Below are positions 1 to 64,000 of a DNA stretch of 64,000 bases, piece after piece. The notes below the pieces were generated by a model that searched no databases, was not told the DNA's origin, and was given only the letters and a program-made list of their open reading frames with translations. The translations under genes and the position numbers were made by a program. The stretch's first letter is position 1. Each line of letters starts with the position of its first letter. Source of the stretch: Burkholderia metallica (GTDB lineage: Bacteria > Pseudomonadota > Gammaproteobacteria > Burkholderiales > Burkholderiaceae). The stretch lies in the NCBI RefSeq assembly GCF_902832845.1, contig NZ_CADFDB010000003.1:62001-126000 (forward strand). Direction: 5' to 3'.

Positions 1-1059
1 GAGCCACACGACGTCGCCGCGCGCGACGAGCGCCGCATGCGACGCCTGCTCGCCGGGCGCGGCGGGATTCGCGCCGAATGCCCACGGCGTGCCGCGCGGC
101 TCGCCGTCGGCGCCGATGCGTGAATAGAACACGTCGGCCCGGCCGTCGACCACGCCGAACCACGCGAGATGGCGCGTGCCGTCCGGCGTGATCGCCAACG
201 CCGGCCCGTGCTCGGGGCACGCGTCGACATGCCAGTTCGAGAACGTCGCACGCACCGGCACGACCGGCTCCGACGCCGCGACGGGCAGCACGGCGAGCGC
301 ATGGTCACGGATCTGCCCCGGAAACACGTTGCGCCACGCGGCCTCGATGCGGCCGGCCGGATCGATCGCCATCACGATGCGGCAGCATTCGCACGTGTGG
401 TCGGTCACCTTGCGTTCGGCTTCGAACGATGCGCCGCCGTCGCGCGATACCGCGTAGTAGACCGCCGCGCCCTCGTACGCGTGCCCCGCCGCTTTCGCCG
501 CCGCGAGATCGCGCTTGTCGATCCACGCGATCGCGATGTTGCCGGCCGAATCGACGGTCATCATGTCGAAGCGGTGCGTGATCGCCTGCCGGTCGCGATG
601 CACGGTCACCGGCACGCTCCACGTCGCGCCGCCGTCGAGCGACCGCGTAAAGCGCACCATGCCCGTGTACGGCGCGTCGAGCGGCATCGACCACGACACG
701 TACACTGCGCGCCCGTCCGGGCTCGTCGCGATCTTCGGGCGATTCTCGGCGCTCGTGTAGATCGGCTCCGGCATCGCGTTGACCGTGACGGGCGCGGACA
801 GCGTACGGCCCGCGTCGTCCGAATGCGCGACGACGACGTGCGCGCCTTCGACCCACGCGACCCACAGCCGGTGATGCACGTCGAACGTCGCCCCAGTCGC
901 GAGCGGCTGCTTCTGCTGCGCGGGCGCGGCCTGCATGCTCATGTGCGCGGCGTGCGAGTCGGCTGCCTTCGGCACATCGTGCGCATCGTGCGCACCGGCC
1001 GGCGACAGCAATGCGAGCCACAGCGCGCCGCCCGCCGCGAGCGATCTCACAGCGACCAT
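1..1059 (-). CDS. BNR-repeat sialidase-like secreted protein (3' part outside window)
   Basis: About 353 residues are visible and the gene runs off the left edge. The protein starts with a signal peptide (roughly residues 1-22) followed by a His/Met-rich stretch (HDAHD, SHAAHMSM). Several Asp-box motifs of the beta-propeller sialidase (BNR) type are visible: SDDAGRTL, SLDGGATW and SRDGGASF. A C-x-C-C motif (HTCECCRI) lies between them. The start ATG overlaps the end of the TonB receptor gene by 13 bp, so the two are co-transcribed and probably translationally coupled. The His/Met-rich head and Cys motif fit metal binding better than sugar hydrolysis, and no sialidase active site can be claimed. 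The metal-handling role is inferred from context. Confidence 0.75.
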   Translation of the reverse strand, partial: MVAVRSLAAGGALWLALLSPAGAHDAHDVPKAADSHAAHMSMQAAPAQQKQPLATGATFDVHHRLWVAWVEGAHVVVAHSDDAGRTLSAPVTVNAMPEPIYTSAENRPKIATSPDGRAVYVSWSMPLDAPYTGMVRFTRSLDGGATWSVPVTVHRDRQAITHRFDMMTVDSAGNIAIAWIDKRDLAAAKAAGHAYEGAAVYYAVSRDGGASFEAERKVTDHTCECCRIVMAIDPAGRIEAAWRNVFPGQIRDHALAVLPVAASEPVVPVRATFSNWHVDACPEHGPALAITPDGTRHLAWFGVVDGRADVFYSRIGADGEPRGTPWAFGANPAAPGEQASHAALVARGDVVWL

Positions 1060-3407
1060 TTCAGTTCTCCATAGAAAGTCCGGCCCGGATACGGGTGGAA
1101 CACGTAGTAACGGCGGTCCGTCAGGTTGTCGATGCCGACCGATGCGCTCCAGTGACGGTCGAGGCGGTAGCGCGCCTTCAGGTCGACGACCGTAAACGAA
1201 CTCGTGCCGCCGTAGACGTCCGGATTCACGTCACTGTTGTCGAGCGTATTGAACTGGCGGCTCGAATAGCGCACGCCGACGCTCGCGAGCCAGTGCTCGT
1301 CGAAGCGATACGACGCGAGCAGGTTCGCACGCATGCGCGGAATACGCGGAAAGCGCGAGCCGACATACGCGGGATTCGCGGCATCGGCGAGGATCTGCGC
1401 GTTGCTCGCCGACACGTTCGCGTCGAGACCGAGCCCGCGCAGCCCGACGTTCTCGCCGCTGAACGCGAGCTCGACGCCGCGCACGCGCACGCGATCGACG
1501 TTCGACACGTTAGTCACCGTCGTCGCACCCGACACCGTCGTCTGGCTGTAGATCGAATCGCGCAGGTCGCTCTGGAACACGCTGGCGCGCACGACGCCGA
1601 CGCCCACGTCGCGTTCGGCCGTGAAATCCCAATCGATCGCCTTTTCCGGTCGCAGGTTCGGGTTGTTGTTGACGATCGCGTTGTTCGAGATCGTGCCCTG
1701 GAACAGTTCACCGACCGTCGGGAAACGCGTGCCGGTCGCGAACGACAGCCGGAAGCGCCACACATCGGTCGCATCCCACTGCAGCGCGACTTTCGGCGAC
1801 AGCGCATTCGCGCTTCGGTCCGCGTAGCCGAGCGTGCCGCCCGCATTGCCGAGCGCGCCGCCGTATGCATCCCAGCGCTCGTAACGCAGCCCGAGCGTCG
1901 CGAGCCAGCCCGGCGCAAAGCGCCACGCGTCCTGCCCGAACAGCGCCTGCGTGCGCGTGTCGCCGCGATAGACGCTCGACAGCGACGTAGTCGGCCCGGC
2001 CAGCCAGTCGGCCGTGTTGTACGTGACGTTGCGCAGGAAGTAGTTATCGTAGTGATAGCCGAACGTGAACGTATGGCCCTTCACTTCCGGCGCCTCGGCC
2101 TTCAGGTCGAGCGTGCGCCAGCCGGTGCCGTCGCCCTGGAACAGCGTGCCCGCGCCGCCCTGCACGGTGGACGCCGAGCGCAGCACGTCGCGCGACACGT
2201 CGTACGCGGACACGACGCCCGACAGCCGCCAGCCGGAATCGAGCCGGCCGTTCAGGCCGAGCGCGTACAGCCAGTTTTCCTGGTCGCCCTGCTGCGGCGC
2301 GAACGCGTTCGGCGCGACGGTCATGTTCCGGCCGCCGATCGACACGTTGCCGCCGTAGACCGGATTGCCGGCCGCATCGCGCAGGAAGGTTTCGCCGTGC
2401 TGCCGGTAATGGTTCTCCCAATGCCCGAGCGTGAGCGTCGCATCGACGTGGTCGGTGAACGCATAGCCCATTCGGACCGTCTCGTTGAGCTGCTCGGTCC
2501 GCTCGATCGTCTGCGCGCCGACGATCGTGCGCGGCTTGCCGTTCGGTCCGATGTCGGTCGCGGCGCCCGTCACCGGCACCGGTGCGCCGAGCTTCGGGTT
2601 GTACGCGGAATTGGGGCTCGCATACTGCATCGGCTGGCCGTCGTTCTCCAGCCGGTCGAGCGACAGCGCGAACCAGAACTTGCCGACGCGGTTCGCGATC
2701 CGCGCGGTCTGGTGATTGCCGCCGAAGCTGTCCGCGACTCCGTAGCCGTCGTGGTAGCGCTGCGTGAAGAACTGCGTCGACAGCGACGCTTCGAGCTTGT
2801 CCGGGCGGCGTGTCGTGAGCAGCACGGTCGAGCCGATCGAGTTGCCCGGATACAGCGCGGAAAAGGGGCCATAGAGCACGTCGACGCGCGCGATATCGTC
2901 GGGCGGAATCAGCGACCAGCGCGGCGGGTAGGCGTAGCTCGAGCCGAGCAGGTTCGACAGCAGCACGCCGTCGGCATAGACGAGCCCGCGCGCACTCTGC
3001 AGCTCGTTGAAGTCGCGGCCGGCGAACACGCTGTTGCGATCGCCGATGTAGCGCTTGCGGACCATCAGGTTCGGCGCGTACTTCAGCGCGTCCTCGGTGG
3101 TGACGTTGGTGTGCGATTCGATCTGCTCGCGCGTGATCGACGTGACGACGGCCGGCGTATCCGGATCGACCGGTTGCCGCTGCGCGCTCACGCTGACGGC
3201 GGTCAGCGTATCGCCGGGCCGCGCCGGCTGCGCGGTTGCGGGCACGGCGGCATCGGCGGGACGCTCGACACTCCCGCGCGCGGCCGCGTCGTTTGGCGAG
3301 GCCGCGTCGTTCGGCGACGCGGCGTGGGCGGCAGGCCATGCGAAAGTGGCCGCGCATGCGAGTGCAAGCCGGCGGCGCGACGGCCGCGCGGCGAAGGAAG
3401 AAGACAT
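1047..3407 (-). CDS. TonB-dependent outer-membrane receptor, putatively copper/metal
   Basis: 786 residues. Signal peptide at about 1-28 ending in AAHA, a TonB-box-like TLTAVSVSA near residue 60, a plug domain with typical phrases (EDALKYAPN, GRDFNELQSARG, DVLYGPFSALYPGNSIGS), then a 22-strand-type barrel ending in WSL. I chose the ATG at 3407 because AGGA lies 8 nt upstream and a signal peptide follows directly. The open frame extends 42 codons further up but that part is Arg-rich and unlikely to be translated. It sits between a DUF2946 gene and a BNR-repeat gene. DUF2946 proteins are commonly found beside TonB-dependent copper receptors, so copper is the best substrate guess, but an iron chelate or another metal is possible. 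Confidence 0.88.
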   Translation of the reverse strand: MSSSFAARPSRRRLALACAATFAWPAAHAASPNDAASPNDAAARGSVERPADAAVPATAQPARPGDTLTAVSVSAQRQPVDPDTPAVVTSITREQIESHTNVTTEDALKYAPNLMVRKRYIGDRNSVFAGRDFNELQSARGLVYADGVLLSNLLGSSYAYPPRWSLIPPDDIARVDVLYGPFSALYPGNSIGSTVLLTTRRPDKLEASLSTQFFTQRYHDGYGVADSFGGNHQTARIANRVGKFWFALSLDRLENDGQPMQYASPNSAYNPKLGAPVPVTGAATDIGPNGKPRTIVGAQTIERTEQLNETVRMGYAFTDHVDATLTLGHWENHYRQHGETFLRDAAGNPVYGGNVSIGGRNMTVAPNAFAPQQGDQENWLYALGLNGRLDSGWRLSGVVSAYDVSRDVLRSASTVQGGAGTLFQGDGTGWRTLDLKAEAPEVKGHTFTFGYHYDNYFLRNVTYNTADWLAGPTTSLSSVYRGDTRTQALFGQDAWRFAPGWLATLGLRYERWDAYGGALGNAGGTLGYADRSANALSPKVALQWDATDVWRFRLSFATGTRFPTVGELFQGTISNNAIVNNNPNLRPEKAIDWDFTAERDVGVGVVRASVFQSDLRDSIYSQTTVSGATTVTNVSNVDRVRVRGVELAFSGENVGLRGLGLDANVSASNAQILADAANPAYVGSRFPRIPRMRANLLASYRFDEHWLASVGVRYSSRQFNTLDNSDVNPDVYGGTSSFTVVDLKARYRLDRHWSASVGIDNLTDRRYYVFHPYPGRTFYGELKWSL

Positions 3408-3533
3408 GAAGGCATTCCTGAAAACGAATTCGGACGCCGCCCGCGGGCGCGCGCGGCGCGCACGAACGGCGCGGCACGCGGGACCAGGCCGCAGGCGGCA
3501 CGCGCGCCTTCGGGGGCGCGCGGACGACATCAA

Positions 3534-3926
3534 TCAGATCGAAGCGTTTTCAGGCGGTGCGCGCGGCTGCGCGAGACGGATGCCCTTGCGGGGGTAATCG
3601 GGCACGACAGGGACGGCCGCACGATAGGCGAACGTCCGGACGAAGCCCGGCAAAGCGGGCAGGCTCGCGGGGAGCGCCACGTTCGCCGCGAAGCCGGGGC
3701 AGTACACGCAGTGCGGCACGCCGGCATGGTCGAACGACGACGTATCGTGATCGCCGGCCGCCGCCTGCGCGAGCACCACCTGGCGGGCGCCCGCTGCACT
3801 GCACAACTCGAGCGTGAGCGCGCCGGAGCCGCTCGATGCGAGACGCGCATAGCCGATGACGGGCGACAGTACGTTCAGTACCAGCGCCAGCCATACGAGG
3901 CCGATCCATCGCGTCGTTCGTTTCAT
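3534..3926 (-). CDS. DUF2946 family small membrane/exported protein
   Basis: 130 residues. One hydrophobic N-terminal segment (about 7-25) acts as membrane anchor or signal sequence. It is followed by a periplasmic part with the family hallmark HCVYC (Cys73, Cys76) and a second hydrophobic patch around 80-100. The CxxC next to a His suggests metal or redox chemistry. The gene is first of a three-gene minus-strand run, with a 126-nt gap to the TonB receptor. DUF2946 has no established biochemical function. Its repeated association with copper receptors and copper chaperone genes is the basis for inferring copper handling. Confidence 0.8.
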   Translation of the reverse strand: MKRTTRWIGLVWLALVLNVLSPVIGYARLASSGSGALTLELCSAAGARQVVLAQAAAGDHDTSSFDHAGVPHCVYCPGFAANVALPASLPALPGFVRTFAYRAAVPVVPDYPRKGIRLAQPRAPPENASI

Positions 3927-3970
3927 CGCAGCCCAGGAAAAAGTGCGCGCAAGTATAACAAGCGGCCGGA

Positions 3971-3999
3971 TTGTTGCCGATTCCGCACAACGCTATAGT
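3971..3999 (+). promoter_or_regulatory. Candidate sigma-70 promoter for the 48-aa gene
   Basis: TTGTTG (3971-3976), 17-nt spacer, TATAGT (3994-3999). It points away from the DUF2946 gene towards the small ORF at 4125 and would give a leader of about 115 nt. Sequence match only. Confidence 0.4.
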
Positions 4000-4124
4000 C
4001 GGCATCGCAGCGCGCGTCGGAACGCATGTGCCGTTAATACAACAGAGACAAAATCTAACGATTCGCCACTGGCAAAAATCCAAGCGCGAGGTTGATAATC
4101 ATCGAACCTGCTGGAGAAATGACC

Positions 4125-4271
4125 ATGGACGAAAGACCCACTCGCATGCCACCGCCCGAGCAAGTGATGAGCCCGGATCCGGAACCCGTCGGCGTTGAAT
4201 TCCTCGCCGAATTGCCCGACCACGTGCGGGCATTCTTCGACGAGCAGCACAAGCTGTACTCGCCGAAGTGA
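4125..4271 (+). CDS. Small hypothetical protein, 48 aa
   Basis: Not recognised. It encodes 48 residues rich in Pro, Glu and Asp (MDERPTRMPPPEQ, then a hydrophobic-acidic helix EFLAELPDHVRAFFDEQ, ending KLYSPK). GGAG at 4113-4116 lies 8 nt before the ATG at 4125; an in-frame ATG at 4119 sits too close to that site. A candidate promoter lies upstream at 3971-3999. An imperfect inverted repeat (GGTTGAT...ATCGAACC, 4089-4107) lies just before the ribosome site. The good ribosome site and normal codon use support a real gene. No membrane segment or signal peptide is seen, so it is probably a cytoplasmic regulator-sized protein. Confidence 0.55.
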   Translation: MDERPTRMPPPEQVMSPDPEPVGVEFLAELPDHVRAFFDEQHKLYSPK

Positions 4272-4494
4272 ACGCCTGTTCGGTTCTGTAACCGCCACGT
4301 GTCGATCATCGCTATCGTGCGGTTCATCACTGCGCATCGCGCGCAATTCGCGTCGCACCCGGGCCGCAACAGCCTGACGGTGCCGGATCAGCTCGCCTGC
4401 TGATTCTCTGGTCGCTGCGCTACGCCGCGCGACTGTCTTCGTCTATCCTTCTCGTTTTCCACATCCGGCCCGCCCGGGTCTTCCGATCGTTCCG

Positions 4495-5088
4495 ATGAAG
4501 CAAGCCATTCGTGCCAGCGTCGCTGTCGCCGTGCTCGGCGTCGTCCTCTTTTCGTCGCCGCGTGTCGCCGTTGCGGACGGTGACGACACCGCCCTCACCA
4601 ACCTCGTCGCGCTCGCATCGCAGCGCCTCGCGCTCGCCGAACCGGTCGCGCGATGGAAATGGGCAAACCACAAGGCCATCGAGGACCAGCCGCGCGAAGC
4701 GGCGCTGCTCGCATCGGTCGGGAAGCGCGCCGCGCAGGCGGGGGTCGACCCAGCGTTCGCGCGGACGTTCTTCGAGGATCAGATCAGCGCGAGCAAGGAT
4801 GTGCAGAACGCGCTGTTCGCGACGTGGCGCGCGACGCGGCCGCCGGAAGGCACGCCGCCCGACCTCGCGACCGGCACGCGCCCGGCGCTCGACCGGCTGA
4901 CGCAGAAAATGCTCGCGGGGCTCGCGCAGGTTGGCCCGCTGCGCGATGCGCCCGACTGCCAGGCGCGGCTCGCGCGCAGCATCGCGAACTGGAAGACGCT
5001 CACGCGCTACGACGCCACGCAGACGCGAGCGCTCGACACCGCGCTGTCGCACGTCTGCTCGGCCGGCGGCGCGAGCGCGATCGGCTGA
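4495..5088 (+). CDS. Secreted chorismate mutase (AroQ gamma class)
   Basis: 197 residues with a clear signal peptide (1-28, ending AVAD). The mature part is all-helical and resembles the secreted chorismate mutase of Mycobacterium tuberculosis along its length, including RLALAEPVARWKW, IEDQPREAALL and FFEDQISASK. Arg44, Lys55, Glu63, Asp64 and Arg67 sit where the active-site residues of this class lie. Two Cys in the C-terminal half can form the disulfide of the periplasmic class. It converts chorismate to prephenate, outside the cytoplasm. It stands alone with no aromatic pathway genes nearby. The role of exported chorismate mutases is unsettled; virulence has been proposed for other species. 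Confidence 0.88.
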   Translation: MKQAIRASVAVAVLGVVLFSSPRVAVADGDDTALTNLVALASQRLALAEPVARWKWANHKAIEDQPREAALLASVGKRAAQAGVDPAFARTFFEDQISASKDVQNALFATWRATRPPEGTPPDLATGTRPALDRLTQKMLAGLAQVGPLRDAPDCQARLARSIANWKTLTRYDATQTRALDTALSHVCSAGGASAIG

Positions 5089-5137
5089 CGCCGCGAGCGG
5101 ATCGCACGACATTCGGCGCACGGCGCGCTTCGCTGGC

Positions 5138-6277
5138 TTAACCCGCTTGCGCCGCAGGCGCGAGCACCGCAAGCGGAATCAGTTGCAGACCGCGTGCGAG
5201 ATGCGTCTGCAGCAGGCGGTGCGTGTAGGGTTCGAATGCGCCGTCCGCCCCGTCGGCCGCCAGGTGCGCGGCTGCTTCGAGCGATTCCGCCGCGCCGAGA
5301 TAGCACCAGCCATCGATCACATGAAACAGGCGGCGCTCGCCGCTCGCCTCGAACGCAACGGCCCCTTCGAACGGCCAGGGCGCCCCGCCGGCACGGGCGG
5401 CATCGGCCGCAGGGCGACGGTTGTAAGACGGACGCAACGTGGCGATCCACTGCGCTTCGGCGAGCATCGCCCCCAGCTCGTTTCCGGTCTCGCGCCATTC
5501 GACACGCCGCACCTGCTGCGCGAGCCGCATTTCCTTCGACGACCGGCGCTCGCCCGTCAGTAGCGCCCGCAGCCGCTGCCGCACGCGTACGCTGCGGCCG
5601 ACATACAGCGGTGCGTCACCTTCCCCGAACAACGCATACGCCCCGCATCCGGCCGGCGCGGTGTCGAGCCACGCTTCGGTCAGGTCGCCGCCCAGACGGA
5701 AGTGGCGCGTCGTGCGCGCGATCTGGTCGCGCAGCCGGTCGAGCGGCACGATGTCGTGCAACTGGCGCCAGAACTGCCACAGCAGGTCGGCATCCGCCAG
5801 CGCCCGGTGCCGCGCAGCCGGCACGAGCCCGTGGCGTTCGATCAACGCGTCGAGCCCGTGCCGTGCTTCGCGCGGAAACAGCGCACGCGACAACCGTACC
5901 GTACAGAGCACGTCGGGATTGAACGCGAAACCGGCGCGCTCGAACTCGGCCCGCAGGAAGCCGCGGTCGAAGCTCGCGTTGTGCGCAACGAAAAGCTTGC
6001 CGTCGAGTCGCTCGAACAATGCCGGCGCCAGCGACGCAAACGACGGCGCGTCGCGCACCATGTCGTCCGAAATACCCGTCAGTTGCTGGATGAACGGCGG
6101 AATCGACTGGCCCGGATTGACGAGCGTCGTCCACGTCGATACGCCGAGCGGGCCGATTTCGACCACGCCGATTTCAGTGATGCGGTGTTCGGCGGGCGAG
6201 CCGCCGGTGGTTTCGAGGTCGACGAAAACGAGCGGCTGTTCGCGGGCGGGATCGGGCGGACGAGGGAAATCGGACAT
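5138..6277 (-). CDS. DnaQ-like 3'-5' exonuclease fused to GIY-YIG nuclease domain
   Basis: 379 residues. The N-terminal half (about 15-180) is a DEDDh exonuclease: Asp20 and Glu22 in FVDLETTGG, Asp104 in HNASFDRGF, His157 and Asp162 near the domain end. The second half (about 208-290) is a UvrC/Cho-type GIY-YIG domain (GAYALF...YVGRSVRVRQR, with Glu near 274 and the closing SYNRR). The last 90 residues carry no motif I recognise. The combination of proofreading-like exonuclease and Cho-like incision module suggests DNA repair; this architecture is known in beta-proteobacteria. ATG at 6277. It is the only gene between the cspA terminator and the chorismate mutase gene. Confidence 0.88.
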   Translation of the reverse strand: MSDFPRPPDPAREQPLVFVDLETTGGSPAEHRITEIGVVEIGPLGVSTWTTLVNPGQSIPPFIQQLTGISDDMVRDAPSFASLAPALFERLDGKLFVAHNASFDRGFLRAEFERAGFAFNPDVLCTVRLSRALFPREARHGLDALIERHGLVPAARHRALADADLLWQFWRQLHDIVPLDRLRDQIARTTRHFRLGGDLTEAWLDTAPAGCGAYALFGEGDAPLYVGRSVRVRQRLRALLTGERRSSKEMRLAQQVRRVEWRETGNELGAMLAEAQWIATLRPSYNRRPAADAARAGGAPWPFEGAVAFEASGERRLFHVIDGWCYLGAAESLEAAAHLAADGADGAFEPYTHRLLQTHLARGLQLIPLAVLAPAAQAG

Positions 6278-6367
6278 GAAAAGACTGGGAAACGATGCTT
6301 CCGTGAGTATGCACCGGCCAGCCCGTTCGCGGCCAGCCCGAGCCGGAATGCTCCGTCCCCGGAAAAC

Positions 6368-6391
6368 AAAAAGCCCCCGCGATGCGGGGGC
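6368..6391 (-). terminator. Intrinsic terminator of cspA
   Basis: On the minus strand GCCCCCGC, a 3-nt loop and GCGGGGGC are followed by TTTTT. It lies 28 nt after the cspA stop codon and 90 nt before the exonuclease start. Confidence 0.85.
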
Positions 6392-6418
6392 CGGACGTGA
6401 TCGGCAATGCGTGGCGCG

Positions 6419-6622
6419 TCAGACCGCCTGGATATTCGCTGCCTGCTTGCCTTTCGGCCCGACTTTGACTTCGAACGAAACGCGCTGGTTTTCCTTCAGC
6501 GTCTTGAAGCCGTCCATCCGGATTTCGGAAAAGTGCGCAAACAAATCTTCACCGCCATTGTCCGACGTAATAAAGCCAAAACCTTTAGCATCGTTAAACC
6601 ATTTCACGATACCGGTATCCAT
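6419..6622 (-). CDS. cspA: Cold-shock protein, CspA family
   Basis: 67 residues, the usual length of a single cold-shock domain. RNP1 (KGFGFI, 13-18) and RNP2 (DLFAHF, 26-31) are intact, along with the Trp8/Phe9 start of the domain. The protein binds single-stranded RNA and DNA and acts as an RNA chaperone. The start is the ATG at 6622. The upstream in-frame GTG at 6637 belongs to the ribosome-binding stretch GTGGGGAA. Transcription starts from a strong promoter at 6746-6775, giving a leader of about 117 nt with a terminator-like hairpin. Single-gene unit with its own terminator. CspA-family paralogues are common, so the cold-inducibility of this copy is uncertain. Confidence 0.93.
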
Positions 6623-6648
6623 GTCTTCGTTCCCCACTCGATTAGATC

Positions 6649-6668
6649 AAAAAAGCTATTTTTATAGC
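6649..6668 (-). promoter_or_regulatory. Terminator-like hairpin in cspA leader
   Basis: Minus-strand GCTAT, a 4-A loop and ATAGC followed by six T (forward A run at 6649-6654), 27 nt before the cspA start codon. The stem is short and A/T-rich, so it would be stable mainly at low temperature. It could attenuate transcription or act as a temperature-sensitive element. Inference from sequence only. Confidence 0.35.
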
Positions 6669-6745
6669 CGTTTCCCGAAATCCCGAAACATTGCGCCAGC
6701 GCTAGCACCCGCACCCAGCACGCCGCCCGAGGACGGAGTGCTGAC

Positions 6746-6775
6746 TTTATAAATTGGACAATCGGGGTGCGTCAA
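6746..6775 (-). promoter_or_regulatory. cspA promoter
   Basis: Minus strand: TTGACG (-35, forward 6770-6775), 18-nt spacer, TATAAA (-10, forward 6746-6751). Predicted start near 6739. The surrounding 6780-6900 is markedly A/T-rich compared with the rest of the window. Confidence 0.65.
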
Positions 6776-7023
6776 GAAAATTTTTGACGATCGTTTTATC
6801 AAAAAAGCGCTAATACCATTGGAATCGGTACACCATCGCCGGTGATTAATTGGCTCGCATCAAAAACCTGTCAATATTACCGGGGTCGAAGTATCGATAA
6901 TGTCGGATGTGAAATTCCTACCGGGGACAAATCGATTCGGTAAATTCCTCGGGGTTTTTTCCGGTTGCGGAAATGCAGGGACATTGCGATGCTGACTCAA
7001 CGCCTGAAGGAAGGAGAAGGGTC

Positions 7024-7287
7024 ATGTGGCTGGACGGAATCAAGCGCTTCGCGAGCCGGCTCGGACGCGTACGCCGCAAGTCCCGCGGACTGGCCGAGTC
7101 TGCGCGCGAAGCGCCGTGCGACACCGAATTCGATACGACGTGGCACGGCGATCACTGGCAGAACCTGCTGGCCTCGCCGCTCGATGCCCGTCATTACGTG
7201 ATGGAAGACTGGACCTACACGCCACCGCCCAGCGAAGCCAGCGACGCCGCGCCGGCGGCCAAGCGCAAGCGCCGCTCGTACACGTAA
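7024..7287 (+). CDS. Hypothetical protein, 87 aa
   Basis: Not recognised. The N-terminal 27 residues are strongly basic (WLDGIKRFASRLGRVRRKSR). The middle is acidic and aromatic (DTTWHGDHWQNLL, YVMEDWTYTPPP) and the end is basic (KRKRRSYT). No signal peptide or membrane segment. AAGGAGAAGGG ends 3 nt before the ATG at 7024, a strong ribosome site, which is why I chose it over the ATG at 6973. The A/T-rich 6780-6980 presumably holds its promoter. The candidate small RNA at 7307-7390 converges on it from the other strand, 20 nt past its stop. Confidence 0.65.
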   Translation: MWLDGIKRFASRLGRVRRKSRGLAESAREAPCDTEFDTTWHGDHWQNLLASPLDARHYVMEDWTYTPPPSEASDAAPAAKRKRRSYT

Positions 7288-7306
7288 TCGCACGGGTGGC
7301 CGGGGC

Positions 7307-7390
7307 AAAAAAAAGCGCGACTGGGAAGTCGCGCCGACAAAGGTTTGGAGATCTTTTCCGTCAACGAAAAAGTCTGCTTCGGAAAGCAGA
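7307..7390 (-). ncRNA. Candidate small RNA, three hairpins with intrinsic terminator
   Basis: On the minus strand three hairpins follow one another. Hairpin 1 (7390-7373) is TCTGCTT/AAGCAGA with a 4-nt loop. Hairpin 2 (7372-7353) is CTTTTTCG/CGGAAAAG with loop TTGA. Hairpin 3 (7334-7315) is GCGCGACT/AGTCGCGC with a 4-nt loop, followed by eight T (7314-7307). The -10 box TATACT is 6 nt before hairpin 1, so the predicted RNA starts at the first base of hairpin 1 and is about 84 nt. The linker between hairpins 2 and 3 (7352-7335) is unpaired and contains TCTCCAAAC, the exact complement of the porin ribosome site at 7773-7781. No coding frame of merit lies in it. Confidence 0.7.
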
Positions 7391-7396
7391 GATCGC

Positions 7397-7402
7397 AGTA
7401 TA
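7397..7402 (-). promoter_or_regulatory. -10 box of candidate small RNA
   Basis: Minus-strand TATACT at 7402-7397, one mismatch to consensus, 6 nt upstream of the predicted 5' end. No convincing -35 box is seen at 16-18 nt spacing (ATAATG or TAATGA), so an activator or a different sigma factor is possible. Confidence 0.5.
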
Positions 7403-7788
7403 GCGAGAGAACAACCTTTCATTATCCATGCTCCACACAAACCTCTATTGCCGATGTGTCAATAATCGCGCTATGCCCTCCCCCGCCTTTTGCTGACCAC
7501 GTGTCGCGATCGCGCAACGCCCGTTCCGTAGTCCTGAACGCTATTTTCTTTCGCTGCACCGCCGCAAACCCTTGATGGACAACCGTTTTCGCCATTTCGG
7601 CCATCTTTGCGGATTCCGAAATGTATTATTGCTTAAAGCGCAAGCTTCCCCCGCTCCACGCACTCCGTACACTGCAGATGGCTTTTGACAAGCGCACCGC
7701 TGCGCTGCGGGACCGGCCATGGCGTCAAGTAAAACGAGGCCAGTCCGCAGCAGGTTCGATCGACATCATCCTGTTTGGAGACAGATCC
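7403..7788. other. Intergenic region upstream of the porin gene
   Basis: 386 nt between the small-RNA -10 box and the porin ATG, more A/T-rich than the coding sequence. It must contain the porin promoter and leader, but I could not assign a clear -35/-10 pair. Two short open frames here lack ribosome sites. The porin frame itself is open back to 7621 but that stretch does not look like protein. Confidence 0.4.
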
Positions 7789-8940
7789 ATGAAAAAAACC
7801 CTGATCGTCACCGCGTTGTCGGGTGTATTCGTTACGGCAGCCCACGCCCAAAGCAGCGTGACGCTCTATGGCCTGATCGACGCAGGCATCACCTATACCA
7901 ACAACCAGGGTGGCCACAGCTCATGGTCGGAACGCAGCGGCCAGATCAACGGCAGCCGTTGGGGCCTGCGCGGCACGGAAGATCTCGGCGGCGGCCTCAA
8001 AGCGATCTTCGTGCTGGAAAACGGCTTCAACATCGCCAACGGCACGCTCGGCCAGAATGGCCGCGAATTCGGCCGTCAGGCGTTCGTGGGCCTGTCTCAT
8101 GACCAGCTCGGCGCCCTCACCCTCGGTCGCCAATACGATAGCGTCGTCGACTACATCGGGCCGCTGTCGCTGACCGGTACGCAATTCGGCGGCACCCAGT
8201 TTGCCCACCCGTTCGACAACGACAACCTGAACAATTCGTTCCGGATCAATAACGCGGTCAAATATACGAGCGTCAACTACGGTGGCCTGAAGTTCGGTGC
8301 GTTGTACGGCTTCTCGAACAGCAGCCAGTTCTCGAACAATCGCGCGTACAGCGCGGGCGTGTCGTACACCTACGCCGGCTTCAATATCGGCGCTGGCTAC
8401 CTGCAGTTGAACAATGACATCTCGGGCCTCACGTCGGCCGCGGTCACCAACAGCGGCGGCGCGGTGGCAGGCGACAACACGTTTGTCGGCAAGCGTCAGC
8501 GCGTGTTCGGCGGCGGCCTGAACTACACCTTCGGCCCGGCAACGGCCGGCTTCGTGTTCACGCAATCGCGCGTGAACCGGGCGCTCGGCATCTCCGCGGG
8601 CGCCTCGGGCGTGTCGACCGGTCTGGGTCTCGACGGCACGTTTGCCCGCTTCAACAACTACGAAGTGAACGCGCGCTACGCGCTCACGCCAGCCTTGTCG
8701 CTGGCCGGGTCGTACACGTACACCGCCGGCTTCCTGGACGGTCGTCATCCGGGCTGGAATCAGTTCAACCTGCAGACCGACTATGCGCTGTCCAAGCGGA
8801 CCGACGTGTATGTGCAAGGCGTGTATCAGCGCGTCAGCACCGACGGCCTGGGCATCGGCGCCTATGTCAACGGCCTCGGTGGCGCGTCGTCGACCAACAA
8901 GCAGATCGCGGTCACGGCCGGCTTGCGCCATCGCTTCTGA
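7789..8940 (+). CDS. Gram-negative general porin (Omp38/OmpC type)
   Basis: 383 residues. Signal peptide 1-20 ending AHA, then the typical mature start QSSVTLYGLIDAGI. The whole length reads as beta strands with loops, with family phrases GSRWGLRGTEDLGGGLKAIF and RQAFVGLS, and ends in HRF with the C-terminal Phe required for outer-membrane assembly. It forms a trimeric 16-strand channel for small hydrophilic solutes. ATG at 7789 is preceded by TTTGGAGA, GGAG 8 nt upstream. This same ribosome-site stretch (7773-7781) is perfectly complementary to the unpaired linker of the small RNA encoded about 400 nt upstream. A strong terminator follows. Confidence 0.95.
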   Translation: MKKTLIVTALSGVFVTAAHAQSSVTLYGLIDAGITYTNNQGGHSSWSERSGQINGSRWGLRGTEDLGGGLKAIFVLENGFNIANGTLGQNGREFGRQAFVGLSHDQLGALTLGRQYDSVVDYIGPLSLTGTQFGGTQFAHPFDNDNLNNSFRINNAVKYTSVNYGGLKFGALYGFSNSSQFSNNRAYSAGVSYTYAGFNIGAGYLQLNNDISGLTSAAVTNSGGAVAGDNTFVGKRQRVFGGGLNYTFGPATAGFVFTQSRVNRALGISAGASGVSTGLGLDGTFARFNNYEVNARYALTPALSLAGSYTYTAGFLDGRHPGWNQFNLQTDYALSKRTDVYVQGVYQRVSTDGLGIGAYVNGLGGASSTNKQIAVTAGLRHRF

Positions 8941-8974
8941 GCGGCCGGCTCATCCGCCGTACGCCGGATGACGA

Positions 8975-8998
8975 AGCGCCCCATCGGGGCGCTTTTTC
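8975..8998 (+). terminator. Intrinsic terminator of the porin gene
   Basis: AGCGCCCC, 3-nt loop, GGGGCGCT, then a run of five T. 34 nt after the porin stop codon. Confidence 0.9.
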
Positions 8999-9023
8999 TT
9001 TGCCGGACTGCGCTGGGCGTCGT

Positions 9024-9587
9024 TCAGGCGTTGCCCGGCGCCGGATAACGGACGTCGAGCACGTCGATCGGCTGCGGACCGGCCGGCGTCATCAGCATCA
9101 CGGTATCGCCGATCTTCGCCTTGATCAGCGCACGCGCGACCGGCGAAATCCAGCTGACGCAGCCGCGATCGAGATCGACTTCATCGATGCCGACGATCGT
9201 GATCGTGTGATCCTCGCCGTCGGGCGTCTCATAATCGACCGTTGCGCCGAAAAACACCTGGTCGACATTCTCCTGCCGGCTCGCATCGACGACTTCGGCA
9301 AGATCGAGCCGCTTCGCCAGGAAGCGGATGCGGCGATCGATCTCACGTAGCCGCCGCTTGCCGTAGATGTAGTCGCCGTTCTCCGACCGGTCGCCGTTCG
9401 ACGCGGCCCAGGACACGAGCCGCACGACCTCGGGACGCTCGACGTCGATCAGGTGCAGCAGTTCGTCCCGCAGCCGCTTGTGGCCGGCGGGCGTGATGTA
9501 GTTCTTCGCACCCGCGGGAATCGCGGGCTGGGCCTGGTCGAGATCGTCGTCGTCGCCGTCCGACTCTTTGACAAACGCCTTGTTCAT
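9024..9587 (-). CDS. greB: Transcription elongation factor GreB
   Basis: 187 residues. An N-terminal acidic stretch (about 9-17, DGDDDDLD) precedes the Gre coiled coil beginning YITPAGHKRLRDELLHL. The coiled-coil tip has the GreB signature WAASNGDRSENGDYIYGKRRL with the acidic pair that reaches the polymerase active site. The C-terminal FKBP-like domain (about 110-187) contains GATVDYETPDGE. It rescues backtracked RNA polymerase by stimulating transcript cleavage. Monocistronic, convergent with the porin gene and divergent from the tRNA-Arg array. Confidence 0.95.
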   Translation of the reverse strand: MNKAFVKESDGDDDDLDQAQPAIPAGAKNYITPAGHKRLRDELLHLIDVERPEVVRLVSWAASNGDRSENGDYIYGKRRLREIDRRIRFLAKRLDLAEVVDASRQENVDQVFFGATVDYETPDGEDHTITIVGIDEVDLDRGCVSWISPVARALIKAKIGDTVMLMTPAGPQPIDVLDVRYPAPGNA

Positions 9588-9675
9588 GATGCGGATTCAA
9601 CTGGGATGACTGATACGCCAAGGGTACACGAAGGGCGCCCCGGCAAGGCCGCGCAGAACAATTCGCGAATAAGGC

Positions 9676-9703
9676 TTCCCTTTTTATACAACGCTGCTAT
9701 AAT
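9676..9703 (+). promoter_or_regulatory. Promoter of the tRNA-Arg array
   Basis: Perfect TATAAT at 9698-9703, 13 nt before the first mature tRNA base. The -35 is weaker: TTCCCT at 9676-9681 with a 16-nt spacer. Confidence 0.6.
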
Positions 9704-9716
9704 TTCGCTTCTGCGT

Positions 9717-9793
9717 GCGGCTGTAGCTCAGTTGGATAGAGTACTTGGCTACGAACCAAGGGGTCGTGGGTTCGAATCCTGCCAGCCGCGCCA
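9717..9793 (+). tRNA. tRNA-Arg (ACG), copy 1
   Basis: 77 nt including encoded CCA. Acceptor GCGGCTG/CAGCCGC, anticodon loop CTACGAA with anticodon ACG, T loop GTTCGAATC. It reads CGU and, after A34 to inosine editing, CGC and CGA. First of three identical tandem copies. Confidence 0.97.
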
Positions 9794-9859
9794 CTTTTTC
9801 GAGGGCCTTCCGAACCGAAGGCCCTTTCAGTTCAAAGCAGTAGAAGTTTTGTTTTGCGT

Positions 9860-9936
9860 GCGGCTGTAGCTCAGTTGGATAGAGTACTTGGCTACGAACC
9901 AAGGGGTCGTGGGTTCGAATCCTGCCAGCCGCGCCA
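9860..9936 (+). tRNA. tRNA-Arg (ACG), copy 2
   Basis: Identical to copy 1 over all 77 nt, with CCA encoded. Separated from copy 1 by 66 nt containing a hairpin (GGGCCTTC...GAAGGCCC) that may guide processing. Confidence 0.97.
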
Positions 9937-9996
9937 CTTTTTTGGGGGCCTTCCCATCGCAGAAGGTTCCGACAGTTGAGAAGTACCGTTTTGCGT

Positions 9997-10073
9997 GCGG
10001 CTGTAGCTCAGTTGGATAGAGTACTTGGCTACGAACCAAGGGGTCGTGGGTTCGAATCCTGCCAGCCGCGCCA
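9997..10073 (+). tRNA. tRNA-Arg (ACG), copy 3
   Basis: Identical to copies 1 and 2, with CCA encoded. The 8-10 nt before each copy (TTTTGCGT or similar) are also conserved, a sign of recent unit duplication. Followed 7 nt later by an intrinsic terminator. Confidence 0.97.
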
Positions 10074-10080
10074 CCTTAAA

Positions 10081-10112
10081 AGGGCTTTCCTCCGGGAAAG
10101 CCCTTTTTCTTT
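10081..10112 (+). terminator. Intrinsic terminator of the tRNA-Arg array
   Basis: AGGGCTTTCC, 4-nt loop, GGAAAGCCCT, then T-rich tail. A 10-bp perfect stem. Confidence 0.9.
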
Positions 10113-10213
10113 TCCGCCCCCCCTATCGGCATTTGCGGCATGACCACGGTCGCGCGGCGCGCCTTTTCGACTAAGCGCCGGCCACGCCGCCCGCTCGCGC
10201 TCGCGGCAGCACA

Positions 10214-10241
10214 AATGAAAACGGCGGCCATCGGCCGCCGT
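10214..10241 (-). terminator. Intrinsic terminator of the spoT operon
   Basis: Minus strand: ACGGCGGCC, 3-nt loop, GGCCGCCGT, then TTTCATTT. 26 nt after the spoT stop. Confidence 0.7.
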
Positions 10242-10267
10242 CGATCGATCGCCTACCCAGGCAAGCG

Positions 10268-12634
10268 TCAATAATCCTGCCGCTCGCGCTCGATGCGCAT
10301 CCCGCCGTCGTGCCGCGCATGCGCGCCGTCGTCGGTCGAACGCTCGCGCATGATCCGCATCACGTCCGGATTGGTTCGCACGCGCCGCATCACGTTCGCG
10401 AGATGCACGCGGTCGCTCACCTGGATCACGAAGCGCAGCACCGTCGATTCGTGTGTCAGATCCTCGTCCATCGCGATATGCACGATGTTCGCGTCGGCCG
10501 ATGTTATATCCGCCGCCACGCGCGCAAAGATGCCCTTCGCATTCTTCACGAGCGCCTTCACCGCGACATCGAACAGGCGGCCCGGCTGCGGCGCCCACTC
10601 GACGTCGATCCAGCGGCCCGGGTCGCGGCGATGGATCCGCTGTGCGACGCGGCAATCGGTCGTATGAATCGCCATCCCCAGGCCGATGCCGATGTAGCCC
10701 ATGATCGCGTCGCCCGGAATCGGCCGGCAGCACGCGGACAACTGCACGGACATCCCTTCGGTGCCGGTAATCACGACCGGCGGCGCATGGTGCGCGGGAT
10801 GCCGCTCGGACTTCGGCAGATCGTCGTCGGCATCGCGGCCGCTCATCAGCACCTCGATGCGCTTGGCCATGACCGCAGCCACGCGGCGGCCGAGGCCAAT
10901 GTCCGCGAAGATTTCCTGGCGGCTCTTGTTGCCCGTCCACTGCACGAGCTTCTCCCACACTTCCGGCTCGACATCTGCCAGCGCGAGACCGTAGCCCTTC
11001 AGGCTCTGGTCGACCAGTCGCTCGCCGAGCTGCACGGACTCGTTCAGGCGCATCGTCTTCAGGTAGTGACGGATCGCCGAGCGCGCCTTGCCGGTACGCA
11101 CGAAACCGAGCCATGCGGGGTTCGGCTTCGAATACGGCGCGGTGATCACCTCGACGATATCGCCGCTCTTCAGCTCGGTGCGCAGCGGCAGCAGCTCGTT
11201 GTTGATCTTCACGGCCACGCACTGGTTGCCGAGATCGCTGTGGATCGAATACGCGAAATCGAGTGCCGTCGCGCCGCGCGGCAGCGCCATGATCTTCGAC
11301 TTCGGCGTGAACACGTAGACCGCATCCGGGAACAGGTCGATCTTCACGTGCTCGAGGAATTCGCTCGAATCGCCGGCTTCGCTCTGGATGTCGAGCAGCG
11401 ACTTCAGCCACTGGTGCGCGCGCTTCTGCACGTCGCTGAGATCGGCGCTGCCGTTCTTGTACAGCCAGTGCGCGGCGACCCCTGCCTCGGCGATCTCGTG
11501 CATCTTGCGCGTGCGCACCTGGAACTCGATCGGGGCGCCGAACGGGCCGACGAGCGTCGTGTGCAGCGACTGATAGCCGTTGATCTTCGGGATCGCGATG
11601 TAGTCCTTGAACTTGCCGGGCACGGGCTTGTACAGCGCGTGCAACGCGCCGATGCACGTATAGCAGTCGAGCGCACTGTCGACGACGACGCGAAAACCGT
11701 ACACGTCGAGCACCTGCGAGAACGACAGCTGCTTGTCGCGCATCTTGCGGTACACGCTGTAGATCGTCTTTTCGCGGCCGGTGATCTCTGCATCGATCTT
11801 CGCATCGGCCATCGCGCGCTGCGCGGCCTCGAGGATCTTGCTGATCACTTCGCGGCGGTTGCCGCGCGCCGCTTTCACGGCCTTCTCGAGCGTCGCGTAG
11901 CGATGCGGGTTGAAGTTCGCGAAGCTCATGTCCTGCAGCTCGCGATACGTGTTGTTCAACCCGAGGCGGTGCGCGATCGGCGCGTAGATGTCGAGCGTTT
12001 CCCGTGCGACGCGACGACGCTTTTCCATCGGCACCGCGCCCAGCGTACGCATGTTGTGCAGGCGGTCGGCGAGCTTGACGAGAATGACGCGCACGTCGCG
12101 TGCCATCGCGAGCAGCATCTTGCGGAAGTTTTCCGCCTGTGCTTCCTCGCGACTGCGGAACTCCATCTTGTCGAGCTTCGACAGGCCGTCGACCAGTTCG
12201 GCGACCTTCGGGCCGAACCGTTCGGCCAGCTCGCTCTTGGTCACGCCCTGGTCTTCCATCACGTCGTGGAGGAGCGCGGCCATGACGGCCTGCGCGTCGA
12301 GCTTCCAGCCGGCGCAGATTTCCGCGACGGCGACGGGATGGGTGATGTAGGGTTCGCCGCTCTGGCGATATTGACCGAGGTGGGCTTCGTCGCTGAAGTG
12401 GAACGCCGCCTTGACCTCTTTGATTTCTTCCGGAGGGAGATACTCGGCAAGCGCGGCCGTCAGTTTCGCGATCGAAACGACGCCGTGCTTGCGCGGCTGC
12501 TCCGGGGTGGCGGTCGGCCCGAACAGATGCCGGAAGGACTGTTCGAGGACCGCGTCGATGTACTGGCGCGCAGGCGACTGGGCCGTGGCTTCGGTGATCG
12601 AATCCGCGGAGGCGGACGATGGGGTGGTGCTCAT
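10268..12634 (-). CDS. spoT: Bifunctional (p)ppGpp synthetase/hydrolase SpoT
   Basis: 788 residues. Order of domains: HD hydrolase (about 75-230, His123-Asp124 in LLHDVMED, later KLADRLHNMRTL), RelA/SpoT synthetase (about 280-400, GREKTIYSVYRKMRD, NGYQSLHTT), TGS (about 430-495, VYVFTPKSKIMALPRGATALDFAY), helical region, and C-terminal ACT (about 700-775). The intact HD motif shows it can hydrolyse (p)ppGpp as well as make it. It sets stringent-response levels of ppGpp. Last gene of the rpoZ-spoT pair, with only 63 nt from rpoZ. The extreme C-terminus (RSTDDGAHARHDGGMRIERERQDY region) is a species-variable tail. Confidence 0.95.
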   Translation of the reverse strand: MSTTPSSASADSITEATAQSPARQYIDAVLEQSFRHLFGPTATPEQPRKHGVVSIAKLTAALAEYLPPEEIKEVKAAFHFSDEAHLGQYRQSGEPYITHPVAVAEICAGWKLDAQAVMAALLHDVMEDQGVTKSELAERFGPKVAELVDGLSKLDKMEFRSREEAQAENFRKMLLAMARDVRVILVKLADRLHNMRTLGAVPMEKRRRVARETLDIYAPIAHRLGLNNTYRELQDMSFANFNPHRYATLEKAVKAARGNRREVISKILEAAQRAMADAKIDAEITGREKTIYSVYRKMRDKQLSFSQVLDVYGFRVVVDSALDCYTCIGALHALYKPVPGKFKDYIAIPKINGYQSLHTTLVGPFGAPIEFQVRTRKMHEIAEAGVAAHWLYKNGSADLSDVQKRAHQWLKSLLDIQSEAGDSSEFLEHVKIDLFPDAVYVFTPKSKIMALPRGATALDFAYSIHSDLGNQCVAVKINNELLPLRTELKSGDIVEVITAPYSKPNPAWLGFVRTGKARSAIRHYLKTMRLNESVQLGERLVDQSLKGYGLALADVEPEVWEKLVQWTGNKSRQEIFADIGLGRRVAAVMAKRIEVLMSGRDADDDLPKSERHPAHHAPPVVITGTEGMSVQLSACCRPIPGDAIMGYIGIGLGMAIHTTDCRVAQRIHRRDPGRWIDVEWAPQPGRLFDVAVKALVKNAKGIFARVAADITSADANIVHIAMDEDLTHESTVLRFVIQVSDRVHLANVMRRVRTNPDVMRIMRERSTDDGAHARHDGGMRIERERQDY

Positions 12635-12697
12635 ATTCGCCTCCAGGTCGAGTCGTTGCGCGCGTGGATTACATGGCAGGAACGGGCCGGATGCGCG

Positions 12698-12901
12698 TTA
12701 CACCGGCACCTTCTTCAGCATCTCGACGCCGACCTGGCCGGCAGCGATTTCGCGCAGCGCGACGACGGTCGGCTTGTCGCGGCTTTCGATCTTCGGCGTA
12801 TGGCCTTGCGCGAGCTGCCGCGCGCGATAGGTGGCGGCGAGCGCCAGTTCGAAGCGGTTCGGGATTTGCTTCAGGCAGTCTTCGACGGTAATGCGAGCCA
12901 T
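12698..12901 (-). CDS. rpoZ: RNA polymerase omega subunit
   Basis: 67 residues, the usual length in beta-proteobacteria. Start [10 protein letters not shown] with the conserved [16 protein letters not shown] core that wraps the beta-prime C-terminus. It helps polymerase assembly and contributes a ppGpp-binding site, which suits its position directly upstream of spoT and downstream of gmk, the guanylate kinase. 58-nt gap to gmk. Confidence 0.96.
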
Positions 12902-12959
12902 GTTGGTAATTCCTTCTGAATATAGTCCTTATTCTACCTTATGTCCCTCGTACCCCGCG

Positions 12960-13649
<690 letters not shown>

Positions 13650-14573
13650 TTACTCCAGGTTTTGCACTTGCTCTCGCATCTGCTCGATCAACAGCTTGAG
13701 CGCCATCGATGCGTCGGCCAGCTCCTTCGCCGCCGCCTTCGAGCCGAGCGTGTTCGCTTCGCGATTCAGTTCCTGCATCATGAAGTCGAGACGCTTGCCG
13801 ACGCGGCCGCCCTTCTCGATCACGTGACGCGTTTCGTTCAGGTGCGCGGTGAGCCGCGACAGCTCTTCCGCGATGTCTATCCGGATCCCGTACATCGTCA
13901 CTTCCTGACGAATACGCTCCGCGGCTTCCTCGCGCGTAACGATCGGCGCGCTGCCTTCGGGCGCCGCGATGCCGAGCGCTTCCTGCAGCCGCTCGACAAT
14001 CTTCTGCTGGTGCTTCGCGATCAGCTCCGGCACGAGCGGCGTGATGCGCGCGACGATCGCTTCCATTTCCGTGACGTTCGACAGCAGCATCGTCGCCAGT
14101 TGCGCGCCTTCGCGCGAACGCACGACCACGAGCTCGCCGATCGCTTCCTTGCCGCATGCGAGCACCGCGTCGCGGATCGCTTCCGCCGACACGCCGCTCT
14201 CGGCGATCACGCCGGGCCAGCGCAGGATCTCGCCCGCGCGCAGGCGGCCGACGCCCGGGAACGTGTCGAGCACCGAGCGTTCGAGCTCGGCGAGTTGCCC
14301 GAGCGCCGACTGGTTCAGCGCGCCCGCGCCGATGCTCTGCTCGCCGCGCTGCAGGTTGATGCGGATGTCGACCTTGCCGCGCGACAGCTTGTTCATCAGC
14401 ATTTCGCGCAGCGCCGGCTCGCACGCGCGCACGTCGTCCGGCATCCGGAAATTCAGGTCGAGGAAACGCGAGTTCACGGTGCGCAGTTCGACCGACACGC
14501 TCGTGCCGCCGTTGCCGGTGGCCGTCGCGAGTTCGCGCGTCGCGCTCGCGTAGCCCGTCATGCTGTAGATCAT
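13650..14573 (-). CDS. YicC/YloC-family endoribonuclease
   Basis: 307 residues with the family start MIYSMTGYASAT and the C-terminal DUF1732 domain (FMMQELNREANTLGSKA). YicC proteins have been reported to be endoribonucleases. I chose ATG 14573 because it matches the conserved N-terminus; the frame is open 20 codons further but unconserved-looking. First gene of the yicC-gmk-rpoZ-spoT run and divergent from rph, with a 173-nt shared upstream region. Confidence 0.92.
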   Translation of the reverse strand: MIYSMTGYASATRELATATGNGGTSVSVELRTVNSRFLDLNFRMPDDVRACEPALREMLMNKLSRGKVDIRINLQRGEQSIGAGALNQSALGQLAELERSVLDTFPGVGRLRAGEILRWPGVIAESGVSAEAIRDAVLACGKEAIGELVVVRSREGAQLATMLLSNVTEMEAIVARITPLVPELIAKHQQKIVERLQEALGIAAPEGSAPIVTREEAAERIRQEVTMYGIRIDIAEELSRLTAHLNETRHVIEKGGRVGKRLDFMMQELNREANTLGSKAAAKELADASMALKLLIEQMREQVQNLE

Positions 14574-14746
14574 GGTTCGTCTCGCCGTCTGGGTGCCCTT
14601 GCGGGCGGGGATATGTCGAGGCGCCCGGCGCATCGGAAAGCGCGGGGCGGGAAGCGCGCATTATCCCATTTTTGCGGCCCCCCTCGCCGGGCACGACGGC
14701 CGTTCGGCGCTAAAATCGGGGTTTCCTCCCGTTCCGCGATTCCCAC

Positions 14747-15478
14747 ATGACGTCCTCCGTTTCCCGCCCGAGCGGCCGCCGCGCCGACGCACTGCGCAAG
14801 GTCGCCCTCACGCGCCACTACACGAAACATGCCGAAGGCTCGGTGCTGGTCGAATTCGGCGACACCAAGGTGCTCTGCACCGCGAGCGTCTCCGAACGCG
14901 TGCCCGACTTCCTGCGCGACCGCGGGCAAGGCTGGCTGACCGCCGAATACGGGATGCTGCCGCGCGCGACGCACACGCGCAGCGACCGCGAAGCCGCGCG
15001 CGGCAAGCAGACCGGCCGCACGCAGGAAATTCAGCGCCTGATCGGCCGCGCGCTGCGCGCGGTGTTCGACCTCGAGGCGCTCGGCCCGCGCACGATCCAC
15101 ATCGACTGCGACGTGATCCAGGCCGACGGCGGCACGCGCACGGCCAGCATCACCGGTGCGTTCGTCGCCGCGCACGATGCCGTGTCGACGCTGCTCGCGG
15201 CCGGCAAGCTCACGCGCTCGCCGATCACCGACCACGTCGCCGCGATTTCGGTCGGCGTGTACGAAGGCGCGCCCGTGCTCGACCTCGATTACGCGGAAGA
15301 TTCGCGCTGCGACACCGACATGAACGTCGTGATGACGGGCGCAGGCGGCTTCGTCGAAGTCCAGGGCACGGCCGAAGGCGCGCCGTTCTCGCGCGCCGAG
15401 ATGAACGCGCTGCTCGATCTCGCCCAGGGCGGGATCGCCGAGCTCGTGCAGCTCCAGAAAGACGTGCTGGGCGCCTGA
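14747..15478 (+). CDS. rph: Ribonuclease PH
   Basis: 243 residues, full length for RNase PH. Conserved features: [11 protein letters not shown] near the N-terminus, [28 protein letters not shown] and the phosphate-binding [17 protein letters not shown], then [20 protein letters not shown] phosphorolytic 3'-5' exoribonuclease that trims tRNA 3' ends. The start of rdgB follows 1 nt after the stop. Confidence 0.97.
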
Positions 15479-15479
15479 C

Positions 15480-16109
15480 ATGCAGGACGACCACACCATC
15501 GCGCCGCTGTCGCGCATCGTTCTTGCGTCGAACAACCCCGGCAAGCTGCGCGAATTCACCGCGCTGTTCTCGACGGTCGGCATCGAAATCGTCCCGCAGG
15601 GCGACCTCGCGGTGCCCGAGGCGGAGGAGCCGTTCGGCACGTTCATCGAGAACGCGCTGACGAAGGCGCGCCACGCGTCGCGGCTCACCGGGCTGCCGGC
15701 GATCGCCGACGATTCGGGCCTGTGCGTGCGCGTGCTGCGCGGCGCGCCGGGCGTCTATTCGGCGCGCTACGCGCAGCGCGCGGGCCGCGACAAGGGCGAC
15801 GCGGCGAACAACGCGTATCTCGTCGAGCAGTTGCACGACGTCGACGACCGGCGCGCATACTATTGCTGCGTGCTCGCGCTGGTGCGCCATGCGGACGATC
15901 CGGAACCGCTGTTCGCCGAAGGGCGCTGGACGGGCGAGATCGTCGATACGCCGCGCGGTGAGCACGGATTCGGCTACGACCCGTATTTCTACGTGCCGGC
16001 GCTCGGCGCGACGGCCGCCGAACTCGAGCCGGCCGTGAAGAACACGCACAGCCATCGCGCACTCGCGCTGAAGGCGCTGCTCGCGCGCCTCGCAGAGGAA
16101 CAGGCATGA
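15480..16109 (+). CDS. rdgB: dITP/XTP pyrophosphatase (RdgB/HAM1)
   Basis: 209 residues. Starts with the family motif ASNNPGKLREF (about 17-27). It contains ADDSGLCVRVLRGAPGVYSARYA with the catalytic Asp, and GFGYDPYF near the C-terminus. It removes non-canonical purine nucleotides (dITP, XTP) to the monophosphate, protecting DNA. Tightly linked to rph (1-nt gap) and 34 nt upstream of hemW. Confidence 0.96.
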   Translation: MQDDHTIAPLSRIVLASNNPGKLREFTALFSTVGIEIVPQGDLAVPEAEEPFGTFIENALTKARHASRLTGLPAIADDSGLCVRVLRGAPGVYSARYAQRAGRDKGDAANNAYLVEQLHDVDDRRAYYCCVLALVRHADDPEPLFAEGRWTGEIVDTPRGEHGFGYDPYFYVPALGATAAELEPAVKNTHSHRALALKALLARLAEEQA

Positions 16110-16143
16110 ACGTCCCCGCCATCGATTTGCCGCCGGAGGCCGC

Positions 16144-17358
16144 ATGAGCCAGGCTGCGGACACCGGCGCGCGCGTCGTCGCGACCTTCACGTCGCCAGGC
16201 CAGGTGCGGCTCACGTCGCTGCCGCCGCTTGCGTTGTACGTGCATTTTCCGTGGTGCGTGCGCAAGTGCCCGTACTGCGATTTCAACTCGCACGAATGGA
16301 AAGGCGAACGGTTTCCGGAAACCGAGTATCTCGACGCCGTGCGCGCCGATCTCGAGCAGGCGCTGCCGCTCGTGTGGGGTCGGCAGGTGCATACGGTGTT
16401 CATCGGCGGCGGCACGCCGAGCCTGCTGTCGGCGGCCGGCCTCGACCGGCTGCTGTCCGACGTGCGCGCGCTCCTGCCGCTCGACGCCGATGCCGAAATC
16501 ACGCTCGAGGCGAATCCGGGCACGTTCGAGGCCGCGAAGTTCGCGCAGTTCCGCGCGAGCGGCGTGAATCGCCTGTCGGTCGGCATTCAGAGCTTCAACG
16601 AAACGCACCTGAAGGCGCTCGGCCGGATTCACGACACTGCGCAGGCACGCGCGGCCGTCGAGATCGCCGCGAAGAACTTCGACAACTTCAACCTCGACCT
16701 GATGTTCGCGCTGCCGAACCAGACGCTCGACGAATGCCGCACCGACATCGAGACCGCGCTGTCGTACGCGCCGCCGCATCTGTCGCTGTATCACCTGACG
16801 CTCGAGCCGAACACGCTGTTCGCGAAGTTTCCGCCGGTGGTGCCCGACGACGACGCATCGGCCGACATGCAGGAATGGATTCATGCGCGCACGGCCGAAG
16901 CCGGCTACGGGCGCTACGAGGTGTCCGCGTATGCGAAACCGAATCATCAGTGCAAGCACAACCTGAACTACTGGCGCTTCGGCGACTATCTCGGGATCGG
17001 TGCAGGCGCCCACACGAAGCTGTCGTTCCCGAACCGGATTCTGCGGCAGGCACGCTACAAGCATCCGGCGACGTTCATCGAGCAGGCGATGGCCGGCACG
17101 GCCGTACAGGAAGAGCGCGAAGTCGGCGCGCGCGACCTGCCGTTCGAATTCATGCTGAATACGCTGCGGCTCGTCGAAGGCTTCCCGGTGCACAGCTTCG
17201 CCGAACGCACGGGCCTGCCGATGAGCACGATCGAGCCCGCGCTGCAGGAAGCGGAACGGCGCGGGCTGATCGCGCGCGATTTCGCGCAGATCGCGCCGAC
17301 GCCGCTCGGCCAGCGTTTCCTCAACGACCTGCAGGAATTGTTCCTGCGCGACGATTGA
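16144..17358 (+). CDS. hemW: Radical-SAM heme chaperone HemW
   Basis: 404 residues. The radical-SAM cluster motif CVRKCPYC (Cys38, Cys42, Cys45) is preceded by the HemW-type HFPW, followed by FIGGGTPSLLS and EANPGTFE. HemW lacks the extra Cys that marks true coproporphyrinogen dehydrogenase HemN; the residue after the third Cys is Asp-Phe, as in HemW. The C-terminal HemN_C domain (about 320-400) is present. Third gene of rph-rdgB-hemW, just upstream of tRNA-Ser. Confidence 0.93.
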   Translation: MSQAADTGARVVATFTSPGQVRLTSLPPLALYVHFPWCVRKCPYCDFNSHEWKGERFPETEYLDAVRADLEQALPLVWGRQVHTVFIGGGTPSLLSAAGLDRLLSDVRALLPLDADAEITLEANPGTFEAAKFAQFRASGVNRLSVGIQSFNETHLKALGRIHDTAQARAAVEIAAKNFDNFNLDLMFALPNQTLDECRTDIETALSYAPPHLSLYHLTLEPNTLFAKFPPVVPDDDASADMQEWIHARTAEAGYGRYEVSAYAKPNHQCKHNLNYWRFGDYLGIGAGAHTKLSFPNRILRQARYKHPATFIEQAMAGTAVQEEREVGARDLPFEFMLNTLRLVEGFPVHSFAERTGLPMSTIEPALQEAERRGLIARDFAQIAPTPLGQRFLNDLQELFLRDD

Positions 17359-17400
17359 AGGAATGAACATCGCGGCATTTCGGTTACAATGCCGCCTCGT

Positions 17401-17488
17401 GGAAGCGTGGCCGAGCGGTTTAAGGCACCGGTCTTGAAAACCGGCGACGGGAAACTGTCCGTGAGTTCGAATCTCACCGCTTCCGCCA
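17401..17488 (+). tRNA. tRNA-Ser (TGA)
   Basis: 88 nt, class II with long variable arm. Acceptor GGAAGCG/CGCTTCC, anticodon loop CTTGAAA with anticodon TGA, CCA encoded. No integrase or attachment duplication next to it. Confidence 0.97.
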
Positions 17489-17502
17489 GGAAGTTCGCCA
17501 AG

Positions 17503-17534
17503 CCCCGTCCATTCGCCGAATGACGGGGTTTTTT
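17503..17534 (+). terminator. Intrinsic terminator after tRNA-Ser (TGA)
   Basis: CCCCGT ... ACGGGG with an inner CATTCG/CGAATG stem and one bulged C, followed by six T. Confidence 0.8.
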
Positions 17535-17628
17535 GTTGTCCGCCCACACCCTTCCCCGTCGTCGCGACGCGTCGCGCCGGATGCCGTTACAATCCGGCGC
17601 TCCGATCCGCGAAACGGGAAACCACGTC

Positions 17629-18024
17629 ATGAAGCCCTTCATCGTCTCGTCGCTCGCCGCGCTGCTGGTTGCCGTCGGCACGCAGGCGACGGCCGACACC
17701 GCCGCCGGCAGCGACGCGCAAGCGTCTTGCGCGATCGCAAACGTGACCGGCGTCGGCGGTTCGCCGCGCGGCCTGAGCGAATATCTCGCGAGCCCGTCGC
17801 CCTACAACTACCTGAAGGACAACGACCTCCAGTGCAAGGTGGGCGACGACGGGCGCACGTCGAACTGCACCGGCGTGACCTACCTCCGGAACGAACAGGT
17901 CAGCGTGTACGACGATTCCGATCCGGCGACGCTGACCGTCGTCGCACGCGTGGAACTCGATCACGGCCAGAAATACCCGGTGATCATCGTCGTGCAGCGC
18001 AAGGACGCGCGCTGCAAGCCATGA
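17629..18024 (+). CDS. Small secreted hypothetical protein
   Basis: 131 residues with a signal peptide (1-23, ending ATA/ADT). The mature part carries four Cys (ASCAI, LQCK, SNCTG, ARCKP), which could form two disulfides, and a central beta-rich section (VTYLRNEQVSVYDDSD, LTVVARVELDH). No named domain recognised. ATG 17629 was chosen because the signal peptide begins there; the frame is open upstream to 17533 without coding character. A periplasmic or surface role is likely. Confidence 0.65.
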   Translation: MKPFIVSSLAALLVAVGTQATADTAAGSDAQASCAIANVTGVGGSPRGLSEYLASPSPYNYLKDNDLQCKVGDDGRTSNCTGVTYLRNEQVSVYDDSDPATLTVVARVELDHGQKYPVIIVVQRKDARCKP

Positions 18025-18256
18025 TGCGGCGCCGCGCGCGAACGCGCTCGTCGAATCGGCCCGGATGTTCACGCCGGGCCTCGCGCGGCACCTGAGCAGC
18101 AGGCACGAGCAGCGGCCCGTCGTCGCGCCGCACCGCGCCGGTAGCCTCCCCGCCGGCCGCCCGATCACCTAGAATTCGATCATCACGGCGACACGACCGC
18201 CGCCGCGTACTCGATGCCGCGCGCGCCACCCCTGCGTGCGGTACACGGAGATCGCC

Positions 18257-18550
18257 ATGACCGAACTGTCGACCCCGACGGAATCCGTCGATTACGAAGG
18301 CTTCGAGATCCATGTCGTGCCGGCCGCCGCGCCCGGCAGCGACACGCGCTACACCTACACCGGCTACGTATGCCATCCGGGCGCGAATCCCGCCTTGCCC
18401 GGCCACGCGGTGCCGTTCCATGCGGACGGCGAGGAAAGCTTCGCGAGTCTCGACGAAGCCGTCCACGAAGCCGTGCACATCGGCAAGAGCATCATCGACG
18501 GCACGCACCCCGACCTGTCGATCCTGTCGCTCGTCACGCACGGCTTCTGA
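18257..18550 (+). CDS. Hypothetical protein, 97 aa
   Basis: Not recognised. Soluble 97-residue protein with one Cys. It has a beta-rich N-terminal half (YEGFEIHVVPAA, TRYTYTGYVCHPG) and a C-terminal half with an amphipathic helix (FASLDEAVHEAVHIGKSIIDG). The shape resembles small proteins with a DUF-type dsRBD-like alpha/beta fold. GGAG 6 nt before the ATG at 18257 decides the start over the ATG at 18236. Monocistronic. Confidence 0.65.
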   Translation: MTELSTPTESVDYEGFEIHVVPAAAPGSDTRYTYTGYVCHPGANPALPGHAVPFHADGEESFASLDEAVHEAVHIGKSIIDGTHPDLSILSLVTHGF

Positions 18551-18882
18551 ACCGGGCAGCACGCGTCGCAGATTGCGCAGGCGCAGGCAGCGGCGCTACC
18601 CGCAGCAATCGCCGGGGCCGGCCGGATCGTCGCCACCGGCTGACGTACCGCACGCGTGTCTGTCTTTCTTGCAGGCTTGCATCACGCATGCTGCGATGCG
18701 CTCGTTCCGTATGCCGTGCGAGCATGCCGTCACATGTCACGTCACAACGCGATGCGCGGGCGCGCGCCCTCGTCGTCATCAACGATAGCGACATCCGGTA
18801 TCGCCCGTTATGCGTTTCTCCCGATATCGGCTTGCGTCCGTGCGCCTATCATTTTTTTATAGTCACTTCCGGCTAGCCTCCC
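18551..18882. other. Intergenic region, 332 nt
   Basis: No gene seen. The last 60 nt before 18883 are A/T-richer and contain TTGCGT followed about 18 nt later by TTTATAGT, a possible promoter for the TonB-domain lipoprotein gene. A 9-nt imperfect inverted repeat (CCGGTATCG ... CGATATCGG) lies at about 18795-18833. Confidence 0.35.
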
Positions 18883-19374
18883 ATGCGCCCCCTTCCCCGT
18901 CCGCGCGTCGACCGGCTGCACGCAGTTGCACTGGCCGCCGTCGCCCTGCTCGCGGCGTGTACGATCACGCCGCCTCCGTCGTTGCGCTCGGTCCTGACGA
19001 TTCCGTCGATCACCCGCAGCGGCAGCCTCGATCAGTACCGCGTCGAAGTCGCGCAGCGTGTCGCCGAACGCAATCCGTCCGGCATGCTGCACGGCACACC
19101 TCAGGCGATGCTCCGCTCGCTCGTCGTCGTGGCCTTCACCGTCGACGGCAGCGGCCGGCTCGTCAACGCGTCCGTCTACCGCAGCAACGGCGACAGCGAG
19201 GCGGAAGCGCTCGCGCTCGCGTCGCTGCGCCGCTCGGCGCCGCTGCCGCCGCCCCCGTCGCGACTGCTCGACGGCAACGGCCGGCTCGAATTGATGGAAG
19301 GCTGGCTGTTCAACGACGACGGCCACTTCCAGTTGCAAAGCACCGCATCGGCGCAGGCGCAATCGATCGACTGA
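18883..19374 (+). CDS. TonB C-terminal-domain lipoprotein
   Basis: 163 residues. N-terminal signal with lipobox LLAAC (Cys near residue 26), so an acylated, membrane-attached protein. The rest (about 60-155) matches the TonB C-terminal fold: a strand VVVAFTVDGSGRLVNASVYRSNGD, a helix EAEALALASLRRSAPLPPPP, and a final strand GRLELMEGWLFNDDG. It lacks the transmembrane helix and Pro-rich linker of a true TonB, so energy transduction is unlikely. No clear ribosome site; the start is chosen by the signal peptide. Confidence 0.75.
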   Translation: MRPLPRPRVDRLHAVALAAVALLAACTITPPPSLRSVLTIPSITRSGSLDQYRVEVAQRVAERNPSGMLHGTPQAMLRSLVVVAFTVDGSGRLVNASVYRSNGDSEAEALALASLRRSAPLPPPPSRLLDGNGRLELMEGWLFNDDGHFQLQSTASAQAQSID

Positions 19375-19676
19375 CCGGCCGCCGCCGCGCGATTGCCGGC
19401 GCGCGGCCGCGCTGGCTATAATTTTCCGCAATCGCGCGGCCATCACGCCGCGCGCACGTTCGCGCGCCGCACCCGGCATGCGAGCCGACCATGCCGGCAT
19501 CGGGCGGCGGCGACGTACCCGTCTCCATCGTCGACCGGCGGGTGACGTCCGCGCCACGGCGCGCGCTCACGCCGCCACCGCGTCATCCGCATCATTCGCT
19601 CGGCTGCCCGCGACAGGCGTCTGCCTGCCCGACCGCACGCTCAGCCGACCGCCCCAACGACAAAACGGAGACATCC

Positions 19677-20987
19677 ATGTCCGCATCCCCCCCGACCGTT
19701 GCACACGCAACCGGTTCGGCCGGCGCCGTCAGCCACCGGCGCATCGTGTTCGCGAGTTTCATCGGCACCGCGATCGAGTTCTACGATTTCTACGTGTACG
19801 CAACGGCCGCCGCGCTCGTCATCGGCCCGGTCTTCTTCCCGCACGGCTCCGCGACCGCGCAGGCGCTGTCCGCGTTCGTCACGTTCGGCATCGCGTTCAT
19901 CGCCCGCCCGATCGGCTCGTTCCTGTTCGGGCACTTCGGCGACCGCATCGGCCGCAAGTCGACGCTCGTCGCGTCACTGCTCGTGATGGGCGTATCCACC
20001 ACCGCAATCGGCTTCGTGCCCGGCTATGACACGATCGGCGCGCTTGCGCCGGTGCTGCTGTGCGTACTGCGCTTCGGCCAGGGGATCGGCCTCGGTGGCG
20101 AATGGGGCGGCGCCGCACTGCTCGCGACCGAGCATGCGCCGCAGGGCAAGCGCGGCTGGTTCGGGATGTTCCCGCAGCTCGGGCCCTCGGTCGGCTTCCT
20201 GATGTCGAACGGCCTGTTCTTCGCGCTCGCGCTGTCGCTGTCCGACGAGCAGTTCCGCAGCTGGGGCTGGCGCATCCCGTTCCTCGTCAGCGCGGTGCTC
20301 GTCGCGCTCGGCCTGTACGTCCGGCTCAAGATCACCGAAACGCCCGCGTTCCAGGCCGCGCTCGATCGCAACGAGCGCGTGCGCGTGCCGGTCGCGACGC
20401 TCGTCACGCAACACTGGCAGCCGACGCTGCTCGGTGCGCTCGCGATGGTCGTCTGCTACACGCTGTTCTACATCTCGACGGTGTTCTCGCTGTCGTACGG
20501 CGTGTCGGCGCTGCATATTCCGCGCCAGAGCTTCCTCGGCCTGCTGTGTTTCGCGGTCGTGTTCATGGGGCTCGCGACGCCGCTGTCCGCGTGGGCATCC
20601 GACCGCTTCGGCCGCAAGCCGGTGCTCGTCGTCGGTGCGATCGCGGCACTGCTGTCGGGTTTCGCGATGGAGCCGCTGCTCGGCAGCGGCTCGATGCCGC
20701 TCGTCGCGCTGTTCCTGACGATCGAGCTGTTCCTGATGGGCGTGACGTTCGCGCCGATGGGCGCGCTGCTGCCGGAACTGTTCCCGACCAACGTCCGCTA
20801 TACGGGCGCGGGTGTCGCGTACAACCTCGGCGGGATCCTCGGCGCATCGATCGCGCCGTATATCGCGCAGTTGCTGGCGGCGCGCGGCGGGCTGTCGTGG
20901 GTGGGCGGCTATGTGTCGGTGGCGGCGGCCATCAGCCTGATCGGCGTGCTGCTGATGCGCGAAACGCGCGACGCGTCGCTCGTCTGA
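19677..20987 (+). CDS. MFS transporter, metabolite:H+ symporter (MHS) family
   Basis: 436 residues with 12 predicted membrane segments. Family motifs: GTAIEFYDFYVYATAAAL in the first helix, the cytoplasmic loop GHFGDRIGRKSTL and its repeat SDRFGRKPVL, and GQGIGLGGEWGGAALL, all typical of the ShiA/ProP/KgtP group. It probably imports a carboxylate or similar metabolite with protons; the substrate cannot be told. ACGGAG 7-8 nt before the ATG at 19677 supports this start over the ATG at 19491. Monocistronic, no catabolic neighbours. Confidence 0.9.
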   Translation: MSASPPTVAHATGSAGAVSHRRIVFASFIGTAIEFYDFYVYATAAALVIGPVFFPHGSATAQALSAFVTFGIAFIARPIGSFLFGHFGDRIGRKSTLVASLLVMGVSTTAIGFVPGYDTIGALAPVLLCVLRFGQGIGLGGEWGGAALLATEHAPQGKRGWFGMFPQLGPSVGFLMSNGLFFALALSLSDEQFRSWGWRIPFLVSAVLVALGLYVRLKITETPAFQAALDRNERVRVPVATLVTQHWQPTLLGALAMVVCYTLFYISTVFSLSYGVSALHIPRQSFLGLLCFAVVFMGLATPLSAWASDRFGRKPVLVVGAIAALLSGFAMEPLLGSGSMPLVALFLTIELFLMGVTFAPMGALLPELFPTNVRYTGAGVAYNLGGILGASIAPYIAQLLAARGGLSWVGGYVSVAAAISLIGVLLMRETRDASLV

Positions 20988-21091
20988 CACTCCGGGGCGA
21001 CCCGGGTTGTGCGGTGGGCGGCGCTGCCTATACTCGATCCTGGGTGCGCCGCCGCGCGCGCCCGGGATCCCGCCCCGAAGGAGCCGCCGCC

Positions 21092-21271
21092 ATGAACATC
21101 CGCCTCGGCAATGCCGATCTCGTCCTGATTCTTGCGCTCGCGCTGGGTGGCGCACTGCTGCTCGCGCTGCGCTTCCGGCCGAAGACGTGGCGCGGCCTCG
21201 TGTTCGAGGCGCTGCTGGCGAATCTCGCGGCGATCGCCGCCGTCGTCACGGTCGAGGCGCTGCTCGCCTGA
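21092..21271 (+). CDS. Small membrane protein, 59 aa
   Basis: Just under 60 residues, two hydrophobic segments (about 10-27, VLILALALGGALLLAL, and 38-58, LLANLAAIAAVVTVEALL) joined by a short basic loop RFRPKTWRG. GAAGGAG about 10 nt before the ATG at 21092 is a good ribosome site. Function unknown. It is in line with and 104 nt after the MFS gene, and ends 18 nt before the convergent waaC stop. Confidence 0.6.
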   Translation: MNIRLGNADLVLILALALGGALLLALRFRPKTWRGLVFEALLANLAAIAAVVTVEALLA

Positions 21272-21289
21272 GACGCCCGCCGCGCCGCG

Positions 21290-22288
21290 TCAGGCGGTCA
21301 GCCGCGCGCGCTGCGCGCCGTAGGCCGGGGCGACCGCATCGATCGCATCCAGTGCCTGCGCGACCGTCGGCACCGTGCCCGCCTCGCCGATCGACAGCGC
21401 ATTCGGTGCGCCGCCGATCCCGCAATGGTGCCGCGACGTCGCGACGAAAATCATCACGGCCGGCCGCTGCAGCGCACGCGCCATGTGCACGAACCCCGTG
21501 TCGACCCCTACCACGAGCGCAGCCCGGCCGATCGCCGCGCCGAGTTCGCGCACCGTCATCGCGGGCAGCACGACCGCGCCCGGCGCGCGCGCGGCGATGT
21601 CCTGCGCATCGTCGTGCTCGGCCGCCGACCCCCACGGCAACAGCACGCGCACGCCGCGCGCCATCATCTGCGTGGCGAGCGCGGCCCAGTGCTCGGCCGG
21701 CCATTTCTTGTCCGGGTTGGACGTCGCATGGAACAGCAGCATGAACGGAGCGTCATCGCCCAAGGCCGTCGGCAGGCTCACGTCCTGCGGCGGGACGATG
21801 CCGTAGGTGGCGACGCCCTCGGGCACGTAGCCGAGCGCCTCGCCCGCGCTCACGCGCATCCCGTGCCACGCATCGCAGTCCGGCCGCGGGCCGAAACGAT
21901 GCGAATACACGAAGCGTGCGCCCGTCTCGCCGAGATCCTGCGTCTGGTAGCCGACGCGGCGCGCAGCGCGCGCCAGCGCCGATATGATCGCGCTCTTGTA
22001 GACGCCGTGCAGGTCGATCACCGCATCGTAGCGGTGCGCGCGCAGCGCGCCGATCGACGCCGAGATCGCCTTCAGGTCGCCACGATTGCGCAGTTTCTTG
22101 AACCGGCGCAGCGGCGCGCACAGGACATGGGTGACGCCCGGATGCCAGCGCACGACCTCCGCACACGATTCGTCCACCGCCCAGTCGACCACGACGCCGG
22201 GAAAGGCGCGATGCAGATCGGCGACGACGGGCAACGTCTGGACGACGTCGCCGAGCGACGTCACTTTCACGATGAGGATACGTTTCAC
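21290..22288 (-). CDS. waaC: LPS heptosyltransferase I (WaaC)
   Basis: 332 residues from the GTG at 22288 (KRILIVKVTSLGDVVQTLP is the family N-terminus). A TTG at 22312 would add eight residues; neither has a clear ribosome site. GT9-family features are present: DWAVDESCAEVVRWHPGV, the donor-binding LLFHATSNPDKKWP and the C-terminal VVGVDTGFVHMARALQRP. It adds the first heptose to Kdo2-lipid A at the cytoplasmic face of the inner membrane. Stands alone and is divergent from the ClC gene. Confidence 0.93.
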   Translation of the reverse strand: MKRILIVKVTSLGDVVQTLPVVADLHRAFPGVVVDWAVDESCAEVVRWHPGVTHVLCAPLRRFKKLRNRGDLKAISASIGALRAHRYDAVIDLHGVYKSAIISALARAARRVGYQTQDLGETGARFVYSHRFGPRPDCDAWHGMRVSAGEALGYVPEGVATYGIVPPQDVSLPTALGDDAPFMLLFHATSNPDKKWPAEHWAALATQMMARGVRVLLPWGSAAEHDDAQDIAARAPGAVVLPAMTVRELGAAIGRAALVVGVDTGFVHMARALQRPAVMIFVATSRHHCGIGGAPNALSIGEAGTVPTVAQALDAIDAVAPAYGAQRARLTA

Positions 22289-22459
22289 GATATGTGGGGA
22301 TAGACCTGCCAATTTGGCATGCTAACGATGGTTACCCATCGCGAACATTACGCGAGAATTACTTTTGCAACAAAATGCATCTTGGCGGCGAATGATTGCC
22401 GCGCCCCGCTCGCATCCGGTTCTTTTTATAATCCGATTTTTGCCTTCCGGCCAGCGTCG

Positions 22460-24028
22460 ATGCCACGCCCCGCGCTTCCCGCCCTGTTTCCCGCCCTCAC
22501 CCGCCGCTCGCTGAGAATCTGGCGCCAGTACGGCGTTTTCTGGCTCGGCGCCATCGTCGTCGGCCTCGCGGCCGTGCTCTACGCGAGGCTGATCGACTGG
22601 GGCTACGAAACCTTTCGCACGATGCGCGATCACGCCGCGTGGCTGCCGCTGCTGCTGACGCCGGCCATCGCCGCGCTGTCGGTATGGATCACGCGCCGCT
22701 TCTTCCGCGGCGCCGAGGGCAGCGGCATCCCGCAGGTGATCGCGACGCTGCATGCACGCCCGAGCGCGTTCGGCGCCCGGCTGCTAACGCTGCGCATCCT
22801 GTTCGGCAAGGTGCTGGTGTCGTTCCTGGGCATCCTGGGCGGCTTCACGATCGGCCGCGAAGGGCCGACCGTGCAGGTCGGCGCGGCGCTGATGTTCAAT
22901 CTGCGGCGCTTCTACCCGCGCTCGAACGCGCAGATCGAACGCCAGCTGGTACTGGCCGGCGCGGCGGCCGGGCTGTCGGCCGCGTTCAATACGCCGCTCG
23001 CCGGGATCGTGTTCGCGATCGAGGAGCTGACACGCAGCTTCTCCGCGCGCGCCAGCGGGGTGCTGATCACCGCGATCATCCTCGCCGGCGTCGTCGCGCT
23101 CGGCCTGAACGGTAATTACACGTATTTCGGCACGATCGATGCCGGCCCCCATTTCCCGAAGCTGCTCGCGCTCGCCGTGCTGGTCACCGCGATCGTGACG
23201 GGGATCGCGGGCGGCCTGTTCTGCTGGCTGCTGCTCAACACGGGGCGCTGGCTGCCCGCGCGACTGCTCGACCTGTATCGCGAGCGGCCGATCGCGTTCG
23301 CCGCGCTGTGCGGCTTCACGATCGCCGTCGTCGGCCTCGTATCGGGCGGCACGACTTTCGGCAGCGGCTATGCCGAAGCGCGCGGCCTGCTCGACGGCAG
23401 CCAGCATCTGTCGGTGTTCTATCCGTTCCTGAAGATGGCATCGATGGTCGCGTCGTACCTGCCGGGCATCCCGGGCGGCATCTTCGCGCCGTCGCTGTCT
23501 ATCGGCGCCGGGTTCGGCAACCTGTTGCATGGGGTGTTCAGCAACATGAGCCTGCCGATGCTGATCGCGCTCGCGATGGTCGGCTATATGGCGGCCGTCA
23601 CGCAGTCGCCGATCACGTCGTTCGTGATCGTGATGGAGATGATCAACGGTCACGCGCTCGTGATTTCGCTGATGGCGACCGCTCTGGTGTCGAGCCGCGT
23701 ATCGCGCTTCTTCGCGCCGCCGCTGTACGAATCGCTCGCCCAGCGCTATCTCGCGCCGCCCGTCTCGGCCGCGGAACCGGCTGCCGCATCGGCGGCAAGT
23801 ATGACGATGGGAACCGGCGTCACCGAGCCGCAGGATGCGGCCGCCGCGCCCGCCGATCCGCTCGACACGCTGCGCGACGAAGGCGATGACGGCAACGAAG
23901 CGACGGCCGCCGTGTCTGTCGACGGCGCGGTCGATGGCGCGGCTGACGCACCGGCGCCGCGCGACGATGCGCCGGCTGCAGCCGACACGAACGGCCCGGC
24001 GCAGCCCGGCCCGCGCGACGCTCAGTAG
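22460..24028 (+). CDS. ClC-family chloride channel/exchanger
   Basis: 522 residues. Conserved ion-path motifs: GSGIP (87-91), GREGP (132-136, gating Glu134) and GGIFAP (339-344). A Glu pair (Glu188-Glu189 in VFAIEEL) matches the internal proton glutamate of ClC-ec1, so it is probably a Cl-/H+ exchanger. The membrane part ends near 425. The remaining 95 residues are low-complexity Ala/Asp/Pro-rich with no CBS domain. ATG 22460 was chosen because the upstream frame (back to 22319) is non-coding in character. Its stop overlaps the convergent 36-residue lipoprotein gene by 7 nt. Confidence 0.92.
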   Translation: MPRPALPALFPALTRRSLRIWRQYGVFWLGAIVVGLAAVLYARLIDWGYETFRTMRDHAAWLPLLLTPAIAALSVWITRRFFRGAEGSGIPQVIATLHARPSAFGARLLTLRILFGKVLVSFLGILGGFTIGREGPTVQVGAALMFNLRRFYPRSNAQIERQLVLAGAAAGLSAAFNTPLAGIVFAIEELTRSFSARASGVLITAIILAGVVALGLNGNYTYFGTIDAGPHFPKLLALAVLVTAIVTGIAGGLFCWLLLNTGRWLPARLLDLYRERPIAFAALCGFTIAVVGLVSGGTTFGSGYAEARGLLDGSQHLSVFYPFLKMASMVASYLPGIPGGIFAPSLSIGAGFGNLLHGVFSNMSLPMLIALAMVGYMAAVTQSPITSFVIVMEMINGHALVISLMATALVSSRVSRFFAPPLYESLAQRYLAPPVSAAEPAAASAASMTMGTGVTEPQDAAAAPADPLDTLRDEGDDGNEATAAVSVDGAVDGAADAPAPRDDAPAAADTNGPAQPGPRDAQ

Positions 24029-24132
24029 ATCACGACGGGGGCCGGCCGGTAATACACGGGCCGCGCCGGCACGACGATGCAGCCGGCCAGCGTGATCGCG
24101 ACGAGCGCGATGGCGATTGCGGTTCTTTTCAT
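24022..24132 (-). CDS. Small lipoprotein, 36 aa
   Basis: Too short for usual gene callers. It encodes MKRTAIAIALVAITLAGC, a complete lipoprotein signal with lipobox TLAGC (Cys18), followed by an 18-residue mature peptide rich in Pro, Val and Tyr (VVPARPVYYRPAPVVIY). GGAGG lies 6 nt before the ATG at 24132. It starts 12 nt after the stop of the YXWGXW-type gene and shares its Pro/Tyr composition, so the two are probably one operon. The stop overlaps the end of the ClC gene on the other strand. A similar V-x-P-A-P mature peptide occurs in other tiny Burkholderia lipoproteins; function unknown. Confidence 0.7.
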   Translation of the reverse strand: MKRTAIAIALVAITLAGCIVVPARPVYYRPAPVVIY

Positions 24133-24144
24133 CGCCCGCCTCCG

Positions 24145-24546
24145 TCACGCCCAGTGGCCACGGGTCCAGAACCAGTTCGGACCGCGCTGGTCCCAATGGC
24201 CCGGCACCCATCGCATGCCGACGCGCTCGGCTTCCCAGTGGCCGCCGATCCACACGTAGCGGCCATGCTCCCAGTGCCAGTGCCCACGGTCCCACACGTA
24301 GCCCACGCGGGCGGCCGGCACGACCTCGTAGCGCACCGGCGGCGGCGCGTTCGGCGCAACGACGACGATTTCCTCGGTACGCACGGCCACCGGCTCGGCG
24401 ACGACCACACGCCCCTGCGGCGCGATCACGGGCGTGCCGACGAGAATCTCGTCCGCATGCGCGGCGAGCGGTGCGACGACGGCTGACAGGCCCGCGGCAC
24501 ACAGCGCGAGCGAAACGATACGACGTTGAACGGTAGAGACAGCCAT
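24145..24546 (-). CDS. YXWGXW-repeat exported protein
   Basis: 133 residues. Signal peptide 1-31 (ends AAHA/DEI). The C-terminal half holds tandem aromatic repeats: GYVWDRGHWHWEHGRYVWIGGHWEAERVG and two further W-x-x-GHW units (WVPGHWDQRG, WFWTRGHWA). GGAGG 5 nt before the ATG at 24546. This repeat family is common in Burkholderia and its function is not established; surface or periplasmic location is expected. Likely first gene of a two-gene unit with the small lipoprotein at 24022. Confidence 0.82.
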   Translation of the reverse strand: MAVSTVQRRIVSLALCAAGLSAVVAPLAAHADEILVGTPVIAPQGRVVVAEPVAVRTEEIVVVAPNAPPPVRYEVVPAARVGYVWDRGHWHWEHGRYVWIGGHWEAERVGMRWVPGHWDQRGPNWFWTRGHWA

Positions 24547-24705
24547 CACAACCTCCAGGTTGAACAAGTTACGCGAGCGTATTCGTTCAATGCGGGAGGC
24601 GCGGTAACGGCCGACAGACGCCGTGTTACGGCGTGCCCGAAAGTGCAACAGGGCGTAAGACGCGCACGGCGGCGAATGCCGCCGTGCGGGGGGATACTGC
24701 GACGG

Positions 24706-24960
24706 TCAGGCTTGCGGGATCTCGATCTTCACTTCGAGGACTTCGAGATCGTCCTGGCGCTCGAGGCTCACGCGGATGTCATCGTTCGAAATTTGGACGT
24801 ACTTCGAGATGACCGCGACCAGCTCCTTCTGCAGCGCCGGCAGGTAATCGGCCGGCGGCCGGCCGCCGACGCGCTCGTGCGCGATGATGAGCTGCAGGCG
24901 CTCCTTCGCGACCGATGCGGACTTCTTCTTCTCGCCGAGGAGAAACGAAAGGATGGACAT
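24706..24960 (-). CDS. minE: Cell-division topological factor MinE
   Basis: 84 residues, normal length. N-terminal [23 protein letters not shown] is the membrane-targeting and MinD-binding region, followed by the topological-specificity domain ([16 protein letters not shown]). It stimulates MinD ATPase and drives pole-to-pole oscillation. 12 nt downstream of minD and last of minC-minD-minE. Confidence 0.97.
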
Positions 24961-24972
24961 GAGCGGCCTCCG

Positions 24973-25788
24973 TTACTTGCTGCCGAAGAGGCGCTGCAGC
25001 AGGCCCGGCTTCTGGTAATCGGTGAAGCGCAGCGGCTTGTCTTCGCCGAGGAAGCGCGAGACGACGTCCTTGTACGCTTCAGCGACGTCGGTGCCGTCGA
25101 TGTGCACGGCCGGCAGACCCTGGTTCGACGCATGCAGCACGGCTTCCGATTCGGGCACCACGCCGATCAGCTTGATGCGCAGGATCTCGCTGATGTCCTC
25201 GAGCGACAGCATCTCGCCTTCGCTCACGCGCTTCGGGCTGTAGCGCGTGATCAGCAGATGCTCCTTGATCGGATCCTTGCCTTCGGTCGCGCGCTTCGTC
25301 TTCGACGACAGGATGCCGAGAATGCGGTCCGAGTCGCGCACCGACGACACTTCCGGGTTCGTGACGATCAGCGCTTCGTCCGCGAAGTACATCGCGTGCA
25401 GCGCGCCCGCCTCGATACCGGCCGGCGAATCGCAGACGATGAATTCGAAGTCCATCGCGACGAGGTCGTTCAGCACCTTCTCGACGCCGTCGCGGGTCAG
25501 CGCATCCTTGTCGCGCGTCTGCGACGCCGGCAGGATGAACAGGTTCTCGCACTTCTTGTCCTTGATCAGCGCCTGGTTCAGGTTCGCTTCGCCCTGGATC
25601 ACGTTCACGAGGTCATACACCACGCGGCGCTCGCAGCCCATGATGAGATCGAGGTTGCGCAGGCCGACGTCGAAGTCGATCACGGCCGTCTTGTGGCCGC
25701 GCAGCGCGAGACCGGACGCGAAGCTCGCGCTCGTCGTCGTCTTGCCCACGCCGCCCTTGCCCGAGGTCACCACGATGATTTTTGCCAT
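24973..25788 (-). CDS. minD: Septum-site ATPase MinD
   Basis: 271 residues. Deviant Walker A GKGGVGKTTTSASFA (about 10-24), switch regions VIDFDVGLRNLDL and FIVCDSPAGIE, and a C-terminal amphipathic membrane-targeting helix (YQKPGLLQRLFGSK). It binds the membrane as an ATP dimer, recruits MinC and is released by MinE. 60 nt after minC. Confidence 0.98.
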   Translation of the reverse strand: MAKIIVVTSGKGGVGKTTTSASFASGLALRGHKTAVIDFDVGLRNLDLIMGCERRVVYDLVNVIQGEANLNQALIKDKKCENLFILPASQTRDKDALTRDGVEKVLNDLVAMDFEFIVCDSPAGIEAGALHAMYFADEALIVTNPEVSSVRDSDRILGILSSKTKRATEGKDPIKEHLLITRYSPKRVSEGEMLSLEDISEILRIKLIGVVPESEAVLHASNQGLPAVHIDGTDVAEAYKDVVSRFLGEDKPLRFTDYQKPGLLQRLFGSK

Positions 25789-25848
25789 TTACCCAATACC
25801 CTGTGTTCGTCAATGAGAGCCGATCGATCCGGAGCGCACCGCGTGTCG

Positions 25849-26634
25849 TTACGTCAGGCGCAGCGGTTCGATCATCAGTTTTTCCTCTTCGAGCCGGATC
25901 TGCACCGATTTGCCCAGAACTTCAGCGGGCAGCGGGTTCTCGGTTGTCCGATAGATACCCGCGATCGAAATCAGTTCCGGCTCCAGACACGTGCAGAAAA
26001 TGCGCGCGTCGTGATTGCCGTGCACGCCCGCGAGTGCGCGGCCGCGCAACGGCGCGTAGATGTGGATGTTGCCTTCCGCGATGATTTCCGCACCGTGACT
26101 GACCGGCGCGAGCACCACGAGGTCTCCTTTCGCGTAAATCTGCTGCCCCGAACGCAACGGCCGGTCGATCACCAGCGTCTGGCCGCCGGCCTGCGAGAGC
26201 GTCGGCGTGGCGTCCGACGACTGTTCGGGCACCGCTGCGGCTGCCGCAGCGGCGGCGGGCTCGACGGCTGGCACAGCCGCCGGTTCCGCTTCGTCGGTAT
26301 GTTTCGCGGCCGGCGCGCGGCGGTCGCGCGCCTCCAGCAACGGCAGGCCGGCTTCCCCCGCCCAGCCCTGCGTGGCCAGTGCGACGACACCCACCGGCCG
26401 CATCCGCACGTCGTTCAACATCTGGCGGATGTCCGCGAGCGCGACGCGTTCGCCGTCAGCCAGGCGGCGGACGTCGATCGCGACGACATCGTCGGCGAAA
26501 AACTCGGGAGTCGCTTCGAAGCGCTTGACCAGTTCGGTACGCAACGCATCGAGATCGGTCGTCTTCACGGTGAACAGCAACGTATCGACCGATCCGCTGC
26601 GCAGCTCGAAGAATGGCGATTTTTTAAGCGACAT
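25849..26634 (-). CDS. minC: Septum-site inhibitor MinC
   Basis: 261 residues. N-terminal MinC_N domain (about 1-105, [22 protein letters not shown]), an Ala/Pro-rich linker (about 105-150, with a run of Ala), and the C-terminal beta-helix that binds MinD ([27 protein letters not shown]). It blocks FtsZ assembly away from midcell. I prefer ATG 26634 to the GTG at 26640 because AGAG then lies at proper spacing. A perfect A/T palindrome (26644-26658) sits just upstream, with TAAAAT (forward 26661-26666) as a possible -10. Confidence 0.96.
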
Positions 26635-26800
26635 GGACACTCTGCAAAAATTTTTTGCGTATTTTACAGGCGTCCACGCGCGCGGCCATTATTTTTGGGG
26701 AACCGGGTGGCGGCAGCCCGGGCGGTTGCACAACCGGCTGGCGCGCAGGCAGGCGGGCCGGACCTTCATCGCGCCGCGCGGCCCGCGTTCCGACGCGGGG

Positions 26801-27313
26801 TCAGTGCTTCACCCGCGACACGTACAGCGATTTCATCGCGCCGGGCATCCGTGCGATCGGCGCGTGTTCGCCGGTGTTGCCGAAACCCGCGCGCTCGTAG
26901 AAGCGAATCGCGTTGCGGTTCGCATCGGCGATCCATGCGTAGACGTCGCTCGCGCCGCGCTCGGCGAGCCATGCGGTGGCCGTCTCCAGCAGCAGCACGC
27001 CGCCGCGCAGATGACGCACCGCGTGCGCGACCCACAGCTCGCTGACGAACGCACGCCGATCGGGCGTGTTGTCGAAATAGGCGCCGATCATGCCGGCCGG
27101 ATGGCCCTCGGTGTACAGCAGGAAAGTCGTCGATTCGTCGGACACGGCGCGCTGCGCGGCAATCGCCGACGCTGCGTCCGTTTCGACGTTCAGCAATTCG
27201 GCCTCCGGCGCTTCGCCGGGCGCATAGGGCTCACGCAACGATGCGGCGCGGAGTTCGCGATACACGCCGCCCTGGTCGGCAACGATACGACGAACGGTCA
27301 AGGTCGAACTCAT
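26801..27313 (-). CDS. GNAT-family N-acetyltransferase
   Basis: 170 residues. One GNAT fold: N-terminal LTVRRIVADQGGVYRELRAASLREP, core strand GMIGAYFDN, acetyl-CoA loop VAHAVRHLRGGVLLLETATAWLAERG (the V-x-x-x-x-R-x-x-G pattern), and C-terminal NRNAIRFYERAGFGNTGE. The acceptor cannot be predicted. A G-rich stretch lies 11-15 nt before the ATG at 27313; the frame is open upstream but lacks coding character. Stands alone upstream of minC with a 166-nt gap. Confidence 0.85.
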   Translation of the reverse strand: MSSTLTVRRIVADQGGVYRELRAASLREPYAPGEAPEAELLNVETDAASAIAAQRAVSDESTTFLLYTEGHPAGMIGAYFDNTPDRRAFVSELWVAHAVRHLRGGVLLLETATAWLAERGASDVYAWIADANRNAIRFYERAGFGNTGEHAPIARMPGAMKSLYVSRVKH

Positions 27314-27970
27314 GCAGGCACAGCCCCCTTCGGACAGCAAGCTACTAGCTTCAACCGAAAGCGGGGCATGAGTCAAATCGTTATTTTCAAATGGCGGCGC
27401 GAATCGAAAGGCGGCAGCGGGCGTGCGGCCGGTCGGTGTGCAGGTGCAGCATCGCCCACGCGATGCAGGCAAGCGGACGACCGCCCAAACGGCTTCGTTC
27501 GACGCATCGCGCCGATCGCCTTGCGACATCAGGCAGTCGCCGGTTCGACGCTGCGCCATTCAACACAGAAGGCGTAATGCTCCGTAATATTGGTAACCCG
27601 AACGCAAGCGGGATGGGTACCCGTCACATCTCCCATATTGCGTCGCAACATTTGTTGCGGCCCCGTGGCGCCGAAGCCCGTACCCGTCACGACGCGATAT
27701 TCGTCTGACCAACCCGTCGTTCACGAGAGCCGATTCGACGTTACGCGCATGTTTCAATCAGCGTGCGTGAGCCCTTCCCTGATTGCGCGGAACGCCCCCT
27801 TCCGTTTGGAGCCGCGCGCCTAGCGCCGGAGTTTGGCAAGCGCGCGCGTGGATCGTATAACGGCAGAACCGGGTGACGATCCGGCGCAACCGCACGTGCG
27901 TCGCGGACCAACGAGAATTCGAACAACCGTACAGGCGGCCGCCTTCGGGCCGGCCGGCAGGAGGGAGACA
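27314..27970. other. Long intergenic region between GNAT gene and alkB
   Basis: 657 nt between divergent genes. No convincing coding frame or RNA gene. It holds a perfect 16-nt palindrome at 27644-27659 and a nearby TTGCGTCGCAA (27638-27648), candidate operators for alkB control. The section 27570-27770 is richer in A/T than its surroundings, as expected for a promoter. Confidence 0.4.
27644..27659. promoter_or_regulatory. Palindrome CGCAACA-TT-TGTTGCG upstream of alkB
   Basis: Two perfect 7-nt arms around a 2-nt centre, overlapped on the left by TTGCG-T-CGCAA (27638-27648). The size and symmetry fit a dimeric repressor or activator site. The protein that binds is unknown. It lies 312 nt before the alkB start. 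Confidence 0.4.
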
Positions 27971-29131
27971 ATGGCAATGACCGACGGACCGGCTTCGGGC
28001 TGGTCGGATGGCAAGCGTTACCTGTGGCTGCTCGGCGCGTTGACGATCACGCTGCCGATCCTTGCCGCGCAGCTCGCGCTGTCGACGGGCCTGCACGTAT
28101 TCTGGTGGTTCGGCCCGCTGTTCGCGTTCGGCGTAATTCCGATCCTCGACACGCTGATCGGCGACGATCGCGACAATCCGCCCGAGGCCGTCGTGCCGCA
28201 TCTCGAACGGGAGCGCTATTACCGGCTGATCGTCTATCTCGCGACGTTCGTCGAATACGTCGCGTTCTTCATGTGCGTACGGATCGTCGGCACGCATGCG
28301 CTCGCGTGGTACGACTACGTGGGCTTCGCGCTGTCGCTCGGCGCCGCGACGGGCATCTCGATCAATACCGCGCACGAACTCGGGCACAAGACCAACCGCT
28401 TCGAGCGCTGGCTCGCGAAGATCACGCTCGCGCCGGTCGCCTATGGCCACTTCTACGTCGAACACAACCGCGGCCATCACGTCCGCGTCGCGACGGCCGA
28501 GGATCCGGCGAGCGCACGCTATGGCGAATCGTTCTGGGCGTTCCTGCCGCGCACCGTGACCGGCAGCATCCGCTCGGCGTGGCGGCTCGAGAAGGCCCGC
28601 CTCGAACGGCTCGGGCATTCGCCGTGGACCTGGCGCAACGAGGTGCTGCACGCGTGGGCGATGACCGTCGTCGTGTGGGGCATCGCGATCGCGATGGCCG
28701 GCAAGGTCGTGATCCCGTTCCTCGTGATCCAGGCCGTCTACGGCGCGTCGCTGCTCGAAGTGGTGAACTACGTCGAGCACTACGGGCTCGGCCGCCGCAA
28801 GCTGCCGAGCGGCCGCTACGAACGCTGCACGCCGCAGCATTCGTGGAACAGCAATCACGTCGTCACCAACCTGTTCCTGTACCAGTTGCAGCGGCACGCC
28901 GACCATCACGCGAATCCGACGCGCTCGTACCAGGCGCTGCGCCACTTCGACGATTCGCCGCAACTGCCGGCCGGCTACGCGACGATGATCCTGTTCGCGT
29001 ACGTGCCGCCGCTCTGGTATCGCGTGATGAACCCGCGCGTCGTCGCGCACTACGGAGGCGACATGGCGCAATCGAACATCAAGCCTTCGATCCGCGCCCG
29101 GGTGCTCGCGCAATATCCGGCTGCTGCGTGA
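27971..29131 (+). CDS. alkB: Alkane 1-monooxygenase (AlkB, membrane diiron hydroxylase)
   Basis: 386 residues with about six membrane helices. All four family His motifs are present: HELGHK (135-140), EHNRGHH (164-170), NYVEHYGL (about 266-273) and LQRHADHH (about 309-316), which ligate the two irons. It hydroxylates the terminal carbon of medium-chain n-alkanes with electrons from rubredoxin. GGAGG 8 nt before ATG 27971. No rubredoxin or reductase gene lies within the window, so these must come from elsewhere. Long upstream region suggests regulated expression. Confidence 0.95.
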   Translation: MAMTDGPASGWSDGKRYLWLLGALTITLPILAAQLALSTGLHVFWWFGPLFAFGVIPILDTLIGDDRDNPPEAVVPHLERERYYRLIVYLATFVEYVAFFMCVRIVGTHALAWYDYVGFALSLGAATGISINTAHELGHKTNRFERWLAKITLAPVAYGHFYVEHNRGHHVRVATAEDPASARYGESFWAFLPRTVTGSIRSAWRLEKARLERLGHSPWTWRNEVLHAWAMTVVVWGIAIAMAGKVVIPFLVIQAVYGASLLEVVNYVEHYGLGRRKLPSGRYERCTPQHSWNSNHVVTNLFLYQLQRHADHHANPTRSYQALRHFDDSPQLPAGYATMILFAYVPPLWYRVMNPRVVAHYGGDMAQSNIKPSIRARVLAQYPAAA

Positions 29132-29337
29132 TCGCGGCAGACGGGTCGCGGCAGGCGTGAGCCCGCGCGACGGCGGCGAATGTATCGATCGAACGGTCGG
29201 GAGTAGGGATACCGTATAGCGCGCCACAGAACATCGGCAGGCAGCGACGGCGAATGCGAGGGGAATCTCGTAGCTCGGCTTCACGAGCCGTTGCCGCTGC
29301 AACGGCCTGCGACACGTCGCGCCGCAGACCCAAAACG

Positions 29338-29368
29338 AAAAACCCCTTGATCCTTCCGGATCAAGGGG
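29338..29368 (-). terminator. Intrinsic terminator after tRNA-Ser (CGA)
   Basis: Minus strand: CCCCTTGATCC, 4-nt loop, GGATCAAGGGG (11-bp perfect stem), then five T. It directly follows the tRNA on the minus strand and could also stop alkB transcripts by its strong stem. Confidence 0.88.
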
Positions 29369-29378
29369 CTTCGTATTT

Positions 29379-29469
<91 letters not shown>

Positions 29470-29605
29470 TTCCTTGCTGCTTTACTGCATTTCGCGTTTG
29501 GTCGTTTCCGCGAAAGAAAAGATTATAGAACGATCTCTTCGATGCCTGCAAGCCCCTTTTTGCAAATTTTTTGCGAGGTCTGCAGGCGCCCGCAGGCACG
29601 CGAGC

Positions 29606-31436
<1,831 letters not shown>

Positions 31437-31482
31437 TGCGTTCGCGACGGCACCGGCGCGGGCCGCGCCGACCGTCGACTCG

Positions 31483-32793
31483 TCAGTCCTTCTTGCCGGC
31501 TTCGCGATCGAGTTCGCGCAGCCACGCGAGCTTGTCGGCGATCTTCGATTCGAGCCCGCGCGGCACCGGCTTGTACCAGTGCGGTTCGCGCATCCCGTCC
31601 GGCAGGTACGTCTCGCCGGCCGCATACGCATTCGGCTCGTCGTGCGCGTAACGGTAGGCGTGGCCGTAGCCGAGTTCCTTCATCAGCTTGGTCGGCGCGT
31701 TGCGCAGATGCACGGGTACCTCGCGCGACTTGTCCTGCTTCACGAACGCCATCGCCTGGTTGAACGCGTTGTAGCCCGCGTTGCTCTTCGCCGCGCACGC
31801 GAGATAGATCACCGCCTGCCCGAGTGCGAGCTCGCCTTCCGGCGAGCCGAGCCGCTCATACGTCTCGGCCGCATCGTTCGCCATCTGCAGCGCGCGCGGA
31901 TCGGCGAGGCCGATGTCTTCCCATGCCATCCGCACGATCCGCCGCGCGAGATACTTCGGATCGGCGCCCCCGTCGATCATCCGGCAGAACCAGTACAGCG
32001 CGCCGTCCGGGCTCGAGCCGCGCACCGACTTGTGCAGCGCCGAGATCTGGTCGTAGAAGTTGTCGCCGCCCTTGTCGAAGCGCCGTGCGTTCAGCGTCAT
32101 CGCGCTGCTGACAAAGTCGGCATCGATCGTCGCGACGCCGGCCGACGCGGCCGCCGTCTGCGCCTGCTCGAGCAGGTTCAGGAAACGGCGCGCATCGCCG
32201 TCCGCATAGCCGACCAGCGTATCGATCGCCTTGTCGTCGAACGCAAGGCCGTCGAGCGCGATGTCCTGCGCGCGCTTGAGCAACTGGCGCATCTCGTCGT
32301 CGTTCAGCGACTTCAGCACGTACACCTGCGCACGCGACAGCAACGCCGAGTTGACCTCGAAGCTCGGGTTCTCGGTCGTCGCGCCGATGAAGGTCACGAG
32401 CCCCGACTCGACGAACGGCAGCAACGCGTCCTGCTGCCCCTTGTTGAAGCGGTGGATCTCGTCGACGAACAGGATCGTGTGGCGGCCGGTGCGGTTCAGC
32501 GTGTCCTTCGCCTGCTCCATCGACTCGCGGATGTCCTTCACGCCGCCGAGCACCGCGGACAGCGCGATGAACTCGCAGTCGAACGCGAGTGCGGTGAGCC
32601 GTGCGAGCGTCGTCTTGCCGACACCGGGCGGCCCCCAAAGAATCATCGAATGCGGCTTGCCCGATTCGAACGCGAGCCGCAGCGGCTTGCCTTCGCCCAG
32701 CAAATGCGTCTGGCCGATCACCTCGGCGAGCGTCTTCGGCCGCAGCGCCTCGGCGAGCGGGCGGCGCGGCTCGACTTGAAACAGGTCGGACAT
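31483..32793 (-). CDS. rarA: Replication-associated recombination protein A (RarA/MgsA)
   Basis: 436 residues. AAA+ ATPase of the clamp-loader class: Walker A GPPGVGKT (54-61), Walker B ILFVDEIHRF, sensor 1 IGATTENPSFEVN, then the MgsA C-terminal domain with RARA-type phrases (YPAHLRNAP-like EVPVHLRNAPTKLMKELGYG, YLPDGM). It acts at stalled replication forks. ATG 32793 (MSDLFQVEPRRPLAE) has GAGG 7 nt upstream. In many proteobacteria rarA lies next to lolA, ftsK and serS, as here. Confidence 0.95.
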   Translation of the reverse strand: MSDLFQVEPRRPLAEALRPKTLAEVIGQTHLLGEGKPLRLAFESGKPHSMILWGPPGVGKTTLARLTALAFDCEFIALSAVLGGVKDIRESMEQAKDTLNRTGRHTILFVDEIHRFNKGQQDALLPFVESGLVTFIGATTENPSFEVNSALLSRAQVYVLKSLNDDEMRQLLKRAQDIALDGLAFDDKAIDTLVGYADGDARRFLNLLEQAQTAAASAGVATIDADFVSSAMTLNARRFDKGGDNFYDQISALHKSVRGSSPDGALYWFCRMIDGGADPKYLARRIVRMAWEDIGLADPRALQMANDAAETYERLGSPEGELALGQAVIYLACAAKSNAGYNAFNQAMAFVKQDKSREVPVHLRNAPTKLMKELGYGHAYRYAHDEPNAYAAGETYLPDGMREPHWYKPVPRGLESKIADKLAWLRELDREAGKKD

Positions 32794-32890
32794 GAACCCT
32801 CGCTCCACATCAAACGATGGCGGCCGAACCGGCCGCCGGACCCGTCATTATGACAGCCGCACGACGCCGTCGCCGCGCCTGGTGCACGTG

Positions 32891-32968
32891 CCCGGTGCCC
32901 GCGCCTGTTGCACGCGCCCGGTGCCCGCGCCTGTTGCACGCGCCCGGTGCCCGCGCCTGTTGCACGCG
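32891..32968. repeat. 26-bp tandem repeat, three perfect copies
   Basis: Unit CCCGGTGCCCGCGCCTGTTG plus CACGCG, at 32891-32916, 32917-32942 and 32943-32968, with a degraded partial copy just to the left (about 32875-32890). Located between rarA and lolA. 26 nt is not a multiple of three and no frame uses it. The perfect identity of copies marks recent expansion, so copy number may vary between strains. Confidence 0.9.
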
Positions 32969-32980
32969 CCCCGAAACAAC

Positions 32981-33008
32981 ACGGGCCTGCCGTCGCCGGC
33001 AGGCCCGT
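32981..33008 (-). terminator. Hairpin after lolA, probable terminator
   Basis: 12-bp perfect stem ACGGGCCTGCCG/CGGCAGGCCCGT with a 4-nt loop, 26 nt after the lolA stop. On the minus strand it is followed by GTTGTTTCG, a weak U tract. Confidence 0.65.
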
Positions 33009-33034
33009 TGCGGAAAAGCGGCGCGCGGCGCCGG

Positions 33035-33724
33035 TCAGCCGGTAATCACGTCGGCGCCCTTCGGCACCACGAACTTGAACGTATCGCCCTTCAGCGGCGG
33101 ATTCGTCTGGATGTTCGTAAAGGTCAGCAGCGTGACGTTGCCGAACACGTCGTGCAGCTCCATCGCGGCGAGCGTGCCATTCTTGAAGCCGATGCCGATC
33201 CGCTGGAACTGCGTGTCCTGCGCCTTCGGCAGCATCTCGAGCCACTCGATGCCGCCCTTCTCGCCGGCATCGCGCAGCGTGTAGCTCTTGTCGAGATCGT
33301 TGCTGCCGAACAGGATCGCGGCGGGGCTCGCGCCCAGCGCGCCGTTCAGCTTGCGCTCGGTGACCTGGTTCAGGTCGCGGTCGTACACGTAAAGCTTGTC
33401 GCCGTCGGCCTGCAGCACCTGCTGGTACGGCTTCTGGTACGTCCAGATGAACTTGCCCGGGCGCGCGAACACGAACGTGCCGCTCGAATTGTCGGTGGGC
33501 TTCGGCGCGGCCTGCGCAGCACTCGCGCCCTTCGCCGGCGCCTTGACGATCTGTTGCGTGAAGTCGCCCTTCGCCGAACGCACCTGCGACACGAAAGCCT
33601 TCAGCTGCTCGGTGCCGCCCGCGAACGCGTGCGTGGCCGCGAGCATCAGCGACGCGCCGGCGAGCGCCGCGCCGAGCCAGCGTCGCGTCGAACGAAGGGA
33701 CAATGCGAACGAATGTTGCTGCAT
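33035..33724 (-). CDS. lolA: Outer-membrane lipoprotein carrier protein LolA
   Basis: 229 residues. Signal peptide 1-35 (ends AFA). The mature protein starts [25 protein letters not shown] and carries [41 protein letters not shown], the strand pattern that forms the lipid-binding cavity. It ferries lipoproteins from the LolCDE transporter across the periplasm to LolB. A 20-residue Ala/Lys/Pro insertion follows QQIV. AGGAG 10 nt before ATG 33724; 46 nt after ftsK, probably one transcript with it. Confidence 0.95.
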
Positions 33725-33770
33725 ATTGCGGTTTTCTCCTTGGATGGCCGGCGCTGCGGGCGCCGCGGAC

Positions 33771-36080
33771 TCATTCCGCGTCGCGCGCCGGCACAAGAAT
33801 TTCGCGGTTGCCGCTCGACGACATCGCCGATACGAGCCCCGACTGCTCCATCTGCTCGAGCAAACGCGCCGCGCGGTTGTAGCCGATCCGCAGATGGCGC
33901 TGCACGAGCGAGATCGACGCACGGCGGTTCTTGATGACGATCTCGACCGCCTGGTCGTACAGCGGATCAGACTCGCCGCCGCCTTCGCCGGTTCCCGCGC
34001 CGGCCGAGCCCTCGTCGCCGTCGGCGGTGCCGCCTTCGAGCAGACCCTCGACGTAGTTCGGCTCGCCCTGCTCCTTGAGCTTCTCGACGACGCGATGCAC
34101 TTCGTCGTCGCCGACGAACGCGCCGTGCACGCGCACGGGCAACCCGCTACCGGGCGGCAGGTACAGCATGTCGCCCATCCCGAGCAGCGATTCGGCGCCC
34201 ATCTGGTCGAGAATCGTGCGCGAGTCGATCTTCGACGACACCTGGAACGCGATCCGCGTCGGCACGTTCGCCTTGATCAGACCCGTGATCACGTCGACCG
34301 ACGGACGCTGCGTGGCCAGGATCAGGTGGATGCCGGCCGCGCGCGCCTTCTGCGCGATCCGCGCAATCAGTTCCTCGACCTTCTTGCCGACGACCATCAT
34401 CAGGTCGGCCAGCTCGTCGATGACGACGACGATGTTCGGCAGGCGACCGAGCGGCTCCGGATCTTCCGGCGTCAGGCTGAACGGATTCGGCAGCTTTTCC
34501 TCGCGCTTCGCCGCCTCGTCGATCTTGTTGTTGTAGCCCGCCAGGTTGCGCACGCCGAGCTTGCTCATCAGCTTGTAGCGGCGCTCCATCTCCGCGACCG
34601 TCCAGTTCAGTGCATGGCCGGCCTGGCGCATGTCGGTGACGACCGGGCACAGCAGGTGCGGAATGCCCTCGTAGACGCTCATTTCGAGCATCTTCGGGTC
34701 GATCAGGATCAGGCGCACCTGCTCGGCGGTCGCCTTGTACAGCAGCGACAGGATCATCGCGTTGATCCCGACCGACTTGCCCGAGCCGGTGGTGCCGGCG
34801 ACGAGCAGGTGCGGCATCTTCGCGAGATCCGCGCACACCGGCTTGCCGCCGATGTCCTTGCCGAGACTCAGCGTCAGCGCCGACGACGCGGCCGCATAGA
34901 CTTCGGAGCCGATGATCTCGGACAGGTGCACCGTCTGGCGGCGCTGGTTCGGCAGCTCGAGCGCCATGTAGTTCTTGCCGGGAATCGTCTCGACGACGCG
35001 GATCGACACGAGCGACAGCGAGCGCGCGAGATCCTTCGCCAGATTGACGATCTGGCTGCCCTTCACGCCGGTGGCCGGCTCGATCTCGTAGCGCGTGACG
35101 ACCGGGCCCGGATACGCGGCGACGACGCTCGCCTCGACGCCGAAGTCCTTCAGCTTCTTCTCGATCAGACGCGACGTGAATTCGAGCGTATCGGCGGAAA
35201 TCGACTCCTGCGCCTTCGGCGCGGGGTCGAGCAGCGACACCGGCGGCAGCGTCGAATCGCCCGGCAGGTCGGTGAAGAGCGGCACCTGGCGCTCGCGCTC
35301 GACGCGCTCGGACTTCGCCGGCGTGACGACCGGCGGCACGATCGTCACGGGCTCGTGATCCTCGATGCGCACGCGCTCCTCCTCGACCTTGCCTTCGCGG
35401 CGTACGGCCGCGGCCTCGCCGAGCTTGCGGTCGCGCTCGGCCTCGCGGCGCAGCTTCGCGACGTTCACGGCGGACAGGATCGCGCCGCCGACGCGCTCGG
35501 CGACCGACAGCCACGAGAAGCGGAAATACAGCGACAGGCCGATCGCGAGCGCGATCAGCAGCAGCAGCGTGCCGCCGGTGAAACCGAACGCGTGCGACAT
35601 CGCTCCCGCGACGGCCTCGCCGACGACGCCGCCCGGCGCACGCGGCAGTTGCACCTTCAGCGACCACATGCGCAGCGCCTCGATGCCGTCGCACGCCAGC
35701 ACGACGAGCACGAACGCGAGGATTTCGGTGAGCCAGCCGATCGGCCGCTCGGGTTCGTCCGCGACCGCCTCGTGGCGCGTGATGCGGCGGTAATTGACGG
35801 CAATGCGCCGCGCGAGCGGCACGATCAGCCAGTAGGCCGACAGGCCGAACAGCAGCAGGATGATGTCGGCCGTCCAGGCGCCGACGCGGCCGGCCCAGTT
35901 CGAGATGTGGTCCACCTGGGCGGCGTGCGTCCAGCTCGGATCGCGCCGGCTGTAGCTCAGCAGGGCCATCACCAGAAAGGCGCAGAGCGCGACCTGGAGA
36001 ATCCAGCGGATCTCCGTGAGGAGCTTCGACATCCGGTGCGGCAACGCCTGTGCCTGGGCGGAATAAGGAGCTTTTGCCAT
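33771..36080 (-). CDS. ftsK: DNA translocase FtsK
   Basis: 769 residues. N-terminal membrane domain with about four helices (24-185), a linker rich in Arg, Glu and Val (about 200-280) far shorter than in E. coli, then the motor (about 290-690) with Walker [17 protein letters not shown] and Walker [12 protein letters not shown]. The C-terminal gamma domain (about 705-765, [36 protein letters not shown]) recognises polar DNA sequences. It pumps chromosome dimers to XerCD at the septum. Burkholderia often has more than one ftsK-like gene; this is the trxB-linked one. Confidence 0.95.
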
Positions 36081-37439
<1,359 letters not shown>

Positions 37440-37506
37440 GCCGCGGGCCTTGCGGCGACGGGCGCTACAATGGCGTCCGCTGCCGCGAAGCAGGCCTGGC
37501 CGGACG

Positions 37507-37537
37507 AGCCGCTGCCGCCGCGCAGCGGCTTTTTTTT
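37507..37537 (+). terminator. Intrinsic terminator of trxB
   Basis: AGCCGCTGC, 6-nt loop, GCAGCGGCT and an eight-T tract. 67 nt after the trxB stop and 40 nt before the next start. Confidence 0.9.
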
Positions 37538-37576
37538 GCCCGCGCGCCCGAACGCGCCTGCCCTGCTTACCGAATC

Positions 37577-38356
37577 ATGGCGAAGAACCAGCCCCATCCG
37601 AGCGATCCCGCGAAGCGGCAGATCGCCGCCCGTCCCGCGAACCCCGCGCCGGCGGCCCCGCCGCCCGCGCCCGATCCGGCCGCGTTGCGCGGCCAGGGGC
37701 TCGCGGGCCTCGGCGCATTGCGCAAGTCGCTGCAAGGCGAAGCCGACCGCCGCGAACGCGCGCGCATCGAAACGGCCAAGGCCGAGCGCAAGGCGGAAGC
37801 CGACGCGAACCTGTTCCGCAACGAGATCGGCGCAATCCGGCCGCTGAACGCGCCGCCGCGTGCGTCGTCCGGCCGCATGCCGCCCGACCCGGTGCCGAAG
37901 CAGACGCAGCGCGACGAGGAAGCCGTGCTGAACGCGACGTTGTCCGACGAATTCGATCCCGAGACGCTGCTCGACAGCGACGATTCGCTGTATTACCACC
38001 GCCCCGGCATCAGCCGCGACGTCGTGCGCAAGCTGCGCAGCGGCGCGTGGATCGTGCAGGCGCAGATCGATTTGCACGGGATGCGGCGCGACGAGGCGCG
38101 CGACGCGCTCGCCGAATTCATCCGCGAGGCCGGCAAGAAGGGGCTGCGCTGCCTGCGCGTGATCCACGGCAAGGGCCTCGGCTCGATCGGCAAGGAGCCC
38201 GTGCTGAAAGGCAAGGTGCGCGCGTGGCTCGTGCAGAAGGAAGAAGTGATCGCGTTCTGCGAGGCGCGCGGCCACGACGGCGGCGCGGGCGCGGTGCTGG
38301 TGCTGCTGCAGCCGTTCGCGGCGCCGGCCGACCGGGGGCCGCGTGCCGCATCCTAG
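37577..38356 (+). CDS. Smr/MutS2-domain protein
   Basis: 259 residues. The first 150 are Ala/Pro-rich then basic-helical and disordered-looking. The Smr domain occupies about 155-245 with IDLHGMRRDEARDALAEFI and the catalytic-site phrase RVIHGKGLGSIGKEPVLK. Smr domains are endonucleases acting on DNA or RNA (in E. coli SmrB on collided ribosomes). Here the layout is like that of stand-alone SmrA/SmrB. The stop overlaps the next start by 14 nt, so translation is coupled. Confidence 0.9.
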   Translation: MAKNQPHPSDPAKRQIAARPANPAPAAPPPAPDPAALRGQGLAGLGALRKSLQGEADRRERARIETAKAERKAEADANLFRNEIGAIRPLNAPPRASSGRMPPDPVPKQTQRDEEAVLNATLSDEFDPETLLDSDDSLYYHRPGISRDVVRKLRSGAWIVQAQIDLHGMRRDEARDALAEFIREAGKKGLRCLRVIHGKGLGSIGKEPVLKGKVRAWLVQKEEVIAFCEARGHDGGAGAVLVLLQPFAAPADRGPRAAS

Positions 38357-38966
38357 GCTGACGCTCGCGATCGCCGTCCTGGAGGCGATCGCCACGCTGG
38401 CATTCGCGATTTCGGGGTTCATCGAAGCACGCAAGAACCGCCTCGACTCGGTCGGCACGTTCGTCGTCGCGCTCGCGACCGCGTTCGGCGGCGGCACGCT
38501 GCGCGACATCCTGCTCGAACGCCGGCCGTTCTACTGGGTCGTGCACGACGACTACGTGATCGCGATCTTCGTGCTCGCCCTCTTCGCGCCGTTCGTGCTG
38601 CGGATGCTGTCGCGGCTGTCGGCCGAGCGGTTGCTGCTGGTCGCCGACGCGATCGGGCTCGGGATCTTCAGCATCTCGGGCACGGCGATCGCGCTCGATG
38701 CCGAGATGCCGCGCTTCATTGCGGTGATGATGGGGGTGATCACCGGCGTGGTCGGCGGGATCGTCCGCGACGTGCTTTGCAACGACATCCCGCTGATCCT
38801 GCGCGATTCGCGGCCGTACGCGACCTGCGCGTTCGTCGGCTGCTGGTTCTATCTGCTACTCGTGTGGCTGCAGTTCGACTCGGTGTACAGCGTGCTGCTC
38901 GCGACCGGCTTCATCCTCGTCGCGCGGCTCGCGACGTTCAAGTTCGACGTGCGGTTGCCGCACTGA
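38343..38966 (+). CDS. TRIC/UPF0126 family membrane protein
   Basis: 207 residues, seven predicted membrane helices in two repeated halves. Each half contains the family glycine motif, GTFVVALATAFGGGTLRDIL (about 38-57) and MMGVITGVVGGIVRDVL (about 128-145). Prokaryotic TRIC proteins form trimeric cation channels. The start is GTG at 38343, inside the end of the Smr gene. Also known as the YadS/YicG family. Confidence 0.88.
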   Translation: MPHPRLTLAIAVLEAIATLAFAISGFIEARKNRLDSVGTFVVALATAFGGGTLRDILLERRPFYWVVHDDYVIAIFVLALFAPFVLRMLSRLSAERLLLVADAIGLGIFSISGTAIALDAEMPRFIAVMMGVITGVVGGIVRDVLCNDIPLILRDSRPYATCAFVGCWFYLLLVWLQFDSVYSVLLATGFILVARLATFKFDVRLPH

Positions 38967-38982
38967 CCGCCGCCCCCAAAGG

Positions 38983-39010
38983 AAAGGGGCCGTCCGAAGA
39001 CGACCCTTTT
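38983..39010. terminator. Bidirectional terminator hairpin
   Basis: AAAGGG...CCCTTT outer stem with an inner CGTC/GACG stem and loop CGAA, between the converging TRIC gene (stop 38966) and the ABC ATPase gene (stop 39033). Confidence 0.7.
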
Positions 39011-39032
39011 ACGCTTCATTCGGCACGCGGCA

Positions 39033-40151
39033 TCACGCGATCCGCTCTTCCGACGCCGGATCGAACAGCACCGCCTTCGACACGTCGAACAGCAGCGACT
39101 GCGTCTGCCCCGGCTGAGGATTCGCGGCCGGGTGCACGCGGCTCACGATCCGCTTGCCGTTCACCTGCGCGAACACGTGCGTGTCCGGCCCGGTCGGCTC
39201 GGTCACGTCGACGCGCACGTCGATCGGCTGCAGGCTCGACGCCTCGCCGTTGTGCGCGTTGCGCGCGTCGGTGATGCGCTCCGGACGCAGGCCGAGAATC
39301 ACCTCGCGGCCGACGTGCGACTTCAGCTTCGCCGCGTCGAACGGCAGGTTCAGCGCGCTGCGTGCGAGGCCCGTGTCGATTTCGAGCGCGATCCCGCCGC
39401 CCTGCTCGACCAGTTTGCCGTTGATGAAATTCATCGGCGGCGCTCCGATGAAGCCCGCGACGAACAGGTTCGACGGCGAATCGTAGATCTCCTGCGGCGC
39501 GCCAAACTGCTGGACCACGCCGTCCTTCATCACCGCGATCCGGTCGCCGAGCGTCATCGCCTCGATCTGGTCGTGCGTCACGTAGACGATCGTCGTGCCG
39601 AGGCGCTGGTGCAGCAGCTTGATCTCCGCGCGCATCTCGATGCGCAGCTTCGCGTCGAGGTTCGACAGCGGTTCGTCGAACAGGAACAGCGACGGATCGC
39701 GCGCGAGCGCGCGGCCCATCGCGACGCGCTGGCGCTGGCCGCCGGACAGCTGGCCCGGCTTGCGGTCGAGCAGGTGCTGGATCTGCAGCATCTGCGACAC
39801 GCGGTCGACGATCTGCTGCTGCTCGCTCTTCGGCACCTTGCGGATGTTCAGGCCGAACGAGATGTTCTCGCGCACCGTCATCGACGGATACAGCGCGTAC
39901 GACTGGAACACCATCGCGATGTCGCGATCCTTCGGCGACAGGTCGTTGACGACCTTGCCGTCGATGCAGATCTCGCCGCTCGTCACGGTTTCGAGCCCGG
40001 CGATCATATTGAGCAGCGTCGACTTCCCGCAGCCCGACCCGCCGACCAGGATCAGGAACTGTCCGTCCTCGATCTCGATGTCGACACCCTTCAGGACCGG
40101 CACCCCGTTCGGGTAGGTCTTGTACACGTCACGGATGGAAAGGCTTGCCAT
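39033..40151 (-). CDS. ugpC: Sugar ABC transporter ATP-binding protein (MalK/UgpC type)
   Basis: 372 residues. Walker A GGSGCGKST (37-45), Q loop MVFQSYALYP, signature LSGGQRQR (about 134-141), Walker B LFLFDEPLSNLDA, switch His in YVTHDQIEAM. The C-terminal MalK-type OB domain (about 240-372) is present. UgpC is the usual database name for this subfamily, but the operon partners and the zwf neighbours point to glucose/mannose uptake as in Pseudomonas gtsABCD. 112 nt after the second permease gene. Confidence 0.92.
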   Translation of the reverse strand: MASLSIRDVYKTYPNGVPVLKGVDIEIEDGQFLILVGGSGCGKSTLLNMIAGLETVTSGEICIDGKVVNDLSPKDRDIAMVFQSYALYPSMTVRENISFGLNIRKVPKSEQQQIVDRVSQMLQIQHLLDRKPGQLSGGQRQRVAMGRALARDPSLFLFDEPLSNLDAKLRIEMRAEIKLLHQRLGTTIVYVTHDQIEAMTLGDRIAVMKDGVVQQFGAPQEIYDSPSNLFVAGFIGAPPMNFINGKLVEQGGGIALEIDTGLARSALNLPFDAAKLKSHVGREVILGLRPERITDARNAHNGEASSLQPIDVRVDVTEPTGPDTHVFAQVNGKRIVSRVHPAANPQPGQTQSLLFDVSKAVLFDPASEERIA

Positions 40152-40263
40152 GCTGTGAATCCTCTGTCTCGTCTCGCGCGGCGCACTGCGGCGCCGCGTC
40201 GGGTTCGTTTCGATGCGCCGCGCGCGAGGCGCGGCCGGTTCGTCGTATCGGCTAAAGCCGCGC

Positions 40264-41121
40264 TTACCCCTTCACCGCGCCCGCCGTCAGCCCGCGCACG
40301 AAGTAGCGGCCGGCGACGATGTAGACGAGCAGCGTGGGCAGCGCGGCGATGATCGCGCCGGCCATGTCGACGTTGTATTCCTTCACGCCCGTCGACGTGT
40401 TGACGAGGTTGTTCAGCGCCACCGTGATCGGCATCGAATCGACGCCGGAGAACACGATCCCGAACAGGAAGTCGTTCCAGATCTGCGTGAACTGCCAGAT
40501 CAGGCACACCATGAAGATCGGCAGCGACACCGGCAGCAGGATCTTCGTGAAGATCGTGAAGAAGCCCGCGCCGTCGATGCGCGCGGCCTTCACGAGCTCC
40601 GCCGGCACGCTCACGTAGAAGTTGCGGAAGAACATCGTCGTGAACGCGATCCCGTACACGACGTGCACGAACACGAGGCCCGGAATCGTGTTCGCGAGGC
40701 CGAGCATCCCCTGCAGGCGCGCCATCGGCAGCAGGATCACCTGGAACGGAATGAAGCAGCCGACCAGCATCATCGTGAACAGCGCGTCCGCGCCGCGAAA
40801 GCGCCAGTGCGTGAGCACGTAGCCGTTGAACGCGCCGATCAGCGACGAGATCAGCACGGCCGGGATCACCATCTGCAGCGAGTTCAGGAAGAACGGCTTC
40901 ATGCCGTCGCAGCGCACGCCGGTGCACGCGCCGCTCCATGCCTTCACCCACGGGTCGACGGTCCACGTGGTGGGCGGCGTCAGCAGGTTGCCGGTGCGCA
41001 GCTGGTCGAGATCCTTGAACGACGTCGACAGCATCACGTAGATCGGGAACAGGAAATACAGCGCGAACAGGATCAGTGCCGCATAGATCACTGCCCGGCC
41101 GATCGTCATCTTAGGCTGCAT
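40264..41121 (-). CDS. Sugar ABC transporter permease (MalG type)
   Basis: 285 residues with six membrane helices. The EAA loop that docks on the ATPase is visible as ELVKAARIDGAGFFTIFTKILLPVSLP (about 185-211). It begins inside the last 11 nt of the upstream permease gene (start 41121, upstream stop 41111), so translation is coupled. It corresponds to GtsC of the Pseudomonas glucose system by position and type; that substrate is inferred from context. Confidence 0.92.
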   Translation of the reverse strand: MQPKMTIGRAVIYAALILFALYFLFPIYVMLSTSFKDLDQLRTGNLLTPPTTWTVDPWVKAWSGACTGVRCDGMKPFFLNSLQMVIPAVLISSLIGAFNGYVLTHWRFRGADALFTMMLVGCFIPFQVILLPMARLQGMLGLANTIPGLVFVHVVYGIAFTTMFFRNFYVSVPAELVKAARIDGAGFFTIFTKILLPVSLPIFMVCLIWQFTQIWNDFLFGIVFSGVDSMPITVALNNLVNTSTGVKEYNVDMAGAIIAALPTLLVYIVAGRYFVRGLTAGAVKG

Positions 41122-42049
41122 TGCGGGTGCTCCTCGATTCCATATACATCAGCGGCACCAGCACCGCGACCACGGTCGCGAGCATCATCACCGAGGACGC
41201 CGCGCCGAGCCCGAGCTGGCCGCGGTTGAACGAAAACGTGTACATGAACATGGCCGGCAGCGACGACGACGTGCCCGGCCCGCCCGCCGTCAGCGCGACG
41301 ACGAGGTCGAAGGTCTTGATCGTGATGTGGCAGAGAATCAGCAGCACCGAGAAGAACACCGGACGCATGCTCGGAATCACGATCTTGCGGTAGATGGTCG
41401 GCAACGTCGCGCCGTCGACCTGAGCGGCCTTGAAGATCTCGCCGTCGACGCCGCGCAGCCCCGCGAGGAACAGCGCCATCACGAAGCCGGTCGACTGCCA
41501 CACGGCCGCGATCACCACGCAGAAGATCGCCTTGTCCGGATCGTCGAGCCAGCCGAACGAGAAGCTCGTCCAGCCCCAGTCGTGCATCACTTTCTCGAGC
41601 CCGAGGCCCGGGTTCAGGATCCACTGCCACGCGGTGCCGGTCACGATGAACGACAGCGCCATCGGGTACAGGAAGATCGCGCGCAGCGCGCCTTCGTTGC
41701 GGATCCGCTGGTCGAGCAGGATCGCGAGGAACAGCCCGAGCGCGACGCAGATCGCGATGAACGGAATCCCGAACCAGCCGAGGTTCGCGGCGGAGGTCCA
41801 CCACACGTCGTTCTGGAACAGGTCCGTGTAACGGCCGAAGCCGTCGAAATCGTAGTTCGGCAACAGCCGCGAATTGGTCAGCGACAGATAGCCGGTAATC
41901 AGGATGAAGCCGTAGATGAACACCACGGCGATCGCGACGCTCGGCGCGAGCACGAGCTTCGGGATCCAGCGATCGGCGAAGGCCGACATCGGCGACGTAC
42001 GCCGCGCGGCGGCAGCGCCGGATCCGTTTCCGCTAAGAGGGGCAGCCAC
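41111..42049 (-). CDS. Sugar ABC transporter permease (MalF type)
   Basis: 312 residues from the GTG at 42049, which has AGGAG 9 nt upstream. The frame is open to an ATG at 42142, but that segment lies in the leader with the terminator hairpin. Six membrane helices and an EAA loop (EIFKAAQVDGATLPTIYRKIVIPSMRP, about 220-246). Counterpart of GtsB. It is separated from the binding-protein gene by an intrinsic terminator hairpin, a common way of making more binding protein than permease. Confidence 0.9.
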   Translation of the reverse strand: MAAPLSGNGSGAAAARRTSPMSAFADRWIPKLVLAPSVAIAVVFIYGFILITGYLSLTNSRLLPNYDFDGFGRYTDLFQNDVWWTSAANLGWFGIPFIAICVALGLFLAILLDQRIRNEGALRAIFLYPMALSFIVTGTAWQWILNPGLGLEKVMHDWGWTSFSFGWLDDPDKAIFCVVIAAVWQSTGFVMALFLAGLRGVDGEIFKAAQVDGATLPTIYRKIVIPSMRPVFFSVLLILCHITIKTFDLVVALTAGGPGTSSSLPAMFMYTFSFNRGQLGLGAASSVMMLATVVAVLVPLMYMESRSTRNAA

Positions 42050-42140
42050 TTGATTCGACTCCTGGAACGAGGGCGACGCAGGCCGGGCCGGCGCCAGGTA
42101 CGGCACGGGCTTCGCGGGCGAGCCCGTTTGCTGCACATGC

Positions 42141-42177
42141 AAAAACGCCCGGCCGATGAAGCGTTTCCGGCCGGGCG
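42141..42177 (-). terminator. Intercistronic terminator/attenuator after the binding-protein gene
   Basis: Minus strand: CGCCCGGCC, 14-nt loop, GGCCGGGCG, then five T (forward A at 42141-42145). It lies 12 nt after the binding-protein stop and before the permease ribosome site, so read-through sets the permease level. Confidence 0.8.
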
Positions 42178-42188
42178 CCTGTCGCGCG

Positions 42189-43436
42189 TTACTTGACCTT
42201 CGCGGCCTTCGCGAGCGCGGCGACCGCGCTCTTCGAATCCTGCTGCGAGTTCATGAACTTCGTCACGACGTCGGTGATCGCGCCGGCGGTCGCGTCGCTC
42301 TGCGCCATCCCGTGCGCGAGCGACGGCACGAAGCCGCCCGACTTGATCGCGGTCTGCTCGTCGGCGTACGACTTCTTCGCGCAGTCGTCGAACTTGTCCA
42401 TCTTCACGCCGAGGCGCACCGGCACCGAACCCTTCAGCAGGCTGAACTGCTCCTGGAAGTCCGGCGTCATGATCGTCTTCGCGAGTGCGATCTGGCCCGG
42501 CGTCGCGTTCTTCTCGCCCTTCTGCTGGAAGAACACGAACGAGTCGACGTTGAACGTGTACGAATTCGCGGTGCCCGGCACCGGCGCGCAGATGTAGTCC
42601 TTGCCCGCCTTCTTGCCGGCGTTCTCGAACTCGCCCTTCGCCCAGTCGCCCATGAACTGCATGCCGGCCTTGCCGTTGATCACCATCGCGGTCGCGAGGT
42701 TCCAGTCGCGGCCGTTGCGGCCGGTATCGAAGTAGCCCTGGATCTTGCGCACCGTATCGAACACGGACAGCATCTGCGGCGACGTCAGCGTCGCCTGGTC
42801 GAGATCGACGAGCGCCTTCTTGTAGAACGCCGGGCCCTGCGACAGCACGACGTCTTCCCACAGCGTCAGGTCCTGCCACGGCTGGCCGCCCATCGCGACC
42901 GGCTGGATGCCCGCGGCCTTCAGCTTGTCGGCCACGGCGAAGAATTCAGGCCAGGTGGTCGGCACCTTCGCACCGACCTTGTCGAGCGCGGCCTTGTTGA
43001 TGTACAGCCAGTTCACGCGGTGCACCGAGAACGGCGCCGCGACGGTGTGGCCCTTGTACTTGATGATCTTGTCGATTTCCGGCGGCAGGTTCTGCTTCCA
43101 GTCGCCGGCGGCGGAATCGATGTTGACGAGCACGCCCTGGTCGGCCCAGTCCTGGATCAGCGGGCCCTTGATCTGCGCGGCCGACGGTGCGTCGCCGCTG
43201 ATCACCTTGGTCTTCAGCGCGGTCATCGCCGCGGCGCCGGCGCCGCCCGCGACCGCGAAGTCCTTCCACACGTAGCCCTGCTTCTGCAAGTCGTCCTTCA
43301 GCACGCCGACGGCTTTCGATTCGCCGCCCGAGGTCCACCAGTGCAGCACCGTTACGTTCTCGGCTGCCTGCGCCGCCACGGCGCCAGCCATCAGACCTGC
43401 CGCGCAGAGCGCACCCATGATCGAGCGAACTTTCAT
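42189..43436 (-). CDS. Glucose/mannose-type ABC substrate-binding protein
   Basis: 415 residues. Signal peptide 1-24 (ends AQA/AEN). Mature N-terminus ENVTVLHWWTSGGESKAV is typical of the family 1 sugar-binding proteins of the GtsA class. Other family marks are HRVNWLYINKAALDKVG, GGQPWQDLTLWEDVVL and FMGDWAKGEF. It delivers a sugar, most likely glucose, to the two permeases. GGAGGAGATAAGTA precedes the ATG. An inverted repeat GGTTCCC/GGGAACC (43470-43488) lies in its leader. It is divergent from zwf. Confidence 0.93.
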   Translation of the reverse strand: MKVRSIMGALCAAGLMAGAVAAQAAENVTVLHWWTSGGESKAVGVLKDDLQKQGYVWKDFAVAGGAGAAAMTALKTKVISGDAPSAAQIKGPLIQDWADQGVLVNIDSAAGDWKQNLPPEIDKIIKYKGHTVAAPFSVHRVNWLYINKAALDKVGAKVPTTWPEFFAVADKLKAAGIQPVAMGGQPWQDLTLWEDVVLSQGPAFYKKALVDLDQATLTSPQMLSVFDTVRKIQGYFDTGRNGRDWNLATAMVINGKAGMQFMGDWAKGEFENAGKKAGKDYICAPVPGTANSYTFNVDSFVFFQQKGEKNATPGQIALAKTIMTPDFQEQFSLLKGSVPVRLGVKMDKFDDCAKKSYADEQTAIKSGGFVPSLAHGMAQSDATAGAITDVVTKFMNSQQDSKSAVAALAKAAKVK

Positions 43437-43469
43437 TACTTATCTCCTCCAGACTGAATCAACTCGTGA

Positions 43470-43488
43470 GGTTCCCTCACCGGGAACC
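43470..43488. promoter_or_regulatory. Inverted repeat in the sugar-transporter leader
   Basis: GGTTCCC, 5-nt spacer, GGGAACC, 34 nt upstream of the binding-protein start codon. No T tract follows on either strand. It could be an operator or an mRNA hairpin. Confidence 0.35.
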
Positions 43489-43650
43489 GGCTTCTTGATA
43501 AACGACGGGGAAATCGAGCCGCGGGACGCATGCAGCGTACGGGGCCGATGACCGGCCGGGCTCTTACAGAAAGCGTGAATCGAGATTCAACGGCGTGTCT
43601 CCTCATTGTGTTTCTGGCCCGCCGCGATGACGCGGCGCGAGCCCGGGGCC

Positions 43651-43677
43651 GACGGCGCGCGGACGATGCGCGCCGTC
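43651..43677. promoter_or_regulatory. Perfect 10-bp inverted repeat in the divergent region
   Basis: GACGGCGCGC, 7-nt loop, GCGCGCCGTC, in the middle of the 432-nt region between the transporter and zwf. No T tract on either side, so it is not an intrinsic terminator. Function unknown. Confidence 0.35.
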
Positions 43678-43773
43678 AATGTCCGATAACATTCGGCACA
43701 AGGCGTTCCCGAAGGCGAAGCTCGCGCAGTTCGTCGACCGCACTTCTTTTTTTCTTCACCCAGGTGCTACCCC

Positions 43774-43801
43774 TTGCGGCGGATTGTAGTTAAACTACAA
43801 T
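43774..43801 (+). promoter_or_regulatory. Candidate zwf promoter overlapping HexR site
   Basis: TTGCGG (43774-43779), 16-nt spacer, TACAAT (43796-43801). The -10 falls inside the HexR-type operator, so bound regulator would block polymerase. Confidence 0.45.
43784..43800. promoter_or_regulatory. HexR-type operator upstream of zwf
   Basis: TTGTAGTTAAACTACAA, a palindrome with perfect 7-nt arms. The inner 15 nt match the gamma-proteobacterial HexR consensus TGTAATWAAATTACA at 13 positions, and the ends match the Pseudomonas TTGT...ACAA form. It lies 69 nt before the zwf start. HexR releases its sites on binding KDPG in other bacteria, so expression would rise on glucose. Confidence 0.75.
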
Positions 43802-43868
43802 TCAGTGTCAAAAATATTTTTATCGCACTACGGATCGCTTCCGAGCACCCCCAACACGGCGGAGACAC

Positions 43869-45338
43869 ATGCATACCGATTCCAGCTTTACCTTCGTACT
43901 TTTCGGCGGCACCGGCGATCTGTCGATGCGCAAGATCCTGCCCGCGCTGTTCGAAGCGCACCGCGGCAACATGCTCGCGGAAGGCGGCCGGATCGTCGCC
44001 GTCGCGCGACACGAATCGGATCGGGCCCACTATCTCGAGTGGGTCGACACGCATGTGAAACCGCATGCGGCGAAGGCAGCCGGCAGCGCATTCGACGAAG
44101 CCTCGTGGAAGTCATTCCTCGAGCGCATCGAATACGTGAACCTCGACCTCGGCCGCGCGGAAGACTACGTCGTGCTGCGCGACGCGGTCGCGCATCTGCC
44201 CGGCATCCGCGTGTTCTATCTCGCGACGGGTCCGTCGCTGTTCGTGCCGATCTGCAAGGCGCTGGCGTCGGTCGGCCTGAACGACGGCGCGCGCATCGTG
44301 CTCGAGAAGCCGCTCGGCTACGACCTGAAGTCGTCGAATGCGATCAACGACGCGGTCGGCGAGATCTTCGCGGAAGACCAGATCTACCGGATCGACCACT
44401 ATCTCGGCAAGGAGCCGGTACAGAACCTGCTCGCGCTGCGCTTCGGCAACGCGCTGTTCGAGCCGCTGTGGCGCCGCGAATGGGTCGAGAGCATCCAGAT
44501 CACGATCGCTGAGGAGCTCGGCGTCGAGGCGCGCGGCGATTTCTACGACAATACGGGCGCGCTGCGCGACATGGTGCAGAACCACCTGCTGCAGCTGCTG
44601 TCGATCGTCGCGATGGAGCCGCCCCATTCGATGGATTCGGACTCCGTGCGCGACGAGAAGCTGCGCGTGCTGCGCGCGCTGAAGCCGGTCGATCCGCGCG
44701 ACATCGGCAAGGTGGCCGTGCGCGGCCAGTATCATGCGGGCGTGATCAAGGGCGCGCAGGTGCCGGCCTACGCGACCGAGCCGGGCGTCAAGCCCGACAG
44801 CCAGACCGAAACCTTCGTCGCGCTGAAGGTCGAGATCGAGAACTGGCGCTGGGCCGGCGTGCCGTTCTTCCTGCGCACCGGCAAGCGGCTGGCCGACCGT
44901 GTCGCGGAGATCGTCGTCAATTTCCGCCCGGTCCCGCACTCGGCGCTCGGGCCCACGGCGCTGCGCCCCGGCGCGAACCGCCTCGTGATCCGGCTGCAGC
45001 CGAACGAGACGATCCGCCTGTATTGCCTTGCGAAGCAGCCCGGCGAAGGGATGAACCTCGCGAGCGTGCACCTCGACCTCGCGTTCGACCAGTTCTTCAA
45101 GGAAGGGCAGATGGAGGCGTACCAGCGCCTGCTGCTCGACGTGATCAACGGCCGCCTCGCGCTGTTCGTGCGCCGCGACGAACAGGAAGCCGCATGGCGC
45201 TGGGTCGAGCCTATCCTGAACGAATGGGCACGCACGCTGAAGCCGCCGAAGCCGTACGCGGCGGGCACGTGGGGGCCGGCCGCGGCGAGCGCGATGCTCG
45301 CGCAGCACGACACCTGCTGGCTCGAAGAAGAGAACTGA
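43869..45338 (+). CDS. zwf: Glucose-6-phosphate dehydrogenase
   Basis: 489 residues. N-terminal cofactor fold FGGTGDLSMRKILPAL (about 12-27), substrate-site motif RIDHYLGKEPVQNLL and the catalytic His region YDNTGALRDMVQNHLLQLL. C-terminal domain contains FFLRTGKRL. First step of the Entner-Doudoroff and pentose phosphate pathways, glucose-6-phosphate to 6-phosphogluconolactone. First of zwf-pgl-glk/hexR. The predicted leader is 60-70 nt from the HexR-controlled promoter. Confidence 0.97.
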   Translation: MHTDSSFTFVLFGGTGDLSMRKILPALFEAHRGNMLAEGGRIVAVARHESDRAHYLEWVDTHVKPHAAKAAGSAFDEASWKSFLERIEYVNLDLGRAEDYVVLRDAVAHLPGIRVFYLATGPSLFVPICKALASVGLNDGARIVLEKPLGYDLKSSNAINDAVGEIFAEDQIYRIDHYLGKEPVQNLLALRFGNALFEPLWRREWVESIQITIAEELGVEARGDFYDNTGALRDMVQNHLLQLLSIVAMEPPHSMDSDSVRDEKLRVLRALKPVDPRDIGKVAVRGQYHAGVIKGAQVPAYATEPGVKPDSQTETFVALKVEIENWRWAGVPFFLRTGKRLADRVAEIVVNFRPVPHSALGPTALRPGANRLVIRLQPNETIRLYCLAKQPGEGMNLASVHLDLAFDQFFKEGQMEAYQRLLLDVINGRLALFVRRDEQEAAWRWVEPILNEWARTLKPPKPYAAGTWGPAAASAMLAQHDTCWLEEEN

Positions 45339-45426
45339 TGCAAACCGTTGCCGCGCACGCGATCGTACGCGGCAACCTGCTTCACGATTCGTACGATTTG
45401 AACAGACAAAGCAGTCCGGAGGAGAT

Positions 45427-46107
45427 GTGATCGAGATCCACGCTTTCGACACCCAGGAAGCGCAAAGCGAAGCGCTCGCGCGCGCCGTCGGCGACGCGCT
45501 GCGCGCCGCGCTCGCCGGCCCCGCGCGCCCGACGCTCGCGGTGTCCGGCGGCACGAGCCCGCGCCCGTTCCTGCAAACGCTGTCGCACGCGGCGCTCGAC
45601 TGGGCCGGCGTCGACGTGACGCTGGTCGACGACCGCTGGGTGCCGGAGGACGACGCAGCCAGCAACGCGCAACTCGTGCGCGACACGCTGCTGCAGCACG
45701 CGGCCGCCCCTGCCCGCTTCCTGCCGCTCGTCGACACGCGCGCGTCGCTCGACGCGCACGTCGCCGCACTCAACGCGAACGCCGATTACCGCGTGCCGAC
45801 CGTCGCCGTGCTCGGCATGGGCGAGGACGGCCATACCGCGTCGATCTTCGCCGACGCGCCCGAATGGGACCACGCGATCACGACGTCCGAACGATTCGTC
45901 GCCGTCCATCCCGGTGCGGCGCCGCATGCGCGCGTGAGTTATTCGCTCGACGCGCTCAAGCACGTCGACCGGCTGTTCCTGCTGATCGCGGGCCCCTCCA
46001 AGCGCGCCGTGCTCGACGCCGCGGCGGCCACGCTGCAGAAGAACGCGATTTCCCAACTGGCCAACGACAAGGGGACCCAGCTCGATGTCTACTGGTGCGC
46101 AAAGTAA
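45427..46107 (+). CDS. pgl: 6-phosphogluconolactonase
   Basis: 226 residues. NagB-like fold with [14 protein letters not shown] near residue 40, [15 protein letters not shown], and the catalytic [13 protein letters not shown]. It hydrolyses the lactone made by Zwf to 6-phosphogluconate. The start is GTG at 45427, directly behind GGAGGAGAT; the ATG two bases earlier leads to an immediate stop. Its end overlaps the glk start by 23 nt. Confidence 0.95.
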
Positions 46108-48013
46108 GGCGGTCGTCGCGGGCCAGCATGCCGACGGTCCGCGCCTGCTCGCGGACGTCGGCGGCACCAACGCGCGCTTCGCGCTGGAAACCGGCCCGGG
46201 CGACATCACGCAGATCCGCGTGTATCCCGGCGCCGACTATCCGACGCTCACCGACGCGATCCGCAAGTACCTGAAGGACGCGAAGATCAGCCGCGTGAAC
46301 CACGCGGCGATCGCGATCGCCAATCCGGTCGACGGCGACCAGGTCACGATGACCAACCACGACTGGAGCTTCTCGATCGAGGCGACGCGCCGCGCGCTTG
46401 GCTTCGACACGCTGCTCGTCGTCAACGACTTCACCGCGCTCGCGATGGCGCTGCCCGGCCTGACCGACGCGCAGCGCGTGCAGATCGGCGGCGGCGCACG
46501 CCGCCAGAACAGCGTGATCGGGCTGCTCGGGCCCGGCACCGGGCTCGGCGTGTCGGGGCTGATCCCGGCCGACGATCGCTGGATCGCGCTCGGCAGCGAA
46601 GGCGGCCACGCATCGTTCGCGCCGCAGGACGAGCGCGAGGATCTGGTGCTGCAGTACGCGCGCAAGAAGTTTCCGCACGTGTCGTTCGAACGCGTGTGCG
46701 CGGGCCCCGGCATGGAGATCATCTATCGCGCGCTCGCCGCGCGCGACAAGAAGCGTGTGGCCGCGACCGTCGACACGGTCGAGATCGTCGAGCGAGCGCA
46801 TGCGGGCGACGCGCTCGCGCTCGAGACGGTCGAATGCTTCTGCGGGATTCTCGGCGCGTTCGCGGGCAGCGTCGCGCTGACGCTCGGCGCGCTCGGCGGC
46901 GTGTACATCGGCGGCGGCGTCGCGCTGAAGCTCGGCGAACTGTTCACGCGCTCGTCGTTCCGCGCGCGCTTCGAGGCGAAAGGCCGCTTCACGCATTATC
47001 TCGAGAACATCCCGACCTACCTGATCACCGCCGAATATCCGGCGTTCCTCGGCGTGTCGGCGATCCTCGCGGAGCAACTGTCGAACCGCTCGGGCGGCGC
47101 GTCGTCAGCAGTGTTCGAACGGATCCGCCAGATGCGCGACGCGCTGACGCCGGCCGAGCGCCGTGTTGCCGATCTCGCGCTGAACCACCCGCGCTCGATC
47201 ATCAACGATCCGATCGTCGACATCGCGCGCAAGGCCGACGTGAGCCAGCCGACCGTGATCCGCTTTTGCCGCTCGCTCGGCTGCCAGGGGCTGTCCGACT
47301 TCAAGCTGAAGCTCGCGACCGGCCTTACCGGCACGATTCCGATGAGCCATAGCCAGGTGCATCTCGGCGACACGGCCACCGACTTCGGCGCGAAGGTGCT
47401 CGACAACACGGTGTCGGCGATCCTGCAGTTGCGCGAGCACCTGAATTTCGAGCACGTCGAGAACGCGATCGAGATCCTGAACGGCGCGCGGCGCATCGAG
47501 TTCTACGGGCTCGGCAACTCGAACATCGTCGCGCAGGACGCGCACTACAAGTTCTTCCGCTTCGGGATTCCGACGATCGCGTACGGCGACCTGTACATGC
47601 AGGCCGCGTCGGCCGCGCTGCTCGGCAAGGGCGACGTGATCGTCGCGGTGTCGAAGTCGGGGCGGGCGCCCGAGCTGCTGCGCGTGCTCGACGTCGCGAT
47701 GCAGGCCGGCGCGAAGGTGATCGCGATCACGTCGAGCAACACGCCGCTCGCGAAGCGCGCGACCGTCGCGCTCGAAACCGATCACATCGAGATGCGCGAG
47801 TCGCAGCTGTCGATGATCTCGCGGGTCCTGCATCTGCTGATGATCGACATCCTCGCGGTCGGCGTCGCGATCCGTCGCGCGTCGACCAACGGCGAGTTGC
47901 CGGAGGCCGTCGCGCAGGCGCGCGCCCGCGCGAGCGACGACGAAACGGCCGACGTGCTCGACTGGCTGAGCCATGGGGCTTCGCCGGCGGCGAAGGACGT
48001 CGCGCGCGACTGA
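46085..48013 (+). CDS. glk: Glucokinase fused to HexR/RpiR-family regulator
   Basis: 642 residues, about twice a normal glucokinase. Residues 20-340 are a Glk domain: DVGGTNARF (24-32), the catalytic Asp in [22 protein letters not shown], and [10 protein letters not shown]. Residues about 355-430 are an RpiR-type helix-turn-helix ([23 protein letters not shown]). Residues about 460-600 are a SIS sugar-phosphate domain ([27 protein letters not shown]). Thus one chain makes glucose-6-phosphate and senses a sugar phosphate to control genes. The fusion is known in Burkholderia. The HexR-type site in front of zwf is its likely target. Confidence 0.95.
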
Positions 48014-48049
48014 CACCGCGCGACGGCAGCCGCTTTCCACGCTCGAAAC

Positions 48050-48086
48050 AAAAACGCCACCGGCTCAAGCGCGCGGTGGCGTTTTT
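48050..48086. terminator. Bidirectional intrinsic terminator
   Basis: AAAAACGCCACCG, 11-nt loop, CGGTGGCGTTTTT: T tract on both strands. It separates glk/hexR (stop 48013) from the converging MFS gene (stop 48109). Confidence 0.9.
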
Positions 48087-48108
48087 CATTCTGCCGTCAG
48101 GCCGCGGT

Positions 48109-49326
48109 TCACGCGCCCGCTTTGACGGGCCGCCCGTGCCAGCGCAGCACGAGGTAGCGGCCGGCGAAACACAACACCCCCGTGACGCCGATGGTCACGC
48201 CCATCGCGAACGGCGTGCCGTCCGCGAGTGCGCCGATCGCGACGCTCGCCAGCGCGCCGAGCGCGAGCTGCATCGCGCCGAACACGGCCGCCGACGCGCC
48301 CGCGTTGTGCGGATAGCGATGCATGAGATCGGTCGTGCAGTTCGCGGACAGAATCCCGACCACGCCGACCACGAAGAACAGGCACACGACGATCGACCAC
48401 AGCCCGCCCCACCCGGTCAGCGCGACGAGCGCGACCGCGAGCGACGCGACGCAGCTCACGAGCGACGCGGCCGCGATGATGCGCAGCGAACCGATGCGGC
48501 CGACGAGCCGCGTGTTCGCGAAGTTGCCGATCATGATCCCGACGACGTTCAGGCCGAACAGCAGCCCGTAGTGCTGCGGCGACACGTGGAAATACTCGAT
48601 GTACACGAACGGCGTCGCGGTGATGTACGAGAACATCGACGCGAACGCCATGCCGCCGCACAGCATGTGCCCCCATGCGACCGGGTCGGACAGAATCCGC
48701 CCGTACGACGCGAACGACGCGAGCACGGCCGCGCTCTTGCGCCGCTCCTTTGGCCAGGTTTCGGGCACACGCAGGTACGCGGTCGCCGCGCAGATCGCGC
48801 CGAACACGGCCAGCACGACGAATACGCCGCGCCAGCCGGAGAAACGCAGGATCTGGCCGCCGATCAGCGGCGCGAGCAGCGGCCCGACCGCGGTCACGAT
48901 CGCGACCATCGACAGAACCTTCGCCGCATCGGTCGGCTCGTGCGCATCGCGCGCGATCGCTCGTGCGAGCACCGACGCCGCGCCGGCGCCGAGCGCCTGC
49001 AGGAAGCGCACGAGGATCAGCATGTCGATCGAGGTCGACACGAAACAGCCGATGCTCGCAAGCGTGAACAGCGCGATGCCGCCGAGCAGCACGGGGCGTC
49101 GCCCCCACGTGTCCGACAGCGGGCCGTACAGCAGCATGCCGACCGAGAAGCCGGCCATGAAGCTCGTCAGCGTGCGCTGCGCGGCGCCGGGGCTGACGGA
49201 GAAGCCGTCGGCGATCGACGGCAGGCTCGGCAGGTACATGTCGGTGGCGATCGGCCCGCAGGCAGCGAGCGCACCGAGCAGCAGGATCAGCCGGGCATCG
49301 GGCCGGCGCCGGACGACGTGAGACAT
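48109..49326 (-). CDS. Bcr/CflA-type drug-resistance MFS transporter
   Basis: 405 residues, 12 membrane helices. N-terminal DMYLPSLPSIADGFSVSPGAAQRTLTSF is the hallmark of the Bcr/CflA group (14 kDa half with D-M-Y-L-P). Loop motif YGPLSDTWGRRPVLLGG matches the MFS A motif, and VLARAIARDAHE follows helix 4. A proton-driven exporter of drugs or small peptides/amino acids; real substrate unknown. ATG 49326 is chosen as the last start before the first helix; the ribosome site is weak. Confidence 0.88.
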   Translation of the reverse strand: MSHVVRRRPDARLILLLGALAACGPIATDMYLPSLPSIADGFSVSPGAAQRTLTSFMAGFSVGMLLYGPLSDTWGRRPVLLGGIALFTLASIGCFVSTSIDMLILVRFLQALGAGAASVLARAIARDAHEPTDAAKVLSMVAIVTAVGPLLAPLIGGQILRFSGWRGVFVVLAVFGAICAATAYLRVPETWPKERRKSAAVLASFASYGRILSDPVAWGHMLCGGMAFASMFSYITATPFVYIEYFHVSPQHYGLLFGLNVVGIMIGNFANTRLVGRIGSLRIIAAASLVSCVASLAVALVALTGWGGLWSIVVCLFFVVGVVGILSANCTTDLMHRYPHNAGASAAVFGAMQLALGALASVAIGALADGTPFAMGVTIGVTGVLCFAGRYLVLRWHGRPVKAGA

Positions 49327-49573
49327 GGGTATCCGGAATGGAGCCCGCGCGCATCGGGGCGCGCGTGGCGGTGAAGACGGGAAGCCGCGCCGCAAGCGGC
49401 GCGTTCGGGCCCATGATTGTACGCGCAACTTTTTCGCCCGCCTCGGGCCGCGTGCGGCGGCGGGCGGGACAGGCCCATGCGCGTCGCGCGCCGAACGAGC
49501 GCACGGGCGGATTCGATTAAGCTTGCTGCTGCTCGCCTCACTTGTCTGATCAATTCGACGTACGACCGAACCG

Positions 49574-50026
49574 ATGACCGCTTTCCTGCTGATCTGGAGC
49601 CCCAAGAAATGGCCGTGGCCCGAACTGCCCGACGTCGCCGCGCGCGTGAAGGCCGGCGAGGCCGTGCATGACGTATGGGGCTGCGGCTTCGCGCGCGGCA
49701 TCCTGCCCGGCGACCGCGTGTTCCTGCACCGCGTCGCGAAGGAACCCAAGGGTGTCTTCGGCTCCGGCTACGTGACGCGCGCGCCGTACGAGGTGCCCGA
49801 TCCGGCGACGAAGCGCGGCTACCGGCTGTGCATCGATTTCGTGTACGACTGGCTGGTCGACGCGCATCAGGACGTCGCGATCGCGCGCGACGCGCTGCGC
49901 GTGCATCCGTACTCGGTGCAGACCTGGGACGCACAAAGCTCCGGCACCGTGATCAAGCCGATGGTCGAAGGTCCGCTCGAAAAGCGCTGGGCCGAGCTGA
50001 CCGGCAAGCGCAAGCCGCCGCGATAA
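49574..50026 (+). CDS. EVE-domain protein
   Basis: 150 residues, single PUA-like EVE fold: [15 protein letters not shown] at the start, then [34 protein letters not shown] with the aromatic cage-type layout, and [13 protein letters not shown] near the end. EVE domains are thought to read modified bases in DNA or RNA and often join restriction or defence genes. None are visible next to this one; its neighbours are an MFS gene and hemL. Confidence 0.7.
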
Positions 50027-50205
50027 CCGGAAACCGGGTCGAATCAGGCCCGTCTTGCCACCCCGGAAGTTCCCCGCGCGCCGAATGGCCGCAGTCCGGC
50101 CGGCGGGCCTGCCGCGCGCGTCTCCGGTACAATCGGACGATCGTTCCGCCCAGGCGCCGCGGCCCGTGCACAGGCCCCCGCGCCCTTCTCTCGCAGGTTT
50201 CGCTC

Positions 50206-51489
50206 ATGTCCAACAATCAGATCCTCTTCGAACGCGCCCAGAAGACCATTCCCGGCGGCGTCAACTCGCCGGTGCGCGCCTTCCGCTCGGTCGGCGGCAC
50301 GCCGCGCTTCGTCGCGCGCGCGCAAGGCCCGTATTTCTGGGATGCCGACGGCAAGCAGTACATCGACTACATCGGCTCGTGGGGCCCGATGATCGTCGGC
50401 CACGTCCATCCGGACGTGCTGTCGGCCGTGCAGAACGTGCTCGCCGACGGCTTCTCGTTCGGCGCGCCGACCGAAGCCGAGATCGAGATCGCCGAGGAAA
50501 TCTGCAAGCTCGTGCCATCGATCGAGCAGGTGCGGATGGTGTCGAGCGGCACCGAGGCCACGATGAGCGCGCTGCGCCTCGCGCGCGGCTTCACGAACCG
50601 CAGCCGCATCGTCAAGTTCGAGGGTTGCTATCACGGCCACGCGGACAGCCTGCTGGTCAAGGCCGGCTCGGGCCTGCTGACGTTCGGCAACCCGACGTCG
50701 GCCGGCGTGCCTGCCGACATCGCGAAGCACACGACCGTCCTCGAATACAACAACGTCGCCGCGCTCGAAGAAGCGTTCGGCGCGTTCGGCGACGAGATCG
50801 CCGCGGTGATCGTCGAGCCGGTCGCGGGCAACATGAACCTCGTGCGCGGCACGCCCGAATTCCTGAACGCGCTGCGCGCGTTGTGCACGAAGCACGGCGC
50901 CGTGCTGATCTTCGACGAAGTGATGTGCGGGTTCCGCGTCGCGCTCGGCGGCGCGCAGGCTTACTACGGGATCACGGCCGACCTCACCTGCCTCGGCAAG
51001 GTGATCGGCGGCGGGATGCCGGCTGCCGCGTTCGGCGGCCGCCGCGACATCATGGCCCACCTCGCGCCGCTCGGCGGCGTCTACCAGGCCGGCACGCTGT
51101 CGGGCAACCCGATCGCGGTCGCCGCGGGCCTGAAGACGCTGCAACTGATCCAGGCGCCCGGCTTCTACGACGCGCTCACCGCGCAGACGAAGCGCCTCGC
51201 CGACGGCCTCGCGGCCGAAGCGCGCGCGGCCGGCGTGCCGTTCGCGGCCGACTCGATCGGTGCGATGTTCGGCCTCTACTTCGCCGAACGCGTGCCGACC
51301 AGCTTCGCGGAAGTCACGAAGAGCAACGTCGAACGCTTCAACCGCTTCTTCCACCTGATGCTCGACGAAGGCGTGTACTTCGCGCCGTCCGCGTACGAGG
51401 CCGGCTTCGTGTCGAGCACGCACGACGACGCGGTGATCGACGCGACACTCGCGGCCGCGCGCCGCGCATTCGCGGCACTCGCCGCCTGA
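50206..51489 (+). CDS. hemL: Glutamate-1-semialdehyde 2,1-aminomutase
   Basis: 427 residues. Start [26 protein letters not shown] is the classical HemL N-terminus. PLP-enzyme marks: [32 protein letters not shown] and the Lys site [16 protein letters not shown]. It makes 5-aminolevulinate from glutamate-1-semialdehyde for heme. The ATG at 50206 is fixed by the conserved N-terminus. ribD follows 15 nt later, so heme and riboflavin genes may share a transcript. Confidence 0.97.
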
Positions 51490-51504
51490 CCCGGGGCCGC
51501 GCGC

Positions 51505-52626
51505 ATGTTCTCGGATACCGATTTCGCCCACATGCAGCGTGCGCTCGCGCTCGCCGCGCGCGGCATGTACACGACCGCGCCGAATCCGCGGGTCGGCTGC
51601 GTGATCGTCAAGGACGGCGACGTGATCGGCGAAGGCTTCACGCAGCCGGCCGGCCAGGATCACGCGGAAGTGCAGGCGCTGAAGGATGCGCGCTCGCGCG
51701 GCTACGACGTCGCGGGCTCGACCGTCTATGTGACGCTCGAACCGTGCAGCCATTTCGGCCGCACGCCGCCGTGCGCGAACGCGCTGATCGACGCGCGCGT
51801 CGCGAAGGTCGTCGCGGCAATGGAAGATCCGAATCCGCAGGTGTCGGGGCGCGGCCTCGGGATGCTGCGCGACGCGGGCGTCGACGTGCGCTGCGGGCTG
51901 CTCGCGCATGAAGCGGGCGAGCTGAACATCGGCTTCGTGTCGCGGATGACGCGCGGCCGCCCGTGGGTGCGGATGAAGACCGCCGCATCGCTCGACGGCC
52001 GCACCGCGCTGCCGTCCGGCGAAAGCCAGTGGATCACCGGCGAGGCCGCGCGCCTCGACGGCCACGCGTGGCGCGCCCGCGCGTGCGCGATCCTCACCGG
52101 CATCGGCACCGTGCGCGAAGACAACCCGCTGCTGACCGTGCGCGGCATCGACACGCCGCGCCAGCCGCAGCGCATCCTGGTGGACAGCCGCCTCGATTTG
52201 CCGCTCGACGCGCGGCTGCTCGAAGGTGCGCCGCTGCTGATCTTCTGCGGGCGGCTCGACGCCGCCGGCGAGGTGCGCGCGAACGTGCTGAAGTCGCGCG
52301 GCGCGGAAATCGTGCCGCTCGCGAACGCGCACGGCAAGGTCGACCTGCCCGCGATGCTGGCGGCGCTCGGCGCGCGCGGCGTCAACGAACTGCACGTCGA
52401 AGCCGGCCACAAGCTGAACGGATCGCTGCTGCGCGAGCAGTGCGTGGACGAATTGCTCGTCTATCTCGCGCCGAGCCTGCTGGGCGCCGACGCGGCCGGC
52501 ATGTTCGACCTCGCCGCGCCGGCGAACCTCGACGCGCGCACGCGGCTGTCGTTCCACGGGGTCGAGCGGGTCGGCGACGATCTGCGGATCCTCGCGCGCT
52601 TTACGCCGCCCGAAGCCGCTCGCTGA
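51505..52626 (+). CDS. ribD: Bifunctional riboflavin deaminase/reductase RibD
   Basis: 373 residues. Deaminase domain (about 5-150) with zinc site His53-Ala-Glu55 and Cys81, Cys90 in EPCSHFGRTPPC. Reductase domain (about 150-370) begins RPWVRMKTAASLDGRTALPSG and has ILVDSRLDLPLDARLL. Two middle steps of riboflavin synthesis. In many relatives ribE (riboflavin synthase alpha) follows ribD; here the next gene is DUF1993. No FMN riboswitch consensus was seen upstream or in the following gap. Confidence 0.96.
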   Translation: MFSDTDFAHMQRALALAARGMYTTAPNPRVGCVIVKDGDVIGEGFTQPAGQDHAEVQALKDARSRGYDVAGSTVYVTLEPCSHFGRTPPCANALIDARVAKVVAAMEDPNPQVSGRGLGMLRDAGVDVRCGLLAHEAGELNIGFVSRMTRGRPWVRMKTAASLDGRTALPSGESQWITGEAARLDGHAWRARACAILTGIGTVREDNPLLTVRGIDTPRQPQRILVDSRLDLPLDARLLEGAPLLIFCGRLDAAGEVRANVLKSRGAEIVPLANAHGKVDLPAMLAALGARGVNELHVEAGHKLNGSLLREQCVDELLVYLAPSLLGADAAGMFDLAAPANLDARTRLSFHGVERVGDDLRILARFTPPEAAR

Positions 52627-52904
52627 ACGGATCGCCGCAAGGTCGAGCGGAAGGGTCGCGGCCGTCGGTCGCATCGAATCGATCGTTCCGCTCGGCACGT
52701 CGGCCGACGCCGGAAACGTGCGGCCGCGCGTGTGACCGAATGCGGTAGCGCCTGCCCCGCCTTCCCACCTGTGCCCTCGGCCGAATGGCCAACGACGCGC
52801 ACGGGTCATCCCGTCGCGCTAAGATGCGTCGACAGCGGTTTCAACGCCGCAACGCACGGCGCGCCGCTTGCCGGTCACCCTCTTCTCTTCAAGGAGTCGT
52901 CCCC

Positions 52905-53418
52905 ATGTCCATCTCGATGTACCAGGCTTCGCTGCCCGTGCTGATCCGTGGCCTGACCAACCTGCAGCACATCCTCGGCAAGGCACAGGCGCACGCGGCC
53001 GAAAAGCAGATCGATCCGTCGGTGTTCGTCGGCGCGCGCCTGTATCCGGACATGCTGCCGCTCGTCCGCCAGGTCTACATCGCGACCGACACGGCGAAGG
53101 GTTGCGCCGCGCGGCTCGCCGATGTCGAAATCCCGAGCTACCCGGACGTCGAGCAGACCTTCGACGAGCTGCACGCACGCATCCAGAAGACGATATCTGA
53201 AAAGCTTCGACGCCGCGCAGATCGACGGCAGCGAGTCGCGCCAGATCGTGCTGAAGATGCGCGTCGGCCCGATCGAATTCACCGGCCAGTCGTATCTGCT
53301 GAATTTCGTGCTGCCCAATTTCTTCTTCCACGTGACCACCGCGTACGACATCCTGCGCCACAGCGGCGTCGAACTCGGCAAGCTCGACTACCTGGGCGGG
53401 CGCGACCTGCACGCGTGA
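52905..53418 (+). pseudogene. DUF1993 family protein, frameshifted
   Basis: The gene opens normally (AAGGAGT before ATG 52905, MSISMYQASLPVLIRGLTNL) and reads as DUF1993 to about residue 96 (ELHARIQKTI). The remainder of the family sequence (LKSFDAAQIDGSESRQ, GPIEFTGQSYLLNFVLPNFFFHVTTAY, ending LGGRDLHA at stop 53418) is in another frame. The break is at about 53193-53197. The local sequence is what a loss of five bases (for instance CGACT-like, coding Asp-Tyr) or another loss of 2 mod 3 would leave. Both halves keep coding quality, so it is recent or a sequencing error. DUF1993 proteins are DinB-like, function unknown. It interrupts the rib run. Confidence 0.85.
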
Positions 53419-53611
53419 CGCACGGCCGGGCGATGCCCGGCCCGCTGCCGACCGCCCCCGCGTGCAGGCAACGCGCGGCAGCCATGCCAGACCTGCCGCA
53501 CGGGCCGGTTGCAGCGCTTTCCGGAGCGCTCGCCGGCCGCGCTCGGCCCGTGCCAGCCGAAACGCCGTCCGGCTGGCGTAAAATACGCACTTTCCTCTTT
53601 CTCGCCCCCTT

Positions 53612-54754
53612 ATGACGCTCGCCTCCACGCTCGACATCATCGCCGAGCTGAAAGCCGGCCGGATGGTGATCCTGGTCGACGAAGAAGACCGCGAAAACGA
53701 GGGCGACCTCGTGATCGCCGCCGAATTCGTCACACCGGAAGCGATCAACTTCATGGCCAAGTACGGCCGCGGCCTGGTTTGTCTGACGTTGACGCAGGAA
53801 CGCTGCAAGCAGCTGCACCTGCCGCTGATGACCTACCGCAACGGCACACAGTACGGCACCGCGTTCACGGTCAGCATCGAAGCGGCCGAAGGCGTGACGA
53901 CCGGCATCTCGGCCGCCGACCGTGCGCACACGATCGCCACGGCGGTCGCGCACGACGTGCGCCCCGAGCACATCGTGCAGCCGGGCCACGTGTTCCCGAT
54001 CATGGCGCAGCCGGGCGGCGTGCTCGTGCGGGCGGGCCATACCGAAGCCGGTTGCGACTTCACCGCGCTCGCGGGCCTCACGCCGGCCGCGGTGATCTGC
54101 GAGATCATCAAGGACGACGGCACGATGGCGCGCCTGCCCGACCTGATCGAGTTCGCGCAGGAACACAACCTGAAGATCGGCACGATCGCCGACCTGATCC
54201 AGTACCGCAGCCGCACCGAATCGATCATCGAGCGAATCGCCGAACGCACGATGCAGACCGCGCACGGCACGTTCCGCGCGGTGCTGTACCGCGACCAGCC
54301 GAGCGGCTCGCCGCACATCGCGCTGGTGCGCGGCGAGCCGTCGCCCGACGGCGATACGCCGGTGCGCGTGCACGAGCCGCTGTCGGTGCTCGACCTGCTC
54401 GAAACGGGCATCTCGACCCACTCGTGGACGCTCGACGCCGCGATGCGCGAGATCGCGGCGCGCGACCTCGGCGTGATCGTGCTGCTCAACTGCGGCGACA
54501 CGAAGGAACACCTGATCGACGTCTTCAAGGCGTTCGACGAGGAAGAAAGGGCCGCTGCGCTCAAGCGCCGGCCGGTCGATTTCAAGACGTTCGGCATCGG
54601 CGCGCAGATCCTGCGCGATGTCGGCGTCGGCAAGATGCAGGTGCTGTCGAATCCGCGCAAGCTGGGCAGCATGTCCGGCTACGGCCTGGAAGTCACGGGC
54701 TTCATCCCGATGCCCGGCGGCGAAGCCAAGTCCTGCCCGGCGTCCCACGCGTAA
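53612..54754 (+). CDS. ribB: 3,4-dihydroxy-2-butanone-4-phosphate synthase with degenerate RibA-like domain
   Basis: 380 residues. Residues 1-205 are a full RibB: VDEEDRENEGDL (acidic metal site, about 23-33), the substrate loop HTEAGCDFTAL. Residues about 210-370 resemble GTP cyclohydrolase II (MQTAHGTFRAVLYRD, GIGAQILRDVGVGKMQVLSNPRK) but the zinc-site Cys motif of RibA (S-E-C-L-T-G-D ... R-C-D-C-G) is replaced by VRVHEPLSVLDLLETG. The second activity is therefore probably lost and a separate ribA must exist. Followed by ribH after 53 nt. Confidence 0.93.
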   Translation: MTLASTLDIIAELKAGRMVILVDEEDRENEGDLVIAAEFVTPEAINFMAKYGRGLVCLTLTQERCKQLHLPLMTYRNGTQYGTAFTVSIEAAEGVTTGISAADRAHTIATAVAHDVRPEHIVQPGHVFPIMAQPGGVLVRAGHTEAGCDFTALAGLTPAAVICEIIKDDGTMARLPDLIEFAQEHNLKIGTIADLIQYRSRTESIIERIAERTMQTAHGTFRAVLYRDQPSGSPHIALVRGEPSPDGDTPVRVHEPLSVLDLLETGISTHSWTLDAAMREIAARDLGVIVLLNCGDTKEHLIDVFKAFDEEERAAALKRRPVDFKTFGIGAQILRDVGVGKMQVLSNPRKLGSMSGYGLEVTGFIPMPGGEAKSCPASHA

Positions 54755-54807
54755 CCCGCCACGGCGCTTTCGCCCTATAACCGTTCATCCACACCACGGA
54801 CAAGATC

Positions 54808-55323
54808 ATGGAAATCGGACAATACCAACCGAATCTCGAAGGCGACGGCCTGCGTATCGGCATCGTGCAATCGCGCTTCAACGAACCGGTGTGCAACGGC
54901 CTCGCCGACGCGTGCGTCGAGGAACTGGAACGCCTCGGCGTCACCGGTGAAGACGTGCTGCTCGTGTCGGTGCCCGGCGCGCTGGAAATCCCGCTCGCGC
55001 TGCAGAAGCTCGCGGAAAGCGGCCAGTTCGATGCGCTGATCGCGCTCGGCGCGGTGATCCGCGGCGAGACCTACCACTTCGAACTCGTGTCGAACGAGAG
55101 CGGCGCGGGCATCACCCGCATCGGCCTCGACTTCAACCTGCCGATCGCGAACGCGGTCCTGACGACCGAAAACGACGAGCAGGCCGTCGCGCGCATGACC
55201 GAAAAGGGTCGTGACGCCGCACGCGTCGCCGTCGAGATGGCCAACCTGACGATGGCGCTCGACCAGCTCGGCGATGACGAGGACGAAGAAGAAGACGAAG
55301 ACGACGAAGAGGAGCGCGCATGA
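54808..55323 (+). CDS. ribH: Lumazine synthase (riboflavin synthase beta subunit)
   Basis: 171 residues. Family marks: [57 protein letters not shown]. The C-terminal 15 residues form an acidic tail ([14 protein letters not shown]) not needed for the fold. It joins ArPP and DHBP into lumazine and forms large shells. The stop codon overlaps the nusB start (ATGA). Confidence 0.96.
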
Positions 55324-55757
55324 AGAAGAGCGCCCGCCGACAATCGCGCGAGCTGGCGACGCAGGGGCTGTATCAGTGGCTGCTGTCGAACGCGTCCTCC
55401 GGCGAGATCGACGCGCAACTGCGCGGCGCGCTCGGTTACGACAAGGCCGACAAGGAGCTGCTCGACGCGATCCTGCACGGCGTGATCCGCGAGCACGCAA
55501 CGCTCGTCGAAGCGCTGACGCCGTCGCTCGACCGCCCGATCGACCAGTTGTCCCCGGTCGAACGCGCCGTGCTGCTGATCGCGACGTTCGAGCTCACGCA
55601 CCACGTCGAAACGCCGTACCGCGTGATCATCAACGAAGCCGTCGAACTCGCGAAGACGTTCGGCGGCTCAGACGGCTACAAGTACGTGAACGGCGTGCTC
55701 GACAAGCTCGCCGCGAAGCTGCGCCCCGCCGAAACGCAGGCGCGCCGCAACGGCTGA
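55320..55757 (+). CDS. nusB: Transcription antitermination factor NusB
   Basis: 145 residues. All-helical, starting [22 protein letters not shown], with [20 protein letters not shown] and the RNA-binding end [29 protein letters not shown]. With NusE it binds boxA in rRNA leaders. ATGA overlap with ribH couples translation; ribH-nusB is a conserved pair. Confidence 0.97.
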
Positions 55758-55770
55758 TACCGTTTGTCCG

Positions 55771-55797
55771 AAACGGGCGCACATGCGCCCGTTTTTT
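55771..55797 (+). terminator. Intrinsic terminator of the rib-nusB operon
   Basis: AAACGGGCGC, loop ACAT, GCGCCCGTTT and a six-T tract. 14 nt after the nusB stop. Confidence 0.92.
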
Positions 55798-55830
55798 CTT
55801 TCGTCCCGCCTCCTTCGCCCTGCCCGCCCG

Positions 55831-57027
55831 ATGAATACCGCCACCGATTCGCTCGTCAAGCTCGCCGCACGCGTCGACGCGATCCAGCCCTTCTACGTGA
55901 TGGAACTGATGAAGGAGGCACAGCGTCTCGAGTCCGCCGGGCGCGATGTTATCCACATGGGCATCGGCGAGCCGGATTTCACCGCGCCGGAGCCGGTCGT
56001 CGAAGCGGCGGCGGCCGCGCTGCGCCGCGGCGTCACCCAATATACGAGCGCGCTCGGCATTGCGCCGCTGCGCGAGGCGATCGCCGCGCACTACGCACGC
56101 GCTTACGGCCTCACGATCAGTCCGGAGCGCATCGTCGTGACGGCCGGCGCGTCGGCCGCGCTGCTGCTCGCGTGCCTCGCGCTCGTCGGGCGCGACGACG
56201 AAGTACTGATGCCCGACCCGTCGTATCCGTGCAACCGGCACTTCGTCGCGGCGGCCGAAGGCCGCGCGGTACTCGTGCCGAGCGGCCCGGACGCGCGCTT
56301 CCAGCTCACCGAGCACGACGTCCGCACGCGCTGGAGCGACCGTACGCGCGGCGTGCTGCTCGCGTCGCCGTCGAACCCGACCGGCACGTCGCTCGAGCCG
56401 GACGAGCTGAAACGGATCGTCGAAGCCGTGCGTGCACGCGGCGGCTTCACGATCGTCGACGAGATCTACCAGGGACTCAGCTACGATGCGGCGCCGGTGT
56501 CGGCGCTGTCGTTCGGCGACGACGTGGTCACCGTGAACAGCTTCTCCAAGTATTTCAGCATGACCGGCTGGAGGCTCGGCTGGCTGGTCGTGCCGCCCGC
56601 ACTGGTCGGCACGTTCGAGAAGCTCGCGCAGAACCTGTTCATCTGCCCGTCGGCGCTTGCGCAGCACGCGGCGCTCGCGTGCTTCGAACCGGCCGCGCTC
56701 GATATCTACGAAGCGCGCCGGCTCGAATTCAAGCGTCGCCGCGATTTCATCGCACCGGCGCTCGAACGGCTCGGCTTCACGGTGCCCGTGATGCCGGACG
56801 GCGCGTTCTACGTGTATGCGCACTGCGGCGGCGTCGCTCACCCGGCGGCCGGCGACAGCGCCGCGCTGACGACCACGATGCTGCACGACGCGGGGGTCGT
56901 GCTGGTGCCCGGCATGGACTTCGGTGTCCATGCGCCGCGCGACTATATCCGCCTGTCCTATGCGACGGCCTACTCGCGGCTCGAAGAAGCGGTCGAACGG
57001 CTCGCGACGTTGTTCGGGCAGCACTGA
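55831..57027 (+). CDS. PLP-dependent class I/II aminotransferase
   Basis: 398 residues. Fold-type I aminotransferase: MGIGEPDFTAPEPVVEAAAAAL, VTAGASAALLLA, LASPSNPTGTSL, DEIYQGLSYD, and PLP Lys240 in NSFSKYFSMTGWRLGW. AspC/YfdZ-like; substrate uncertain. ATG 55831 lies after the nusB terminator, which overlaps any longer start. Monocistronic with its own terminator. Confidence 0.9.
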   Translation: MNTATDSLVKLAARVDAIQPFYVMELMKEAQRLESAGRDVIHMGIGEPDFTAPEPVVEAAAAALRRGVTQYTSALGIAPLREAIAAHYARAYGLTISPERIVVTAGASAALLLACLALVGRDDEVLMPDPSYPCNRHFVAAAEGRAVLVPSGPDARFQLTEHDVRTRWSDRTRGVLLASPSNPTGTSLEPDELKRIVEAVRARGGFTIVDEIYQGLSYDAAPVSALSFGDDVVTVNSFSKYFSMTGWRLGWLVVPPALVGTFEKLAQNLFICPSALAQHAALACFEPAALDIYEARRLEFKRRRDFIAPALERLGFTVPVMPDGAFYVYAHCGGVAHPAAGDSAALTTTMLHDAGVVLVPGMDFGVHAPRDYIRLSYATAYSRLEEAVERLATLFGQH

Positions 57028-57069
57028 CGTGCAGCCGGCACGACGGTCGTTCCGTCCGCCGCAAAAACG

Positions 57070-57097
57070 AAAAGGCACCCTGATCGGGTGCCTTTTT
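57070..57097. terminator. Bidirectional intrinsic terminator
   Basis: AAAAGGCACCC, 5-nt loop, GGGTGCCTTTT with T or A runs on both sides, between the aminotransferase (stop 57027) and the converging transglycosylase gene (stop 57142). Confidence 0.9.
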
Positions 57098-57141
57098 CGT
57101 TTCCCGCCGGCCGGAGCCCCGCCGTACGTTACCGCCGTACG

Positions 57142-58263
57142 TTACGCGCCGAGCTCCGAATGGTCGCCGTGCGACTGCTTCGCGGTGTCGACGCTTGCGT
57201 CGTCCTGCGGCGATGCGTCCTTCGATGCGGCCGCCTTCACCGACGTCGTGCCGTCGAGCGTCGCATGCACGCGCTTCGCTCCGCCCGCCGCGGCCGTGAC
57301 GGCAGCGGTCGTGACGATCGGCTTCGCGGGCTGGGCCGGCGCCTGCGGCGCATTGATCGGCACGCTCCGGCCACGCGCGACGTCGCGCAGGCGACCGCGC
57401 TCGGCCATCACCTTCGAACCGTAGCCGTTGTCGTCCGGGTTCGTCGAGCCGTTGTACATGCGCAGGCCGTTCGCGAGCGAGCCGCCGCGTGCGATGCAGT
57501 CCTTCAGCACGAGCGCGCCGACCTGGAGGTTCGCAAGCGGCTGAAGTGCGGTATCGGTGCCGCCGAAATACTCGAACTTGTCGGAATGGACCTTCGACAT
57601 GACCTGCATCAGCCCCTTCGCGCCGACGCCGCTCTCCGCGTACGGGTTGAAGCCCGATTCGATCGCCATCACCGACAGCAGCAGCAGCGGATCGAGGCCG
57701 ACGTCACGGCCGGTCTGGAACGCTGCCTTGACGAGCTGGCCGAGCGGCTCCTGCGCGACGTGGTAGCGGCGCGACAGGTAGGTCGCGACGAGCGCCTGTT
57801 CGCGATTCGACGCGAGCGCACGGTCGTCGCGCGCATCGGCCGCCACGCGCTGGATCGGGATCAGCTTGGCGAGTGCGACGGGCGACGGGCCGTTACGGAC
57901 CGCATCGGCCGCATCGCCCTGCGTGGCGGCTTCCGGTGCGACGTCGAGGCCGACCGCGAGCGCGTCCGTTTCCGGGCCGTCGTCCTGCTGCGGCTGCGCG
58001 CCGGCGGGCGCGAAGTTCGGCAGAGGATGGCCGGTCAGCAGACGGGCCGGCCCGGCTTGCACGGCCGCGGATACGACCGGCATCAGCTTCGCGGCGAGCG
58101 TGCCGCGGACGGTTGGCAGCAGCCACAGTGCGAGCGCAACTGCGACGGCCAAACAGCCGACAACGCTGAATAGATGGTGACTGACACGCGTCCCGCGACG
58201 CAGCATGCTGCGCACGAACTGCGCATGCTGCTCACTAGGACGCCACGATAACCAAGCGTTCAT
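57142..58263 (-). CDS. Membrane-anchored lytic transglycosylase (SLT domain)
   Basis: 373 residues. One N-terminal membrane anchor (about 29-50, LFSVVGCLAVAVALALWLL) after a basic cytoplasmic tail. SLT domain at about 165-275: LLLSVMAIESGFNPYAESGVGAKGLMQVM with the catalytic Glu, and NGLRMYNGS. The tail after 290 is Ala-rich with no known domain. It cleaves peptidoglycan between MurNAc and GlcNAc. GGGAG 10 nt before ATG 58263. Transcribed from a good promoter 350 nt upstream, with a terminator-like hairpin inside the leader. Confidence 0.9.
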   Translation of the reverse strand: MNAWLSWRPSEQHAQFVRSMLRRGTRVSHHLFSVVGCLAVAVALALWLLPTVRGTLAAKLMPVVSAAVQAGPARLLTGHPLPNFAPAGAQPQQDDGPETDALAVGLDVAPEAATQGDAADAVRNGPSPVALAKLIPIQRVAADARDDRALASNREQALVATYLSRRYHVAQEPLGQLVKAAFQTGRDVGLDPLLLLSVMAIESGFNPYAESGVGAKGLMQVMSKVHSDKFEYFGGTDTALQPLANLQVGALVLKDCIARGGSLANGLRMYNGSTNPDDNGYGSKVMAERGRLRDVARGRSVPINAPQAPAQPAKPIVTTAAVTAAAGGAKRVHATLDGTTSVKAAASKDASPQDDASVDTAKQSHGDHSELGA

Positions 58264-58611
58264 TCAGATCATCTCCCATGAACATGACTCGTGCGGCTCG
58301 CTCAGCTCGGTGGCGAGACAGGTAACGCGCCGCGGAATCACGACGCCGCACGCTTTGGTTGGGGCGTGCAGACATCGGGGAAACGGTATAAGTACCGTTC
58401 GAGGCCACGGTGTAAGAGGGCCGGCACCTTCGCACATTGGGCGAGGCGGGCATACGCGGTGGCACCCACGCAAAAAACCAGCGTCTGGTGGCGCTGGCTG
58501 AGACTACGACTAAGGCCGTCGGATACGCCGTGCAGGATTCGGCGGACGGTGACGCGCTGCGTCAAAGATCGGTGATTGGCGGCTCGAAGCCTTTTACCCT
58601 GCAGCCAATGT
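58264..58611 (-). promoter_or_regulatory. Long leader of the transglycosylase gene
   Basis: About 348 nt of predicted 5' untranslated RNA. Small minus-strand frames inside it (58338-58565) have no ribosome site. A terminator-like hairpin at 58472-58497 lies about 115-140 nt from the predicted start, dividing the leader into a 140-nt 5' RNA and a 208-nt remainder. Confidence 0.45.
58472..58497 (-). terminator. Intrinsic terminator-like hairpin inside the leader
   Basis: Minus strand: CCAGCG, 8-nt loop, CGCTGG, then six T (forward A at 58472-58477). Could be an attenuator or the 3' end of a roughly 140-nt small RNA starting near 58611. Confidence 0.55.
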
Positions 58612-58617
58612 GAGCGG

Positions 58618-58645
58618 ATTCTAGCAGGGTTTTATAGATCGTCAA
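58618..58645 (-). promoter_or_regulatory. Promoter upstream of the transglycosylase leader
   Basis: Minus strand: TTGACG (forward 58640-58645), 16-nt spacer, TAGAAT (forward 58618-58623). It sits in an unusually A/T-rich patch (58615-58695). Predicted start near 58611. Confidence 0.7.
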
Positions 58646-58859
58646 CACTATAAAATCTCAAAATCATAACAAAAAGTAATTTTGAATTGCTCTTCAGAAC
58701 GCAATCCCCGTGCCGTAGGGGGTTTGCGCGCGATCGACTTTTTTCTGCGCCGGGCGGGCTTGCGGCGGCGCGGGTAAAATCGTCGGTCGATTCGGGGCCG
58801 CAGCCGGCGGCTGCGCCCGCCCATCGCTGCCCGCCGTGCGGGTGGCCCGGACCTTCTTC

Positions 58860-60416
58860 ATGAAATACAAAGACTTACGCGATTTCACCCAGCGCCTCGA
58901 GACGCTCGGCGAACTGCGGCGCGTCACGCAGCCCGTGTCGCCCGTGCTCGAAATGACCGAGCTGTGCGACCGCGTGCTGCGCGCCGGCGGCCCTGCGCTG
59001 CTGTTCAACGCGCCGACCGGCTTCGATTTCCCGGTGCTCGGCAACCTGTTCGGCACGCCGCGCCGCGTCGCGCTCGGGATGGGTGTCGATGCGGGCGACG
59101 ACGCCGCGCTCGATTCGCTGCGCGATCTCGGGCGGCTGCTGTCCGCGCTGAAGGAGCCCGATCCGCCGAAGAGCCTGAGGGACGCCGGCAAGCTGCTGTC
59201 GCTCGCGAAGGCCGTGTGGGACATGGCGCCGAAATCGGTGTCGGCGCCGCCGTGCCAGGAGATCGTCTGGGAAGGCGCCGACGTCGACCTGAACCGGCTG
59301 CCGATCCAGACCTGCTGGCCCGGCGACGCGGGGCCGCTCGTCACGTGGGGCCTGACGGTCACGCGCGGGCCGAACAAGTCGCGGCAGAACCTCGGGATCT
59401 ATCGCCAGCAGCTGATCGGCCGCAACAAGCTGATCATGCGCTGGCTCGCGCATCGCGGCGGCGCGCTGGACTTCCGCGAATTCGCGCTGCGCAATCCCGG
59501 CAAACCGTATCCGGTCGCGGTGGTGCTCGGCGCCGATCCGGCCACCACGCTCGGCGCGGTGACGCCCGTACCCGATTCGCTGTCCGAGTACCAGTTCGCC
59601 GGGCTGCTGCGCGGCAGCCGCACGGAGCTCGCGAAGTGCCTGACGCCCGGCGTCGACACGCTGCAGGTGCCCGCACGCGCGGAGATCGTGCTCGAAGGCT
59701 TCATCTATCCGCAGGAAGGCGCGCCCGCCCCCGCTCCGGCCGGTGCACCGCCGCGCCCGGCCGGTGGCGCGTCGGCCAGCTACGAGCACGCGCTCGAAGG
59801 CCCGTACGGCGACCACACCGGCTACTACAACGAGCAGGAGTGGTTCCCGGTGTTCACCGTCGAGCGCATCACGATGCGCCGCGACGCGATCTATCACTCC
59901 ACCTACACGGGCAAGCCGCCCGACGAGCCCGCGGTGCTCGGCGTCGCGCTCAACGAGGTGTTCGTGCCGCTGCTGCAGAAGCAGTTCACCGAGATCACCG
60001 ACTTCTACCTGCCGCCCGAAGGCTGCAGCTACCGGATGGCCATCGTCCAGATGAAGAAGAGCTACGCGGGCCACGCGAAGCGCGTGATGTTCGGCGTGTG
60101 GAGCTTCCTGCGGCAGTTCATGTACACGAAGTTCATCGTGGTCGTCGACGAGGACGTGAACATCCGCGACTGGAAGGAAGTGATCTGGGCGATCACGACG
60201 CGCGTCGACCCCGTGCGCGACACGGTGATGGTCGACAGCACGCCGATCGACTATCTGGACTTCGCGTCGCCGGTGGCCGGCCTCGGCTCGAAGATGGGGC
60301 TCGACGCGACCAACAAGTGGCCCGGCGAGACGAACCGCGAATGGGGCCGCCCGATCGAAATGGATGCCGCCGTGAAGGCGCGCGTCGACCGGCTCTGGCA
60401 GGAGATCGGCCTCTGA
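58860..60416 (+). CDS. ubiD: 4-hydroxy-3-polyprenylbenzoate decarboxylase UbiD
   Basis: 518 residues. Start [14 protein letters not shown] matches the family. Conserved: [14 protein letters not shown], the prFMN site region ([30 protein letters not shown]) with the active-site Glu/Arg segment [12 protein letters not shown], and [19 protein letters not shown]. It decarboxylates the ubiquinone precursor using prenylated flavin from UbiX. An insertion of about 20 Ala/Pro residues ([14 protein letters not shown]) precedes the EGPYGDH motif. No clear ribosome site at ATG 58860. Confidence 0.95.
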
Positions 60417-60473
60417 TGCGATGCGGCCGGCGATAGCCGGCCCGTGGATCGCCACCCGACAAGAATCACGCAG

Positions 60474-61142
60474 ATGACCTTTCCGCCTACCTCCATGTTG
60501 TCCGACGGCTTTTTCCTGTCGCTGTCGCTGTGTCTCGACATCGGCCTCGTCAACGTCGCGATGCTGTCGCTGACGCTGTCGCACGGCTTCCGGCCGGGCT
60601 TCTGGCTCGGCATCGGCTCGTGCGTCGGCGACCTCGTCTATGCGGCGCTCGCGCTCGCGGGGATGGCCGTGCTGCTGCAGTTCGAGCCCGTGCGCTGGAT
60701 CGTGTGGATCGGCGGCGGCGCGGTGCTGCTGTTCCTCACGTGGAAGATGGCGCGCGAAGCGCTCGTGCCCGCCAAGGCCGCCGGCGACGAAGCGGAAGAT
60801 ACGCCGCAGCCGCGCGCCAGTGCGCGGCGCAGTTTCCTGCGCGGGATGCTGCTCGCGATGTCGTCGCCGAGCGCGATCCTGTGGTTCGCGGCGGTCGGTG
60901 GCGCACTGATCGCGAAAGCCGGCGCGACCACGCCGGCCACCGCATCGGTGTTCCTGTCGGGATTTTTTCTCGGCGGGCTCGCGTGGACGCTCTTCATGTG
61001 CACGCTCGCGAGCCAGGGCCGCAAGCGCGCGGGCGCCGGGCTGATGCGCGCGTGTCACGTCGCGTCGGCGCTGCTGTTCGCGTATTTCTCGTACAGCGTG
61101 ATCGTCGGCGGCTACCGCGACCTGATCGTGCACGCGGTGTAA
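60474..61142 (+). CDS. LysE-family membrane exporter
   Basis: 222 residues with about six membrane helices. N-terminal FFLSLSLCLDIGLVNVAMLSLTLSHGFRPGFWLGIGSCVGDLVYAALALAG layout and a central SPSAILWFAAVGG match the LysE/RhtB superfamily (SP-x-A-I-L). Probably exports an amino acid or other small amine; substrate unknown. ATG 60474 is the first good start after ubiD; the ribosome site is weak. In line with ubiD, 57 nt apart. Confidence 0.85.
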   Translation: MTFPPTSMLSDGFFLSLSLCLDIGLVNVAMLSLTLSHGFRPGFWLGIGSCVGDLVYAALALAGMAVLLQFEPVRWIVWIGGGAVLLFLTWKMAREALVPAKAAGDEAEDTPQPRASARRSFLRGMLLAMSSPSAILWFAAVGGALIAKAGATTPATASVFLSGFFLGGLAWTLFMCTLASQGRKRAGAGLMRACHVASALLFAYFSYSVIVGGYRDLIVHAV

Positions 61143-61198
61143 TCGAACCCCGCCCGCACGGGCCGCGCGCCGATATCGGCGATAGCGCCCAAAAGAAA

Positions 61199-61236
61199 AA
61201 CGGCGCAGCGCCCCTGTCGGGACGGTGCGCCGTTTT
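61199..61236. terminator. Bidirectional terminator
   Basis: AACGGCGCA ... TGCGCCGTT stem with an 18-nt loop, T run right and A run left, between the LysE gene (stop 61142) and the converging PXPV gene (stop 61267). Confidence 0.8.
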
Positions 61237-61266
61237 GCCGCGCGCGGTCAGGCCGCGCGGGACGAA

Positions 61267-61563
61267 TCAGCGACGCCAGTAGCCGTGATGGCCCCAGCCG
61301 CCGTAACCATGGCGCCAGTACGGGCGGCCATAGTAGCCGCCGACGACCACGGCAGGCGGCGGCGCGTAGTAGGCCGGCGCCGGTGCGTAATAGACGGGCG
61401 GAGGCGGCGGCGCGTAGTACACGGGCGGCGGCGGTGCATAGACGGGATAAGCGGGCGCGACCGGGATGCCGATGCCGACCCCGATCGACACGTGAGCCTG
61501 AGCAGCGCTTGCGGCACCCAGGCCCAGCGCGGCGGCGGCGATGAACGGAATGAGCTTTTTCAC
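61267..61563 (-). CDS. PXPV-repeat exported protein
   Basis: 98 residues. Signal peptide 1-23 (ends AQA/HVS). The mature part is Pro/Tyr/Val-rich with repeats of the type YAPPPPPVYYAPAP and a Gly/Tyr/His/Trp-rich end (GYYGRPYWRHGYGGWGHHGYWRR). Typical PXPV family, abundant in Burkholderia, function unknown; envelope location expected. Start is GTG 61563 behind AGGAG. A hairpin (GGAGCG/CGCTCC, 61579-61600) lies just upstream of the ribosome site. Confidence 0.85.
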   Translation of the reverse strand: MKKLIPFIAAAALGLGAASAAQAHVSIGVGIGIPVAPAYPVYAPPPPVYYAPPPPPVYYAPAPAYYAPPPAVVVGGYYGRPYWRHGYGGWGHHGYWRR

Positions 61564-61578
61564 TTCGATTCTCCTGCT

Positions 61579-61600
61579 GGAGCGGTAATTTATGCGCTCC
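61579..61600 (-). promoter_or_regulatory. Leader hairpin of the PXPV gene
   Basis: Minus strand GGAGCG, A/T-rich 10-nt loop, CGCTCC, with the AGGAG ribosome site 4-8 nt after it. The 5' arm carries its own GGAG. Possible translational control element. Confidence 0.35.
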
Positions 61601-62074
61601 TGTCGGCAACGGCGGGCGTGCACGTCGCATGGAAGCAATGTAGCGAAAACCCGCCCTTCGCGTATCGTGCATTTGTTGCAAATTGCAATTGCACGCGGCC
61701 GGAGCCGCGCTGCGGGGTCGTTCGCAGCAGGGCCGGCGACCCTTGCCGGTCGCGCGATTCCGTCCGACGAGAGGGATCACCCCATCCAGGCCGGTCAGTC
61801 TTACCGGATACGGCGCACGCGGCGGGCCTGCGACCGTAATGAACGATTACAAATTTGAGACAAGATCCCGACATATCAAGCGGGACTCGGGCCGCGAAGT
61901 TTCGGGGTCGAATTCCATGATCGCGAATTCCCCGACGCCGGGCGCCGACGCTCGCATCGGTCGCGCCGCATATAGGCGGTCGCGCAGGTGTGCGCACGGA
62001 GACGGCCCTTTCGCGGCCGCGCCGTCATTCCTGAGATACTGGCGGTTGCTTCGTTTTCGCTTACGCCCGCTGCC
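61601..62074. other. Divergent intergenic region
   Basis: 474 nt between the PXPV and DUF2520 genes. No coding frame of merit. It contains a cluster of TTGCAA-type words (TTGCAAATTGCAATTGCA, 61676-61693), each self-complementary, a candidate regulator site. The 61840-61930 part is A/T-richer. No RNA gene seen. Confidence 0.4.
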
Positions 62075-63004
62075 ATGTCCGTTCCCGATACTCCCCGCCT
62101 CGGCTTCATCGGCGCCGGCCGTCTCGCGCGCTGCGTCGCGCAGCGCTTCGCGCAGGCCGGCTTTCCGGTCGTCGCGATCGCGAGCCGCACGCCCGCGTCG
62201 GCCACGACCCTCGCCGCGCGCATCGACGGCTGCCGGGCGGTCGACACGCCGCAGCAGGTCGTCGACGCCGCCGACCTGATCTTCCTGACGGTACCCGACG
62301 ACCATCTCGCGTCGACCGCCGCGGCGCTGCACTTCGATCCTTCGCGCGCCGCGCAGCAGGCGATCGTTCATTGCAGCGGCGCGTCGGCGGTCGCGCTGCT
62401 CGATCCGGCGAAACGGCAACGCGCGGCCACCGGCGGCTTCCATCCGCTCTACCTGTTCGGCGGCACCGATGCCGACCTCGCCCGCATCGACGGCTGCTCG
62501 GTCACAATCGAAGCCGACGGCGCATTGCACGCCACGCTGATGCGACTTGCTGCCGCACTCGGCTGCCATCCGCTGTCGATTCCGGCCGGCGGCCGGATGC
62601 TCTATCACGCGGCCGCGCACTACGCGGCGAGCTTCGCGCTGTGCGGGCTGGCGGAAGCGGTCGAACTGTGGCGCGGCCTCGGTTTCGACGAGGACGCCGC
62701 ACTGCGCGCGCTGCTGCCGATGCTGGCCGGCACGATCGAGACCGCCCGCGACAAGGGGCTCGCGAACGCGCTCTCAGGCCCGGTGTCGCGCGGCGACACG
62801 GGCATCGTCGAGCGCCAGCTCGCGCTGCTCGAGGCGCGCGGCGGCGATCACGCGACGCTGTACGCGCTGCTGACGCGCCGCGCGGTCGCGCTCGCCGCGC
62901 AGCGCGCCACGCCGCCGGCGACGCTGCCGGCGCTCGCCGAAGCCGTCGAAACGTCGCTCGCGCGCACGGCCGTGCCCCCCTCCCCGTCGCGAGACGAGGC
63001 GTGA
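62075..63004 (+). CDS. Rossmann-fold and DUF2520 domain oxidoreductase
   Basis: 309 residues. N-terminal nucleotide-binding fold RLGFIGAGRLARCVAQRFAQAG (about 8-29) and FLTVPDDHLA. Then the DUF2520 C-terminal helical domain with GGFHPLYLFGG, YHAAAHYAASF and ALSGPVSRGD, which resembles 6-phosphogluconate dehydrogenase/ProC-type dehydrogenases. Substrate unknown. Start ATG 62075 fixed by the beginning of the Rossmann fold; no clear ribosome site. Confidence 0.88.
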   Translation: MSVPDTPRLGFIGAGRLARCVAQRFAQAGFPVVAIASRTPASATTLAARIDGCRAVDTPQQVVDAADLIFLTVPDDHLASTAAALHFDPSRAAQQAIVHCSGASAVALLDPAKRQRAATGGFHPLYLFGGTDADLARIDGCSVTIEADGALHATLMRLAAALGCHPLSIPAGGRMLYHAAAHYAASFALCGLAEAVELWRGLGFDEDAALRALLPMLAGTIETARDKGLANALSGPVSRGDTGIVERQLALLEARGGDHATLYALLTRRAVALAAQRATPPATLPALAEAVETSLARTAVPPSPSRDEA

Positions 63005-63080
63005 TAAGGTGTCGGCCGATGCGCCGCCATCCGGCGTTGGCGGCCGCACGCTACTGACCGTATAAAAAAGGATGCCAACG

Positions 63081-63644
63081 ATGTTCGGCGAGATCGCCCG
63101 TTTTCTGCTCAATACCATCTTCACGCTGTTCGGCGCCGCGCTGATCCTGCGCGTCTGGATGCAGGCCGTCCGCGTGCCGCCGTACAACCCCGTCACGCAG
63201 GCCGTGCTGCAGGCGACCAACTGGCTCGTGCTGCCGCTGCGCCGCGTGATCGCGGGCGTGCGCGGCATCGACTGGGCCAGCGTCGTCGCCGCGCTGCTCA
63301 CCGCGCTCGTCTACGTCGTACTGATGGTCGTGATGGCCGGCTTCGATCCGGCCGCGGTGATCGCGACGCTCGTCGTGGTCGCGCTGCTCACCGTCGTGAA
63401 GTGGGCGCTCAATCTCGTGATCTGGATGACGATCCTGATGGCGCTGCTGTCGTGGCTCAATCCGCGCTCGCCGGCCATGCCGATCCTCTACCAGCTCACC
63501 GCACCGTTCCTGAACCCGCTGCGCCGCGTCATCCCGAATCTCGGCGGCATCGACCTGTCGCCGATCCTGCTGTTCGTGATCGTCCAGGTGCTGCTGATGA
63601 TCGTCACGCGCGCGGCCGTGTCGCTGACGATGTTCGGCATCTGA
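63081..63644 (+). CDS. YggT family integral membrane protein
   Basis: 187 residues, four to five membrane helices in two YggT repeats: LLNTIFTLFGAALILRVWMQ with NPVTQAVLQATNWLVLPLRRVI, then NLVIWMTILMALLSWLNPRSPAM with LTAPFLNPLRRVIPNLGGIDLSP. AAAGGA 8 nt before ATG 63081 favours this start over ATG 63072. Family implicated in osmotic or division functions in other bacteria but without proven activity. 76 nt after the DUF2520 gene; may be co-transcribed. Confidence 0.88.
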   Translation: MFGEIARFLLNTIFTLFGAALILRVWMQAVRVPPYNPVTQAVLQATNWLVLPLRRVIAGVRGIDWASVVAALLTALVYVVLMVVMAGFDPAAVIATLVVVALLTVVKWALNLVIWMTILMALLSWLNPRSPAMPILYQLTAPFLNPLRRVIPNLGGIDLSPILLFVIVQVLLMIVTRAAVSLTMFGI

Positions 63645-63656
63645 CGCAGCCGCACC

Positions 63657-64000
63657 CTACGCCGCCGGCCCTTGCGCCGGCGGTGCCGCGCCAAGCGTGT
63701 CGATCACGCCGAAGTGCGCGGGCATCATCGCGTAGCACACGCGCACCTTCTCGTGCGACAGCCGCTCGAGCAAGCGCTGCGCCTCGTCCTCGGTGACGAT
63801 GAATTCGACCTCGATCGCGAGCGACCCCTGCAGTTCGAAGAAGCGGTCCTCGTGCAGCACGCGGTGCTGACCGAAACCGGCCATCGCGCGAAACGCGGAC
63901 CCGCCCGCGACGCCCATCCGGTTCGCCTCCTCCAGCAGCCATTCCCACAGCGGCTTCCAGTGCAGCCGGTGCCGCTCGTGCACGTAGAAGCGCAAGAAGA
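63657..64000 (-). CDS. DUF190 family protein (5' end outside window)
   Basis: At least 114 residues; the frame stays open at the right edge. LRFYVHERHRLHWKPLWEWLLEEANRMG and GVAGGSAFRAMAGFGQHRVLHEDRFFELQGSLAIEVEFIVTEDEA are the DUF190 core, a PII-like ferredoxin fold. The family often sits beside CrcB/FEX fluoride channel genes; whether this holds here cannot be seen. The TTG at 63995 should not be taken as the start because the frame continues upstream. Confidence 0.82.
   Translation of the reverse strand, partial: FLRFYVHERHRLHWKPLWEWLLEEANRMGVAGGSAFRAMAGFGQHRVLHEDRFFELQGSLAIEVEFIVTEDEAQRLLERLSHEKVRVCYAMMPAHFGVIDTLGAAPPAQGPAA

Follow-up and report, generated by a model that had tools for sequence, protein, structure and literature searches.

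The RNA encoded at 7390–7307 on the minus strand of the window, the 64,000-nucleotide stretch of Burkholderia metallica DNA analysed here, is NcS25, an already published Burkholderia sRNA and not a new one. Sequence comparison and published experiments together indicate that NcS25 very probably acts on a distant porin mRNA, that of the BCAL3473 orthologue, and that the match of its linker to the adjacent porin probably has little or no regulatory effect. Rfam family RF02869 (ncS025, Burkholderia sRNA 25) matches positions 7306–7390 with 114.1 bits, against a gathering threshold of 46, and the match spans the full model (1–85 of 85). This answers the question, left open when the locus was read from its letters, whether the RNA is a catalogued Burkholderia sRNA, and annotators can now name it correctly. 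In Burkholderia cenocepacia, ncS25 is among the biofilm sRNAs detected by dRNA-seq; dRNA-seq and Northern blot gave a transcript of about 84 nt, and the Northern band was missing in the deletion mutant (PMC5688073). The window also holds a second catalogued Burkholderia sRNA, Rfam RF02422 Bp1_738, at 58471–58679 on the plus strand (225.9 bits). The features of the ncS25 locus are as follows.

7307–7390, minus strand: ncS25 sRNA gene, 84 nt (Rfam RF02869 and fold)
7373–7390, minus strand: hairpin 1 (fold; one pair with a compensatory change)
7353–7372, minus strand: hairpin 2, abutting hairpin 1 (fold)
7336–7352, minus strand: open linker with the seed TCTCCAAAC (fold, ensemble)
7314–7335, minus strand: terminator hairpin, then a T run (fold; compensatory changes)
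7398–7403, minus strand: -10 box TATACT (sequence)
7421–7466, minus strand: conserved promoter-upstream block ATTATTG...AATAGAGGTTTG...TAAT (conservation upstream of the -10)
7773–7781, plus strand: GTTTGGAGA across the adjacent porin's ribosome site, complementary to the linker over 9 nt; probably without function as a target
7789–8940, plus strand: adjacent porin gene, 383 aa, in the position of BCAL3008
7024–7287, plus strand: small ORF that converges on the sRNA and takes the place of BCAL3007, a conserved hypothetical protein (identity by position only)

The sequence-only reading of this locus had described a minus-strand TATACT, three hairpins and a T-tailed terminator, and both the sequence and the fold at 7390–7307 bear this out. 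TATACT occupies 7403–7398, and seven bases separate it from 7390. The fold energy of the sRNA was -30.9; shuffled sequences averaged -22.0 (z -2.5), and 2 of the 200 reached an energy as low or lower. Two extents needed correction. A terminator does stand at 7334–7315, where it had been placed, but its stem runs from 7335 to 7314 and is one pair longer. The linker, given as 18 unpaired nucleotides at 7352–7335, is open from 7352 to 7336: in the ensemble 17 of its 18 bases are 78–100% unpaired, but the 18th is paired in the terminator stem. RNAalifold was applied to 37 sequences in a MAFFT alignment with indels, from which 3 of the 39 divergent loci had been left out as near-identical to a kept row. 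The consensus had four pairs in hairpin 1 and eight in the terminator, and 4 of these 12 pairs showed compensatory changes, three in the terminator and one in hairpin 1 (G-C to A-U in 4 of the 37 sequences). Hairpin 2 was absent from the consensus fold of this alignment, probably because the indels misalign it.

The sRNA was found in all 61 genomes of the same genus and in 0 of the 40 others in our sample of relatives (61/101). In the family sample 163 of 299 genomes had it (153 above the family cut-off), and these belong to 8 of 25 GTDB genera; in the order sample 4 of 399 genomes had it, all four inside the family. Burkholderia, Paraburkholderia and Pandoraea have been named as holders of NcS25 (PMC10117139), and the sRNA is also present in two Trinickia records. 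Two genomes (G173 and G255) have two RF02869 matches each, not one. The seed TCTCCAAAC was retained in 34 of the 37 aligned sequences and in 36 of the 39 divergent loci. Our statement on linker conservation rests on these model-found loci, since the linker invariance in L084–L193 is by construction; those loci were found by the exact linker pattern.

TATA[ACG]T or TACACT stood at the expected distance from the sRNA in 175 of 180 loci, although the conservation of these letters is partly by construction because the pattern itself was the anchor; the 5 loci without an anchored -10 were left out. A Sigma-70 promoter scan gave no canonical -35 at the ncS25 promoter. Conservation continues upstream of the -10: over 139 distinct sequences, columns between -70 and -1 carried 0.58 bits of information on average and those between -160 and -71 carried 0.21, in an alignment in which about one fifth of the rows, the window row among them, are one base out of register. 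The elements ATTxTTG, AAxAGxGxTTTG and TAAT keep a near-fixed distance from the -10 in Burkholderia; of the six other genera compared, five share this arrangement and one, g51, departs from it. The full pattern occurs once in the genome, at the ncS25 locus. The block is without mention in the parts of PMC10117139 consulted, and our guess is that it may be an activator site. A LysR-type dyad, TTG-N9-CAA, was considered within the block and rejected; it is present in the window and in four other Burkholderia loci checked, but of 39 loci from other genera just 3 have it at that place, and two more have it with an N8 spacer. The presence of the sRNA in 8 of 25 sampled genera and this conserved block are small additions to known facts.

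In B. cenocepacia, NcS25 represses the porin BCAL3473 through pairing at the Shine-Dalgarno site (PMC10117139), an assignment repeated in a review (PMC10987360). In the ncS25 deletion strain, BCAL3473 mRNA was up 83-fold in planktonic culture and 27-fold in biofilm; native NcS25 restored the repression, but a linker mutant did not (PMC10117139). A translational reporter responded only slightly, and translation block as the first effect was inferred by the authors (PMC10117139). Five other predicted targets, including the adjacent porin BCAL3008, were reported to show no significant change; for BCAL3008 this was seen by qPCR in the deletion strain in both planktonic and biofilm growth (strain J2315; PMC10117139, Table 1). 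The sequence-only reading had proposed that the sRNA represses the adjacent porin in trans. The trans-acting mechanism, in which a linker meets a ribosome site, is the published one, but the target is not, as BCAL3008 was unchanged (PMC10117139).

We therefore turn to the porins of the B. metallica genome, in which 51 genes, the adjacent porin included, match the adjacent porin at E 1e-10; a few weakly similar ones with doubtful start codons were retained. One of them, at G000:C3:578142-579290, lies on the same contig about 509 kb from the sRNA, encodes 383 aa and is 97% identical to its copy in a named B. cenocepacia genome. That copy has a mass of 39.90 kDa, and its TTGGAGATC begins at -14. 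The published BCAL3473 protein has 383 aa and 39.91 kDa, with the left edge of the interaction at -14 (PMC10117139). Length, mass and match position strongly suggest that the distant porin is the BCAL3473 orthologue. Its ribosome site is complementary to the linker over 9 nt in the B. metallica genome. The orthologue was found in 58 of the 61 same-genus genomes at E 1e-150, and all 58 leaders had a match of 8–12 nt through GGAG (28 were read by script, two by eye and 28 were fetched separately). Three of the 61 have the sRNA without the orthologue at this strict limit, and in one Burkholderia-titled genome the best match falls just short of it. The best orthologues of the named genomes (Burkholderia and Paraburkholderia) had the 8–12 nt match as well, in 10/10 cases, three of them at places already counted. 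Among the 47 distant-porin loci, three had no called start, namely L204 and L216, which are the two read by eye, and L238, which is a paralogue. The seven lower-ranking loci (L233–L239) are paralogues or Trinickia, with a match in 1 of the 6 that have a start. The best porins of the two Trinickia genomes were 64% identical with no match and 52% identical with a match of 9 nt.

Target prediction, which had been suggested as a check on the adjacent porin, did not place it at the top of the 51 porins. By co-folding with the sRNA it ranked 22nd, whereas the BCAL3473 orthologue ranked first with -21.5 kcal/mol. In the predicted duplex with the orthologue, the linker pairs with the ribosome site and the 5' arm of hairpin 2 pairs with the start-codon region. 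The same comparison in 10 of the 12 named genomes, the two Trinickia being left out, gave predicted binding of -15.1 to -23.2 for the orthologue, while the adjacent porin reached -4.1 to -7.8, values 0 to about 2 sd from shuffles; in B. cenocepacia its value was -7.2, and the shuffles averaged -4.4 (sd 1.8). As a separate observation, a porin that carries GTTTGGAGA before AUGAAAAAG (L040, G000:C2:356408) is the second best predicted partner of NcS25 among the 51, with -18.1.

The surroundings of the sRNA are those described for B. cenocepacia. A porin gene lies upstream on the other strand, and a gene for a hypothetical protein converges on the sRNA; the converging gene was followed in the window only, and a porin stood upstream of the sRNA in 39/39 divergent loci. 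The converging ORF was listed from an upstream ATG at 6973, and the ATG at 7024 follows a GGAG-type site. Synteny with BCAL3007 and a terminator common to NcS25 and the converging gene have been reported (PMC10117139). As had been claimed, the linker sequence TCTCCAAAC is the exact reverse complement of 7773–7781 over the porin ribosome site, and seven bases lie between GTTTGGAGA and the porin ATG at 7789. GGAG(A) is an ordinary ribosome site, so it is mainly the preceding GTTT that is informative in this 9-nt match.

We followed the adjacent leader across genera. A broad comparison of 140 loci took the longest complement at any place in the leader, where many 6-nt values arise by chance; from it we dropped 9 loci without a called start, as well as L019 and L179, whose start was wrong. 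In these two the adjacent-porin start is out of frame inside a homopolymer run, which reflects a sequencing error or a broken gene. The counts that follow take only complementarity that runs through GGAG. Those by genus name are based on the 80 titled loci of the 110 found, 5 of which had no called start (3 Paraburkholderia/Trinickia and 2 Burkholderia). Among titled loci with a called start, 21 of 30 from Burkholderia had a run of 8 nt or more, and 20 of these 30 retained GTTTGGAGA itself. In Paraburkholderia and Trinickia, where both loci are kept, the 9-nt match is lost, the run being 4–6 nt in 45/45 loci; this is the outcome that the sequence-only reading had itself set against its proposal. 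The 39 divergent loci, which come from six other genera, had runs of 4–7 nt, the 7-nt cases being the 4/4 loci of one genus (g48).

We reject the adjacent porin as the main target, on the published qPCR (PMC10117139), the shorter match outside Burkholderia and the low predicted binding. The leader of B. cenocepacia NCTC13227 (L148) is identical to that of the window over the last 30 bases ahead of the ATG, and the identity extends through the first 24 bases of the gene. Thus, strain differences aside, the negative qPCR of BCAL3008 in J2315 bears directly on the 9-nt match. Because qPCR reads mRNA levels, it would miss any effect on this porin that is confined to translation. The adjacent porin might accordingly be a real second target, gained within Burkholderia and regulated at translation only or under other conditions. 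A perfect 9-nt match to an open linker, its retention in two thirds of the Burkholderia-titled loci (20/30), the recurrence of these nine bases ahead of 4 of the 51 porins and the conserved synteny are in its favour. We regard this as unlikely, because BCAL3008 mRNA showed no significant change in either of two growth modes (PMC10117139) and the predicted binding is only 22nd of 51, in B. cenocepacia less than 2 sd below the shuffle mean. Furthermore, the conserved block of the adjacent leader within Burkholderia extends beyond the pairing bases (e.g., CAGATC), so pairing alone cannot account for the conservation of the leader.

Most likely, the 9-nt match at the adjacent porin reflects a ribosome-site motif that is common to several porins. 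That such a motif stands there without any regulation is likely, and is compatible with NcS25 acting on the distant porin. Ribosome sites of the GGAGA type are frequent in the 51 leaders, and the qPCR of BCAL3008 was negative (PMC10117139). In addition, the 39 divergent loci retain both the linker and the adjacent porin, yet their match shrinks to 4–7 nt. The distribution of GTTTGGAGA within the genome is less easily reconciled with a motif only. GTTTGGAGA-N3-12-ATG occurs 7 times, compared with 1 for a backward-read control, and four of the seven sites precede porins, the adjacent porin included. GTTTGGAGA is thus commoner than chance both before porins and before starts overall. Paralogy or a common ribosome-site habit may explain this excess, although weak regulation common to these genes may also contribute.

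From sequence, we infer that the repression mechanism of B. cenocepacia carries over to the B. metallica genome. NcS25 would be made from its own promoter and end at its hairpin-plus-T terminator. The open linker would start the pairing with one distant porin mRNA, that of the BCAL3473 orthologue, at its ribosome site, and the 5' arm of hairpin 2 would open and pair with the start-codon region of the same mRNA. This pairing would block translation and lower the mRNA. It is quite improbable, in our estimate, that NcS25 of Burkholderia in the narrow sense has in addition gained weaker, translation-only porin targets with GTTTGGAGA (the adjacent one and up to three more) and that its promoter answers to a regulator site at 7421–7466; if this were true, the ncS25 locus would act as a hub controlling the porin mix of the outer membrane. 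The two porin leaders differ in their evolution, and this contrast is independent sequence support for the published choice of target. The case also warns that a short match to a ribosome site is poor ground for assigning an sRNA to the gene next to it. The sequence-only reading rediscovered a published sRNA and guessed the mechanism rightly, but was probably wrong in taking the neighbour as the target.

Compared with NcS25 of B. cenocepacia, the window RNA matches the whole model and has the same 84 nt, three-hairpin shape, linker and terminator, and its neighbouring genes and distant target sequence are also the same; we found no difference of substance. Enterobacterial MicF, MicC and OmrA/B are trans-acting sRNAs that bind porin mRNAs by pairing close to the ribosome site. 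NcS25 resembles them in being trans-acting and in pairing near the ribosome site of a porin mRNA, a likeness in mode and not one based on sequence, whereas the pairing seed of NcS25 sits in an internal linker.
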